DNA from: an uncultured Verrucomicrobia subdivision 3 bacterium
GTDB taxonomy: Bacteria > Verrucomicrobiota > Verrucomicrobiia > Limisphaerales > UBA11358
DNA length: 46,364 nt
Reading direction: 5' to 3'
Assembly (NCBI GenBank): GCA_903865745.1
Contig: CAIPKV010000008.1
Coordinates: forward strand, 1-46,364
In this document: positions 1 through 46,364 of the stretch, one piece after another
Layout of the letters: the number at the start of each line of letters is the position of its first letter
Position numbering within the stretch: position 1 is the stretch's first letter
Program-made: the position numbers and the translations under genes
The notes under the pieces: generated by a model
Database searches by the model: none
What the model was told of the DNA's origin: nothing
What the model saw: the letters and a program-made list of their open reading frames with translations, nothing else

Positions 1-1
1 C

Positions 2-499
2 GGCCGCGAATTCACCATCGCCACCAACCAGGTGGACTTCGCCGTGCCCGCCAAGTTCGGCCTCACCTATCGCGACAAGGACAACTCGAACAAGACGCCG
101 CTGTGCATCCATCGCGCGCCGCTCGGCACGCACGAGCGGTTCATCGGTTTCCTCATCGAGCATTACGCGGGCAATTTCCCGCTCTGGCTCGCGCCGGATC
201 AGGTGCGCGTCATCACGCTCAACGACGACGAAGCGTTGATCAATTACGCCAAACCCATCGTGACCGAATTGCGCGCGAACATGGTGCGCGTGGATGCGGA
301 TTTCAGCGCGACACCGTTCAAGGCGAAGATTTCCAACGCGGAACAATTGCGCGTCCACACGATGCTGGTCATCGGCGGGCGCGACATGGAAGCCGGCGCG
401 GTGAGCGTGCGTCTCCATCACGGTGGTCAACAGGGTGCGAAGCCGAAGGCGGAAGTGGTGGTGGATATTTTGGCGAGTATTAGAGAGCGGCGAGCTTGA
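2..499 (+). CDS. thrS: Threonyl-tRNA synthetase, C-terminal part (5' end outside window)
   Basis: The frame is open from the left edge to a TGA at 497-499 and gives the last ~165 residues of class II threonyl-tRNA synthetase, which charges tRNA-Thr in the cytoplasm. The end of the catalytic core is visible (FGLTY, then IHRAPLGTHERFIGFLIEHY, the motif 3 region with its Arg). It is followed by the anticodon-binding domain (FPLWLAPDQVRV through VRVDAD) and the usual C-terminal GAVSVR and ILASIRER segments. A GTG at 32 is only an internal Val codon. Oddity: about 1.2 kb downstream the last 61 codons occur again as a diverged copy (1685-1873), so the 3' end of this gene has been duplicated around the intervening hydrolase gene. 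The identification is firm. Confidence 0.95.
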   Translation, partial: GREFTIATNQVDFAVPAKFGLTYRDKDNSNKTPLCIHRAPLGTHERFIGFLIEHYAGNFPLWLAPDQVRVITLNDDEALINYAKPIVTELRANMVRVDADFSATPFKAKISNAEQLRVHTMLVIGGRDMEAGAVSVRLHHGGQQGAKPKAEVVVDILASIRERRA

Positions 500-550
500 C
501 CACGGACACAGGCGAGGGGCAGACTGGCGGCGGTTCCAATCCAAACAACC

Positions 551-1672
551 ATGCCAAAAAAATCCAAGCTCCACCACCAACTGATTGCGCTCTTCAGCGC
601 CATCGCCATCCTCGCCGGGCAGATGCCCGCCTCGGCCTGCACGCGGGCGCTTTACGTCGCGAAGGACGGCACGGTGCTCACTGGTCGCTCGATGGACTGG
701 GGCGAGGACATGCACGCCAATATGTGGGTGCTGCCGCGCGGCATGAAGCGCGACGGCATGGGCGGCACGAACACCGTTCAGTGGGTTTCGAAATACGGCA
801 GCCTGATCGTGTCCGGCTACGACATCGGCACCTGCGAAGGCATGAACGAAAAAAGTCTCGTCGTCAACATGCTCGCGCTGGTCGAATCGGATTACGGTAA
901 GCCCGCCGTCGGCGGCAAGGTCATCTGCATGAGCACCTGGGCGCAATATATTTTGGATAACCACGCCACGGTTGCCGAAGCGGTGGCGGATTTGAGCAAA
1001 GAAGAATTCCGCGTGCAAACCATCGTGCTGCCCACGGGTCGGCCCGCCAATATGCATCTCGCGATCTCGGACGCTTCCGGCGACTCGGCTATTTTCGAAT
1101 ACGTGAACGGCAAGCTCGTCATCCATCACGGCAAGAAATTCAAGGTGCTGACCAACTCGCCCATTTACGACCAGCAACTCGCCATCATGGAATACTGGAA
1201 AATGGCCGGTGGCCTGACGAAGTCTCTCCCCGGCACCTCCAGCGCCGCCGACCGTTTTGTCCGTGCCTCGTTCCTGCTCGAAGCGCTTCCGGTCGAGACG
1301 GCGAAAAAATACATCAGCGGTTCACCGCAGGAGAAGTTCCACTATCAGGCGGCGATGTGCGTGCTCTCCCTGATGCGCAGCATCGGGACGCCGCTGGGCT
1401 TTTCCCTCGACGACCAGCCGTGGGTTTCCTCCACCATCTGGCGGACCGTGAGCGACAGTTCCAATCGCATCGTGCTGTTCGATTCCGCCATGACCCCGGC
1501 CACGTTCTGGGTGAAGCTCGACGACCTCGACTTCAAGTCCGGCGCTCCGGTGAAAAAGCTTACGCTCACCGGCGGAAAAACCTACAGCGGCGACGCGACG
1601 GACAAATTCGTCGAAGCCAAGCTATTCAACTTTGCGTCACTCAACACCAAGTTTGAAGAGCCGAAGCAATAG
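551..1672 (+). CDS. Secreted penicillin V acylase / choloylglycine hydrolase family protein
   Basis: 373 residues, an Ntn-hydrolase of the bile salt hydrolase/penicillin V acylase family (peptidase family C59), which cleaves amide bonds of N-acyl substrates. A signal peptide (residues 1-29, ending PASA) is followed directly by Cys30. Signal-peptide removal would therefore expose the nucleophilic N-terminal Cys, as in exported members. Other family residues are visible: Arg46 and Asp49 in GRSMDW, Asn99/Asn106 in GMNEKSLVVN, Asn202 in LTNSP and Arg235 in ADRFVR. The natural substrate is unknown; N-acyl homoserine lactones and N-acyl amino acids are options known in the family. The gene lies between two copies of the thrS 3' end, which suggests that it arrived as an insertion. 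The family call is firm and the substrate is open. Confidence 0.9.
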   Translation: MPKKSKLHHQLIALFSAIAILAGQMPASACTRALYVAKDGTVLTGRSMDWGEDMHANMWVLPRGMKRDGMGGTNTVQWVSKYGSLIVSGYDIGTCEGMNEKSLVVNMLALVESDYGKPAVGGKVICMSTWAQYILDNHATVAEAVADLSKEEFRVQTIVLPTGRPANMHLAISDASGDSAIFEYVNGKLVIHHGKKFKVLTNSPIYDQQLAIMEYWKMAGGLTKSLPGTSSAADRFVRASFLLEALPVETAKKYISGSPQEKFHYQAAMCVLSLMRSIGTPLGFSLDDQPWVSSTIWRTVSDSSNRIVLFDSAMTPATFWVKLDDLDFKSGAPVKKLTLTGGKTYSGDATDKFVEAKLFNFASLNTKFEEPKQ

Positions 1673-1684
1673 CCGGCGACCTCA

Positions 1685-1873
1685 ATGCCCTTCAAGGCGA
1701 AGATTGCCAACGCGGAACAAATGCACGTCCACACGATGCTCGTCATCGGCGGCCGCGACATGGTAGCCGGCGCGGTGAGCGTGCGTCTCCACCACGGCGG
1801 CCCGCAAGGCGCGAAGCCCAAGGCGGAAGTCGTGGCGGACATTCTGGCGAGCATCAAAGAGCGGCGGGCGTAA
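1685..1873 (+). pseudogene. Duplicate 3' fragment of thrS
   Basis: 62 codons that match the last 61 residues of the upstream thrS (54 of 61 identical by direct comparison), with clear nucleotide similarity up to the stop codon. The similarity starts abruptly near 1685, only ~10 bp after the hydrolase stop. There is no catalytic domain and no sign of an own promoter, so this is a remnant rather than a gene. The differences are mostly conservative or synonymous, which suggests either an old duplication or a 3' end derived from a related strain. Confidence 0.85.
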
Positions 1874-1988
1874 TTTTCTTCGCACCGCGCCAAAAAAATT
1901 CCCGTAACGGGTTGTTTCAAAATTCAATTTGAGACGGCTCGTTTTATTGGTAACATCCGTTTGGACGGAAATTTTTCCCGGACTAAAC

Positions 1989-2801
1989 ATGGATGCGATT
2001 GACAGTTTGATTCCCGAAGACACTGGTTCCACGCCGGCGCTGGAGCCAATCGCCATGGTGGCGCTCGATGCCGGGCGGATGCTCATGGAAGCTGGCGCGA
2101 GTGCGAACAGCATTGACGCCATCGTTTCTAAATTTGCACGCGGCCTCGGCGCAGACCGCGTGGACTTGCGCATCGGCTATGCTTCGATGGCCATTACCAT
2201 CGGCATCGGCGCAAACGGCATCACGCGGATGCGCGAGGTCGGGCATCTGGGCGTGAACCAGCGGCTGGACCAAGAACTGTGGCATCTCGCGGAAAAAGTT
2301 TCGCGTAGCGAACTCACAACCTCGCAGACGCGCGCGGAACTCACGCGGCTTGCGACGAAAACGCCACGCCATTCTGCGTGGGTCATGGCGGTGGCGGTGG
2401 GACTGGCGTGCGCGGCATTCGGTCGGTTGTTGAAAGTGGACTGGCTCGGCACCGGCCCGGTTTTTTTCGCGGCGGCCATCGGCCAGCTCATCCGACGCGA
2501 ACTCATTACCCGTCACGTCAATGTTTTCATCTGCGCCGCCGTGGTGGCGTTTTCCGGTTCGCTGCTCGGCGGCCTCGGCGCGCATTGGGCGGGCAGCGCA
2601 AAAATTGATATGGCTATGATCGCCGCCATTTTACTGCTGGTTCCCGGCGTGCCGTCCGTGAATGCGCTGAACGATATTCTCGAAGGCCATCCCACGCTGG
2701 GCAGCGCGCGGGCGGTGACGGTGGCGGTGATTTTAATTTTCGCCGCCGCCGGATTGTGGCTCGGCAAAGTACTGTTGTCGCATTGGGGGATTGAAACATG
2801 A
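1989..2801 (+). CDS. Threonine/serine exporter family, YjjP/ThrE N-terminal-type subunit
   Basis: About 270 residues from ATG 1989; an in-frame TTG at 1929 is less likely. The protein matches the DUF1212/ThrE class. A soluble N-terminal part contains the characteristic segment LDAGRMLMEAGASANSIDAI and a following R-V-D-L-R-I-G-Y stretch. It is followed from about residue 125 by about five hydrophobic segments, with the family signature VPGVPSVNALNDILEGH near the end. In the family these inner-membrane proteins export threonine/serine (Corynebacterium ThrE) or succinate (E. coli YjjPB). The partner membrane half is encoded next and overlaps by ATGA, so the two are very probably co-translated as one transporter. 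The substrate is not predictable. Confidence 0.85.
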   Translation: MDAIDSLIPEDTGSTPALEPIAMVALDAGRMLMEAGASANSIDAIVSKFARGLGADRVDLRIGYASMAITIGIGANGITRMREVGHLGVNQRLDQELWHLAEKVSRSELTTSQTRAELTRLATKTPRHSAWVMAVAVGLACAAFGRLLKVDWLGTGPVFFAAAIGQLIRRELITRHVNVFICAAVVAFSGSLLGGLGAHWAGSAKIDMAMIAAILLLVPGVPSVNALNDILEGHPTLGSARAVTVAVILIFAAAGLWLGKVLLSHWGIET

Positions 2802-3268
2802 ACCTGACGCTTGCATTTCTTTTGCACCAGACTTTGTGCGGCGCGCTGGCTGCCGTCGGCTTCGGTATGCTGTTTAACATCGGCTTCCGCTCGCTGCCGT
2901 GGTGCGCGGTCAGCGGCGCACTCGCGTTGGCCGTGCGCACCTATTGTCTGGATGGACTCGGCTGGAATCTCGAAGCCGCGTCATTCGCCGCCGCGCTCAC
3001 CGTCGGTGCCGCCGTGCAAGTGCTGCGCGCACGCGCGGACATTTCGCAAAACGCGCTGGACGTCGTCGGCTGCATCCCGATGGTGCCCGGCAGCTTTGCG
3101 GCGAAGGCGATTCTTGCCATGTTCGCGCTAACTTCGACCACCACCGACGCATCAGAAACACTCATCACTGCCGTGCAGTTTGCGCTGCGCGTGACCTTTA
3201 CCATCGGCGCGATTGGCACGGGACTGGCGATTCCCACGCTGTTGCTGCGCGTGCGCGTGAGCCGCTGA
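2798..3268 (+). CDS. Threonine/serine exporter family, YjjB/ThrE C-terminal-type subunit
   Basis: 156 residues, almost entirely hydrophobic with about five membrane segments. The family motif CIPMVPGSFAAKAI parallels the VPGVPSVNA motif of the preceding subunit. ATG 2798 overlaps the TGA of the YjjP-like gene (ATGA), a translational-coupling arrangement typical of split ThrE systems such as yjjP-yjjB. In ThrE of Corynebacterium the two halves are fused in one chain. Inferred function is inner-membrane export of small organic or amino acids together with its partner. Confidence 0.85.
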   Translation: MNLTLAFLLHQTLCGALAAVGFGMLFNIGFRSLPWCAVSGALALAVRTYCLDGLGWNLEAASFAAALTVGAAVQVLRARADISQNALDVVGCIPMVPGSFAAKAILAMFALTSTTTDASETLITAVQFALRVTFTIGAIGTGLAIPTLLLRVRVSR

Positions 3269-3310
3269 AGGCGGATTGAGTCGCGCCGCCGCTTGGATTA
3301 TGCTCGCGCC

Positions 3311-3952
3311 ATGAACTGCCTTATCACCGCCGGACCGACTTACGAGCCGCTGGACGACGTGCGCCGGCTTACGAACTTTTCCACCGGTCGGCTGGGCACG
3401 GAGCTGGCCAACTTCCTCGTTGCGCGCGGTCATCGCGTGACGCTGCTGGTTGGCGAAGCGGCGACTTACGCGGGCGAACGCCATGCGCAGTCGGTGAAAG
3501 TATTTTCCACGACGGCGGATTTGCAGGCGAAGCTCAAGGCGTATGCCGGTAAGAAAGTGGACGCCATCTTTCACGCGGCAGCGGTGAGTGACTTTACGTT
3601 CGGCCAGATATTTACCGAAACGAAGGCTGGCGAATTCACCGCGCTCAAGGCTTCCAAGAAGATTTCCACGCGCCAGGGTGCGCTGCTGGCTGAATTGGTG
3701 CCGACACCTAAAATCATTGCCAAGCTGCGCGGCTGGTTTCCCCAGACGAAAATCATCGGTTGGAAGTTTGAAGCCGTCGGTCAGCGCGCGGACGCGCTGC
3801 GGTCGGCGGAACAGCAACTGGCGGATTGCGCGACAGATTACTGCGTGGCCAACGGACCAGCTTACGGAAAAGGATTTAATCTCGTGTCAGTCGGCGGGCG
3901 GAAACATTTTGCGAATGCCGCTGGATTATTTGCCGCTCTGGAACAGATTTAG
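3311..3952 (+). CDS. coaB: Phosphopantothenate-cysteine ligase (CoaB domain only)
   Basis: 213 residues from ATG 3311. The CoaB signature LITAGPTYEPLDDVRRLTNFSTGRLG opens the protein and forms the nucleotide-binding Rossmann part. AAAVSDF and a lysine-rich loop (KASKKISTRQG) follow in the middle, with KIIGWKFE and DYCVANG near the end. CoaB couples CTP or ATP cleavage to condensation of 4'-phosphopantothenate with cysteine in coenzyme A synthesis. Most bacteria have a CoaC-CoaB fusion of ~400 residues. Here the flavin-dependent CoaC decarboxylase domain is absent, so a separate coaC must lie elsewhere. An upstream in-frame TTG would add only six residues. Confidence 0.87.
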   Translation: MNCLITAGPTYEPLDDVRRLTNFSTGRLGTELANFLVARGHRVTLLVGEAATYAGERHAQSVKVFSTTADLQAKLKAYAGKKVDAIFHAAAVSDFTFGQIFTETKAGEFTALKASKKISTRQGALLAELVPTPKIIAKLRGWFPQTKIIGWKFEAVGQRADALRSAEQQLADCATDYCVANGPAYGKGFNLVSVGGRKHFANAAGLFAALEQI

Positions 3953-3953
3953 G

Positions 3954-4026
3954 ATTTACGATCTACGATTTACGAGCCGCAACTAAATTCACGCTGCGCG
4001 TAAATCGTAGATCTTAGATCGTAAAT
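3954..4026. repeat. Long inverted repeat between convergent genes (terminator-like)
   Basis: The left arm (3954-3974, reading ATTTACGATCTACGATTTAC) and right arm (3999-4026) are complementary over about 20 bp apart from a short insertion in the right arm, with a ~24-nt loop. The element sits exactly between the convergent coaB and permease stop codons, so it may act as a bidirectional terminator. The motif CGATTTACGATTTACGA recurs at 14335-14350, which suggests a dispersed element and not a unique terminator. Confidence 0.6.
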
Positions 4027-4030
4027 TCCC

Positions 4031-5851
4031 TTAGACTTCGAAGTTCGCCAGGTGTCTTAATCCCCACTTCAGCGGCAGCCAGCCGATGGCGAAGGACAGC
4101 AGGACAAACCCCGACATGCACGCCAGCGCGAGGCCGATGTGCGCGTGAAAGCCGCCGCCGCCGACCACCAGCAGCGCCAGTGAGGCGATGATGTAGATGG
4201 AGCTCAGCACGAAACACAGCGTCCCGCCGAACCCGCTGACAATCTTGTTCGGGTTCGTTTCATTCACGTTCGGATACAGCACGCCGAGGCCGACCGCGAG
4301 GCCGTTCAGCGCGAAAGTCATCACCGTGACGACCGCGCCAAAGAAGGCGACATCGTTCCACGGCATCTTCAGCAGGTAACACGAGAGCGTGACCAGCGCG
4401 AGCGTCACGGCCAGCGACGCGGAACTGGCGAGCCAGTATTTGGTGGTGACAATGCGCACCAAACCCATCGGCGACATCCCCACTATCCACATGCGCCGGC
4501 CTTCCAACGAAAATTGCGGGAAGACAAACCGCGTGGTGACGGACGCCAGATTGAACGCGCACGCGCCGAGGTTCAGGAACGCGACGGCATGAATCCAGAA
4601 CGGGCTGGTGAGCTGATGCGTGAAGTTGCGCAGGTTGATGATGTACGCGCCGAGCAGGCCGAAGAACATCACCGACTGGCCCCATTGCGTGGTATCGCGC
4701 CAGAACATCCGGATATCTTTCACGGCGATGGCGCGGGTATCGGGCTGGAGCCAGAACAATTTTTCAAAAAGCTTTTCGAGCAAGCCCGGCGTCGCCGAGC
4801 CGCGACCATTGGACCGGGTTAAACTGAATTTGAAGCCGCCGCCCGAGCGGCTTTGCACCGCGGACGCCGTGTCGTAAAACATATTGCCAAAGCGCGTGAA
4901 CGCCAGGCTGCCGAAGAACAGCGTGTTGCTCAACAGCACCGCCGCGAAAAACATGGCGGTCGTCTTGATGCCCTCGGCCCATTGCAAAACCGCGCCGGAG
5001 AGCCAGTAGCTCGGCAGGAACGGGAACAGCGTGAAGCGCGTTTTGGCGAGCAGCCGGTCGAGCGCCTCCAGCGTGCGTTTGTCCAGCAGGTCATCGTCCA
5101 CGGGATTGGACTTCCACCAGAACGCGACGAACGCCAGCAGCACCAGCGCGAGCAGCAGCAGGGTGATCTGAAAACTTTTCCGGTCCAGAAACCGGCCGAT
5201 GACGATGGCCAATGCCGACCCGAACACGCCCGGCAAAATAATGAAGAGGCCGATGAGCAGCGCGGTCAGCGGATAAAAATGCCACGGCACCCCGCGCACC
5301 AGCCCGAAGGCGACGAGCAGCGGCGTGATCAAAAATAAAAACGCCCACGACGCCAGCACGCCGGACTCGATGAATTTCCAATTGAAGATGGTCTGGTTGG
5401 AAACCGGCAGCGATAGCAGAAAGGCGGTCTCGCGATTCCGGAATAAATTGGTGTAGCTGATGATGAGATTGCTCAAGAGCAGCAGCGCGAACAAAAAGGC
5501 GAACAGCGTGTAGAGCAGGCGTTCCGTCAGGACCGCGCCGAGGCCGGGAAATTTGGCGATGAACTGCAGGCCGTAATAGAATAGCTCGAACGCCAGCACG
5601 AGGTAGCCCACCACAAAAAAGCTGATGATGCCGGTGAGCAGCCGCGATTGTTTGCGGACATCCAGCAGCCGCCGCCAGCTATGGGTGGCGTTCACGCGCA
5701 ACAGCAGGAGCAGTTGCGAGGATTTTAATTGGGCAGCGCGGCCGGACACGCGCGAGAAATTAAGCGGCAAACCGGCTGGACGCAATCGCAGAAGGCGCGC
5801 GGCGGGAGGTTTAATCAGGAAAGCCGGAAGGCCGGAAGGGAAGGCGGACAT
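4031..5851 (-). CDS. ABC-2 type transport permease (putative ABC exporter membrane subunit)
   Basis: About 606 residues from ATG 5851; a TTG two codons upstream is also in frame. A basic N-terminal region is followed by at least ten hydrophobic segments in two clusters (about residues 75-270 and 300-600) separated by a polar stretch. The segment NLFRNRETAFLLSLPVSNQTIFNWKFIES is typical of large bacterial ABC exporter permeases, where it precedes the coupling helices. No ATP-binding subunit is encoded next to it, so the partner is elsewhere. The substrate is unknown. It runs opposite to coaB and away from repeat array 1. The class assignment is moderately sure. Confidence 0.7.
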   Translation of the reverse strand: MSAFPSGLPAFLIKPPAARLLRLRPAGLPLNFSRVSGRAAQLKSSQLLLLLRVNATHSWRRLLDVRKQSRLLTGIISFFVVGYLVLAFELFYYGLQFIAKFPGLGAVLTERLLYTLFAFLFALLLLSNLIISYTNLFRNRETAFLLSLPVSNQTIFNWKFIESGVLASWAFLFLITPLLVAFGLVRGVPWHFYPLTALLIGLFIILPGVFGSALAIVIGRFLDRKSFQITLLLLALVLLAFVAFWWKSNPVDDDLLDKRTLEALDRLLAKTRFTLFPFLPSYWLSGAVLQWAEGIKTTAMFFAAVLLSNTLFFGSLAFTRFGNMFYDTASAVQSRSGGGFKFSLTRSNGRGSATPGLLEKLFEKLFWLQPDTRAIAVKDIRMFWRDTTQWGQSVMFFGLLGAYIINLRNFTHQLTSPFWIHAVAFLNLGACAFNLASVTTRFVFPQFSLEGRRMWIVGMSPMGLVRIVTTKYWLASSASLAVTLALVTLSCYLLKMPWNDVAFFGAVVTVMTFALNGLAVGLGVLYPNVNETNPNKIVSGFGGTLCFVLSSIYIIASLALLVVGGGGFHAHIGLALACMSGFVLLSFAIGWLPLKWGLRHLANFEV

Positions 5852-6021
5852 GGGCAAAGTCTTCCGTTTGGACGCGTTGGGCAGCCATTCAGGACAGCAA
5901 AATAGGGTCAGTAAAAAGCATAGGCGGTGTGGCGCGGCATTCGGCGCTAATTAAAACTGTACCCATCGCAGGATCTCTTATTCAGGAAATGTCTCCCTCC
6001 TCGCCGCTCGGCGCTCCATCA

Positions 6022-6452
6022 GCACCCCTTTGTCCGTCCTCGATTCAAGTTCTGCCAAGGGTTGGCAAAGAATCGCCAAGGGGCGTACCACTTTTAATAA
6101 GTAATGCACCCCATTGCCGAAGGTTTGAGAAATCTTTCAAAAGGGGTGACGTGGTTTCCGAGCGGGGCGAGAAGTTTTTCAAAAGGGGTGACGTAGTTTT
6201 GGAAAGGGGTGCACCCCTTTATCCGGGGGGTGCAACCCCAGCCAAAGGGGGGGCACCCCTTGAGCAAAGGTTCGCACCCCTTTACCAAAGAGTGGCCCCT
6301 CTTGAGCAATGGGGTGCACCCCTTGCAGAAAGGTTCGCCCCCCTTGGGCAATATTTGCCACCCCTTTTGAAAAACTTCTCACTACTTTTGTTAAGGGGGA
6401 TGCCCCTTTTGGTAAATAACGACGTTTTTTGCCAAAAAACCGCATTTTTCCA
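6022..6452 (+). repeat. Repeat array 1: about 20 palindromic units, period exactly 21 bp
   Basis: Units start at 6022 and then every 21 bp (6043, 6064, 6085 up to 6442) without a single register slip. The consensus is GCACCCCTTTTG followed by CCAAAGGGGT, so each unit is a degenerate palindrome. ACCCCTTT can pair with AAAGGGGT inside the unit, and GGGGTGCACCCC forms a second dyad at unit borders. Units at 6211, 6253, 6274 and 6316 are closest to consensus; those before 6106 and after 6379 are decayed. The array ends ~78 bp before the start of the 6530 gene. Because 21 is a multiple of three, heptad-like reading frames stay open through it, but none has a convincing start. It is not a CRISPR array: the units are too short and no cas gene is near. 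Confidence 0.85.
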
Positions 6453-6529
6453 GCCGGCAACCCCGGTTGCTCCCTTTAGTCCGGTACAACTCGGTTAACC
6501 AACGCATAGCACAAAGCAGCAATATTATT

Positions 6530-7237
6530 ATGAAACGAAACACTTATTTCCCCATCCGCATCGGGGATCAAATCATCTGGGTCGGTAATTTCGGCGATAA
6601 GCTCACCCATTACGCCGCCGAGCTGGGGCTAAAGGCCGAGGTGCTCGCCGCCATCCTGGCGGATTGCGCGTGGCTCATCTATTGCCTGCAAAAATGGCAG
6701 CCTGCCGTCCGCATCTGGGCGCAGAGCAGCACCACCGTCATCACGGAGATGGAGACTGGCACCGACACCGACGTGCAAGTGCTGCCCTTGTTCATCCCGC
6801 CCCCGTTGCCCACCGGCGTGGTCGCCGTGTTGCCCGGCGTGCTCACCCGCCTGTTCGCCTTCATTCAGATTCTCAAGCGAAACCCCAAGTGCATCGAGTC
6901 CATCAGCATTGACCTCGGCATCATTGGCAGCGCGCAGATCGGGCCGGACCTGACCAGCATCCAACCGGTGTTCACCCTCAGCATCGTGGGTGGGCAAGTG
7001 GTGCTGCATTCCGGTTTTGGTGGCTATGCCGCCTATCTGGATGCCATTGAATGGCAGGTAAACCGCAACGACGGCAAGGGCAGCGTGCCGCTGGTCGTGG
7101 CCATCACGCCCAACTACACGGACCTGCAACCCTTCCCCGTGGCGAGCACGGTCTGGACTTATAGCGCCATCTTTCTGTTGAACAATGTGCGCGTGGGCGT
7201 CTGGAGCCAGTCCGTCAGCATCGCCGTGCAGGCGTGA
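6530..7237 (+). CDS. Unrecognised array-associated protein 1 (helical N-terminus, FN3-like C-terminus)
   Basis: 235 residues from ATG 6530, preceded by the AT-rich sequence GCAATATTATT. There is no signal peptide. Residues ~1-75 look helical (GDQIIWVGNFGDKLTHYAAELGL, then AILADCAWLIYCLQKW). A proline-rich link (PLFIPPPLPTGVV) follows at ~85-100, then a hydrophobic helix (TRLFAFIQILK). The C-terminal ~95 residues look like beta strands of an FN3-type domain and end VGVWSQSVSIAVQA. Proteins of this layout occur as hypothetical proteins in Verrucomicrobiota; no function is known to me. Two more window genes (29287-29904 and 37299-37931) share the layout and the W-S-x-x-V-S ending. Each has a 21-bp-period array upstream. 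Confidence 0.75.
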   Translation: MKRNTYFPIRIGDQIIWVGNFGDKLTHYAAELGLKAEVLAAILADCAWLIYCLQKWQPAVRIWAQSSTTVITEMETGTDTDVQVLPLFIPPPLPTGVVAVLPGVLTRLFAFIQILKRNPKCIESISIDLGIIGSAQIGPDLTSIQPVFTLSIVGGQVVLHSGFGGYAAYLDAIEWQVNRNDGKGSVPLVVAITPNYTDLQPFPVASTVWTYSAIFLLNNVRVGVWSQSVSIAVQA

Positions 7238-7365
7238 AAACAATTTGCCGCCATTTATAGCAGTGGAGTGGACATCATCAGGCTGGGGTAGGCGGCAATT
7301 CTCATGATGCCTCAAGCCATTACAAAAAGCTGAGAGCGACAGTTTTAATGCCCACCTCGCTCACG

Positions 7366-7399
7366 CAGCGGCCTCCGGAAATGGGGGCCGCTGTTTTTT
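7366..7399 (+). terminator. Rho-independent terminator after array-associated gene 1
   Basis: A perfect 8-bp stem (CAGCGGCC at 7366-7373 with GGCCGCTG at 7386-7393) is closed by a 12-nt loop and followed directly by TTTTTT. It lies ~130 bp downstream of the 6530-7237 stop and ends that transcription unit. Confidence 0.85.
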
Positions 7400-7444
7400 A
7401 TGCGACGGCTTCGGGTCGGGCGGGTGAATATTGGTTTAACGACC

Positions 7445-7598
7445 GCCCTCACCCTAACCCTCTCCCCCAGGAGAGGGAACGAGCGAAGACCCGTCCGTTG
7501 AATTCATTGACGGTCTGGCTAATACCGTCGCGGCCATTTTCTAAAGCGCGGGAACCGGTTCACCCTCTCCTCGGGGGAGAGGGCCGGGGTGAGGGCGA
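7445..7598. repeat. REP-like inverted pair A
   Basis: Two oppositely oriented copies of a ~35-nt element at 7445-7478 and 7563-7598. Each contains CCCTCACC, a spacer, and the small palindrome CCCTCTCC...GGAGAGGG. The same element occurs as inverted pairs at 37105-37259 and 38448-38550. It resembles BIME-type REP pairs spread by REP-associated transposases. The low-complexity frames across it are artefacts. Confidence 0.8.
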
Positions 7599-7680
7599 GC
7601 GTCACTCCAAAAAACGGCTGGACTACGAATGACGACCGGCGCAACCTCCACTTCATGAGATCAGCGGTACTGCTCGCTCT

Positions 7681-8085
7681 ATGAGTAAAAACCAGCGCAT
7701 GATTGTTGAAGCGCTTGCACCACCGTTTCTTGTCACGGTTTGTATTGTTGTATTGTCAATTAGACAGGAAGGTTTTTCGCATATTATTGAAGGTTTTTTG
7801 AGTTGCCTACTATTGACATACGTTTTCGGAATCTTCCCCGCCTTTCTATACATGGTTGCTATGGAGCTTTGGTTTCATTTTGGATGGCGCACACGTTGTG
7901 GTTTGCTTTGCACCATCGGATATTCAACATTGCTCGGAACCGTAGCAGCTTACTTGTCGGTTACTATTCTTACGCTCCTTGGATTGTTTGTGGGTTACGA
8001 AGTTTTCTTTTTCCTGCCTGTCGGTGCATTTATCGGGCTGTTGATTGGGTTTTATGTTGGTAGAAAAGAGATATCTGCAACCTAA
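7681..8085 (+). CDS. Hypothetical small integral membrane protein
   Basis: 134 residues from ATG 7681. About four to five hydrophobic segments are visible: LAPPFLVTVCIVVLSI, FLSCLLLTYVFGIFPAFLYM, a segment around IGYSTLLGTVAAYLS, and two near the C-terminus ending in FIGLLIGFYVGRK. The DNA is distinctly more AT-rich than its neighbours, which points to a different origin. No family was recognised and no operon partner is obvious. The gene is isolated between REP pair A and a toxin-antitoxin pair. Confidence 0.6.
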   Translation: MSKNQRMIVEALAPPFLVTVCIVVLSIRQEGFSHIIEGFLSCLLLTYVFGIFPAFLYMVAMELWFHFGWRTRCGLLCTIGYSTLLGTVAAYLSVTILTLLGLFVGYEVFFFLPVGAFIGLLIGFYVGRKEISAT

Positions 8086-8121
8086 CAGCCAGACATTCTC
8101 CTAAGCTCAGCCAGTTTAATT

Positions 8122-8148
8122 CTTCGCGCCTTTGCGTCCTTGCGTTAA
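8122..8148. repeat. Short low-complexity fragment TTCGCGCCTTTGCGTCCTTG
   Basis: A C/T-rich stretch of the CGCCTTTGCGTCCTTGCGT type, which I recognise as common in intergenic DNA of such genomes. It stands between the membrane protein gene and the toxin-antitoxin pair. I see no coding potential in it. Confidence 0.3.
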
Positions 8149-8207
8149 ATCCCATCACCAGCGGCTTCGGGATTGCGCGGGGGCGGATGGCGGGTTAAGT
8201 TTCCAGC

Positions 8208-8429
8208 ATGAGTTCGGCAACCCAAGAATTAATCGGCATCGTGGACGATTTGCCCGAGGAGAAGGCCCGCGCGGTTGTGGACTTCGCGCGGTTTCTCCAG
8301 CAGCAGACCGGTGACCGTGAATGGGAACGCATCCACGCCGAGCGGCGCACCTACCCCAAGCTGGAACAGTTCGCTGCCGAAGCCTTGCGCGAGGGTACCG
8401 CAGAACCGCTGGACCCGGCCAAGCTGTGA
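8208..8429 (+). CDS. Putative type II antitoxin
   Basis: 73 residues. The pattern ELIGIVDDLPEEKARAVVDFARFLQQQ resembles the N-terminal helix-strand segment of DUF2281/RelB-like antitoxins, and an acidic, flexible C-terminus (EGTAEPLDPAKL) is suitable for wrapping the toxin. The stop codon overlaps the GTG start of the following RelE/ParE-like gene, the standard antitoxin-first arrangement. Function inferred: DNA-binding antitoxin that neutralises the next gene product and represses the operon. Confidence 0.7.
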   Translation: MSSATQELIGIVDDLPEEKARAVVDFARFLQQQTGDREWERIHAERRTYPKLEQFAAEALREGTAEPLDPAKL

Positions 8430-8689
8430 TCTCCCAGACCCGACCGGCTTTCTGGCGCGCTTACGAGCGGCTGGCGCCGGCCGTCAAAGCCCGCGCCCGC
8501 CTGGCCTATCAACTCTTCGCCGAGAATCCGGAGCAGCCGTCGCTGCGCTTCAAGAAACTTCAAGGGGGTGGTGACCTCTGGTCGGTCCGCATCAGCGAAC
8601 AATACCGTGCGGTGGGCTACCGTTCCGGCGACACCATCCAATGGCTCTGGATCGGCACGCACAACGAGTTCGACAAGCTGTTTTCTTAA
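8426..8689 (+). CDS. Putative RelE/ParE-superfamily toxin
   Basis: 87 residues from GTG 8426, which overlaps the TGA of the antitoxin gene (GTGA). The compact basic fold pattern is typical of the RelE/ParE superfamily: two N-terminal helices (FWRAYERLAPAVKARARLAYQLF), then LRFKKLQGGGDLWSVRISEQYRAVGY as the central beta sheet, and a final WLWIGTHNEFDKLF. In this superfamily such proteins are ribosome-dependent mRNA interferases or gyrase inhibitors; which one applies here cannot be told. A longer reading frame starting at 8321 is not supported because it overlaps the antitoxin. Confidence 0.75.
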   Translation: MISQTRPAFWRAYERLAPAVKARARLAYQLFAENPEQPSLRFKKLQGGGDLWSVRISEQYRAVGYRSGDTIQWLWIGTHNEFDKLFS

Positions 8690-8757
8690 AGCAACGTTTC
8701 AGTGGCGCGCGGGGCGTTACTTCTGCATTCAACCTTCGGCCTTCTAACTTCCCCCAC

Positions 8758-9096
8758 TCACCCCGGCGGCCAGCCGAGCGGGCGGCCCCCGAGGATGTGG
8801 CAGTGCAGGTGCGGCACGGTTTCGCCGCCGTCCGCGCCATTGTTGATGACGAGCCGGTAGCCGGACGTTAACTCCAATTGCCGCGCGACTTCGGCGGCCT
8901 TGAGCAGCAGATGGCCGAGCAGCGCCTGGTCGGCCGGCGTGGCCTCGCCAATGCGCGCCACGGGCCGCTTCGGGAATATCAAGACGTGCACGGGCGCTTG
9001 CGGATGGATATCGCGGATGGCAAGGACGAGGTCGTCTTCATAGACGATGTGCGCGGGGATTTCGCGCGCGCTGATTTTTTCGAACAGGGTCTTCAT
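8758..9096 (-). CDS. HIT family protein (histidine triad hydrolase)
   Basis: 112 residues with the complete histidine triad His96-x-His98-x-His100 in PHLHCHILGG and the upstream NNGADGGETV loop of the HINT branch. HINT enzymes hydrolyse AMP-lysine and related nucleoside phosphoramidates in the cytoplasm. The length is normal for the family. The N-terminus MKTLFEKISAREIPAHIVYEDD is typical and supports the ATG at 9096. It stands alone on the minus strand after the nrdR pair. Confidence 0.93.
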   Translation of the reverse strand: MKTLFEKISAREIPAHIVYEDDLVLAIRDIHPQAPVHVLIFPKRPVARIGEATPADQALLGHLLLKAAEVARQLELTSGYRLVINNGADGGETVPHLHCHILGGRPLGWPPG

Positions 9097-9186
9097 ATAG
9101 TCATGCGTGATGGATTATGCGGGTTGAGTTCGGCGAGCATTGACGCCGGTAAGCTTAACTCAAAACCCACAACTCAAAATCCAAAA

Positions 9187-9735
9187 CTATTCGACGAGGA
9201 GCGCGCAGCCGGGTTTATCGGCTTCGCTGTCCATGCATTGGCGGAGGAAGGCCACGATCTGGTCTTGAAGTTGTTCGCAGCGGATGCTCCAGCGGCGCGC
9301 GCCGGCGATCTGCTTGACGCAGCGGCGCAGTCCGCGAAAACGCACGATGCGCGGCGCGCGGCGGAGTTGGTCGCGCAATTCATCGCGCAGGCGCGGGAAG
9401 AAGAAGAGTTCCAGGCTGCCGCCGGTGTCGCGGATGAGCCGGGCGAGGTCGGTATCGTGGATTTCGGAGTCCGGTCCGCCGGTGTTGATGGTGTAGCCGA
9501 GATGGCGCAGGACTTTTTCGAGGGCGAGGGAGAATTCGCCGACGGTGACGCTTTCGCGCTGCAACTCGACTTTGAAATAATGGAATACGCTGGCGGCGGC
9601 GTGGCGGAGCAGGTCGGGTTCGAGCTGGTTGTCGATGCCATCCACGAATTCGACGCAAATCATGGCGGGCGAGCACGGGATGCTTTCGCCGTTGCTGAGT
9701 TCGAAGAGTAAGCAGTCGTTTCTTAGAGCAATCAT
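9187..9735 (-). CDS. Hypothetical protein co-encoded with NrdR
   Basis: 182 residues. It has no recognised domain, no signal peptide and no membrane segment. The first half appears beta-rich (DCLLFELSNGESIPCSPAMICVEF), and the second half is helical and strongly basic (FPRLRDELRDQLRRAPRIVRFRGLRRC). Its ATG overlaps the nrdR stop by ATGA, so it is translated from the same message. A role linked to nucleotide-pool or division control would be pure inference from this neighbour. Confidence 0.65.
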   Translation of the reverse strand: MIALRNDCLLFELSNGESIPCSPAMICVEFVDGIDNQLEPDLLRHAAASVFHYFKVELQRESVTVGEFSLALEKVLRHLGYTINTGGPDSEIHDTDLARLIRDTGGSLELFFFPRLRDELRDQLRRAPRIVRFRGLRRCVKQIAGARRWSIRCEQLQDQIVAFLRQCMDSEADKPGCALLVE

Positions 9736-10187
9736 TTGGCGGCCTCTAGTTTTTTGACTTCGTGGACGAAATCGGTGGCTTCGGCAAAGCGGCGATAGAC
9801 GCTGGCGAACCGGACGTAGGCGACTTCATCGAGTTCGCGCAAGCCTTCCATGACCATGGTGCCGATGAATTCGCCGGGGACTTCGGCTTCAAACTTCACG
9901 GTGACGGTGGCGACGATGTGGTCGACGAGGTCTTCCATGGCTTTGGGCGAGACGGGGCGCTTCTGGCAGGCTTTGCGGATGCCGGAGATGAGTTTATCGC
10001 GGGAGAATTCTTCGTGGCGGCCGTCGCGCTTGAGGACCATGAGGCCTTCGTGTTCGACTTCTTCGTAAGTGGTGAAGCGATGCTGGCAGGCGGCGCATTC
10101 GCGGCGTCGGCGGATAGTCGCGCCTTCGCGGGAGGCGCGTGAGTCAATGACCTTGTCGTCCTGACATCCGCATTTGGGGCAGCGCAT
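9732..10187 (-). CDS. nrdR: Transcriptional repressor NrdR
   Basis: 151 residues from ATG 10187, where the protein starts MRCPKCGCQ as all NrdR proteins do. The upstream in-frame extension to 10307 is discarded. The N-terminal zinc ribbon uses Cys3, Cys6, Cys31 and Cys34 and is followed by HRFTTYEEVE. Residues ~47-137 form the ATP-cone that senses ATP/dATP. NrdR represses ribonucleotide reductase genes when dATP is high; no nrd gene lies in the window. The downstream gene overlaps it (ATGA). The best Shine-Dalgarno-like sequence (AGGAG) lies ~24 nt from the start, with a small hairpin between them. Confidence 0.95.
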   Translation of the reverse strand: MRCPKCGCQDDKVIDSRASREGATIRRRRECAACQHRFTTYEEVEHEGLMVLKRDGRHEEFSRDKLISGIRKACQKRPVSPKAMEDLVDHIVATVTVKFEAEVPGEFIGTMVMEGLRELDEVAYVRFASVYRRFAEATDFVHEVKKLEAAK

Positions 10188-10214
10188 AAAACCACTGCTA
10201 ATAGTGGCTGCTCC

Positions 10215-10244
10215 TTTGTAACACACTATTATTTGTGGTGTCAA
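10215..10244 (-). promoter_or_regulatory. Putative sigma70-type promoter for nrdR
   Basis: Reading the minus strand, TTGACA (10244-10239) is followed after 18 nt by TACAAA (10220-10215), 28 nt before the nrdR ATG. The -35 is perfect and the -10 is weak. The AT-rich stretch 10221-10241 is loosely palindromic (ACAC...GTGT), but it is not close enough to an NrdR box to call. Confidence 0.4.
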
Positions 10245-10342
10245 GGAATGCCGCCGAAACGCGTAAAAGCGTCTTGCCTTCGGCCTTTTTACGGGTAAGC
10301 TGGGCAACTCATTGATCGAGAAACAACGAGTAAAATTATTTT

Positions 10343-10900
10343 ATGGCAACAGCAAACGACCTTCGCCGCGGCATGGCGATCAATTATAACGGCGACATCT
10401 GTGTAGTGCTGGACTTCCAGCATCGCACGCCCGGCAACCTGCGCGCGTTCGTGCAGGCTTCGCTGCGCAGCATCCGCACGGGCAAGTCCTCGGACATCCG
10501 CCTGAGCTCGACCGAAAAAATCGAGCCGGTGCCGATGATCACGACGAAGATGGAATTCAGCTACAAGGACGGCGAGGATTATGTCTTCACCGACCCGACC
10601 ACCTACGAAACCGTGACGCTCGCGGCGGAATTGGTGGGCGACGCCCGGAATTATCTCGTGGAGAACGGTGAAGTGACCGTGACTTTCGTCGAGGAAAAAG
10701 CGGTGACCGTGGAAATCCCGGCCAGCGTCATCCTGACGGTGACGGACGCGCCGGAAGGCGTGCGCGGTGATTCGGCGAATAATGTGCAGAAAGCCATCAC
10801 GGTGGAGACCGGCATAACAATGCAGGCGCCGCTGTTCATCAAGACGGGCGAGAAAATCCGGATTGATACGCGCACCGGCAAATACATGGAACGCGCCTGA
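10343..10900 (+). CDS. efp: Elongation factor P (atypical loop tip)
   Basis: 185 residues with the three-domain EF-P layout: KOW-like domain I (residues 1-~65), middle OB domain (FSYKDGEDYVFTD) and C-terminal OB domain ending GEKIRIDTRTGKYMER, the family signature. EF-P binds the ribosomal E site and rescues stalling at polyproline. Oddity: the domain-I loop that is normally PGKGQAF (modified Lys34 in E. coli) or PGRG (rhamnosylated Arg) reads PGNLRAF here, with Asn32 at the tip. It therefore cannot take either classical modification at that position. The start fits the family length. A strong terminator follows. Confidence 0.93.
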   Translation: MATANDLRRGMAINYNGDICVVLDFQHRTPGNLRAFVQASLRSIRTGKSSDIRLSSTEKIEPVPMITTKMEFSYKDGEDYVFTDPTTYETVTLAAELVGDARNYLVENGEVTVTFVEEKAVTVEIPASVILTVTDAPEGVRGDSANNVQKAITVETGITMQAPLFIKTGEKIRIDTRTGKYMERA

Positions 10901-10931
10901 CGCGAACTGTAGATTTAGACCTTCGAATCAA

Positions 10932-10957
10932 AGCCCGCCTCGCGCGGGCTTTTTTTT
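10932..10957 (+). terminator. Rho-independent terminator after efp
   Basis: AGCCCGC (10932-10938) pairs with GCGGGCT (10944-10950) over a 5-nt loop and is followed by a run of seven to eight T. It lies ~30 bp after the efp stop and separates efp from ptsI. Confidence 0.9.
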
Positions 10958-11038
10958 ATTGTTACAAAGATTTTTCCGATTTTTGAGCGGAAAGGCTTTT
11001 CAACTCCGGCGGGCTGGGTTATTTCTGGTTGAATTCTT

Positions 11039-12814
11039 ATGTCAGGGCAAGTCAAAGGCGAAAAAGTTTATCGCGGCATCCCCGTTTCGGCGGGCGTGTG
11101 CCGGGGTAAAGTCCTGGTGCTGCACCAGGCGCGCCACGTCATTGCCCGCCGCGAACTGGCGGCTGCCGATGTTGACGCCGAGGTGAAGCGCTTCGAGCAG
11201 TCGCTCGTCCGTACCCGCCAGCAGATTACCGAAGTTCAGCGGCGCGTTTCGGAGACGATGAGCTCCAACGAGGCGGATATCTTTGATGCGCACCTGCTGA
11301 TGCTCGAAGACCGGGTGCTGATCGAGGAGGTCATCAAGATTATCAGCGAACAGAAGGCGAACGCGGACTTTGCTTTTCATACGGCGTCCGACCGCTACAT
11401 CGCCGTGCTCGAAGCGGTTGAAGACGAATACCTGCGCGAACGTGCCGCCGACTTGCGCGACCTGACCGGCCGTGTGCTCGATAATTTGTTGGAGGTAAAA
11501 GACGCGTTGGATCTGAAGCATATCAACGAGCCGTGTATTTTGGTCAGTCATGATTTGAGTCCGTCGATGACCGCGCAGCTGGATAAGAAGTTGGTGCTCG
11601 GTTTCGTAACGGATATTGGCGGTAAGACATCGCACTCGGCGATTCTGGCGCGCTCGCTGGATATTCCCGCCGTAGTCGGTGCGCTAACGATTAGCGAGGA
11701 ACTGGAGACGGGCGATTATGCGCTGCTGGACGGCTACAACGGCACCGTCATTGTTAACCCGACCGACCAGACGCTGTTTGAATACGGCCAGCTCGCGAAG
11801 ATCAAGGCTTCGCTCGATGAGAAACTTCGCGAAGTTCAGCATCAGCCTGCCGTTACGCTGGATGGCAGGAATGTTCATCTCTCGGCGAACATCGAGGATC
11901 AGCACGACGTCGAAGCGGTGCTCGCGCATGGCGCGGAAGGCGTGGGTTTGTTCCGTACGGAATTTCTCTTTATCAACCGCGACCGGCTGCCGACCGAGGA
12001 GGAGCAATACGAGGTTTATCGCCAGGTCGCCAGCGCGTTGAAGCCGCATCCGGTCATCATCCGCACGCTGGATTTGGGCGGCGACAAATTTGCCTCGCAT
12101 CTGCAACTCGCGCAGGAGATGAACCCGTTTCTGGGCTGGCGCGCCATCCGGTTCTGCCTCGCGCAGCCGGAGATGTTCCGCGCCCAGCTCCGCGCGATTT
12201 TGCGCGCCAGTGCCGAGGGTAACGTGCGGATGATGTATCCGATGATTTCCGGTTTGGACGAATTGAACCAGGCCAACGCGCTCGTGGAGAAATGCAAAGC
12301 GGAATTGCGCGCGGAAAACATTCCGTTCGCCGAGAATCTGGAAATTGGCGCGATGATTGAGATTCCTTCGGCCGCGCTGATTGCCGATTCACTGGCGAAG
12401 AAGGTGAAGTTTTTCAGCATCGGTTCCAATGACTTAATCCAATACACGCTCGCTGCCGACCGTACGAACGAAAAGGTTTCGCACCTATACGAGCCGACGC
12501 ATCCGGCGATATTGCGGCTCATCAAGATGACCGTGGATGCCGCGCACGCGAACGGCATCTGGGTGGGCGTCTGCGGCGAAATCGCTGGCGATCCGGTGTT
12601 GACGCCGCTGCTGCTTGGGCTGGGCGTGGATGAATTGAGTGCGGCACCCGCCGTGTTGGATGAAGTGAAATATATTATCCGCCGCGTGAAGCTGGATGAG
12701 GCGCGGGAGCTGGCGGCTTTCGCGCTGGCCAGCGAATCGCCGACGGAAATCTTCGCGCGTTGTGTTGAGTTCGCCCGCCAGACCGCGCCGAGCCTGTTCG
12801 AGAACAAGGCCTGA
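11039..12814 (+). CDS. ptsI: Phosphoenolpyruvate-protein phosphotransferase (PTS enzyme I)
   Basis: 591 residues from ATG 11039. Enzyme I moves phosphate from PEP to HPr and starts the PTS cascade. The N-terminal HPr-binding domain contains the active His199 in GGKTSHSAILARSLDIPAVVG. The C-terminal TIM barrel shows EGVGLFRTEFLF, RTLDLGGDK, MIEIPSAAL, FSIGSNDLIQY and VCGEIAGD with the catalytic Cys. The length is normal (~575). No HPr or EII genes are in the window. In Verrucomicrobiota with few sugar permeases such an EI may serve regulation only; that is inference. Confidence 0.95.
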   Translation: MSGQVKGEKVYRGIPVSAGVCRGKVLVLHQARHVIARRELAAADVDAEVKRFEQSLVRTRQQITEVQRRVSETMSSNEADIFDAHLLMLEDRVLIEEVIKIISEQKANADFAFHTASDRYIAVLEAVEDEYLRERAADLRDLTGRVLDNLLEVKDALDLKHINEPCILVSHDLSPSMTAQLDKKLVLGFVTDIGGKTSHSAILARSLDIPAVVGALTISEELETGDYALLDGYNGTVIVNPTDQTLFEYGQLAKIKASLDEKLREVQHQPAVTLDGRNVHLSANIEDQHDVEAVLAHGAEGVGLFRTEFLFINRDRLPTEEEQYEVYRQVASALKPHPVIIRTLDLGGDKFASHLQLAQEMNPFLGWRAIRFCLAQPEMFRAQLRAILRASAEGNVRMMYPMISGLDELNQANALVEKCKAELRAENIPFAENLEIGAMIEIPSAALIADSLAKKVKFFSIGSNDLIQYTLAADRTNEKVSHLYEPTHPAILRLIKMTVDAAHANGIWVGVCGEIAGDPVLTPLLLGLGVDELSAAPAVLDEVKYIIRRVKLDEARELAAFALASESPTEIFARCVEFARQTAPSLFENKA

Positions 12815-12820
12815 AAGCCC

Positions 12821-13795
12821 TTAGGATTTGGCAACCGTTTCAGCGGCCAGACCGGCGCTGTCGCGGAGAACCCACAGCGGCCGCCCTTTGACCTCCTCAT
12901 AAATCCGCCCGATGTATTCGCCGAGAATGCCGAGGCAAATAAGTTGGACGCCGCCCAGAAAGAGGATGGAAATCACTAGTGTGGGAATGCCGTGCGGGCC
13001 GGGTGTGAAACCAAACTTCGCAAATGTATCGGCAAACACCTTTTCGCAAAAAGTGAAGACCGCGCCGAGAAACGCGCATAAGGAAACCGCCAGGCCGAGA
13101 TAGGTCGCCAGCCGCAGTGGCACGGTGGAAAATGAAAACATTCCGTCCATCGCAAGACGAAAGGATTTCTTGAACGTGTACTGCGGCACGCCAGCGGCAC
13201 GCTCGGCGCGCTCAAATTCGACTGACGTCTGCCGAAAGCCGCACCAGGTTCGCAAGCCGCGCAGGTAGCGGTTGCGTTCGGGCAGTGAGTTCATCACCGT
13301 AACCACTTTTTTGTCGAGCAGGCAGAAATCGCCGGCATCGCGCGCCATTGGCAGCGGCGTCATCCTCGCCAGCAACCGGTAAAAGCCCCACGCGAGAAAT
13401 TGTTTCAGCAGCGGATCCTGACGTTGGACGCGCGTGGCAAAGACCACTTCAAAACCTTCGCGCCATTTTGCGAGCAACCGGGAAATTTCCTCAGGTGGGT
13501 CTTGTAAATCAGCGTCAATGATTACCACCGCGTCACCGGTCGCAAAATGGAGGCCGGCGCTGACGGCGGTCTGGTGGCCGAAGTTGCGCGCGAAGCAGAG
13601 GCAGCGCCAGCGCGGGTCTTGGGCGTTTTGCGCCTTGAGGATTTCCCAGGTGCGGTCGCGTGAGCCGTCGTCCACGCAGATGATTTCGTAATCGGCGGAC
13701 CATGACGCCGCGACCGCGCCGAGCCGCTGAAACAGGGCGGGCAGCACTGCCTCCTCGTTGAAGCAGGGCACGATGACGGAAATTTTCTTCTGCAT
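12821..13795 (-). CDS. Polyprenol-phosphate glycosyltransferase (GT2, GtrB/ArnC-like)
   Basis: 324 residues from ATG 13795. The catalytic GT-A domain covers residues ~1-220: SVIVPCFNEE, VDDGSRDRTW, IDADLQDPPEE (metal-binding DAD and QDP) and ERNRYLRGLR. Two C-terminal membrane helices follow (LATYLGLAVSLCAFLGAVFTF and VISILFLGGVQLICLGILGEYIGRIYEEVKGRP), the GtrB/DPMS-like architecture. Such enzymes transfer glucose, mannose or aminoarabinose to undecaprenyl phosphate for use on the outer face of the membrane. A natural supply route would be to the GT39-like transferases at 15194 and 19642. Confidence 0.9.
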   Translation of the reverse strand: MQKKISVIVPCFNEEAVLPALFQRLGAVAASWSADYEIICVDDGSRDRTWEILKAQNAQDPRWRCLCFARNFGHQTAVSAGLHFATGDAVVIIDADLQDPPEEISRLLAKWREGFEVVFATRVQRQDPLLKQFLAWGFYRLLARMTPLPMARDAGDFCLLDKKVVTVMNSLPERNRYLRGLRTWCGFRQTSVEFERAERAAGVPQYTFKKSFRLAMDGMFSFSTVPLRLATYLGLAVSLCAFLGAVFTFCEKVFADTFAKFGFTPGPHGIPTLVISILFLGGVQLICLGILGEYIGRIYEEVKGRPLWVLRDSAGLAAETVAKS

Positions 13796-13827
13796 GGTCG
13801 GAATGAAACGGCCAAACCGGGGCGAAT

Positions 13828-14313
13828 TCAATCCCGGAAATTTACAAATTGCACCGCCACGGAAAATTCATGCGCACGCACGGCAGCGATGACCGCCTGC
13901 AAATCGTCGCGACTCTTGCCTTGTACGCGCAACTCGTCGCCCTGGATTTGCGTCGTCACCTTAAGTTTGCTTTCACGAATGAAGCTGGCGATTTCCTTGG
14001 CGACGGCGCTTTCGATGCCGTTCTTGATTTTGATGCTCTGGCGCGCGTGGCCGAGTGGCGAAATATCCGGATCGCACTGCTCGACGCTTTTCATGGAGAT
14101 GACGCGCTTGGCGAGCTTGCCGATGACAATTTCATTCAGCGTGGCGACCTTGAACTCATTATCGGCGGTCAGCTTGATTTCGGTTTTCTCCAAAATGATT
14201 TCCCATTTGCTGCCCTTGAAATCAAAGCGGTTGGCCAGCTCCTTTTTGGCTTGGTTGACGGCATTCTCGATTTCCATCGAGTTGACCTGCGAAACAATGT
14301 CGAATGAAGGCAT
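13828..14313 (-). CDS. YajQ family nucleotide-binding protein (DUF520)
   Basis: 161 residues, full length for YajQ. It opens PSFDIVSQVNSMEIENAVNQAKKE and has the conserved FDFKGS motif, EQCDPDISPLGHARQ and the closing VRVQGKSRDDLQ-type segment (LRVQGKSRDDLQAVI). Members bind nucleotides, and some bind cyclic di-GMP and act as effectors. The gene runs towards the GT2 gene at 12821 with a 32-bp gap and may share its transcript. Confidence 0.93.
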   Translation of the reverse strand: MPSFDIVSQVNSMEIENAVNQAKKELANRFDFKGSKWEIILEKTEIKLTADNEFKVATLNEIVIGKLAKRVISMKSVEQCDPDISPLGHARQSIKIKNGIESAVAKEIASFIRESKLKVTTQIQGDELRVQGKSRDDLQAVIAAVRAHEFSVAVQFVNFRD

Positions 14314-14457
14314 AGTGAATTTATGATTGGCGATTTACGATTTACGATTTTGGTCGGCGGTGCAAATCTTAAATTACCGGCCGTATATCCGGTCCGCATA
14401 TTTGCGGATTGAATAGTTTGCGGTTTTTTGTCAGCTTCCGCCGAATTAAACCGACCC

Positions 14458-15189
14458 ATGGCTGAAATCAAATCCAACGCCGACATCCAACCGTGCCTGA
14501 CGGCGGTTATGCCGGTCTATAATGAGGCCTCCACCGTGGCTGAGGTAGTCCGCGTAGTGCTTGCCCAACGGCCGGTACAGCAGCTTGTCATCGTCGATGA
14601 TTGTTCAAGCGATGACACTTGGAAACAACTTCAGCCGCTTACGCAGAATGAGTCGCGTATCAAGCTTGTCCGGCATGAGGTAAACCAAGGTAAGGGTGCG
14701 GCGTTGCGCACCGGCATTGCACATGCGACGGCGCCCATCGTCATCATCCAGGACGCGGATTTGGAATACGACCCAGCGGAATATTACCGGCTGCTCGCGC
14801 CAATTCTGACGGGCAAGGCGGACGTAGTTTTCGGCTCACGCTTTTTCGGTGGCGGCGGTGCACACCGGGTGTTGTATTACTGGCATTCGGTTGGCAACAA
14901 TGTGCTAACCACATTGTCTAACATGGCTACGGATCTAAATTTGACGGACATGGAGACCTGCTACAAAACTTTCCGTCGTGAAGTGATCCAAAAGATTAAA
15001 ATTGAGGAAAACCGTTTCGGTTTTGAGCCGGAAATCACCGCGAAAGTGGCCCAGCTGAAAGTTCGCATCTACGAGGTGGCCATTTCCTATTACGGGCGTA
15101 CCTACGCCGAGGGTAAAAAAATTGGCTGGCGCGATGGTTTCCGGGCGTTGTGGTGTATCTGCAAATATAATTTTTTCAACGGGGAATAA
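14458..15189 (+). CDS. Glycosyltransferase family 2 (dolichol-phosphate mannose synthase-like)
   Basis: 243 residues from ATG 14458. It is a soluble GT-A enzyme without membrane helices: [32 protein letters not shown] (metal site), [11 protein letters not shown] and [11 protein letters not shown], followed by [10 protein letters not shown]. This is the DPM1-like group that charges polyprenyl phosphate with a sugar from a nucleotide sugar. It is the first gene of a five- to six-gene plus-strand run, and the next gene starts 5 bp after its stop with a GGGGAA ribosome binding site. Confidence 0.9.
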
Positions 15190-15193
15190 AAAA

Positions 15194-17056
15194 ATGCCCG
15201 CCGCTTTCGCCATCTGGATTTGCGGCTGCACTTACCTCATTTGTGCCGGGTGGTTGCTCGCGGCGTTGCATTGGCTTAATTCGACTGGCTATATACTGGC
15301 TTTGTTGCCTGCGATTTTCTTAGCGATGGTGTGGCTAAAGCAAAACCCGCTGGAGTTCCAACTACAAAAAGTTGTTTGCCGTAGCCGCCGGCCGCTGCCG
15401 GCCATTTTTTTCCTGCTCGCCGCACTGGTTTTTCTCGGGGGCATCTTATATGCGCCGAATAATTTTGATGCGCTAACCTACCGGCTGCCACGGATGCTCA
15501 ACTGGCTCGCAGCCGGAAAGTGGTTCTGGATTTCCACCATCAATGAACGGCAAAATTATTCCGGTGTGGACTGGGAATGGATTGCGATGCCGTTTCTGGC
15601 ACTGTTGCGTTCGGATCGCGGAATGTTTTTGATCAACGCGCTGGGCTTCCTGCTGATGCCGGGACTGCTCTTTTCCATTTTCCGGCAGCTTGGTGTAGCG
15701 CGCAAGGTGGCGTGGACATGGATGTGGCTAATGCCGCTTGCGTACGGCTACCTTACGCAGGCTGGTAGCATAGGGAATGATTTTCTCGGTGCGTTGTTTT
15801 GTCTGCTGTCCATTTACTTCGGCTTGCGCGTACGCCATTCCGGCCGATTGACGGATGTCTGGCTCGCGTTGTTGGCAGCTGCATTGCTAACCGGAGTGAA
15901 GTTGTCCAACCTGCCGCTAGCCTTGCCGTGCTTCGTCGCCGTCTGGCCGGCGCTGCGACAATTAAAAAAAAATCTGGCGGGCAGCGTTGCTGTACTTGGT
16001 ATGGCCGCCGTGATTTCCGCGCTACCTATCATGGCGCTGAACCAGATTTATGCCGGCAGTTGGAATGGTGACCCGCAGAACGAATATCGGATGCAAATTA
16101 AAAAACCGGTCGTTGGCCTGCTGGGCAATGGCTTCTTGCAAATGGAACAATCGCTCGTGCCGCCCGTGCTGCCCGGTTCAAATAAAATCCACAAGCAGTT
16201 GTTTCAAGCATTGCCGGAATCTGTAAAAGAAGGTTTTCCCCGGCTAGCTTCGGTCAAGATCAACGAGCTGCCCGGCGAGGAAGGTGCGGCGCTAAATCTG
16301 GCCATCATGTTGCCGCTTTTGATCGTATCTATGCTTACCTTCTGCGGATTTTGTCGAGCGGGTCTCCTTAAAAATATATTTTACCTGTGGCCGCCACCGG
16401 TCATGGCAGCGTGGGTTGCGCTGCTGGTCTGTATGGCTAAACTGGGATCAGAAGCCGGGCCGAGATTAATGCTCCCGTATTATCCACTTGTGCTGGTTCC
16501 TTGGTTGCTGCTGTCTGCGCAAAATTATCTATTGCGCCATCGGGCATGGCGGGTTTTTCTGATGCTGACGGCAATAGCTGCTTTGCCGGTGCTAGTGCTG
16601 TCCATGTCGCGGCCGCTGTGGCCGGCGCAAACCGTGACCGCCCGGCTGGCGCGCACGCATCCCAACAGCCAAAATCTACAACGGCTGGCGACGACGTATG
16701 CTGCCTACGCGCACCGCAACGACATTCTCGCGCCGCTCCGATCTGCGTTGCCAGACGATGCGCGGGAAATTGGCTTCATCGCAGGCAAGAATGACACGAG
16801 TTATTCGCTCTGGCATCCATTCGGCCAGCGGTTGGTGAAGGATTTGCGCCCGGACATTGGCCATTTTCTGCAGCATCCAAGTGTGGAATGGGTGGTGGTC
16901 AAGGAAGATATCTGGCCGGAAATCAGTCCGATTCCGTTTGAAAAATGGGCACAAGGACATTCTGCGAAAATCGTGCTGACACAGTCTATCATCGAGTTGG
17001 TATCGGCGGGGCCGCAAAAATGGAGCCTATTGCACATTGAAAACCCAGTCCGTTAA
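15194..17056 (+). CDS. Large GT39/ArnT-like membrane glycosyltransferase A
   Basis: 620 residues from ATG 15194 (GGGGAATAAAAAA just upstream). About 11-12 hydrophobic segments with an early periplasmic loop containing NNFDALTYRLPRMLNWL; its Asp fits the acidic catalytic residue of GT-C enzymes. A non-membrane C-terminal part (from ~residue 500) follows. Such proteins transfer a sugar from polyprenyl phosphate to a glycan or protein outside the inner membrane. It is a paralogue of the protein at 19642: both share the YRLPRxLxWxxxxxWxWIxTIxxR pattern and a C-terminal DTSYxLWxPFGxR segment. Confidence 0.75.
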   Translation: MPAAFAIWICGCTYLICAGWLLAALHWLNSTGYILALLPAIFLAMVWLKQNPLEFQLQKVVCRSRRPLPAIFFLLAALVFLGGILYAPNNFDALTYRLPRMLNWLAAGKWFWISTINERQNYSGVDWEWIAMPFLALLRSDRGMFLINALGFLLMPGLLFSIFRQLGVARKVAWTWMWLMPLAYGYLTQAGSIGNDFLGALFCLLSIYFGLRVRHSGRLTDVWLALLAAALLTGVKLSNLPLALPCFVAVWPALRQLKKNLAGSVAVLGMAAVISALPIMALNQIYAGSWNGDPQNEYRMQIKKPVVGLLGNGFLQMEQSLVPPVLPGSNKIHKQLFQALPESVKEGFPRLASVKINELPGEEGAALNLAIMLPLLIVSMLTFCGFCRAGLLKNIFYLWPPPVMAAWVALLVCMAKLGSEAGPRLMLPYYPLVLVPWLLLSAQNYLLRHRAWRVFLMLTAIAALPVLVLSMSRPLWPAQTVTARLARTHPNSQNLQRLATTYAAYAHRNDILAPLRSALPDDAREIGFIAGKNDTSYSLWHPFGQRLVKDLRPDIGHFLQHPSVEWVVVKEDIWPEISPIPFEKWAQGHSAKIVLTQSIIELVSAGPQKWSLLHIENPVR

Positions 17057-17152
17057 ATTCATACCCGCATCGCGTCCGCAACACGCTTGTCAACGGTGTT
17101 GTTTTGGCGCAACATCTGCACCTATACCGGTGTTAAACCCCGTTTGCCATCC

Positions 17153-18304
17153 ATGGAATTAACCATCCTGATGCCGTGCCTTAACGAGGCGGATACCTTG
17201 GCTCAATGCGTGGAGAAAGCCCGCATTGGCCTAGAACGCTCGGGCCTATCGGGCGAAATTCTCGTGGCTGACAATGGTAGCACCGATGGCTCGCAGGCCA
17301 TCGCCGAAAAACTCGGCGCCCGTGTGGTGACCGTGCCGGAAAAAGGCTACGGCAGCGCGCTGCGCGGCGGGATTGCCGTGGCGCAAGGCTGGTGGATCAT
17401 TATGGGGGACGCCGATGATAGCTATGATTTTTTGGAAATCCCCCGTTTCGTCGAAAAACTCCGCGAGGGTTTTGATCTCGTGCAAGGCTGCCGGTTGCCT
17501 GCCGGCGGCGGGGTAATCAAGCCGGGTGCCATGCCTTTCCTTCACCGCTGGTGGGGCAATCCAATGTTTTCACTACTGGCCCGCTGGTGGTTTCACGCCC
17601 CGATTCACGATGTTTACTGCGGCCTGCGCGGGTTCAGAAAAGACTTCCAGCAATCGTTGAACCAGCGTTGCTTGGGCATGGAGTTCGCCACGGAGATGAT
17701 TATCAAATCGAGTCTCCTTCGGGCTAAAGTAGCGGAGGTTCCGATTACGCTTCATCCCGACGGTCGCAAATCCCATGCGCCGCACCTCAAGACCTTTCGT
17801 GACGGTTGGCGGACTTTAAGATTCTTCCTGCTCTGCACACCGCGCTGGCTATTCCTGATGCCTGGCTTTGTACTGATTTTTCTCGGCCTGCTCGGATATG
17901 CCTTAGCGCTGCCCGGCCTGCAAATAGGGCGGGCAAACTTCGATGCTCATACGCTGTTATTCGCCAGCCTAGCTATCCTGCTGGGCTATCAGTCTGTGAT
18001 GTTCAGTATATTCACGAAGACGTTTGCCATTGGCGAGGGCATCCTTCCACCAGACAAATCTCTAACCCGTTTTTTTGAACTGGTGAATCTGGAGAAAGGA
18101 CTTGTCGCAGGTGGCATCGGTTTACTGGGCGGTCTGGCATTGTTGTCCTGGCCTGTCTGGCTGTGGCAACACTCTGGCTTCGGCCCAATGAATTATGCTC
18201 ACACCATGCGTTGGGTGATTCCTGGGGCTACGCTCACGGCGCTCGGATTCCAGACCATTCTATCCAGTTTCTTTGTGAGCATTTTGGGGATGAAACGGCT
18301 GTGA
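17153..18304 (+). CDS. Glycosyltransferase family 2 with C-terminal membrane domain
   Basis: 384 residues from ATG 17153. The GT2 domain has LTILMPCLNEADTL, ADNGSTDGS, GDADDSYDF, GCRLPAGGG, a Y-C-G-L-R-G-F motif (residue ~160) and EMIIKSSLL. About four membrane segments follow (LFLMPGFVLIFLGLLGYALAL through SFFVSILGM). This matches polyprenyl-phosphate sugar synthases of the family with FGF-like inner membrane anchors. The next gene starts inside its stop codon (GTGA). Confidence 0.88.
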   Translation: MELTILMPCLNEADTLAQCVEKARIGLERSGLSGEILVADNGSTDGSQAIAEKLGARVVTVPEKGYGSALRGGIAVAQGWWIIMGDADDSYDFLEIPRFVEKLREGFDLVQGCRLPAGGGVIKPGAMPFLHRWWGNPMFSLLARWWFHAPIHDVYCGLRGFRKDFQQSLNQRCLGMEFATEMIIKSSLLRAKVAEVPITLHPDGRKSHAPHLKTFRDGWRTLRFFLLCTPRWLFLMPGFVLIFLGLLGYALALPGLQIGRANFDAHTLLFASLAILLGYQSVMFSIFTKTFAIGEGILPPDKSLTRFFELVNLEKGLVAGGIGLLGGLALLSWPVWLWQHSGFGPMNYAHTMRWVIPGATLTALGFQTILSSFFVSILGMKRL

Positions 18305-18915
18305 GCGCCATTGAAAAAATCCATGGAAATTACGTCGCTAGCCGACGCATCCAGATTCTGGCGGGTCATCTAGCGGGCTTGTTGCCACCCGGCGTCTCGG
18401 TTCTGGATGTCGGCTGCGGTGACGGTTCGCTCGCGAAGCTAATTCAGGATTTGCGGCCCGATGTCCGGGTGCGCGGCATTGACGTACTGGTGCGACCGCA
18501 GACAGCAATCCCCATCGAACCTTTCGACGGAACACACATTCCGGCCGCCGATGGCAGCTTTGACGTGGTCATGTTCGTGGACGTTTTGCATCACACGAAC
18601 GATCCGCTCGTGCTTTTACGCGAGGCTCGGCGGGTGGCGCGACACAGTGTCCTGCTCAAAGATCACACCCGTAATGGCCTGCTTGCCGGGCCGACGCTGC
18701 GATTCATGGATGGTGTAGGCAATGCGCGCTACGGCGTGGCGCTGCCTTATAACTATTGGCGGCGCGAACAATGGCAGGGCGCTTTCCGCGAGCTTGGTCT
18801 GAAGGTGGAAGTCTGGCAGCACAAGCTCGGCCTCTATCCGGCGTGGGCGAACTGGCTGTTTGGCCGGTCGCTGCATTTCATCGCCCGAGCAGGTGTAACC
18901 AAATCTTCTCCATGA
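18301..18915 (+). CDS. SAM-dependent methyltransferase (class I)
   Basis: 204 residues from GTG 18301, which overlaps the preceding TGA. Upstream in-frame Met codons lie inside the previous gene and are rejected. Motif I is VLDVGCGDGSLAKLI (residues ~34-48); the acidic residue of motif II is in VRGIDV; DGSFDVVMFVDVLHHT follows as the Methyltransf_11 pattern. The substrate is unknown. Its place among glycosyltransferases suggests methylation of a sugar or lipid carrier intermediate, but that is inference. ATGA overlap with the next gene shows tight coupling. Confidence 0.85.
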   Translation: MSAIEKIHGNYVASRRIQILAGHLAGLLPPGVSVLDVGCGDGSLAKLIQDLRPDVRVRGIDVLVRPQTAIPIEPFDGTHIPAADGSFDVVMFVDVLHHTNDPLVLLREARRVARHSVLLKDHTRNGLLAGPTLRFMDGVGNARYGVALPYNYWRREQWQGAFRELGLKVEVWQHKLGLYPAWANWLFGRSLHFIARAGVTKSSP

Positions 18916-19601
18916 AAACCCCAACAAATCCAACCGCAGCCGCTCCGGCCAACAGTCCGAACCCAGATCCATGGGAGGCCGCATATTTGTCCTTCGAAAC
19001 GCCCGAACAGGAAGTGGAGAAATTTATGACTCGACTGCGCAAGCTCGGCGCGCACCAGTGGTCGAAGGACGCTCAAATTGTGGAGCTGTTCTGTGGTCGT
19101 GGCAGCGGACTCCATGCATTACATCGACTAGGCTTCACGCGGATTGAAGGAGTAGATCTTTCACCCAAGCTGCTGGCTGAATACCGTGGTCCGGGAAATA
19201 TTGAATGCTGCGACTGTCGCCAGCTGCCATTTCCGGATGCTTCACGGGATATTGCCATTGTCCAAGGCGGTCTTCATCACCTGCCCACCCTGCCGCAAGA
19301 TTTGGAACTAACCTTGGCGCAAGTTCACCGAGTGTTAAGACCAGGCGGCCGATTCGTGGTAGTTGAGCCGTGGCTTACGCCCTTTCTTAGGTTCGTCCAT
19401 GTAGTGGCGCGAAACCCGGTTGCCCGGCGCTTGAGCAAGAAACTCGACGCCCTCCAAATCATGATTGAACATGAAATCCGTACCTATGAGCAATGGCTTG
19501 GCCAATCTGAATTAATTTGGGGATTGCTGGACGCTCAATTCCAAACCGAGGTCTGCCAAAAGTCTCGGGGCAAGCTGATGTATGTTGGCCGACGTGCTTG
19601 A
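18912..19601 (+). CDS. SAM-dependent methyltransferase (class I), second copy
   Basis: 229 residues from ATG 18912 (ATGA overlap with the previous stop). The class I fold shows IVELFCGRGSGLHAL (motif I, with Cys in place of Gly), IEGVDLSPKLL and an LRPGGRFVVVEPW segment. A non-conserved N-terminus rich in Pro and Ala precedes it. It shares only the fold with the preceding methyltransferase. Role inferred from context: modification of a glycan or of lipid-linked intermediates. The longer frame starting at 18756 overlaps the previous gene and is not used. Confidence 0.85.
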   Translation: MKTPTNPTAAAPANSPNPDPWEAAYLSFETPEQEVEKFMTRLRKLGAHQWSKDAQIVELFCGRGSGLHALHRLGFTRIEGVDLSPKLLAEYRGPGNIECCDCRQLPFPDASRDIAIVQGGLHHLPTLPQDLELTLAQVHRVLRPGGRFVVVEPWLTPFLRFVHVVARNPVARRLSKKLDALQIMIEHEIRTYEQWLGQSELIWGLLDAQFQTEVCQKSRGKLMYVGRRA

Positions 19602-19641
19602 CCCATAATTGATTTCAAGGAAACCGCAACACATTCTTGAA

Positions 19642-21552
19642 ATGCCTGCCCATCGAATTCCCCTGATCCTCCGGCTGGCCGGATTGTGGATTATCTGGGT
19701 CGTGTGGTGCCAATGGTGCGGCTGGGGACTTTCCGCCGTGCACCAACTGGACAGTGGGGGCTATCTGGCCGCGCTGCCAATTTTGCTGGGTGCGGGCTGG
19801 TGGTGGCTCAGGGCTACGGCAAGCGCCGGGACAAAATTGAATTGCTTCCTTGCTGCGAAATTGCGTCGGCGTTTCTTGCAGCCCCTGCCCATGATTTATT
19901 TTTGCATCGTAGCGCTTTCACTGGTGGCTGCGCTCTTTCACACCCCATGGAGCTTTGATGCTGTAAGCTACCGGTTGCCGCGCCTGCTTTATTGGTGGGT
20001 GGCACACCACTGGTATTGGATTGGCACGATCGACCACCGGCTCGACTTTAGCAGTTGTGGCTACGAATGGCAGATGCTCCCCCTCATCCTTTTAACGCAT
20101 AGCGACCGGTTGATTTTTTTGCTGAGCTGGATTCCGTATTTGCTGATGCCCGGGCTGCTGTTCTTTGTGTTCCGCGCGCTAGGTGTTTGCGGTCGCAGCG
20201 CGCGACGTTGGATGTGGCTACTGCCGACAGGATTTTGCTACGCGCTCCAGTGCAGCGGTCTGCAAAATGACGGCTACATGGTCATCTACACATTGGCCTT
20301 TACCGCCTTTGTTGTATTGGCCCACGTCCGTCGTTGCGCGATTTTTCTCTGGCTGGCGCTGCTGGCGTCGGCGCTGCTGACCAGTGCAAAACTTTCTAAC
20401 CTGCCGCTGTTCCTGCCGCTTGGCCTGCTGCTACTGCCGGTATTGCGCGTAGTAAGCTGGTTCAATTGGAAAACCCTCGTCATTGTTTTTATCGCCGTTG
20501 GTTGCTCATTCGTTCCGCAGGCATTTCTCTGCTGGAAACACACTGGCGACTGGACAGGCGATCCAAGCGACCAGTGGAATGCCCATCCGCGCAACCACGC
20601 CGGCGCGTTTACGGCCAATGCCATCGCCATGATCAACGATACCGTGCAGCCGTCCGTTTTCCCCATTGCCAAAAAAATCAACGCGAAGCTGGAGCCGCTT
20701 AACCAGACACATTTTATGAAATGGCTTCGCTGGGCGCAGCCTAACAGCGACGGCGTCGTCTTCGGCGACATGGTTTACGAAGGCTCCGCCGGTCTCGGCT
20801 GCGGCCTCGGACTGTATGGATTGTTACTAATTATTGGTGTCTGGTTTGTCAAACCGGTACCGCGCAACGTCTCTGCTAGTTTTCCTTGGGAATGGCGGTT
20901 GGCGCCGTGGGCGGCTTGGATTTCGCTCTTTGTGGTCATGGCCGAGGTGGCGTTCTCCCATGTCACCCGTTATTGCGCATCCTTTTATCCGCTCATGGTC
21001 ATTTCAATTTTGCACTTGCCGCGAGTCGCCGCTTTGGAACGCCGCAAAATCGCTGGCGTGGTTGCGGGAGTTGGAATGCTCGCGGTCGTGCCTATCATTT
21101 TGCTAACGCCAGCGCGTCCGGTTATTCCATTTGAGCGGCTTGCAAAAATTTTCCACCAGCATGCGCTTCAGGCCGTCGCCGCCAAATACCATTACTGGGC
21201 GGTCATGCGCGATGACCTTGCGCCGTTGCGGGAGCAATTGCTGCCGGGCACGACACGACTCGGCTATGCCGCCGGATTCCGTGATACGTCCTATGGCTTG
21301 TGGAAACCGTTCGGCAGTCGCGTCGTGGTGGAACTTGGTTTGCCTTTGGGCGCCAAGCCGCCACCGCCGACAGATTTAGAATATGCCGTGGTGACGGCTA
21401 ACGGATTGCAAAGCCGTTACGGCCAGAGCCTGCAAGACTGGCTAAATCTTTACCACGCGGAAATAATTTTCGAAATGAAACGCAGCATCTCGCTCGTCTC
21501 CTCCGATCCGGCCACCTACGATTCCTGGTATCTTGTCCGGTTCCGGCATTGA
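19642..21552 (+). CDS. Large GT39/ArnT-like membrane glycosyltransferase B
   Basis: 636 residues from ATG 19642; a TTG at 19609 is an alternative start. About 11-12 membrane segments. The early periplasmic loop has WSFDAVSYRLPRLLYWW with the candidate catalytic Asp, followed by WYWIGTIDHRLDFSSCGYEW. It is paralogous to the 15194 protein over its length: WMWLLPT matches WMWLMPL, ALLTSAKLSNLPLFLP matches ALLTGVKLSNLPLALP, and DTSYGLWKPFGSR matches DTSYSLWHPFGQR. It is the last gene of the glycan run, convergent with miaB. Confidence 0.75.
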   Translation: MPAHRIPLILRLAGLWIIWVVWCQWCGWGLSAVHQLDSGGYLAALPILLGAGWWWLRATASAGTKLNCFLAAKLRRRFLQPLPMIYFCIVALSLVAALFHTPWSFDAVSYRLPRLLYWWVAHHWYWIGTIDHRLDFSSCGYEWQMLPLILLTHSDRLIFLLSWIPYLLMPGLLFFVFRALGVCGRSARRWMWLLPTGFCYALQCSGLQNDGYMVIYTLAFTAFVVLAHVRRCAIFLWLALLASALLTSAKLSNLPLFLPLGLLLLPVLRVVSWFNWKTLVIVFIAVGCSFVPQAFLCWKHTGDWTGDPSDQWNAHPRNHAGAFTANAIAMINDTVQPSVFPIAKKINAKLEPLNQTHFMKWLRWAQPNSDGVVFGDMVYEGSAGLGCGLGLYGLLLIIGVWFVKPVPRNVSASFPWEWRLAPWAAWISLFVVMAEVAFSHVTRYCASFYPLMVISILHLPRVAALERRKIAGVVAGVGMLAVVPIILLTPARPVIPFERLAKIFHQHALQAVAAKYHYWAVMRDDLAPLREQLLPGTTRLGYAAGFRDTSYGLWKPFGSRVVVELGLPLGAKPPPPTDLEYAVVTANGLQSRYGQSLQDWLNLYHAEIIFEMKRSISLVSSDPATYDSWYLVRFRH

Positions 21553-21572
21553 GGCCTGCTTGGTATAGGCAT

Positions 21573-22925
21573 TTAGAGATTCACCACGGCCGGATCGCCG
21601 TAGAGGGTGAAGGAGCCGGTGCGCTCGATCTTCACATCCATGAGCTGCCCCTGATGGCGGGCGCTGCCGTCGAACAGCACGATGCGGTTGCAGCGCGTGC
21701 GGCCGGTGTAGCGGGCGGCGTTCTTCTTACTTGGGCCTTCCACGAGAATTTCCACCTGCCGCCCGATGAAGGCGTCGTATTTGCGCGCGGCGATTTCGTT
21801 GACGAGGTTCAGCAGGCGCTCGTTGCGCTCCTCGCGGATTGCCAGCGGCACCTGGTCGGGCATCATGGCGGCGGGGGTGTCGCGGCGCGGGGAGTATTTA
21901 AAAATGTAGGCGTTATCGAACTGCACTTCGCGGCAGAGCGAGAGGGTTTGTTCAAAATCCTCCTCGGTCTCGCCGGGAAAGCCGACGATGATGTCGGTGT
22001 AAATGCCGATGTTCGGCTTGGCCTGACGCAGTTTCTGGATGATGCCGAGGAATTTTTCGCGGGTGTAGCCGCGGTGCATCAGTTTCAGCAGGCGGTCGCT
22101 GCCGCTTTGCAATGGGATGTGCGCGCTCTCACACAGTTTCGGCAACCGCGCGTAAGCCGCGACGAGGTCATCGCCGTAGCCTTTCGGATGGGGCGAGGTG
22201 AAGCGGATTCTTTCCAAGCCTTCGATGGCGTGAACGGCATCGAGCAGTTGGACGAAGGCGGATTTGCCATCGAGCAGCGGATAATCGCGTTTGCCAAAGC
22301 TGGTGACGATTTGACCGAGCAAGGTGATTTCGCGGACGCCGCGCGCCACGAGCTCGCGACATTCGGCCACGATGTCGGGGATGGTGCGGCTGCGTTCCTC
22401 GCCGCGCGTGGCCGGCACGATGCAGAAGGTGCAATGCTGGTTGCAGCCCTGCATGATACTGACGAATGCGGAAACGGAGGTCTTGGCGCTGCCGTTGAGC
22501 AGATGTTCGCGGATGGTCGCCTCGCTCTTGGCTTCGGTGGCGGTGTCCACGATTTTTTTGCGCGTGCCGGCGAGCAGTTCGTCGAGATATTCCGCCGCGC
22601 GATGAAATTTTTGCGTGCCGAGCACCAAGTCCACGTCCGGCAGCTTATCAATGAGCTCCTGCCCGCGGCTTTGCGCCATGCAGCCCATGAAGCCGACGAT
22701 CTGGTCGCGCTTCTCGCTGCGGGCCGTGCCGACGAGGTTCTTCATCTTGTTGATGGCTTTCTGCTCAGCCAGGTCGCGGACGCTGCAAGTATTGAGCAAA
22801 ACGACATCGGCGCTGGCCTCGGACTTCGCGAGCGTATAGCCCTTGGCGACGAGTTGCGCGGCGACGGCTTCGCTGTCGCGCTCGTTCATCTGGCAGCCAT
22901 AAGTTTTTATGAAAACACTCGGCAT
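21573..22925 (-). CDS. miaB: tRNA-2-methylthio-N6-dimethylallyladenosine synthase
   Basis: 450 residues from ATG 22925. The N-terminal UPF0004 domain carries an auxiliary iron-sulfur cluster on Cys11, Cys47 and Cys82. The radical SAM motif CNQHCTFC uses Cys161, Cys165 and Cys168. A C-terminal TRAM domain (GRQVEILVEG through VKIERTGSFTLYG) binds tRNA. The enzyme adds the methylthio group to i6A37 of tRNAs reading UNN codons. The motifs NTCSVR, GFMGCMAQ and YGCQMN favour MiaB over RimO or MtaB. A long antisense frame over the same span is a shadow. Confidence 0.94.
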   Translation of the reverse strand: MPSVFIKTYGCQMNERDSEAVAAQLVAKGYTLAKSEASADVVLLNTCSVRDLAEQKAINKMKNLVGTARSEKRDQIVGFMGCMAQSRGQELIDKLPDVDLVLGTQKFHRAAEYLDELLAGTRKKIVDTATEAKSEATIREHLLNGSAKTSVSAFVSIMQGCNQHCTFCIVPATRGEERSRTIPDIVAECRELVARGVREITLLGQIVTSFGKRDYPLLDGKSAFVQLLDAVHAIEGLERIRFTSPHPKGYGDDLVAAYARLPKLCESAHIPLQSGSDRLLKLMHRGYTREKFLGIIQKLRQAKPNIGIYTDIIVGFPGETEEDFEQTLSLCREVQFDNAYIFKYSPRRDTPAAMMPDQVPLAIREERNERLLNLVNEIAARKYDAFIGRQVEILVEGPSKKNAARYTGRTRCNRIVLFDGSARHQGQLMDVKIERTGSFTLYGDPAVVNL

Positions 22926-23042
22926 GAGTTGGCGGACAAGATAGCACGGGCGGGGGGCTTGCAAAGTTGAAACGCGCGGGAATGGCTAACGTCGCGCTTG
23001 CGGGTGGGCGCGAACCTTGTATTTTCAGCGGACGGGATACGC

Positions 23043-25058
23043 ATGGAAAACCAATTGCTTAAAGTTTTGCTGATTAGCGGCGACGCGGATTCCGCGCACC
23101 ACCTCAGCGAACTGCTGCTCCGCGCGGCCGACACGGTGGATGTGACCATCGAGCCATCCGCCGACGCCGGGCTGGCAATGCTCGCCACCAATGCTTTCCA
23201 GGTCGTGCTGTTTGACATTGCGGTAGTCAATACGGCCGCGCTGTTCCAAATCACTTTACTCACCACCAAGGCGCCGCAGTTCCCAGTCCTCGTCATCGGC
23301 CCCGGCGAGGATGAGGCTTTTCTCGCCGAGGCGGTGTATAGCGGCGCGCAGGAATATCTCGGGCGCGAACAACTCGCGCCGGCCACGTTGCGCCACGCCA
23401 TTCACTGTTCCATCGCGCGCCATCAGGAGCGGATCGCGTTGGTCGCGGAAAAGGAAAATTACTACGGCATCTTCGATCATCTGGTGGAAGGGATCTTCCG
23501 CACCTCACCGGACGGCAATTATCTGATGGCGAACGTCGCGCTGGCGCGGATTTATGGCTACGACTCGCCGGTGGAGCTGATGGCAAACATCAAAGATATT
23601 GCGAACCGCCTTTATGTGGATCACGGCCGGCGCGACGAGTTTGTCCGGCTGATGCAGGAGAATGATACGTTGAACGGATTTGAGTCGCGTATCTATCGCA
23701 AGGACGGCAGTATCATCTGGATCTCGGAGAACTGTCGCGCCGTCCGCGACCGACAAGGGAAACTGCTTTACTACGAGGGCACAGTTGAGGACATCACGCG
23801 ACACCGGCTGGTGGAGGAAGCGTTGCGGAGCTCGGAGTCACTGTATCATTCGCTCGTCGAGACGATGCCGCAGGGGGTTTTTCGCCGCGATTTACAGGGG
23901 CGCTTCACTTTTGCCAACCAGCCCTATTGCAAATTCCATAAAAAGACGCCAGAAGAGCTAATCGGCAAGACCGACTTCGATTTATTTCCCAAGGCGTCAG
24001 CCGATAAATACTGGAGCGACGACCTGCAGATCATGGAGCAGGGTACGACGATGGATATTGTGGAAGAAGTTCAGGTGCCCGGGGTGGCGGAAAAGGAATA
24101 TCATCACGTCATCAAGACGCCGCTTCTCGACGAGGCTGGTAAGGTGATTGGCTTGCAGGGCATGGTGTGGGATATTACGGAAAAGATTCGTGCCGAGGAA
24201 AAAATTCGCCTGACCACCGCCGAACTCGCCCGCAACCGCGAAGAATTGCGCGCCAAGAATGCCGTCATGGAGGAAAACCTCCGTACCGCGCGCGAAATTC
24301 AGCTCACCATGTTGCCGCAGCAGTACCCGGTGTTTCCACCGACTGCGACACCAGAACAAAGCGCCTTCCAATTTGTTCATCGCTATGAGCCAGCAGAATC
24401 CGTCAGTGGTGATTTTTTTAGTATTACTCAAATTTCCGATACCGAAGTTGGCGTGTTTATCTGCGACGTAACCGGCCATGGCGTCCGCGCCGCCCTGGTG
24501 ACGGCGATGATCCGGGCACTCTCGGAAGAACTGAAGCCGCAAGCGCGTGACCCGGGGAATTTTCTTAGGCAGCTGAACTTCGATTTGTGCAGCATCCTCA
24601 AGAACACTGGCACCCCGATGCTGACCACCGGTTTTTACGCCGTGGCCGACTGCCGCACCGGCCTGCTGCGCTTTGCCAATGCCGGCCATCCGAAGCCGTT
24701 CATTCTCCGCCGCTCCCTTGGCACAGTGGAGCCGCTCGCCAACACCGCTGGCCGCAGCCAGCCCGCGCTGGGCTTGTTTGAGGACCCACCTTACACCACC
24801 AGCGAGACCCGGCTTACACCTAGCGATTTCCTGATGCTCTTTACGGATGGTCTTTACGAGGTGCAGGGGCAGCATGAGGAGTTGTATTCACAGGAACGCC
24901 TTACGCTCGACATAAAAAATCTCTTTAACCTCCCGCCCGGTCAACTGTTTGACGGGCTGATTGAAGTCGTCCGCGCCTTTGCCATCAACGGTGAGTTTGA
25001 TGACGACGTCTGCCTCGTTGGCTTGGACTACCTCGGCAGGCCGGAGTTGAAATCCTAA
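23043..25058 (+). CDS. Receiver-PAS-PAS-SpoIIE/PP2C serine phosphatase
   Basis: 671 residues from ATG 23043. The order is: receiver-like domain (1-~125, phosphoacceptor candidate Asp58 in VVLFDIA), PAS 1 (~140-265, with its PAC end YYEGTVEDITRH), PAS 2 (~280-390, LQGRFTFANQPYCKF), a helical linker (RTAREIQLTMLPQQYPVF) and a SpoIIE/PP2C-like phosphatase domain (~440-670, SGDFF, DVTGHGVRAAL, ANAGHPKPFIL, FTDGLYEVQG, DDDVCLVGL) with metal-binding Asp residues. Such proteins regulate anti-sigma factor antagonists in partner switching or a general stress pathway. No cognate kinase or antagonist is adjacent. Confidence 0.92.
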   Translation: MENQLLKVLLISGDADSAHHLSELLLRAADTVDVTIEPSADAGLAMLATNAFQVVLFDIAVVNTAALFQITLLTTKAPQFPVLVIGPGEDEAFLAEAVYSGAQEYLGREQLAPATLRHAIHCSIARHQERIALVAEKENYYGIFDHLVEGIFRTSPDGNYLMANVALARIYGYDSPVELMANIKDIANRLYVDHGRRDEFVRLMQENDTLNGFESRIYRKDGSIIWISENCRAVRDRQGKLLYYEGTVEDITRHRLVEEALRSSESLYHSLVETMPQGVFRRDLQGRFTFANQPYCKFHKKTPEELIGKTDFDLFPKASADKYWSDDLQIMEQGTTMDIVEEVQVPGVAEKEYHHVIKTPLLDEAGKVIGLQGMVWDITEKIRAEEKIRLTTAELARNREELRAKNAVMEENLRTAREIQLTMLPQQYPVFPPTATPEQSAFQFVHRYEPAESVSGDFFSITQISDTEVGVFICDVTGHGVRAALVTAMIRALSEELKPQARDPGNFLRQLNFDLCSILKNTGTPMLTTGFYAVADCRTGLLRFANAGHPKPFILRRSLGTVEPLANTAGRSQPALGLFEDPPYTTSETRLTPSDFLMLFTDGLYEVQGQHEELYSQERLTLDIKNLFNLPPGQLFDGLIEVVRAFAINGEFDDDVCLVGLDYLGRPELKS

Positions 25059-25062
25059 AAAC

Positions 25063-25093
25063 AAAAACCTCTTCCTGACGGAAGAGGCTTTTT
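25063..25093. terminator. Bidirectional terminator between the phosphatase gene and typA
   Basis: CCTCTTCC (25068-25075) pairs with GGAAGAGG (25080-25087) around TGAC, with AAAAA on the left side and TTTTT on the right. It serves both convergent genes. Confidence 0.9.
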
Positions 25094-25106
25094 GCTAAAT
25101 AGGTTT

Positions 25107-26942
25107 TTATTCCTGCACGAACTTGATAATGCGGGACTTTTCCGTGCGACGGCGGAGCGCCTCGTCCAAAACTTTCTTGCGGAGGCGCAGATTCTTCGGC
25201 GTGGCTTCCACGAACTCGTCCACGTCAATGTATTCCAGCGCGCGTTCAAGCGAGAGCTTCATCGGCGGGGCAAGTTGAATGCCCTTGCCGTCGCCCTGCG
25301 AACGCATGTTGGTCAAACGCTTTTCCTTAACGGGGTTCACGGGAATATCATTCTCGCGCGCGTTTTCACCAACAATCATGCCGATGTAGACGGCGTCGCC
25401 GGCCTCAATCATCAGGCGGCCGCGTTCCTGCACCATGTTGAGCGCGTAGCTGGTAGCTTCGCCCGCGTCCATGCTCACGAGCGAGCCGTTCTTGCGCGCG
25501 GCAATCTCGCCGCAGTCCGGGCCGTATTCGTGGAAGAGATGGCTCATCACGCCCATGCCCTTGGTCTGGTTCACGAGATCGGTTTCAAAGCCAATTAGCC
25601 CGCGCATCGGCACCAGCGCCTCAACGGAGACCTGATTGGCAACGTGGTTCATATTCGTTATCTGCGCCTTGCGGTTGGAAAGGTTTTCCATGATGGCACC
25701 GAGGTTTTCGCTCGGAACTTCCACGAATAATTTTTCAATCGGCTCGAGGAGTTCGCCGTTCGGGCCTTTTTTCCAAAGCACTTCCGGGCGCGATACGAGG
25801 ACTTCATAGCCTTCGCGGCGCATTTGTTCCACGAGAATGGCGATTTGCATTTCACCACGGCCGCTGACGGCAAACACTTTCGGGTCGCTGGTTTGGGCAA
25901 TGCGCAGGGCGACGTTGGTGCGGATTTCTTTCACCAGGCGGTCCCAAATGTGGCGCGCGGTTACGAGTTTGCCGTCCTGACCTGCGAGCGGACCGTCGTT
26001 GACAGCGAATTCCATCTGGATGGTCGGCGGATCGATTGGGATATAGGGCAACGCAGGGCGCGCATCGCTATCGCAGATCGTCTCGCCAATGAATACGTCC
26101 TCAAAACCTGCGAGGCCCACGATATCGCCGGCGTGCGCTTCTTGAATCTCAATTCGCTTCATGCCCTCGAAATGGTAGATCATGGTAATCTTGCCCTTCG
26201 TGATGCGGCCGTCGCCATGGCGGCAGATGGCGGGGTCGCCCACCTTGACCTTACCCTCGACGATTTTGCCAAATGCGATACGTCCGACGTAATCGTTGTA
26301 ATCCAGGTTCGCAACGAGTACCTGGAAACCGTCTCCAGCCTTGGCGCGCGGCGGTGGGATATACTTCACAATCGCGTCAAACAACGGCTCCATCGTGCCG
26401 CTGACATGCTCCAGCTCCGTCTTGGCGTAACCGGCCTTGGCCGAGGCGTAGATGAATGGGAAATCAAGCTGTTCGTCCGTCGCGTTGAGCGACATGAACA
26501 ATTCGAACACGAGATCCAATACCTTTTTCGGGTTCGCATTTTCGCGGTCAATCTTGTTGATGACCACGATGGGCTTCGCGCCGGCTTCGAGCGCCTTGCG
26601 GAGCACGAAGCGCGTCTGCGCCTGCGGTCCTTCCGAGGAATCCACGACGAGCAGCACGCCGTCGATCATGTTCATGATACGCTCGACCTCGCCGCCGAAG
26701 TCCGCGTGTCCCGGCGTATCTACGATGTTGATGCTGTAATCCTTGTATTTGAACGCTGCGTTCTTGGCGCGGATGGTGATGCCCTTTTCTTTTTCGAGGT
26801 CCATCGAATCCATCAGGCGCTCTTCCTTGGTCTCGTGCTGGTTTTCGCGGAAGGTGCCGGATTGTTTGAGCAAACAATCTACCAAAGTCGTTTTACCATG
26901 ATCGACGTGCGCGATGATGGCGAGGTTGCGGATGTGTTTCAT
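25107..26942 (-). CDS. typA: Ribosome-associated GTPase TypA/BipA
   Basis: 611 residues from ATG 26942, opening [20 protein letters not shown]. The GTP-binding motifs are complete: AHVDHGKT (P loop), a switch region with [24 protein letters not shown] (G3) and NKIDR (G4). Elongation-factor domains II, III and V-like parts and the TypA-specific C-terminus follow, including [22 protein letters not shown]. TypA binds the 70S ribosome and acts in stress and low-temperature ribosome assembly. The length is normal (~607). Extension to a start at 26978 is possible but has no family support. Confidence 0.95.
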
Positions 26943-27135
26943 ATCGTAAATGTTCGGATCAATCACGTCGCTCAACATATCAGACGTGACTCAATGGCAC
27001 GAATGGTAAAGCGGCGGAAATGCCGGGTTGCGTATAATGGAGATTTACCGCCAAAGGTCAAGCTCCGTGGGCGTTAAACTAGCCACGGTTTCCGGCCATC
27101 TTTTCAAAACTCACTGACCCGTAGGGCCTGCGCGG

Positions 27136-28269
27136 CTAGACCAGTTTCTTCAACTTGGGGTCTTCGCCCAGCTTCTTGACCAGCTCCTTGATTTTCTGCG
27201 CCTGCGATTTATGAGCGAGCAGCACGGCGTCGTCCGTCTGCACGAGAATCGAATCGCGTAGCCCAACCACACAGATGGGCGTACGGTTTTTGGTGCGGGC
27301 GTCGTAGATGATGTTTCGCGCGGCATCCACGTGGATGAAATTTGCCACGGCCGCGTTGCCCTCGGCATCCTGTTTGACATGCCGCGCGAGCGCCGGCCAG
27401 GCGCCAAGGTCGTCCCACTCGAAGGCCCCGTCGGCCACGATAACATTCTGCGCCTTCTCCATCAGCGCAAAATCAATCGAGATCTTTTTGATGTCCGGAT
27501 ATTCCTTCGCCAACACCCTGGCAAGCTTGGCGGGTTGGTTGGCGACCTTGAACCAGCGCTGGCAGGCGGCGAACATCTCCGGCTGATGTTTCTCCAAACC
27601 ATTCGTGACGGTAATAAAGCTCCAGACGAACATCCCCGCGTTCCAGCGATACTCACCGCTATTGACGTACGCCTGCGCCGTCTCCAAGTTCGGTTTTTCC
27701 ACGAAACGCTCGGCTTTATAGAAAATCGTCTTTGTCTTCTTGGCACCCGCCGGCGTTGGCAGTTGTACGCCAGTCTGGATGTAGCCGTAGCCGGTGGCGG
27801 GCTCCGTGGGTTTGATGCCGATGGTCACAATGGCCTGGCCTTGTGCCGCCACATCGAACGCGTCTGACAAGATCTGCTGAAACTTCTTCGGGTCGGGAAT
27901 AACATGATCCGCGGGCAGCACGGCCATCACGCCGGTGGTGGAGCGCGCGCCGACGAGCGCGGCGCCGAGCGTTACGGCGGCGCAGGTATCGCGGCCCAAC
28001 GGTTCAGCTACGACGTTATCCTTCGGCAGTTTCGGTAGCTGTTTCCGCACCTCCGCGACCTGGGCGGTGTTGGTGATGATGAATATGTTCTTCAGCGGCA
28101 CGAGCGGCAGGACGTTGTCCACGGCCGACTGGAGAAACGAGCGCTGGCCGAACAGCGTCAGGAGCTGTTTGGGCATTTTCTCACGGCTCAAGGGCCAGAA
28201 GCGCTCGCCGCGGCCGCCGGCCATGATGATGACGAAACGGTCTTGAATGCCAGTGCTGGGTTTTTTCAT
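27136..28269 (-). CDS. manC: Mannose-1-phosphate guanylyltransferase
   Basis: 377 residues. The pyrophosphorylase signature MAGGRGERFWPLSREKMPKQ is at residues ~16-35, followed by EPLGRDTCAA, LPADHVI, GYGYIQTG, FVEKPN and WNAGMFVWS. It makes GDP-mannose from mannose-1-phosphate and GTP and so supplies donors for the mannosyl/GT2 pathway upstream. It is the single-domain form: the C-terminal phosphomannose isomerase domain of bifunctional enzymes is missing. A possible link to the glycan genes at 12.8-21.6 kb is inferred only from function. Confidence 0.93.
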   Translation of the reverse strand: MKKPSTGIQDRFVIIMAGGRGERFWPLSREKMPKQLLTLFGQRSFLQSAVDNVLPLVPLKNIFIITNTAQVAEVRKQLPKLPKDNVVAEPLGRDTCAAVTLGAALVGARSTTGVMAVLPADHVIPDPKKFQQILSDAFDVAAQGQAIVTIGIKPTEPATGYGYIQTGVQLPTPAGAKKTKTIFYKAERFVEKPNLETAQAYVNSGEYRWNAGMFVWSFITVTNGLEKHQPEMFAACQRWFKVANQPAKLARVLAKEYPDIKKISIDFALMEKAQNVIVADGAFEWDDLGAWPALARHVKQDAEGNAAVANFIHVDAARNIIYDARTKNRTPICVVGLRDSILVQTDDAVLLAHKSQAQKIKELVKKLGEDPKLKKLV

Positions 28270-28492
28270 AAATTAGTTTAAGCCGGTGAAACTCTGGCGG
28301 GCTGTTTAATTAATATTCGGCACCGCGTCAATCTTCGTTTCCGTCACCGCTAATGTTCTTGGATAAGACACCGTTGATTGCTGGAATTAGTATTAAATAA
28401 AATTTAAATACAATTTCACCTGAGGCGCTAAACTGTAGCGGGCTAGTTTTTTCTTTGAATCACTACTGTAGGTGGTAGTTATTGTCCTGTTT

Positions 28493-29200
28493 ATGAGGCC
28501 TAAATTTGTCCTGTCCGTGCTGGTGTTGACCCTCGTGGTCGTCGTTGCCGCATTTCTCCTGAAACAACCGGCGGCCTCGGTTGTGCCCCAGCCCGAAACC
28601 GCTCCGGCTTCCGCCGTGACGACAGCGACGCCCACGCCTGCCCTGCCCAAACTCCTGCCGCCCACCGTGCCGGAGGTCGTCAAAACGCCGACGCCTCAGG
28701 TGCAGGCGGCCGCCATCAAGGCCGAGAAAGCTCAGTTGACCACTTGGGAGATGAATAACGATCCGCAATCGCTTTCCAACATTTTGAATGACCTGACCAG
28801 TCCGGAGAAAGATATTCGCCTCGCCGCCATTGAGGCCGCCAAACAGTTTGACAGCACGGATGCCATTCCCGCCTTGAAAGCCGCTGCCATCAACACGACC
28901 GATACGGAGGAACAGATAGCCATGCTCAAGGCGGCTGAGTTTCTAGCCTTGCCGGATGCCACACTCGCTTCCAAAGGTGATGGACCGGCACCCGTCCTGA
29001 CTCCCGAAGAGGCGCAGGCGCAGGCGCAATCTAGGGCTAAAGCCGCTGCCCGTCACCAGGAGTATTTGCAGGCGCATCATCCTGATCAGGTGCAGAATGC
29101 ATCCGGGACCGCCCCTGGTAATTCCTCGCCCGCCCCCGCTGGTGTTGGCGCGGGCGGTGCGGGCCCCGACGCTGGCGGTGGCAATCCGGCGGGCAATTAA
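28493..29200 (+). CDS. Membrane-anchored HEAT-like protein A
   Basis: 235 residues from ATG 28493. An N-terminal signal anchor (KFVLSVLVLTLVVVVAAFLL) and a Pro/Ala/Thr-rich linker (to ~residue 75) precede a helical HEAT-like block: NDPQSLSNILNDLTSPEKDIRLAAIEAAKQFDSTDAIPALKAAA. The C-terminus is low-complexity (Ala, Gly, Pro, Gln). It is clearly a paralogue of the 32976-33545 protein: anchor, Pro-rich linker and the same HEAT unit, ending in a matching KAAEFLALP/DAVEFMSLP segment. Likely periplasm-facing; a scaffold role is plausible but unproven. Confidence 0.7.
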   Translation: MRPKFVLSVLVLTLVVVVAAFLLKQPAASVVPQPETAPASAVTTATPTPALPKLLPPTVPEVVKTPTPQVQAAAIKAEKAQLTTWEMNNDPQSLSNILNDLTSPEKDIRLAAIEAAKQFDSTDAIPALKAAAINTTDTEEQIAMLKAAEFLALPDATLASKGDGPAPVLTPEEAQAQAQSRAKAAARHQEYLQAHHPDQVQNASGTAPGNSSPAPAGVGAGGAGPDAGGGNPAGN

Positions 29201-29222
29201 TCGCGACGCCACATTCTAAAGC

Positions 29223-29258
29223 AAACCCGCCGGAACCATTACTGGTTCCGGCGGGTTT
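29223..29258. terminator. Perfect 16-bp hairpin between convergent genes
   Basis: A 16-bp uninterrupted stem (29223-29238 with 29243-29258) closes on TTAC. The stem begins AAACCCGCCGG and ends CCGGCGGGTTT. It lies between the stop codons of HEAT-like gene A and array-associated gene 2 and can terminate both. Confidence 0.9.
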
Positions 29259-29286
29259 GAGTTTCCCGGTGGCCTTCCGCCAGGAC

Positions 29287-29904
29287 CTAGGTGCTCATGT
29301 GTTGGACGGGTTCGCAAAACGGGCCGCATTTGTTATTTGCAACCATCGTGCAGGCGCGCAGCGAATGCATGGAACCCGACGTGAGATTGATTAAGTTCAC
29401 ATCGTTGGGATCGGTGAACGTGTGGATGGTAACGGTGCCGGTGGACATGAGTGTGTCTTCGACCAAATAACACCGGGCGTTGGGATCTAACAATAGCTCC
29501 AGTTTGAGCCCGCCGGGGCCGGAGTTCGTGACGCTAAGGATGGCGGTGAGGCCCGGCTCGACGTTGGTGCGGGTGGAGGTGGCGAGCAAATAGCCAAACG
29601 CGGGTACGATGGCAGTATTTTTGGCGGTGTTGGCGGCATTCTCGACATCGTTGGCGAAGGTGTCCAGCAAGGTGAGGAGTTCGGCGAGCAGGACGTTCTT
29701 TTTGATGGTGTCTTCCGCCGTGCCCGTCTTGCAGACGACGATGGCATCAAAGGCGGCCTGTGACTTGGCCTTCAAAATTGCCGCCGTGACCGTGGAGACG
29801 ACGGTATAGGTAGCGGTGAGGATCAGGCCGGCGACGGTGAACCCGCGGGCGACTAAAGGTTGTTCGGCCAGGTTGCGGTAATCGTGAGCGATGCGAATGG
29901 GCAT
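29287..29904 (-). CDS. Unrecognised array-associated protein 2 (helical N-terminus, FN3-like C-terminus)
   Basis: 205 residues from ATG 29904, preceded on its strand by the AT-rich AAAAATATTAAA. There is no clear signal peptide. Residues ~20-115 are helical and Ala/Thr-rich (VSTVTAAILKAKSQAAFDAIVVCKTG, then LLAELLTLLDTFANDVENAANTAKN). The C-terminal ~85 residues look like an FN3-type beta domain (TAILSVTNSGPGGLKLELL). The end CEPVQHMST matches DPVSHMST of array-associated gene 3, and the last ~90 nt of the two genes are visibly alike. Array 2 lies ~200 bp upstream. Function unknown. Confidence 0.72.
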   Translation of the reverse strand: MPIRIAHDYRNLAEQPLVARGFTVAGLILTATYTVVSTVTAAILKAKSQAAFDAIVVCKTGTAEDTIKKNVLLAELLTLLDTFANDVENAANTAKNTAIVPAFGYLLATSTRTNVEPGLTAILSVTNSGPGGLKLELLLDPNARCYLVEDTLMSTGTVTIHTFTDPNDVNLINLTSGSMHSLRACTMVANNKCGPFCEPVQHMST

Positions 29905-30092
29905 TTTAATATTTTTAGTTGAATGTTTTAGCCGTCCAGCAGGCCCTTTGGCTACACCTACGACCTTTGACCACTGGGGAACCTAGCAGGCGCCGCTGCC
30001 TTAGCAATGGATTAAATGCGATTTCTTTTCACTTCCCCACCAACTGAAATGTGCCGCCCACGGTCAAAAGCCCGTAAATGCCCCGTTGCCCT

Positions 30093-30349
30093 GCTACAAA
30101 CGGGTATTCGCTTGGGGCATCCGAAGGTTCACTTGGGGCGCGCGAGGTTTCACTTGGCGTAAGTGAACCTTCAGATGCCCCAAGTGAACCTTCGGAAATG
30201 GCAAGTGAACTCTCGACTGGGGCAAGTAAACGCCCGCTCGCCCCAAGTGAACCTTAGGATGCCCCAAGTAAATCCTCGGAAGTGGTAAGTGAACCCTGGA
30301 ATGCCCCAAGTGAACTCCCGGATGCCCCAACCTAAGATTCGGTTGTGCT
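30093..30349 (-). repeat. Repeat array 2: 12 units of 21 bp with an orientation switch
   Basis: Nine units in one orientation start with AAGTGAAC or a near match at 30161, 30182, 30203, 30224, 30245, 30266, 30287, 30308 and 30329, exactly 21 bp apart. Three units in the opposite orientation end with CACTT or a near match (CGCTT at 30113) at 30113, 30134 and 30155, also 21 bp apart. The two halves meet at 30149-30167, where TTCACTT-GGCGT-AAGTGAA forms a 7-bp hairpin. The remainder of each unit varies around ACCTTCGGATGCCCC. The array is ~200 bp upstream of the minus-strand gene 29287-29904. Stretches 29905-30092 and 30350-30445 show nothing else recognised. Confidence 0.87.
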
Positions 30350-30445
30350 CCTGCCGGAGGCGGCCTCCAGCCCAGAACTGGCCACCACCCTGCGGCTTGA
30401 CGATTGCGCGCTGGGGGGCATGCCAACCCTACAGGCCGAAAATAG

Positions 30446-30451
30446 TTGACA
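30446..30451 (+). promoter_or_regulatory. Putative -35 element TTGACA upstream of secreted paralogue 1
   Basis: A perfect TTGACA. With a 17-nt spacer the -10 position would be near 30469, where only a poor match is present. It would give a long leader of ~85 nt containing the structured element at 30490-30528. The second paralogue has the same layout with TTGACA at 31387. Confidence 0.35.
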
Positions 30452-30489
30452 AAATCGGGCGTTTTCAACAATGATTCAAAATCAGTTGG

Positions 30490-30528
30490 TTTAGGGCTTC
30501 CAACTTCGGTTGGGAGCGGCCGACTAAA
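30490..30528 (+). promoter_or_regulatory. Structured 5' leader element, copy 1
   Basis: The outer stem TTTAG (30490-30494) can pair with CTAAA (30524-30528). Inside, CTTCCAAC (30497-30504) pairs with GTTGGGAG (30509-30516) over a UUCG tetraloop. Copy 2 at 31432-31468 keeps the outer stem and a hairpin at the same place with different stem bases. It stands ~30 nt before the start of secreted paralogue 1. Confidence 0.5.
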
Positions 30529-30559
30529 AATACCGCAAACATCACACACAAGAAAAACT

Positions 30560-31222
30560 ATGAAGTTAAATCAAATCATTACGGGTATCGCCCTGGCCGC
30601 CGGCCTGCTGGCTCTCGCCCCCGTCCAGTCCCAAGCCCAAGGCTCCCCAACAATCGGTCTGCCGATCATTTCGTTCAACGTCAAGGTAGTCGGCACCTAC
30701 TTGAATTATTCGAAAACCAACAGCCTCAAGGTTGTGAAATTCACTTATTCGAACAAAGACATCCTGAAGTATGCAGAGGCCCCCAAAGGTTCCAAACTGG
30801 CATTCTTGAGCAGCTACGGTACGCAGTTGGTGATTATCCACAACGGTGCCATTTGGAAAAACCTCACCACCAACGGGGTCATGTATATCAACCCATCGGA
30901 GACTTCATCTAAAGAAATTCTTGGCAAGAATGGTTACAAATATATTTCGACCGGCACCATTGAAATTGGCTACGGCAGCAACGGTAATGACACGTCAATT
31001 GGTGACAATGAATACGGATTCGATATTACTGGTTCCTATTTGGCTCTCGGTGTTTTCTCCAGTCCCGTCAATAAAAACTACACTGTCGAAACGCTTAAGC
31101 TAGCCACCTCAGGCCTGTCTGGCCAGGCCGTAGACAATGACGTTGAAACTGGTGACAGCGGATATATGACGGCGGTCGGCTCGGCGGACGCCAGCGGCAG
31201 TGTCAAGCAGGTTGGTCCGTAA
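30560..31222 (+). CDS. Secreted tandem paralogue 1 (unknown function)
   Basis: 220 residues from ATG 30560. A signal peptide (MKLNQIITGIALAAGLLALAP to ~residue 26, VQSQA) is followed by a probably beta-rich mature part. Shared family blocks: VKVVGTYL, KVVKFTYSNKDIL, IWKNLTTNGVMYI, TIEIGYGSNGND and DNEYGFDITGSYL. There are no cysteines in the mature chain and no sorting signal at the C-terminus. No known domain was recognised. It is the first of three tandem paralogues (30560, 31506, 32226). An upstream in-frame start at 30446 is not needed. It ends before a strong hairpin that recurs after copy 3. Confidence 0.75.
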   Translation: MKLNQIITGIALAAGLLALAPVQSQAQGSPTIGLPIISFNVKVVGTYLNYSKTNSLKVVKFTYSNKDILKYAEAPKGSKLAFLSSYGTQLVIIHNGAIWKNLTTNGVMYINPSETSSKEILGKNGYKYISTGTIEIGYGSNGNDTSIGDNEYGFDITGSYLALGVFSSPVNKNYTVETLKLATSGLSGQAVDNDVETGDSGYMTAVGSADASGSVKQVGP

Positions 31223-31238
31223 TATTTTAGAGTCTTTC

Positions 31239-31282
31239 AAACCGGTTCAGAATGGCTTAAAGCTGTTTTGAACCGGTTTTTT
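31239..31282 (+). terminator. Terminator after secreted paralogue 1 (duplicated sequence)
   Basis: AAACCGGTTCA (31239-31249) pairs with TGAACCGGTTT (31269-31279), followed by a T run. Stem and loop are almost identical to the element at 32912-32956 after copy 3, which shows that the terminator was duplicated with the genes. Confidence 0.88.
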
Positions 31283-31386
31283 CTTTGTCTGGCTGGAGCG
31301 ATCCGGAGCCGATTTCTCTAAGGACGTCCGCCAGCGACTTGCGAAAGACGAGCTTTTGACAAAAGAGACTTAAATTAGGGAAAGCA

Positions 31387-31415
31387 TTGACAGAAAAGAG
31401 CATTTCTCATAAAAA
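31387..31415 (+). promoter_or_regulatory. Putative sigma70-type promoter for secreted paralogues 2 and 3
   Basis: TTGACA at 31387-31392, 17 nt spacer, TAAAAA at 31410-31415. Another TTGACA lies at 31356. The leader element at 31432 follows 16 nt later. Confidence 0.4.
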
Positions 31416-31431
31416 TAACCCAGTAGTTGGA

Positions 31432-31468
31432 TTTAGGGTTCCCGACCAGCGGGGAGCAATCGACTAAA
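31432..31468 (+). promoter_or_regulatory. Structured 5' leader element, copy 2
   Basis: TTTAG (31432-31436) and CTAAA (31464-31468) form the outer stem, with a GTTCCC/GGGGAGC hairpin inside. Compared with copy 1 the inner stem bases differ but pairing is kept, apart from one bulge. Flanking sequence (ACTAAAAA, CCGCA, ACATCACA) is shared. Confidence 0.5.
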
Positions 31469-31505
31469 AACAAACCGCAGACATCACATACACACAAGGA
31501 AAACT

Positions 31506-32174
31506 ATGAAGTTAAATCAAATCATTACGGGTATCGCCCTAGTCGCCGGCCTGTTGGCTTTGGCCCCGTCCCAAGCGCACGCCGTAGCCGTTGCCACCAA
31601 CACAGTGATTGTTCCCATCAACATCAAAGCGGTTGGCTCCTATGTGAGCACCAATAATACGGCGAAGATTGTGAATTTCTCCTATTCCAACAAAGATATC
31701 TTGAAGAATGCGGGCGCACCCAAAGGTGCCAAGCTGGCCTTTATACCGTCTGAGTTTGGTTGGGGAGGGGACGTTGTGATTATCTCGGGCAAGGCCGTTT
31801 GGGAAGATCTCACCACCAATGGCGTGCTTTATATTAGCTTTTCGGAGCCCTATTCTTACAATGAGGTTACCGGTAAGAATGGCGGGGGCAAATTTGCCGC
31901 CAACGGCACCGTTGAAATCGCCTATGGCAGCAATGGCAATGATAACACGTATGATAACAATGAATACGGGTTTGACGTCTATGGTTCTTATCTTTGGAGC
32001 GGAACTTATTCTGCTCCGAAAAATGGCTACATCAACGTCTCGGAAAATATTAGTACGGCCGGCGTTTCCGGTGATCTATATGACTTCGACCTGAACTTCA
32101 TCAATGACGGTTATTTTCCCGCTTCGGGCTCAGTGTCTGGCAGTGGCAGCGGCAAGGTTGTACCTGTGATCTAA
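31506..32174 (+). CDS. Secreted tandem paralogue 2 (unknown function)
   Basis: 222 residues from ATG 31506, with AAGGAAAACT just upstream as ribosome binding site. The first residues, MKLNQIITGIALVAGLLALAP, are almost identical to paralogue 1, and the peptide ends near QAHA. The mature part repeats the family blocks: NFSYSNKDILKNAGAPKGAKLAF, VWEDLTTNGVLYI, VEIAYGSNGND and NNEYGFDVYGSYL. It has its own promoter region and structured leader. The third copy follows after 51 bp without a terminator, so copies 2 and 3 probably form one transcript. Confidence 0.75.
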   Translation: MKLNQIITGIALVAGLLALAPSQAHAVAVATNTVIVPINIKAVGSYVSTNNTAKIVNFSYSNKDILKNAGAPKGAKLAFIPSEFGWGGDVVIISGKAVWEDLTTNGVLYISFSEPYSYNEVTGKNGGGKFAANGTVEIAYGSNGNDNTYDNNEYGFDVYGSYLWSGTYSAPKNGYINVSENISTAGVSGDLYDFDLNFINDGYFPASGSVSGSGSGKVVPVI

Positions 32175-32225
32175 TTTTGGCCATCACGACTAATATAAAC
32201 TGCAACTATACCAATAAAGAAAATT

Positions 32226-32897
32226 ATGAAATTAAAACAAATCATTACGGGTTGTGCCTTGGTCGCCGGCTTGCTGGCTTTCGCGCCGGTCAAATCCCAG
32301 GCGACAGTCTATCAGAATTACTTGGTCAGCCCCTTCACCTTCAAAGTTGTTGGCACCTATGTGGGGGCCAAGAACAAGCTTCAAAAAGTCACCTTCACGA
32401 ACAAAGACGTTTTAAATTATTATTTTGGTGGGACCCCGCCCAATGGTGTTATTTTGGCGCTTTGGGATGGTGATGTAGTGATTTACAATAGATTAACGAC
32501 TTTGATTGTGGCCGACCTCACCACCGATAACGTTCTTTACGCCAACCTGAACGAGTATACTTACAATAACTATTATCAAAAGAATGGTTTTGAAAAGTAT
32601 CTCGAAAGCGGCGCCGTGGAAATTGGCTATTATAGCAACGGCAATCAAAACGCGCTTGATCTAAACGATTATGCCTTCGATGTCTATGGTACCTATACCT
32701 ACATCGGGACCGTGTCCTACCCGGTGAATGGGTATTGGAATTCGACTGAATCGTTCAAAACGTCAAACCTGTCCGGTGAGGCGTACGATGGTGGTTATAT
32801 CAGTTCTGGCATTGTGCAACATGCTGGCTACGACTATTTGCCCGCCACTGGCACTGCGAACTACAGCGGTGCCGGCGTGTTGTCAGCCTTCCCGTAA
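32226..32897 (+). CDS. Secreted tandem paralogue 3 (unknown function)
   Basis: 223 residues from ATG 32226. The signal peptide (MKLKQIITGCALVAGLLAFAP, cleavage near KSQA) is close to those of the other two copies, but the mature part is the most diverged. Retained blocks: VVGTYVG, KVTFTNKDVLNYY, VADLTTDNVLYANL, VEIGYYSNGNQNALDLNDYAFDVYGTY. The leader element seen before copies 1 and 2 is absent here. Aromatic residues, especially Tyr, are enriched. A secreted or outer-surface role is likely; nothing more can be said. Confidence 0.75.
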   Translation: MKLKQIITGCALVAGLLAFAPVKSQATVYQNYLVSPFTFKVVGTYVGAKNKLQKVTFTNKDVLNYYFGGTPPNGVILALWDGDVVIYNRLTTLIVADLTTDNVLYANLNEYTYNNYYQKNGFEKYLESGAVEIGYYSNGNQNALDLNDYAFDVYGTYTYIGTVSYPVNGYWNSTESFKTSNLSGEAYDGGYISSGIVQHAGYDYLPATGTANYSGAGVLSAFP

Positions 32898-32911
32898 TTA
32901 ATAAACGCTTC

Positions 32912-32956
32912 AAACCGGTTCAGAATGGCTTAAAGCTGTTTTGAACCGGTTTTTTA
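32912..32956 (+). terminator. Terminator after secreted paralogue 3 (duplicated sequence)
   Basis: AAACCGGTTCA (32912-32922) pairs with TGAACCGGTTT (32942-32952), followed by a T run. It is near-identical to 31239-31282, including the unpaired interior. Confidence 0.88.
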
Positions 32957-32975
32957 TTGTACTGTCAGAATCGAC

Positions 32976-33545
32976 ATGAGACTTAAAGTTGTCTTAATCA
33001 CCCTGCTAATTGGCTTGGCTGGTATAACCGGCATTGTCTGGCTAAGACATCCGGCGTCAGCACCGACAACCGTCGCCATTCCAGTCGTTCCGCCCGTCGC
33101 GCCTCCAGCCGCGCCCATCAGCCAGCCGGAAGTGGTGGCTACACCCGCACCCGCTCCGTTCAGACCGGTGGTTCCGCCTCCCGGCGCTGTGCCGCCGGTG
33201 GTTACTAATCCGGTTCCGGTGGTGGACGCGCCGGACACGAATGCCGAACATGAAGCCGCAGTTCAGGCAACTATTGATAAGCTTCAGGATTTGCAAGCCA
33301 ATGACGATCCAGCCTCGCTAAAAGCGATTCTTACCGAGTTGGGAAATCCTGAGCAGAAAGTTCGCATGGCCGCCATCGAGGCGACCATCCAGTTCGGCGA
33401 TCGCAGCGCTATTCCCGTGCTCAAAGAACTCGCGACGACCACGACCGATAGCATTGAGAAGAAAGCCCTGCTCGACGCGGTGGAATTCATGTCGCTGCCG
33501 ACCATGACCGAAATTCGTCAAGCCCGACAACAGTCACCCCAATAA
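32976..33545 (+). CDS. Membrane-anchored HEAT-like protein B
   Basis: 189 residues from ATG 32976. A signal anchor (VVLITLLIGLAGITGIVWL), a long Pro/Val/Ala linker (to ~residue 85) and a HEAT-like helical block: NDDPASLKAILTELGNPEQKVRMAAIEATIQFGDRSAIPVLKELA. It is a paralogue of 28493-29200, with the same order and the same block, but lacks that protein's low-complexity C-terminal tail. The two copies bracket the array-2 module and the three secreted paralogues, so the neighbourhood seems to have grown by duplication. Confidence 0.7.
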   Translation: MRLKVVLITLLIGLAGITGIVWLRHPASAPTTVAIPVVPPVAPPAAPISQPEVVATPAPAPFRPVVPPPGAVPPVVTNPVPVVDAPDTNAEHEAAVQATIDKLQDLQANDDPASLKAILTELGNPEQKVRMAAIEATIQFGDRSAIPVLKELATTTTDSIEKKALLDAVEFMSLPTMTEIRQARQQSPQ

Positions 33546-33569
33546 ACATCGGCGACGGCTGTTCTAGTC

Positions 33570-34370
33570 TCAGGCAGTTTTCACCGCGTCGGCTAGCGAC
33601 TTAACAAACGCACCGACCTTCGCGACCAACTCAGGCGATTTGCCATATTCGGCAATCTGGTTCACTACCGCACTACCGACCACGCAGCCGTCCGCATCCG
33701 ACGCGACGGCTTTGGCCTGCGCCGGATTGGAAATGCCAAAACCGACGGCGATGGGTAGCCCCGTATGCGCGCGGATTTTGGCGACCTGCGAAGCGAGATT
33801 CGTTGCGACACTCGTCTGCATGCCGGTCACGCCTTCGCGCGAGATGTAATAGATGAATCCGCTACCGCGCTTGACGATGAGTTCCATGCGCTCTTCCGGC
33901 GTGGTGGGCGCGACGAGATAAATGTGGCAGAGCCCGGCTGACTTCATGAGTGCTTCGTAGTTGTCGGATTCTTCCGGCGGCAAATCCAGTACGAGCAAGC
34001 CGTCCACACCGGCCTTCGCCGCGTCGCGGATGAACTTCTCCATACCGACCTTGTGGATGAGGTTGAAATAAATATAGAGCACGATGGGAATCTGCGACTC
34101 CTTACGGATGGCCACCACGGTCTCGAGCAATCGGGGCGGAGTCGTGCCGGACTCCAAGCCGCGCTGGGCGGCGAGCTGGTTCACCACGCCGTCAGCCAGC
34201 GGATCGCTGAAGGGCACACCGAGTTCCAGAATGTCCACGCCCGCTTTATCGAAGGCGAGTGCCAGCGCGCGCGTGGCTTCCAGATTCGGGTCGCCCGCGC
34301 CAATATAGACCACAAAGCTTTTTTGACCGGCCGATTTCAACTGCGCGAACTTCTCAACGATACGGTTCAT
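33570..34370 (-). CDS. trpA: Tryptophan synthase alpha subunit
   Basis: 266 residues from ATG 34370. TIM-barrel protein that cleaves indole-3-glycerol phosphate to indole and passes it to TrpB. The catalytic residues are Glu49 and Asp60 in LELGVPFSDPLADG, at the same numbers as in the enteric enzyme. VLYIYFNLIHKVGMEKF, LVLDLPPEES and the phosphate loop region (GFGISNPAQ, VVGSAVV) follow. No other trp gene is adjacent. It is divergent from aroC with a 77-bp gap, so a shared regulatory region for aromatic synthesis is possible. Confidence 0.95.
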   Translation of the reverse strand: MNRIVEKFAQLKSAGQKSFVVYIGAGDPNLEATRALALAFDKAGVDILELGVPFSDPLADGVVNQLAAQRGLESGTTPPRLLETVVAIRKESQIPIVLYIYFNLIHKVGMEKFIRDAAKAGVDGLLVLDLPPEESDNYEALMKSAGLCHIYLVAPTTPEERMELIVKRGSGFIYYISREGVTGMQTSVATNLASQVAKIRAHTGLPIAVGFGISNPAQAKAVASDADGCVVGSAVVNQIAEYGKSPELVAKVGAFVKSLADAVKTA

Positions 34371-34447
34371 GCGTCTAGTTTCAGGTTTCAAGTTTCAAGT
34401 CGCAAGGGAGATTTGACCGTTCGCCGGAATTTTTGCATCATCAACTC

Positions 34448-35530
<1,083 letters not shown>

Positions 35531-35570
35531 TTCCAGCAACGTTTACATCGCAACTTTACCCAATCGATTT

Positions 35571-36968
35571 ATGGCTGAAAAACATCTGAACGAACTTTCT
35601 CCCGACCTGCGCCGCATGTATGCCAAGGCCGTCGAAGCTGCCCAGCGCGACAATCACGATTACGCCACCACACTTTTCTGTCAGGTGCTGAAGACCGAGC
35701 CTGGTTTATTCGAGGCGCGCAAAGCCTTGCGCACCGCGCAGACCAAACGTTCGGCGGGCGAGAGCAAAGGTTTCTTCAAGAAGATGATGAGCACCACCAG
35801 TTCATCGCCCCAGATCATGAAAGCGAAGATGGCGCTCAGCAAAAACCCCGCCGAAGCCATGGCCATCGCGGAAGAAGTCTTGAATGGCGATGCCAATAAT
35901 CCATCCGCCCATCGCATCATCGTGGATGCCGCCTACGCCCTCGAATTGCCGCAGACCGCCCTCCTTTCCATCGAGACCATGGTGCGCCTGTCGCCCAAGG
36001 ACAAGGCCCTCGTCGTCGAGTTTGCCAATGCCGTGGCTGAGACCGGCACCAACGCCGACCTCGCCGAACAGTTTCTCGATGAACTCATCCGCACCTCGCC
36101 CTACGACCCCGAGTTGCAGCAGGCGCAGAAGAATCTTTCCGCCCACAAGATTTTGGATGAAGGCGGTTACAACTCCCTCGCCGCCGGCACCGGCTCCTTC
36201 CGCGATGTCTTGAAGAATAAAGAGGAGGCCGTCTCGCTCGAACAAGAGAAGCGCGTCCAAAAATCCGAGGACGTCACCCAGCGCCTCATTGGCGAATACG
36301 AAACCCGGCTGCCCAACGAACCGGACAACGTCAAACTCATCCGCTCCCTCGCCGAATTGTACACGCAGAAGGCGCGCTACGCCGAAGCGCTCGCCATGTA
36401 CGACCGCATCAAGGCCGCCGGCCCCGCCGATGCCACGCTCGACCGCGCCATCGCCGACGTCACCCTGCGGCAATTCGACGCGCGCATCGCGCAATTAAAT
36501 CCCTTCGACGCCGATCACGCTGAAAAGGTCGCGGCTATCAACGCTGAGAAGGCGGAATACCAGATGGCCGAGTGCAAACTCCGTACCGAGAAGTATCCGA
36601 CCGACCTCGCCATCAAGTTTGAGTTGGGCGTCCTCTATTTCAAGGCGAACAAGATTGGCGAAGCCACGGCAGAATTTCAGAAAGCGCAGGGCAACCCCAA
36701 TAAGCGGCTCGCCGCCATGAGTTATCTCGCCCAATGCTTCGCCAAGCGCAACATGAACGACTCCGCAGTGCGCACCTTGCAGAATGCGATCAAGGAAAAG
36801 CCCGGGTTTGACGAGGAGAAGAAGGATTTGATTTACAATCTCGGCATCGTCTTCGAGAAGATGGGCAAGAAAGCCGAGGCCATCGAGCAGTTCCTCATCA
36901 TCTACGAAGCCGACGTGACCTACCGCGACGTCAGCAAGAAGGTGGATGACTATTACGCCGGTCAGTGA
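35571..36968 (+). CDS. Tetratricopeptide-repeat protein
   Basis: 465 residues with no signal peptide. Several TPR-like helix pairs are visible: DYATTLFCQVLKTEPGLFEA (~30-50), AMAIAEEVLNGDANNPSAH, LAEQFLDELIRTSPYDPELQQ, ARYAEALAMYDRIKAAGPAD, and a final ALGIV-type pair (YNLGIVFEKMGKKAEAIEQFL). A charged helical region with KEEAVSLEQEKRVQ lies in the middle. TPR proteins usually act as scaffolds; no partner or pathway is indicated. Such genes are often kept next to aroC in this group, but that is only an impression. Confidence 0.8.
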   Translation: MAEKHLNELSPDLRRMYAKAVEAAQRDNHDYATTLFCQVLKTEPGLFEARKALRTAQTKRSAGESKGFFKKMMSTTSSSPQIMKAKMALSKNPAEAMAIAEEVLNGDANNPSAHRIIVDAAYALELPQTALLSIETMVRLSPKDKALVVEFANAVAETGTNADLAEQFLDELIRTSPYDPELQQAQKNLSAHKILDEGGYNSLAAGTGSFRDVLKNKEEAVSLEQEKRVQKSEDVTQRLIGEYETRLPNEPDNVKLIRSLAELYTQKARYAEALAMYDRIKAAGPADATLDRAIADVTLRQFDARIAQLNPFDADHAEKVAAINAEKAEYQMAECKLRTEKYPTDLAIKFELGVLYFKANKIGEATAEFQKAQGNPNKRLAAMSYLAQCFAKRNMNDSAVRTLQNAIKEKPGFDEEKKDLIYNLGIVFEKMGKKAEAIEQFLIIYEADVTYRDVSKKVDDYYAGQ

Positions 36969-37104
36969 ACCGTTTTTAAAGTTGGCAACCGGTTAAGCTT
37001 TTAGGCCACAAGGTTGTTGTAACTCAATAAAATTGTTTTTTTCAACCGTTCAAACTCTTCCGCGCTGGCGTGATAGCGAAAAGCCGGTGCAAACGTTTTA
37101 AGAC

Positions 37105-37259
37105 CTCCCTCACCCCACCCTCTACCCAAGGAGAGGGCTGTCACGCCCCCGTCTTCCCGAGTAAAACCCGCGACGGGATTGAAGAGAAGGTCAACCAAAT
37201 CACCAAAACCAGTCGCAACCTTTTCCCTCTCCTCGGGGGAGAGGGCTAGGGTGAGGGCG
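37105..37259. repeat. REP-like inverted pair B
   Basis: Copies at 37105-37139 and 37225-37259 in opposite orientation, each with CCCTCACC (or its complement), a spacer and the palindrome CCCTCTCC...GGAGAGGG. The pair lies just downstream of array-associated gene 3 (minus strand) and is the same element as pairs A and C. The rest of the 36969-37298 gap shows no gene. Confidence 0.8.
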
Positions 37260-37298
37260 GACTTCTCCGATAAGACCAATCACCTCACCACCCCCGCT

Positions 37299-37931
37299 TC
37301 AGGTGCTCATGTGGCTGACGGGGTCGCTCCAGGCGCTGACTTGATTATTACCCGCGCAGGCACGCGCTTGAATGGCGCACATGGAACCCGGTTTGCGGTC
37401 GACGACGATGATGCCGAGCGTGGAGGAGAAATGACCACAACCGACGGGCGGCGCACCATCCACGCTGACGCGTAAATCATAGCCAGTCGCGCCGGGCGAA
37501 CCTTGGAGGCCGACCCCGATTTGGGTGCTGGCCGGATTGGTGAGGCTGAGGATGACCGGTGGGACAAGGACGACCGCCGCATGATGGCCGTAGTCCGCAA
37601 CGGTAAAGCCGGAGAGGAGGACGGTGGCTTCGGTGAGACCGAGTAAGGCTTGGATGTAGCCCGCTTGGGTGCGGAGGAGACTGACGAGGAACGCTTTTTT
37701 GTTGTTCTTAGCTTCGGTCGCAGCGGAGCCTTGTTGTTGCGTGGCGGTGATGGACGCTTCAAACGACAGGATGCCGGCGGTGATGCTGGCCAGCGGCACG
37801 GTGGGGTCAGCAAAGAGCACGATGTTCTTGCCCATCAAATCAACGACGCCGTTGGCAAATACGATAATATCCGCGTCATCAAATTTGGCGAAGGCGAGGG
37901 AAACGTGGATGGGAGCGATTTGGAGAGTCAT
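37299..37931 (-). CDS. Unrecognised array-associated protein 3 (helical N-terminus, FN3-like C-terminus)
   Basis: 210 residues from ATG 37931; the frame upstream to 38003 lacks support, and CAAAAATAT precedes the ATG as in module 2. There is no signal peptide. The N-terminal ~115 residues contain a helical pattern (IIVFANGVVDLMGKNIVLF, ITAGILSFEASITATQQ, KNNKKAFLVSLLRTQAGYIQALLG) that I recognise from hypothetical FN3-containing proteins. The C-terminal domain (VILSLTNPASTQIGVGLQ to AWSDPVSHMST) is FN3-like. The end is shared with gene 2 at protein and DNA level. Array 3 lies ~200 bp upstream. Function unknown. Confidence 0.75.
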   Translation of the reverse strand: MTLQIAPIHVSLAFAKFDDADIIVFANGVVDLMGKNIVLFADPTVPLASITAGILSFEASITATQQQGSAATEAKNNKKAFLVSLLRTQAGYIQALLGLTEATVLLSGFTVADYGHHAAVVLVPPVILSLTNPASTQIGVGLQGSPGATGYDLRVSVDGAPPVGCGHFSSTLGIIVVDRKPGSMCAIQARACAGNNQVSAWSDPVSHMST

Positions 37932-38131
37932 ATATTTTTGTTTGGAATTTGGCTTATCACTGACCTTGCGGCTGTTTGTCTGAAGTAGCGAGATAAATCG
38001 CACGCTCCACCTGAAAGCAGATTTACCGCGCTTAAAAAGCCCTAAGTGGATGTTAATCAGGGTGCAATGGCTGTTAAGTTGTCGGATAAATCGTCTAAAA
38101 GAGCGTCGCCGAACGAAAATAGTTTGAAATA

Positions 38132-38362
38132 ACCAGCTGGTTTGGTCATTTCACCAGCTGGTTTTACTCTTGGACCAGCTGGTTTGGAGACCGGACCAAC
38201 TGGTGTTACGACGAAACCAGCTGGTTTTGTGTCTGCACCAACTGGTTTTAGGGCTAGACCAGCTGGTTTAGCGACGACACCAGCTGGTGTCATGATAAAA
38301 CCAGCTGGTTTGGTGATGAAACCAGCTGGAGTAATGACGGAACCAGTTGGTGTTTTAAAGAA
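38132..38362. repeat. Repeat array 3: 11 units of 21 bp with core ACCAGCTGGT
   Basis: Cores start at 38132, 38153, 38174, 38195, 38216, 38237, 38258, 38279, 38300, 38321 and 38342, exactly 21 bp apart. The 10-bp core ACCAGCTGGT is a perfect palindrome, or ACCAACTGGT/ACCAGTTGGT in a few units; TTT often follows. The remaining 8-11 bp differ in every unit and show no consensus. The array is ~200 bp upstream of the minus-strand gene 37299-37931. Its units read as the heptad P-A-G-x-x-x-x on both strands simply because the core is palindromic. Confidence 0.92.
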
Positions 38363-38447
38363 AAGACCCATCCAACAGACGAATTTACCTGCTGGCGGCG
38401 CGGAAGCTGGGGCTTAAATTGGTGGGTAGCTGGGAGCGCAGGTGGTT

Positions 38448-38550
38448 CCTTCTCCTCGGGGGAGAAGGCTAGGATGAGGGCGAGCTTCGGGGACTAATTA
38501 GATGAGTGGGAAGACCGTCCTCACCCCGGCCCTCTCCTCCAAGGAGAGGG
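38448..38550. repeat. REP-like inverted pair C
   Basis: Copies at 38448-38484 and 38517-38550 in opposite orientation. They carry the same palindrome and GATGAGGG/CCTCACCC blocks as pairs A and B, here arranged tail-to-tail with a shorter 32-bp spacer. It lies ~85 bp beyond array 3, so module 3 is bracketed by pairs B and C. Confidence 0.78.
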
Positions 38551-38629
38551 AGAAACGCGCCCAGCGTCTTGGAATAAACTAGCGAACGGATTTCACAGAT
38601 GGGGTTTGCAGACGGGCAGGCGGGAAGCC

Positions 38630-39019
38630 CTACGGTCTCGGGCGATTCGTCTCCATTCTTTCTTTAATGAGCTGCAAAAGAGAATGCGAATTGGAAAAAA
38701 ACACGATATTCGTTCTCTCTTGATTGGCAATAGCACGAGCCTGCGTCAAATTTCTAATCAAACACTTGTCTGTAACCGTCCAGTCACCGAAATTCTGGTC
38801 GTAGTAAGCGGAATAACTGTAAATTGAAAATCGAAGCTTACCTTCTAAGCGGTTTGTATCGCCTTGTTTCACTAAACTATAAAGCATCAGATTGTGTTGC
38901 AAGTCGAAGACAGTCTCATTATGTAAAAATGCCCGGTGACTGCGCGTATATCCAACGACGTAGCCTACAACCAACAAAAGGAGTCCGATGGCGATACTCA
39001 AAAATATGCGGAATGTCAT
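38630..39019 (-). CDS. Hypothetical membrane-anchored protein
   Basis: 129 residues from ATG 39019. One N-terminal membrane segment (IFLSIAIGLLLLVVGYVVGY) is followed by a polar, mostly helical part of ~100 residues with no recognised domain (LQHNLMLYSLVKQGDTNRLEGKL, RIFFSNSHSLLQLIKERM-like end). The sequence is AT-richer than the core genes. It lies between REP pair C and the prophage integrase; it may belong to either the chromosome or the element. Confidence 0.6.
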   Translation of the reverse strand: MTFRIFLSIAIGLLLLVVGYVVGYTRSHRAFLHNETVFDLQHNLMLYSLVKQGDTNRLEGKLRFSIYSYSAYYDQNFGDWTVTDKCLIRNLTQARAIANQERTNIVFFSNSHSLLQLIKERMETNRPRP

Positions 39020-39326
39020 GATGTATGTGGAAACAGCAATAAAGCCCTCGGAGTTTGCAGCCCATTCCGTTTCACAGGTTCGAGGTTGCTTGGGTTGGGC
39101 GGGGAAGTCCAGCCCACTTGTGTTTCATCTGTGCCCATCCGTGTTCAAGTTGTTCAAGCCCGCATAAATAAAGGGTTTCTTGAGCTGGTGGACGGCCACT
39201 GTCAGCGGATTTGTCAGCACGGCGCGGGGTTGGAAAACAATCCCTCACTAACCGGATGACGTCCCGCTGAAACCTGCCCACGACGCTCTAACGTGTCGCG
39301 ACAATCCTAGTGCATGATTCAGAACC
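39020..39326. other. Intergenic region upstream of the integrase
   Basis: 307 bp without a supported gene. It contains TTTCATCTGTGCCCATCCGT at ~39122, a type of intergenic fragment I recognise from related genomes. No tRNA, clear direct repeat or strong promoter is visible. The left attachment site of the prophage could be here, but it cannot be placed without the right end. Confidence 0.4.
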
Positions 39327-40352
39327 ATGCACATGAAAACAAAATACACCCTGTTCCGGCGCAACGGAATCTATTATTCCCAAGATTCGGCGACCGGCCA
39401 GCAAAAAAGTCTGCGCACCCGCGACGAAGCCGATGCGTTGCAGCTGCTCAACGCGCGCAACGAGGCGCACCGCCAGCCGGTGCTGAACCTGCACCTGGCC
39501 CGCGCCTATCTGACCGCCAGCGATCCGGCCTTTGTGGAACGCACCTGGCAGACCGTCATGGCGCAGTTGCAAGCCCGCGGCAAGGACAGCAGCCGCGAGC
39601 GTTACGCCAGCGTGTTCAAGTCACCATCCTTTGACGGCCTGCGAAATAAAAAACTTCTGGAAACGACCGCCGATGATTTTTTCGCGGTGTTCAAGGAGAA
39701 CAAAGTTGCCATCACCTATTTTCTAAAGCGGCTGCACAACTTCGCCCTGAGCCTAGGCTGGATTGCCCTGCCGATTGTGGCGCCGTATCTCTGGCCGAAA
39801 TACGAACCCAAAGACCGGCGCGGCATCACGCTGGACGAGCATCAAAACGTCTTGGCCAAGGAAAAACAGGCGGAGTGGAAGCTGTATCTGGAACTGCTCT
39901 GGGAAACGGGTGCGGCGCAAAGCGATGCCGCCAACTTCAAAGCCGAGGACATTGACTGGCAGACGCGGACAATCTCCTACTTCCGGCAAAAGACCGGTTC
40001 GCTGGCACAGTTCACGATCAGCCAGAAACTGGAAACTGTCTTGAGCCATCTGCCGACCACCGGTCCGTTGTTCCCGAACTTGTCCCAATGGTCGGAAAGC
40101 GACCGGGCCAGCCGGTTCCGCCGCCGCTGCCACAAAGCTGGTGTGACCGGCGTGACGTTGCATTGCTACCGTTACGCGTGGGCCGAACGCGCCAAAGTGG
40201 TGGGAATGCCGGAACGGTTCGCGCAGGCGGCGCTGGGCCACAACAGCAAGGCGATTCACCGCGCCTATGCCAAGAAGGCCGTCATCATCGCGCCATCCCT
40301 TGAGGACTACGAAAAGAATGCGGCGACATTACAGCCAGCAGTGAAGGCTTGA
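39327..40352 (+). CDS. Tyrosine recombinase / phage integrase (first catalytic Arg replaced)
   Basis: 341 residues from ATG 39327; ATG 39333 is also possible. An N-terminal Arm/SAM-like part (residues ~55-150) precedes the catalytic domain. Lys222 (RQKTGS), His279 and Arg282 (LHCYRYAW), His305 (LGHNS) and the nucleophile Tyr314 (HRAYAKK) are present. The first Arg of the R-H-R-Y set, expected two residues after TG in TG-x-R, is Ala197 here (ETGAAQSDAANF). I recall similar TGxxQ/S-type recombinases in Verrucomicrobiota. Inferred role: integration of the prophage, if the enzyme is active. Confidence 0.87.
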   Translation: MHMKTKYTLFRRNGIYYSQDSATGQQKSLRTRDEADALQLLNARNEAHRQPVLNLHLARAYLTASDPAFVERTWQTVMAQLQARGKDSSRERYASVFKSPSFDGLRNKKLLETTADDFFAVFKENKVAITYFLKRLHNFALSLGWIALPIVAPYLWPKYEPKDRRGITLDEHQNVLAKEKQAEWKLYLELLWETGAAQSDAANFKAEDIDWQTRTISYFRQKTGSLAQFTISQKLETVLSHLPTTGPLFPNLSQWSESDRASRFRRRCHKAGVTGVTLHCYRYAWAERAKVVGMPERFAQAALGHNSKAIHRAYAKKAVIIAPSLEDYEKNAATLQPAVKA

Positions 40353-40365
40353 GGCCGGTTGAAAA

Positions 40366-40404
40366 CAAAAAGGCGGTTGAGTCTGACGACTCAACCGCTT
40401 TTGA
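40366..40404. terminator. Bidirectional terminator between integrase and minus-strand phage genes
   Basis: GCGGTTGAGTC (40373-40383) pairs perfectly with GACTCAACCGC (40388-40398) over a 4-nt loop. A run of A precedes it and a run of T follows, so both convergent units can end here. Confidence 0.9.
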
Positions 40405-40422
40405 TTTTTTGTGCTGGTCACA

Positions 40423-40785
40423 TTAACCGCTCGCGTTGGTCAGGTCACTTTCGCGCGGATTTCCGTTGGGCGGAAGAGACAAGGCCGGGACTGGTGGCCG
40501 CAGCGAAAGAAGTTTGCGGGCATTTTTCTTGTGCCAATGCTGGTAGATGGTGGCGCTGACGCGCACCAGCCAGTTGCGGTCTTTGGCAGATTCCAACAAA
40601 TCCGCCGTGGCAAAAAACTTGATGCCATTGGCCGGCGGATTGCCGAGCGGCTTGATTAATTTGGCGGCGACGAGCGCCGGAATATCATGCGACTGGCAAT
40701 TGATGACCCAGGCGGCTTGCTCGGCGGTGAGGCGGGCGGGCAATTGGCCCAGCAAATTAAGAAAGCGCTGTTGCTCGTCTTTCAT
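40423..40785 (-). CDS. Putative excisionase-like DNA-binding protein
   Basis: 120 residues. The pattern LTAEQAAWVINCQSHDIPALVAAKLIKPLGNPPANGIKFFATADLLE resembles a winged-helix excisionase/MerR-type fold (recognition helix followed by a short wing and the ADLLE element). A basic helix and a Pro-rich tail follow. Convergent position next to the integrase and ATGA overlap with the lipoprotein-like gene fit a phage regulatory gene. It could instead be a general helix-turn-helix protein; the role is inferred. Confidence 0.6.
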   Translation of the reverse strand: MKDEQQRFLNLLGQLPARLTAEQAAWVINCQSHDIPALVAAKLIKPLGNPPANGIKFFATADLLESAKDRNWLVRVSATIYQHWHKKNARKLLSLRPPVPALSLPPNGNPRESDLTNASG

Positions 40786-41654
40786 TGCGCGCCTCCTTTC
40801 CCGGAATTATCCGGCGGCGTCACCACAACGGCCTCGGCCGCATTCACCATTCCGCGCAGCGTGCCGTAACGATGCGCCAGGAACCACCCGCCAACGCCCA
40901 CGGCCACGCCGAACAGGATCAACATTTCGTGGCCGACCACCAGCGTTGGCAAAATCATGAGGGCGAGACCGCCCGCAGTGATGGCCACACTTGTCGTCAC
41001 GCTGCCGATGATGACTTGCAGAGGTGGGTAGAACAAAGTCGCCAGTCCCAACAAGAACAACGCGACACCGACCCAAACAATGCCGCTGAGGCTGGCCAGC
41101 TTCGCGCTTAATTCGCGCGCCGTGTCCTTCTGAGCCGCGCCCAGCTCGCTACTGGCTCGCGTCTCTTCATGTTCAACCACTGACATCGGCGCACTGATTA
41201 GCAACGAGGAAGCATTTGTCACGAGCGCTCCGCCCGCGTCGGCGGTGACGTGTGTCTCCACCATGCGAGATCCAGCCGGCACGGTGTAAGATTTGGTGCG
41301 AACAGTCTCCTGATCCTGCCGAGATGCTTGGGCCGGGTTGTCGCCCTGGCTGACGGCCTGTTCTATGTGTCCAGCCGACTGACTGGTGCTGGCCTTGCCG
41401 CCCTTGAGCGGCGCAATGGTGCAGCCGGAGAAAAATACGGCGGCCAGCAGCACGGCCACCGCCGCCGCAAGTTTACCAGTGCGACGCGAATTTTCTTGTC
41501 GGCTATTCAGCAAAGTCACCAACTCCTTCGCCCGCTCTTCCGCGCAACCAACACAGAGCAGGATGGGCGGCTTGCCATCGGCTTCAACTGTAATCCCCCA
41601 CGGGTAATCCTGTCCCCAGCGGGTTCCCAAATAAACAGCAGCATATTTTTTCAT
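40782..41654 (-). CDS. Phage membrane protein with internal lipobox
   Basis: 290 residues from ATG 41654. Residues ~1-57 are soluble (AAVYLGTRWGQDYPWG, CVGCAEERAKELV). A hydrophobic stretch ends LLAAVFFSGC with Cys78, a lipobox in the middle of the chain. The C-terminal part has about three hydrophobic segments (IVWVGVALFLLGLATLF, VAITAGGLALMILPTLVVG, MLILFGVAVGVGGWFLA). GTG or TTG codons around residues 45-49 could start a separate lipoprotein whose signal peptide would end at the lipobox. It is next to the holin-like gene, so a lysis role (spanin-like) is a possibility, not a demonstrated one. Confidence 0.55.
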   Translation of the reverse strand: MKKYAAVYLGTRWGQDYPWGITVEADGKPPILLCVGCAEERAKELVTLLNSRQENSRRTGKLAAAVAVLLAAVFFSGCTIAPLKGGKASTSQSAGHIEQAVSQGDNPAQASRQDQETVRTKSYTVPAGSRMVETHVTADAGGALVTNASSLLISAPMSVVEHEETRASSELGAAQKDTARELSAKLASLSGIVWVGVALFLLGLATLFYPPLQVIIGSVTTSVAITAGGLALMILPTLVVGHEMLILFGVAVGVGGWFLAHRYGTLRGMVNAAEAVVVTPPDNSGKGGAQ

Positions 41655-41708
41655 AAATTCCTCACTTCTTCCGTTTCTTGCATTTTTTGCGTTCAATGGT
41701 CGGGTTCA

Positions 41709-42020
41709 TCATGGTTCCTTTCTTTCCTGAAAACGGCGCAGCTCATACGCGCAGTCGTTGAGCGCGGCGGTGTTGTGATCAATGCAGACGGCGAGCTTCA
41801 ATGCCGTCTCGCTTTGTTTGTCGATGATTTGCGCCAGCGCGGCGTGATGTTCGTTGCGCAGTTCCTTGTGATCTTCAATCACAGATTGGAGCTGGCGCAC
41901 GAGCCAGTAAATCACCACCCCGCCGCCGATGAGCAGCAGGCAGAAGGCGGCGAGGAACAACCAGCGATCATTCATTCCGGCGGCATGATCCACAGCACTG
42001 ATGACTTCATTCGGTGTCAT
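41709..42020 (-). CDS. Holin-like phage membrane protein
   Basis: 103 residues from ATG 42020, which overlaps the stop of the previous gene. One membrane segment (RWLFLAAFCLLLIGGGVVIYWLV) lies near the N-terminus and is followed by a charged, coiled-coil-like helix (QSVIEDHKELRNEHHAALAQIIDKQ). A single-span protein with a helical tail in a phage lysis neighbourhood suggests a class III-type holin or a lysis accessory, but the family could not be named. Confidence 0.5.
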   Translation of the reverse strand: MTPNEVISAVDHAAGMNDRWLFLAAFCLLLIGGGVVIYWLVRQLQSVIEDHKELRNEHHAALAQIIDKQSETALKLAVCIDHNTAALNDCAYELRRFQERKEP

Positions 42021-42571
42021 ACACGGATCAGTTTCACGGCTCCACTTTTGGCGCTGATGAGGCTGCCGTATTTTGCCAGCATCGCCTGGACAAGTTTGGG
42101 AATCACCGGACGTGTGTCGGTCTTGTCGTAGCCGGTCTGCTTGCCGGCATCGTTGTAATACTTGAGACCTTCGCCCGCAGGCGCGGCGGTGCGATCGGCA
42201 ATCAAAAGTTCCCGCGCCAACTCGCACGTCGCCTGGATGACCGCCTTCGGCACGCTGTCTTCCGGCACACAGTTTTCCGAAGCCAGCAACAGGCCAACGC
42301 GCAGCGTCGCATCGCGGTCCGGATCGGGACAGCGGTAGCGCGGCCAGAGCAAAGTCTGGGAATCCGTCGTCTTGACGCCGCTGAATTGGTATTCGGCGTC
42401 AATCAGGCGCGTCGCCATCACGAGCGCGGCTGTCTTGCTCGCCGTCGTCGCGCCCGTCCACGCCGTGGCATACAGATGCCCGTCGTGAAACGCGTCGCCG
42501 TCCGCCACGTCCGCGTATGCGTTCGCATTGGCCAGACCGGCACCGGTCTCTTTGATGAGCGTGAGCGGCAT
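42017..42571 (-). CDS. Putative DnaT-like / head-tail connector protein
   Basis: 184 residues from ATG 42571. It opens with MPLTLIKETGAGLANANAYADVADGDAFHDGHLY and contains KTAALVMATRLIDAEYQFSGVKT. This pattern is found in phage proteins annotated as DnaT-like ssDNA-binding or gp6-like head completion proteins. The C-terminal part is helical. ATGA-type overlap with the following gene (42017-42020) shows co-translation. A connector role fits the place between capsid and lysis genes. Confidence 0.55.
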   Translation of the reverse strand: MPLTLIKETGAGLANANAYADVADGDAFHDGHLYATAWTGATTASKTAALVMATRLIDAEYQFSGVKTTDSQTLLWPRYRCPDPDRDATLRVGLLLASENCVPEDSVPKAVIQATCELARELLIADRTAAPAGEGLKYYNDAGKQTGYDKTDTRPVIPKLVQAMLAKYGSLISAKSGAVKLIRV

Positions 42572-42576
42572 AAGAG

Positions 42577-42813
42577 TTACGCCAGTTCCAGACCGTAACG
42601 CGCCATAATCAGTCCTTTGATGGTTTCATCCGTCCATTGGCCGAGCGCGTCATAATCCGCGCCCGTGACGGTGAAGGCCGTGGCGTTGTTCACGATGACC
42701 TGCAGCTTGCGCTGGAAAGAGTCATCGCTTGTGCGCCAAGTGATTTCAGATACTTTGCCGGTGCGTGCCGGTGCCAGTTCGATGGTTTTTGGTTTGATTG
42801 CGATTGCGTTCAT
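42577..42813 (-). CDS. Small hypothetical phage protein
   Basis: 78 residues. Mixed beta/helix composition (TGKVSEITWRTSDDSFQRKLQVIVNNATAFTVTG) with a short helical end; no recognised family. It starts 15 bp after the LamG gene and ends 5 bp before the next one, so it belongs to the phage operon. Confidence 0.55.
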   Translation of the reverse strand: MNAIAIKPKTIELAPARTGKVSEITWRTSDDSFQRKLQVIVNNATAFTVTGADYDALGQWTDETIKGLIMARYGLELA

Positions 42814-42828
42814 AATTTTCCTTTCAGG

Positions 42829-43830
42829 TTAAAAGTTTTCGTAAGGCAGCCCGGCGCCACCGTTGTAAAGCCACGCCACTTCGGCAGCCGACAGTTCGCG
42901 CGTCCACAGACCGACTTCGTCAATCAGTCCGCTCCCGCCGGTGCCGATGGCAATCTGATCCATCATCGAGGAATACGGGAATGCGGATACGTCGGCCCAA
43001 CCAACCAACGAGCCATTGAAATAAAAGCTGAACAGCGTGGCGGATTTGGTGAAGACCAGATGCGACCAACCTACCGGGTTGTAACCCCAGCCCAGTCCGA
43101 GATTGATTGAATTGGTGCCGTCGTCAAACGGATGGACCGTGATGTCTTGCATGGAGCCACCTTGATTCCAGCCATTGACGACAAACAAGTTGCCGGCCGA
43201 AAGCAGGACGCCATTCACCGGCATATTGCCGCTGACCCAGAGCGAGAATGAATAATCCCCAGCACCGTCCAACGGATAGCCAATGCAAGTCATGCCCGGC
43301 CACCAGCCGCCGCTATCGCCACCGGCATCGTAAGCCAGCCCAATCAAGCCGGAAACTTTGGGACTTGCATCGCTTTGGAGATAGTTGTTGTTGCCCGACA
43401 AGTCCGGTTCAGTTGTGTCCAATGCTTCCATTGCCCAATAAGCCAGCAAGCCGTTGAGAAGATTTGGCGGCACCGGCGCGTCATCGGGGCGAATGATATT
43501 GCTGTGCTGCGTGATTTCACGCCCGGTCTCATCGATGCCGACGATGTAATACAGTTCGCCACCGCCATCCGGCGCGAACTGGCGGGCGTCGCCATACATC
43601 CAATAATCTTCGATCAGGATGTAGCTGTTGCCGCCGTCCATGCTCATCCAGACATTCCACTTGAACGGATTCGCCAAGCTCCAATCCCACCGCAGCAAAT
43701 CCGGATACGCCGCACGCAGCACCGGTGCGGGTAGCAGAGTGGGCAGTGCGCCACGCACGCGCTTGCGGCGACGGTCCTGGGCCCACAGCGCGAGAAAACC
43801 GCGCCGGTCAATTTTCGGGAGCGTCAGCAT
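42829..43830 (-). CDS. LamG / concanavalin-like phage structural protein
   Basis: 333 residues from ATG 43830; the longer frame is not supported. The N-terminal ~120 residues are Trp/Tyr-rich with an FN3-like segment (NPFKWNVWMSMDGGNSYILIED). The C-terminal ~210 residues match the LamG pattern: LLAYWAMEALDTTEPDLSGNNN, FSLWVSG, WSHLVFTKSATLFSFYFNG and IDEVGLWTRELSAAEVAWLYNGG. Such domains bind carbohydrate in phage tail or head-decoration proteins. Host recognition or surface attachment is a reasonable inference. Confidence 0.8.
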   Translation of the reverse strand: MLTLPKIDRRGFLALWAQDRRRKRVRGALPTLLPAPVLRAAYPDLLRWDWSLANPFKWNVWMSMDGGNSYILIEDYWMYGDARQFAPDGGGELYYIVGIDETGREITQHSNIIRPDDAPVPPNLLNGLLAYWAMEALDTTEPDLSGNNNYLQSDASPKVSGLIGLAYDAGGDSGGWWPGMTCIGYPLDGAGDYSFSLWVSGNMPVNGVLLSAGNLFVVNGWNQGGSMQDITVHPFDDGTNSINLGLGWGYNPVGWSHLVFTKSATLFSFYFNGSLVGWADVSAFPYSSMMDQIAIGTGGSGLIDEVGLWTRELSAAEVAWLYNGGAGLPYENF

Positions 43831-44038
43831 TTTTCTTTTTGCGCTTCGGTTGCGGCGGAACTGGCGTGGACTCGGGCGCAGCAATTTCAGCCGGGGCAAC
43901 CGGTGGAATTTCCACAGTTTCAACTGGCGTCGGCTCCACCGTGACTGGCGGTGCCGGTGGCACGACCGCCACAGGTGGCGCGTCTTCCTCGATAAGCGGC
44001 CGCCGTTTGCGCCGAATGATGGGGAGCAATGCGTTCAT
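43808..44038 (-). CDS. Small proline-rich phage protein
   Basis: 76 residues from ATG 44038. A basic start (IIRRKRRP) is followed by Pro/Val/Ala/Glu-rich low complexity (VPPAPPVTVEPTPVETVEIPPV) and a Lys-rich end (KRKKK). It overlaps the LamG gene by 23 bp in another frame. Function unknown; the simple sequence makes the call less sure. Confidence 0.5.
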   Translation of the reverse strand: MNALLPIIRRKRRPLIEEDAPPVAVVPPAPPVTVEPTPVETVEIPPVAPAEIAAPESTPVPPQPKRKKKNADAPEN

Positions 44039-44072
44039 AAAAAGGTTGGTGGCACTGACGCAGTCAGCGCAC

Positions 44073-44300
44073 TTAGATGGCGTTCGCGCCGATGGCGACC
44101 TGTTTCCAGTTCGTGCCATCGCTGATGGCGAGGCAGGGCACGCCGCCCGTGCCACCCGCGCTGAGGTAGATGATGCGACGCGGAAACTGCGCCGCCGTCA
44201 CACCGGCCGCGACGGCGGCGGCGACGTTGGTGAAGGTGGCGAACTGAATCTGTTCGCCACTGCGAATCTTTTCATGTCCACGAGGTAAGTCTTTGCCCAT
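44073..44300 (-). CDS. Small hypothetical phage protein (structural region)
   Basis: 75 residues, probably beta-rich in the middle (RRIIYLSAGGTGGVPCLAISDGTNW) after a helical Ala-rich stretch (FTNVAAAVAAGVTAAQF). The SDGTNWKQVAIGA ending is a pattern seen in short phage structural proteins next to capsid genes. No family was named. Confidence 0.5.
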   Translation of the reverse strand: MGKDLPRGHEKIRSGEQIQFATFTNVAAAVAAGVTAAQFPRRIIYLSAGGTGGVPCLAISDGTNWKQVAIGANAI

Positions 44301-44392
44301 AAAATTTGTCGGTTAAGTTGAGGTTTAGGTTTTGATGAGCGCTGCGCGCAGATGTCTTGCGCGCAGCGCATTTGCCAGCGGCGGCTCGCCGC

Positions 44393-45400
44393 TCAGTTGT
44401 GGTCGATGGCGACCATGCGGACGTTTTTGTTTTCAAAAACGCGGGTCCAGTTGGCCCCGTTCTCCAACTCCGCATTGGTCGGCGTGTCCCCGGCCACGGC
44501 GGCGCTGGTGAACTTCACGCCCCGCGGATGAAGGATGTAACGACGCCGGTTGATGAGCACAGTATCGGAGTCCAGTGGAACGCGGGCGATTTCCACGCCC
44601 TCCGTCCCCTGGCCACCTTGCAGCGGCGCGGATTCCAGCGGCGCGACACCGCGCGCGAACGCACCCGGCCCGAACAGGTAGCTCGTGTAAACCACGCCAT
44701 CCGTCGTGCCTGCGCGCGTCGGCAGGTTGTCATCCACGATGACGCGCCGACCCTGGAACGTCTTGATCTGCGCCTTGCCCTCGCTGTCGGGAACAAAGTC
44801 GATCAAGTCCAGCTTGCGCAACGCCGCCTCCGTCGCACTGTGCAACGCCACGGCCGTCAAACGATCACCGCGATCACCGAGCTTCACGGTGGCATCCACA
44901 AAGGTGGAACCGTTGAGCCGAGTCGTTGCGGACTGACCCGCGACCGTTTCACTCGCAATGGCGAGTTTATTGCCCGCCATCGAACCGGCTGCGAAGATGC
45001 CCTTCAGCGACGATACCACCAGCGTCTGGTCCACCCGCGCCCAGTAGTCGCCCACGAGGTCAATGATCGCCTGCATCGGATCGTCACCGGAGACCACCTT
45101 CGCCAGATGATTCACACTCCACACCTGCGCATCGTTTTGGATGCGCGCGATGTCCTTGTCGCTGCCGATTTTATTCACCGCCAGCGTCGCGCTGTCGCTC
45201 AACAACTGGCGCGTTGCCGTCAGATCCTTCCAAAACGGCATCATGACCTCGCGCCCGCCACCGGCGGCCAGGACGTCAAACTCCGGCGCGTGTTCCACAA
45301 TACCGCTCTGCACAAACGCACTCAGTTGGGCAGTGCGTTCAATCGCATACCGTTCGAATTCTGTGGGGATGATGATGTCCGCCACGGCTGTCTTGCTCAT
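44393..45400 (-). CDS. Phage major capsid protein (HK97-fold, gp13-like)
   Basis: 335 residues from ATG 45400. The pattern IIIPTEFERYAIERTAQLSAFVQSG, EVMMPFWKDL and QVWSVNHLAKVVSG, with DLVGDYWARVDQTLVVSSLKGIF, matches the major capsid protein 13-like family. The closing part holds VIVDDNLPT, YLFGPGAF and a beta-rich C-terminus. These are HK97-fold coat proteins. It directly follows the scaffold-like gene, the usual phage order. Confidence 0.8.
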   Translation of the reverse strand: MSKTAVADIIIPTEFERYAIERTAQLSAFVQSGIVEHAPEFDVLAAGGGREVMMPFWKDLTATRQLLSDSATLAVNKIGSDKDIARIQNDAQVWSVNHLAKVVSGDDPMQAIIDLVGDYWARVDQTLVVSSLKGIFAAGSMAGNKLAIASETVAGQSATTRLNGSTFVDATVKLGDRGDRLTAVALHSATEAALRKLDLIDFVPDSEGKAQIKTFQGRRVIVDDNLPTRAGTTDGVVYTSYLFGPGAFARGVAPLESAPLQGGQGTEGVEIARVPLDSDTVLINRRRYILHPRGVKFTSAAVAGDTPTNAELENGANWTRVFENKNVRMVAIDHN

Positions 45401-45484
45401 AATTTTACCTTTCTATTTTGGGCGGTGCTGGTGCACTGCCTTTGGTTATTGTTTTTTCCCGCGCGCCAGCGCTGTGGCAGTCCG

Positions 45485-46261
45485 CTAGGACGCAGAAGCC
45501 TTGAGCCGGGCGGCCAAGCCGGGATCAGACTTTTGCAGTTTCATCTGCTCCGTCAGATTCCAGGATTCCTGACGAAACGGATTTTTCGTTGTCCGCGCCG
45601 AAGCCGCGGCACCCCCGGCACCGTTGCTGGCAGCCCCGCCACCAGCGTTGGCTTCAAAAAGATGCGGAGCGTCGGACACCTGCGTGTCCATCCACTCCTC
45701 CAAAGTCATGGGCGTGATACCGTCCTTGCCGTAACGCACCGTCTTGCCGTCGGCTTCAAACGCCTGCGGCACGCCCTTCACCAGCTTGAACGTCTGGCGC
45801 GCGCGCGCCGTGATGTCCGGCAAGGCCGTCGGGCGCAGGCCGCGTTTCGTGGCGGCGGTGAGCACACCTTGATCAATCTGGATGGCGGTGAGCTGGGCGA
45901 AATACGCATCGCGTTCGCCGGTCACGGAGGTCAGCAGCTTGTCGGCATCAACCTTCTGCGCCTTGAGCCGCGACTCCATCACTTCCTGAAACTTGCCGTC
46001 CTTCAGGCGCTGCTCTTCTTCCAGCCGCAGCTTCTCGGCCGCGAGCTGGCGCACCGCTTCGGGATCAATGCCCTCGAAGCGCGCGTCGCGCTCTTCAATT
46101 TGTTTGCGCAGTTCGATGTTGTGCGTGCGCAACTCATCGGCCTTCACCTTGTCAGTCACGCCTTCGACATCCAGGTAGAAGGCACCTTCGCGCTCCACGT
46201 AGAGCGCCGATTGTTCGGCAGGAATTTCCTGCCGGGTCGGATATTTGTATTTCAGTGGCAT
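45485..46261 (-). CDS. Phage scaffold-like protein
   Basis: 258 residues from ATG 46261. The central part (~residues 45-120) is a highly charged coiled coil (ELRTHNIELRKQIEERDARFEG, RQLAAEKLRLEEEQRLKDG). Residues ~120-170 contain IDQGVLTAATKRGLRPTALPD, and a flexible Ala/Gly-rich stretch precedes the C-terminus. Coiled-coil, acidic proteins just before the capsid gene are usually capsid assembly scaffolds (GP20-like). The assignment rests on composition and position. Confidence 0.7.
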   Translation of the reverse strand: MPLKYKYPTRQEIPAEQSALYVEREGAFYLDVEGVTDKVKADELRTHNIELRKQIEERDARFEGIDPEAVRQLAAEKLRLEEEQRLKDGKFQEVMESRLKAQKVDADKLLTSVTGERDAYFAQLTAIQIDQGVLTAATKRGLRPTALPDITARARQTFKLVKGVPQAFEADGKTVRYGKDGITPMTLEEWMDTQVSDAPHLFEANAGGGAASNGAGGAAASARTTKNPFRQESWNLTEQMKLQKSDPGLAARLKASAS

Positions 46262-46267
46262 AAATAT

Positions 46268-46364
46268 TTACTGGTTGTTGGTTGCTGATGGAGGCGTTGT
46301 TTCGGCTGCTGCCGGTTCGGTTGAAATGGTGCCCGTCCGGAAGGACTTCCCAGGCTTAGGAAAG
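46268..46364 (-). CDS. C-terminal end of an upstream phage gene (partial)
   Basis: About 31 codons in frame from the right edge to a TAA at 46270-46268, with a Pro/Thr/Ala-rich end (STEPAAAETTPPSATNNQ). The gap to the scaffold-like gene is only 6 bp, in line with a continuous operon. The product is unknown; a portal or protease is the usual neighbour at this position, but nothing here shows it. Confidence 0.4.
   Translation of the reverse strand, partial: FPKPGKSFRTGTISTEPAAAETTPPSATNNQ

Follow-up and report, generated by a model that had tools for sequence, protein, structure and literature searches.

Four described kinds of systems come closest to the repeat array considered here (array 3, Table 1). 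In CRISPR arrays, a conserved element alternates with variable stretches of fixed length, and the spacers are derived from invaders and unique to the array. Type III toxin-antitoxin systems (ToxIN and relatives) consist of a tandem repeat array that immediately precedes the gene of a small protein, with ToxI-type repeats longer than 21 bp and a ToxN/AbiQ-like endoribonuclease as product. Phased operator and iteron arrays, such as plasmid iterons and centromere-like arrays, consist of direct repeats about two helical turns apart near a gene, where binding of protein to the same face of the helix is plausible. Finally, REP and BIME palindromes, which are associated with RAYT transposases, are multi-copy palindromic repeats of intergenic DNA; REPs have been reported in a verrucomicrobium (PMC3733652).

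Array 3 lies in a stretch of 46,364 nt (the window), which is the entire contig C8 of a 3.63-Mb, 87-contig genome (G000) from an uncultured bacterium of Verrucomicrobia subdivision 3. Compared with CRISPR, its variable part is about 11 bp, its spacers are inherited in order between copies, and the core varies from array to array. A preliminary description of the locus had suggested that the spacers might carry information and had proposed a search against phage; blastn of 38100-38400 against 50,697 phage records (E<=1) gave no match. Together with the ordered spacers shared with a copy on contig C76, this argues against CRISPR-like spacers, and the suggestion of an informational content is not supported. 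Compared with type III toxin-antitoxin systems, the repeat measures 21 bp, the sequence gives no sense-strand RNA signal, and the linked gene encodes a predicted helical-FN3 protein with no endoribonuclease match: no toxin family was found by Pfam or NCBIfam in the members scanned, nor by PADLOC in 16 members of the family alignment A4, and the C-terminal part has a modelled FN3 fold. Compared with REP and BIME elements, the arrays are long and phased, and the GTAG/CGTC tag is not the rule, with GTAG in at least half of the units in one of 89 arrays and CGTC in six. The linked proteins scanned with Pfam and NCBIfam gave no match to a Y1 (HUH) or other transposase. As in phased operator and iteron arrays, the repeats are spaced by whole helical turns; the differences are that cores vary between arrays, that a genome holds many arrays whose common features are period and symmetry, and that the binder is putative. 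By sequence comparison, the coding, CRISPR, REP/RAYT and sense-RNA readings of the arrays are not supported.

Array 3 and its copies

Array 3 had first been described as eleven cores at an exact spacing of 21 bp, eight of them perfect palindromes. The spacing is confirmed, with eleven 10-bp cores starting at 38132, 38153 and so on to 38342, while the count of perfect palindromes is corrected to seven, all ACCAGCTGGT; the others are ACCAGCTGGA (38321), ACCAACTGGT (38195 and 38237) and ACCAGTTGGT (38342). The 10-mer ACCAGCTGGT is absent from the rest of the window. At lag 21 the autocorrelation reaches 76 of 105 positions, which, with the lack of any array in block-shuffled DNA (see below), places array 3 far from chance.

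Table 1. Arrays, linked genes and tail in the window.
Feature	Position	Strand	Remarks
Array 1, 21-bp	6104..6423	+	core AAGGGGTGCACCCCTT-like; dyad z 5.0
Gene downstream of array 1, 235 aa	6530..7237	+	second family branch by alignments A3, A4
Gene downstream of array 2, 205 aa	29287..29904	-	same family by alignment A2
Array 2, 21-bp	30073..30366	-	core AAGTGAACC.. and its reverse complement; dyad z 3.4
Gene downstream of array 3, 210 aa	37299..37931	-	modelled: N-terminal helices and C-terminal FN3 domain
Tail between array 3 and gene	38032..38131	-	homologous in C76 and C61 copies
Array 3, eleven 21-bp units	38132..38362	- (strand of linked gene)	array-specific palindromic core ACCAGCTGGT; dyad z 4.7

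A second copy of array 3 is present on C76, 79% identical over 325 bp with the tail beyond the array included, and lacks the gene. Its spacers are those of array 3 in the same order, minus one 21-bp unit, which contradicts the earlier view that the spacers are free. Within the array, differences between the two copies fall on 6 of the 100 core sites and on 20 of the 110 spacer sites (Fisher p = 0.011). The spacers of array 3 evolve faster than the cores and yet are clearly inherited. On C61 there is a third copy. The tail is common to all three, the left flank to C61 and C76, and the downstream gene to C61 and the window, the C61 homologue being 83% identical to the product of 37299-37931. The core of the C61 array is AGTACCTACT, different from that of array 3, and the 21-bp register is unchanged. 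Gains and losses of 21 and 42 bp were seen between copies of arrays.

Other features were noted in the window. A promoter-like match at 38077-38050 (minus strand) lies between array 3 and the gene, but two such matches were found in the region against 0.7 expected, too weak for use. A tyrosine recombinase gene at 39327-40352 (plus strand; Pfam Phage_integrase, E 1e-10) is situated about 1 kb from array 3. An interspersed CCCTCTCCTCGGGGGAGAGGG-like palindrome at 37223-37265, 38446-38488, 38530-38550 and 7556-7597, with further copies in L039, seems to be a REP-like repeat distinct from the arrays. At 30560-32897 (plus strand) there are three consecutive genes, two of which start with MKLNQIITGIAL (30560 and 31506) and are paralogues, and the third (32226) has the same 5' part at the DNA level.

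The array class and its linked gene family

Array 3 is one of many 21-base dyad-symmetric arrays that tend to stand just upstream of genes of a small-protein family. A periodicity scan covered the window and parts of 40 further contigs, in all 640,250 bases or 18% of the genome. The threshold was passed at lag 21 in 30 places, at lag 22 in three and at lag 41 in two; lags 42, 44 and 63 appeared as multiples, and lags 7, 12, 14, 28 and 33 once each. When all sampled DNA was block-shuffled once, no lag from 7 to 63 produced an array. After a 7/14-bp minisatellite (L008), a 12-bp repeat and a 33-bp repeat had been set aside, 34 arrays were left in this sample, 29 at 21 bp, three at 22 and two at 41, with hardly any other period. 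These 34 are partly non-independent, since some groups have flanks or units in common and the ends of L037, L039 and L050 are one identical array. The core differs from group to group, and many distinct cores exist; a single protein reading ACCAGCTGGT, a core specific to its array, therefore cannot account for the whole class. With the same threshold, about 550 kb of 15 congeners contained four arrays (L060, L099, L363 and L374), of which that in L060 looks like a coding repeat. A lower threshold added a 22-bp array in L066 and, in the genome of another family, four 41/42-bp arrays (two in L069, and L087 and L088). A repeat of 35-39 bp in four copies spaced by 1-7 kb (3373, 4732, 12151 and 15865), was seen in L036 and is possibly a cassette-like array.

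All three arrays of the window are upstream of a gene for a protein of 205-235 aa, and arrays 1 and 2 with their genes (6104-7237 and 29287-30366) are array-gene modules like that of array 3 in which the core is a different one. Alignments made from array-adjoining genes, A2 from five and A3 from three, found 19 and 12 places in the same genome. In total, 47 loci with a readable gene were fetched from this genome and its congeners, and an array was called at lag 20, 21 or 42 with a score of at least 36/63 within 700 bp upstream. Such an array precedes the gene in 38 of the 47 (A2, 17/19; A3, 21/28), a count biased by its seeds, since the family was first defined from array-adjoining genes; after removal of the eight A2/A3 seed loci the figure is 30 of 39. 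L235 and L244 (no gene call) were not counted, and nine of the twelve A3 places of the genome were left unfetched. The null maximum in a similar scan was 35, and the loci at 36 (L214 and L233) are borderline. In the 700 bp downstream, none of 46 flanks of these loci has an array. The distance from array to gene is 11-403 bp in 36 of 37 measured cases and 575 bp in the other, and the gene-linked arrays have a median length of 282 bp, about 13 units of 21 bp.

The loci missing an array are L208 (array about 0.9 kb upstream), L215 (a weak match), L222 and L241 (at contig ends), L232 (partial), and L223, L229, L237 and L240, in which repeats of 7 or 8 bp take its place. Tandem repeats of this size, replacing the 21-bp array or beside it, were seen upstream in these last four relatives and in L249, L250, L254 and L268. 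Near control genes, in returned congener loci only, arrays were found at 0/29 for GAPDH, 0/29 for metG and 3/29 for lpxB. In the sampled DNA of the genome itself, tblastn detected seven A2/A3-family genes, mostly seeds, and every one of the seven has an array in front of it. Against a module of array and gene, 27 of the 34 sampled arrays have no A2/A3-family gene near, several of them at contig ends. One of the 27, L021:17451-17712, precedes a small gene (L021:16706-17368) that has no Pfam match and was not found with A2 or A3, and whose C-terminus is FN3-like by eye; the gene family may be wider than A2/A3. Another small gene downstream of a 21-bp array was observed at L041:3559-4188.

Arrays and genes of this family are associated across phyla. 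The best 80 of 165 relatives in a GTDB genome scan with A4 came from Limisphaerales and other Verrucomicrobia, Spartobacteria, Akkermansiaceae, a Lentisphaerae genome, Zoogloea, Methylococcales and Bacteroidetes. In these named genomes, a repeat lies upstream in 66 of the 75 loci with at least 300 bp of upstream sequence, with a top lag of 21, 42 or 63 in 55 of the 75; downstream, the corresponding numbers are 8/77 and 0/77 flanks. This set overlaps that of the congeners (the L246 protein is 100% identical to the L242 protein). As L242 belongs to a congener, this identity also assigns the genus of the window to Limisphaerales. In six genomes of Zoogloea, Methylococcales and Bacteroidetes, a set overlapping the other locus sets, the upstream top lag is 21, 42 or 63 (score at least 37) in 20 of 30 matches. 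One of 24 downstream flanks in these six genomes, Zoogloea L326, has a perfect 21-bp repeat besides the upstream array, which counts against the module; so does the lack of a clear relation between array density and gene number among congeners, for which data are too few and A2-type genes uncounted. Searches of plasmids and phages with one member, and of viral contigs with A4, detected no protein of the family.

The linked protein is modelled as an N-terminal helical region followed by a C-terminal FN3 domain. AlphaFold2 models of the 37299-37931 product and of the congener protein L242 (pLDDT 85.6 and 91.8) have helices and then a beta-sandwich, which matches FN3 domains by Foldseek and VIA-align. 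By sequence, Pfam gave only a sub-threshold fn3 match in one of nine members scanned, NCBIfam only weak matches far below cut-offs, and a search of the PDB with A4 no match better than E 0.1; for the 16 A4 members, PHROGs and PADLOC both returned nothing. Two points of background count against the module: most known FN3 domains belong to extracellular proteins, and a role in DNA binding is not established for them.

Symmetry of the units, and the coding and RNA readings

Among the 22 arrays of 21 bp that are at least 150 bp long, the consensus unit is dyad-symmetric in 19 (mean z 3.6 against column-permuted controls); those without the signal are L023:1, L052 and L053. In 89 distinct gene-linked arrays the dyad has p<=0.05 in 59; Zoogloea and other proteobacterial records account for 4 of these (out of 7 arrays) and Methylococcales for 6 (out of 14). 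The remaining 30, among them 8 of the 14 from Methylococcales and the single Bacteroidetes array, have no significant dyad, which counts against the module. Aligning the 89 profiles brings out a shared but weak AT-rich dyad of 2.16 bits (permuted columns, 1.44-1.53), which lacks strand polarity (2.15-2.25 bits after random strand flips); the idea of a universal sequence centre was rejected. What is conserved is position, period and, mostly, symmetry, and not the letters. As 21 bp are two turns of B-DNA and the unit is a dyad, a symmetry axis recurs every 10.5 bp on one helix face; an A-form RNA helix would suggest a period of about 22.

A period of 21 is divisible by three, and the array could also be read as a coding repeat of seven codons, for example in the minus-strand frame 38057-38371 (104 aa, PAG heptads). 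Open heptad frames exist on both strands, and the open-frame total over the 22 arrays is 37 against 23 in the permuted null (P 0.01), an excess that mirror-symmetric units can also produce. However, substitutions between the window and C76 are distributed 7/6/7 over the codon positions (9/9/8 when a wider alignment is taken), arrays with an open frame number 17 of 22 against 14.3 expected on column permutation (P 0.135), and the frames of the gene-linked arrays are open in 23/37 in sense and 21/37 in antisense. Moreover, arrays of 22 and 41 bp exist and no Pfam match was obtained. In four other pairs of 21-bp arrays, codon positions show no lean in two (9/5/5, p 0.43; 16/15/16, p 0.98) and some in two (24/16/11, p 0.08; 14/4/8, p 0.05). 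The codon-position, open-frame and period evidence speaks against coding heptads, and their probability is regarded as very slight.

An array directly 5' of a small gene could otherwise be a structured non-coding RNA acting alongside that gene, as in type III toxin-antitoxin systems, perhaps in antisense. Folding of the arrays does surpass that of block-shuffled controls on either strand (mean z -4.0 and -3.8, the better strand being below -2 in 26/34; -8.1 and -7.8 for the window array), and they contain 152 hairpins against 52.6 expected. Folding is, however, strong on both strands, and no match in the window reached the Rfam gathering score; the toxin searches reported above for the proteins tested weigh against this reading too. 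Strand preference was evaluated in 37 of the 47 loci, nine having been left out by hand for want of a clear 21-bp array within reach and L203 (period 20) dropped for length. The sense strand has no wobble skew, with A.C in excess of G.T (98 vs 71, p 0.045), and is the more stable in 13/37 (Wilcoxon p 0.006), so that a strand-specific sense RNA is unsupported by these comparisons. The somewhat better antisense folding (p 0.006) favours an antisense RNA and counts against the module; C exceeds G on the sense strand in 30/37 gene-linked arrays, and this excess may explain it. Stem mismatches over the arrays, 100 G.T and 86 A.C, show no wobble skew array by array (dispersion p 0.30). Tested at the level of units, pairing gives a weak result (combined Z 2.8 and 0.8), with 0.507 for pairs at one and the same dyad and 0.51-0.52 for neighbours. 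Given this weak direct test, pair-by-pair compensation between arms was dropped as the cause of core conservation. The folding signal that persists under column permutation (mean z -1.5 and -1.3) may reflect only the kinship of neighbouring units. An RNA function is, on balance, unlikely.

Turnover, mobility and a proposed module

In many cases, though not in all, arrays turn over faster than the genes they precede. Two proteins that are 93% identical (L199 and L202, the latter called as a 126-aa partial) have unrelated arrays, with a score of 15 (40 unrelated pairs: mean 17.3, maximum 25), and the array score of the window/C61 pair, at 83% protein identity, is 34. Paralogues are non-uniform in this respect, a point against the module, since pairs at 85% and 77% protein identity have partly similar arrays (scores 69 and 104). 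Common flanks were also observed in L009, L010, L021 and L044, where the L009/L044 and L010/L021 pairs differ in their interior units, which is further array replacement between constant flanks.

The placement of arrays varies too. The arrays beside GAPDH and metG in this genome are missing in the 29 and 29 returned congener loci, and no empty site could be aligned after either gene. The gap upstream of lpxB is 606 bp with the array in this genome, 14-29 bp in four congeners (L177, L184, L193 and L195), and up to 1270 bp in others. In L183 and L181, arrays with other cores are situated 256 and 1065 bp upstream of lpxB; because the same upstream gene is not within reach, their site may differ from that in this genome. 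Upstream of lpxB in L170, L175 and L186, and near an array at L021:16038-16493, there are sequences that, judged by eye from a motif, read like REP-associated or IS200-type Y1 transposases.

Such placements, which are not common to the congeners tested, would suit repeats that are selfish or spread passively; the FN3 gene would then be a hitch-hiker or the factor that spreads them. The many sampled arrays without an A2/A3-family gene, the flanking parts that the window, C76 and C61 copies have in common, and the missing gene of the C76 copy are in keeping with this. A hitch-hiker would nevertheless not be expected to show so frequent an order of array upstream of gene across phyla, and the two loci tried gave no alignable empty site, the proteins tested no transposase match, and the searches of phages, plasmids and viral contigs no family member. 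Spread of this kind is not a likely explanation. Neutral minisatellites generated by hairpin-primed template switching and slippage are a still less probable one: nearly self-complementary units and the 21- and 42-bp gains and losses between copies fit such an origin, but not periods of 21, 22 and 41 in arrays whose sequences are unrelated, the frequent placement before genes of a single family in several phyla, or a core that changes more slowly than the spacer.

The preliminary description had proposed a phased protein-binding array, and this remains the best-supported kind of explanation, because periods of 21, 22 and 41 occur in unrelated arrays, the units are dyads, and a coding or sense-RNA signal is lacking. 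The product of 37299-37931 had been put forward as the putative binder, a link that gains indirect support from the finding that such arrays usually precede genes of that family. The reading favoured here, at a probability of roughly 0.42, is that array and gene together make up a chromosomal module of two parts, with the array as the upstream one. The first part would be the phased array, with a unit that is usually dyad-symmetric, and the second the downstream gene for the helical-FN3 protein. The array would act as double-stranded DNA and offer a platform of multiple sites. Along one helix face of this platform a dimeric protein would assemble, for which the product of the module itself is the most economical candidate, and this protein would control the linked gene. 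Action at the DNA level, protein binding and gene control are what we infer from the sequences. Conservation of position, period and mostly symmetry, but not of letters, agrees with double-stranded DNA serving as a platform on which a symmetric protein sits. Since the arrays of close paralogues can be unrelated, recognition would be either by spacing and symmetry or by a specificity that switches fast, with units homogenised by gains and losses of 21 bp. A stronger version is doubtful: that the helical-FN3 protein reads the array by 21-bp phasing and dyad symmetry instead of letters in a cross-phylum chromosomal module, with array sequences turning over freely while the architecture is kept, and with solo arrays as further targets of the same proteins.

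The arrays and the gene family point to an undescribed DNA-protein module; no counterpart was found in the titles and abstract beginnings of the open-access literature searched. Since its sequence is not conserved, this class of arrays is missed by homology searches and is found by a search for periodicity plus dyad symmetry. The module is present in named strains of Zoogloea and is thus testable. An array would be kept by geometry more than by sequence and tied to one uncharacterised protein family in Verrucomicrobiota, a Lentisphaerae genome, Zoogloea, Methylococcales and Bacteroidetes. If true, this would be a new kind of cis-element, and it would give a function to a widespread uncharacterised protein family.
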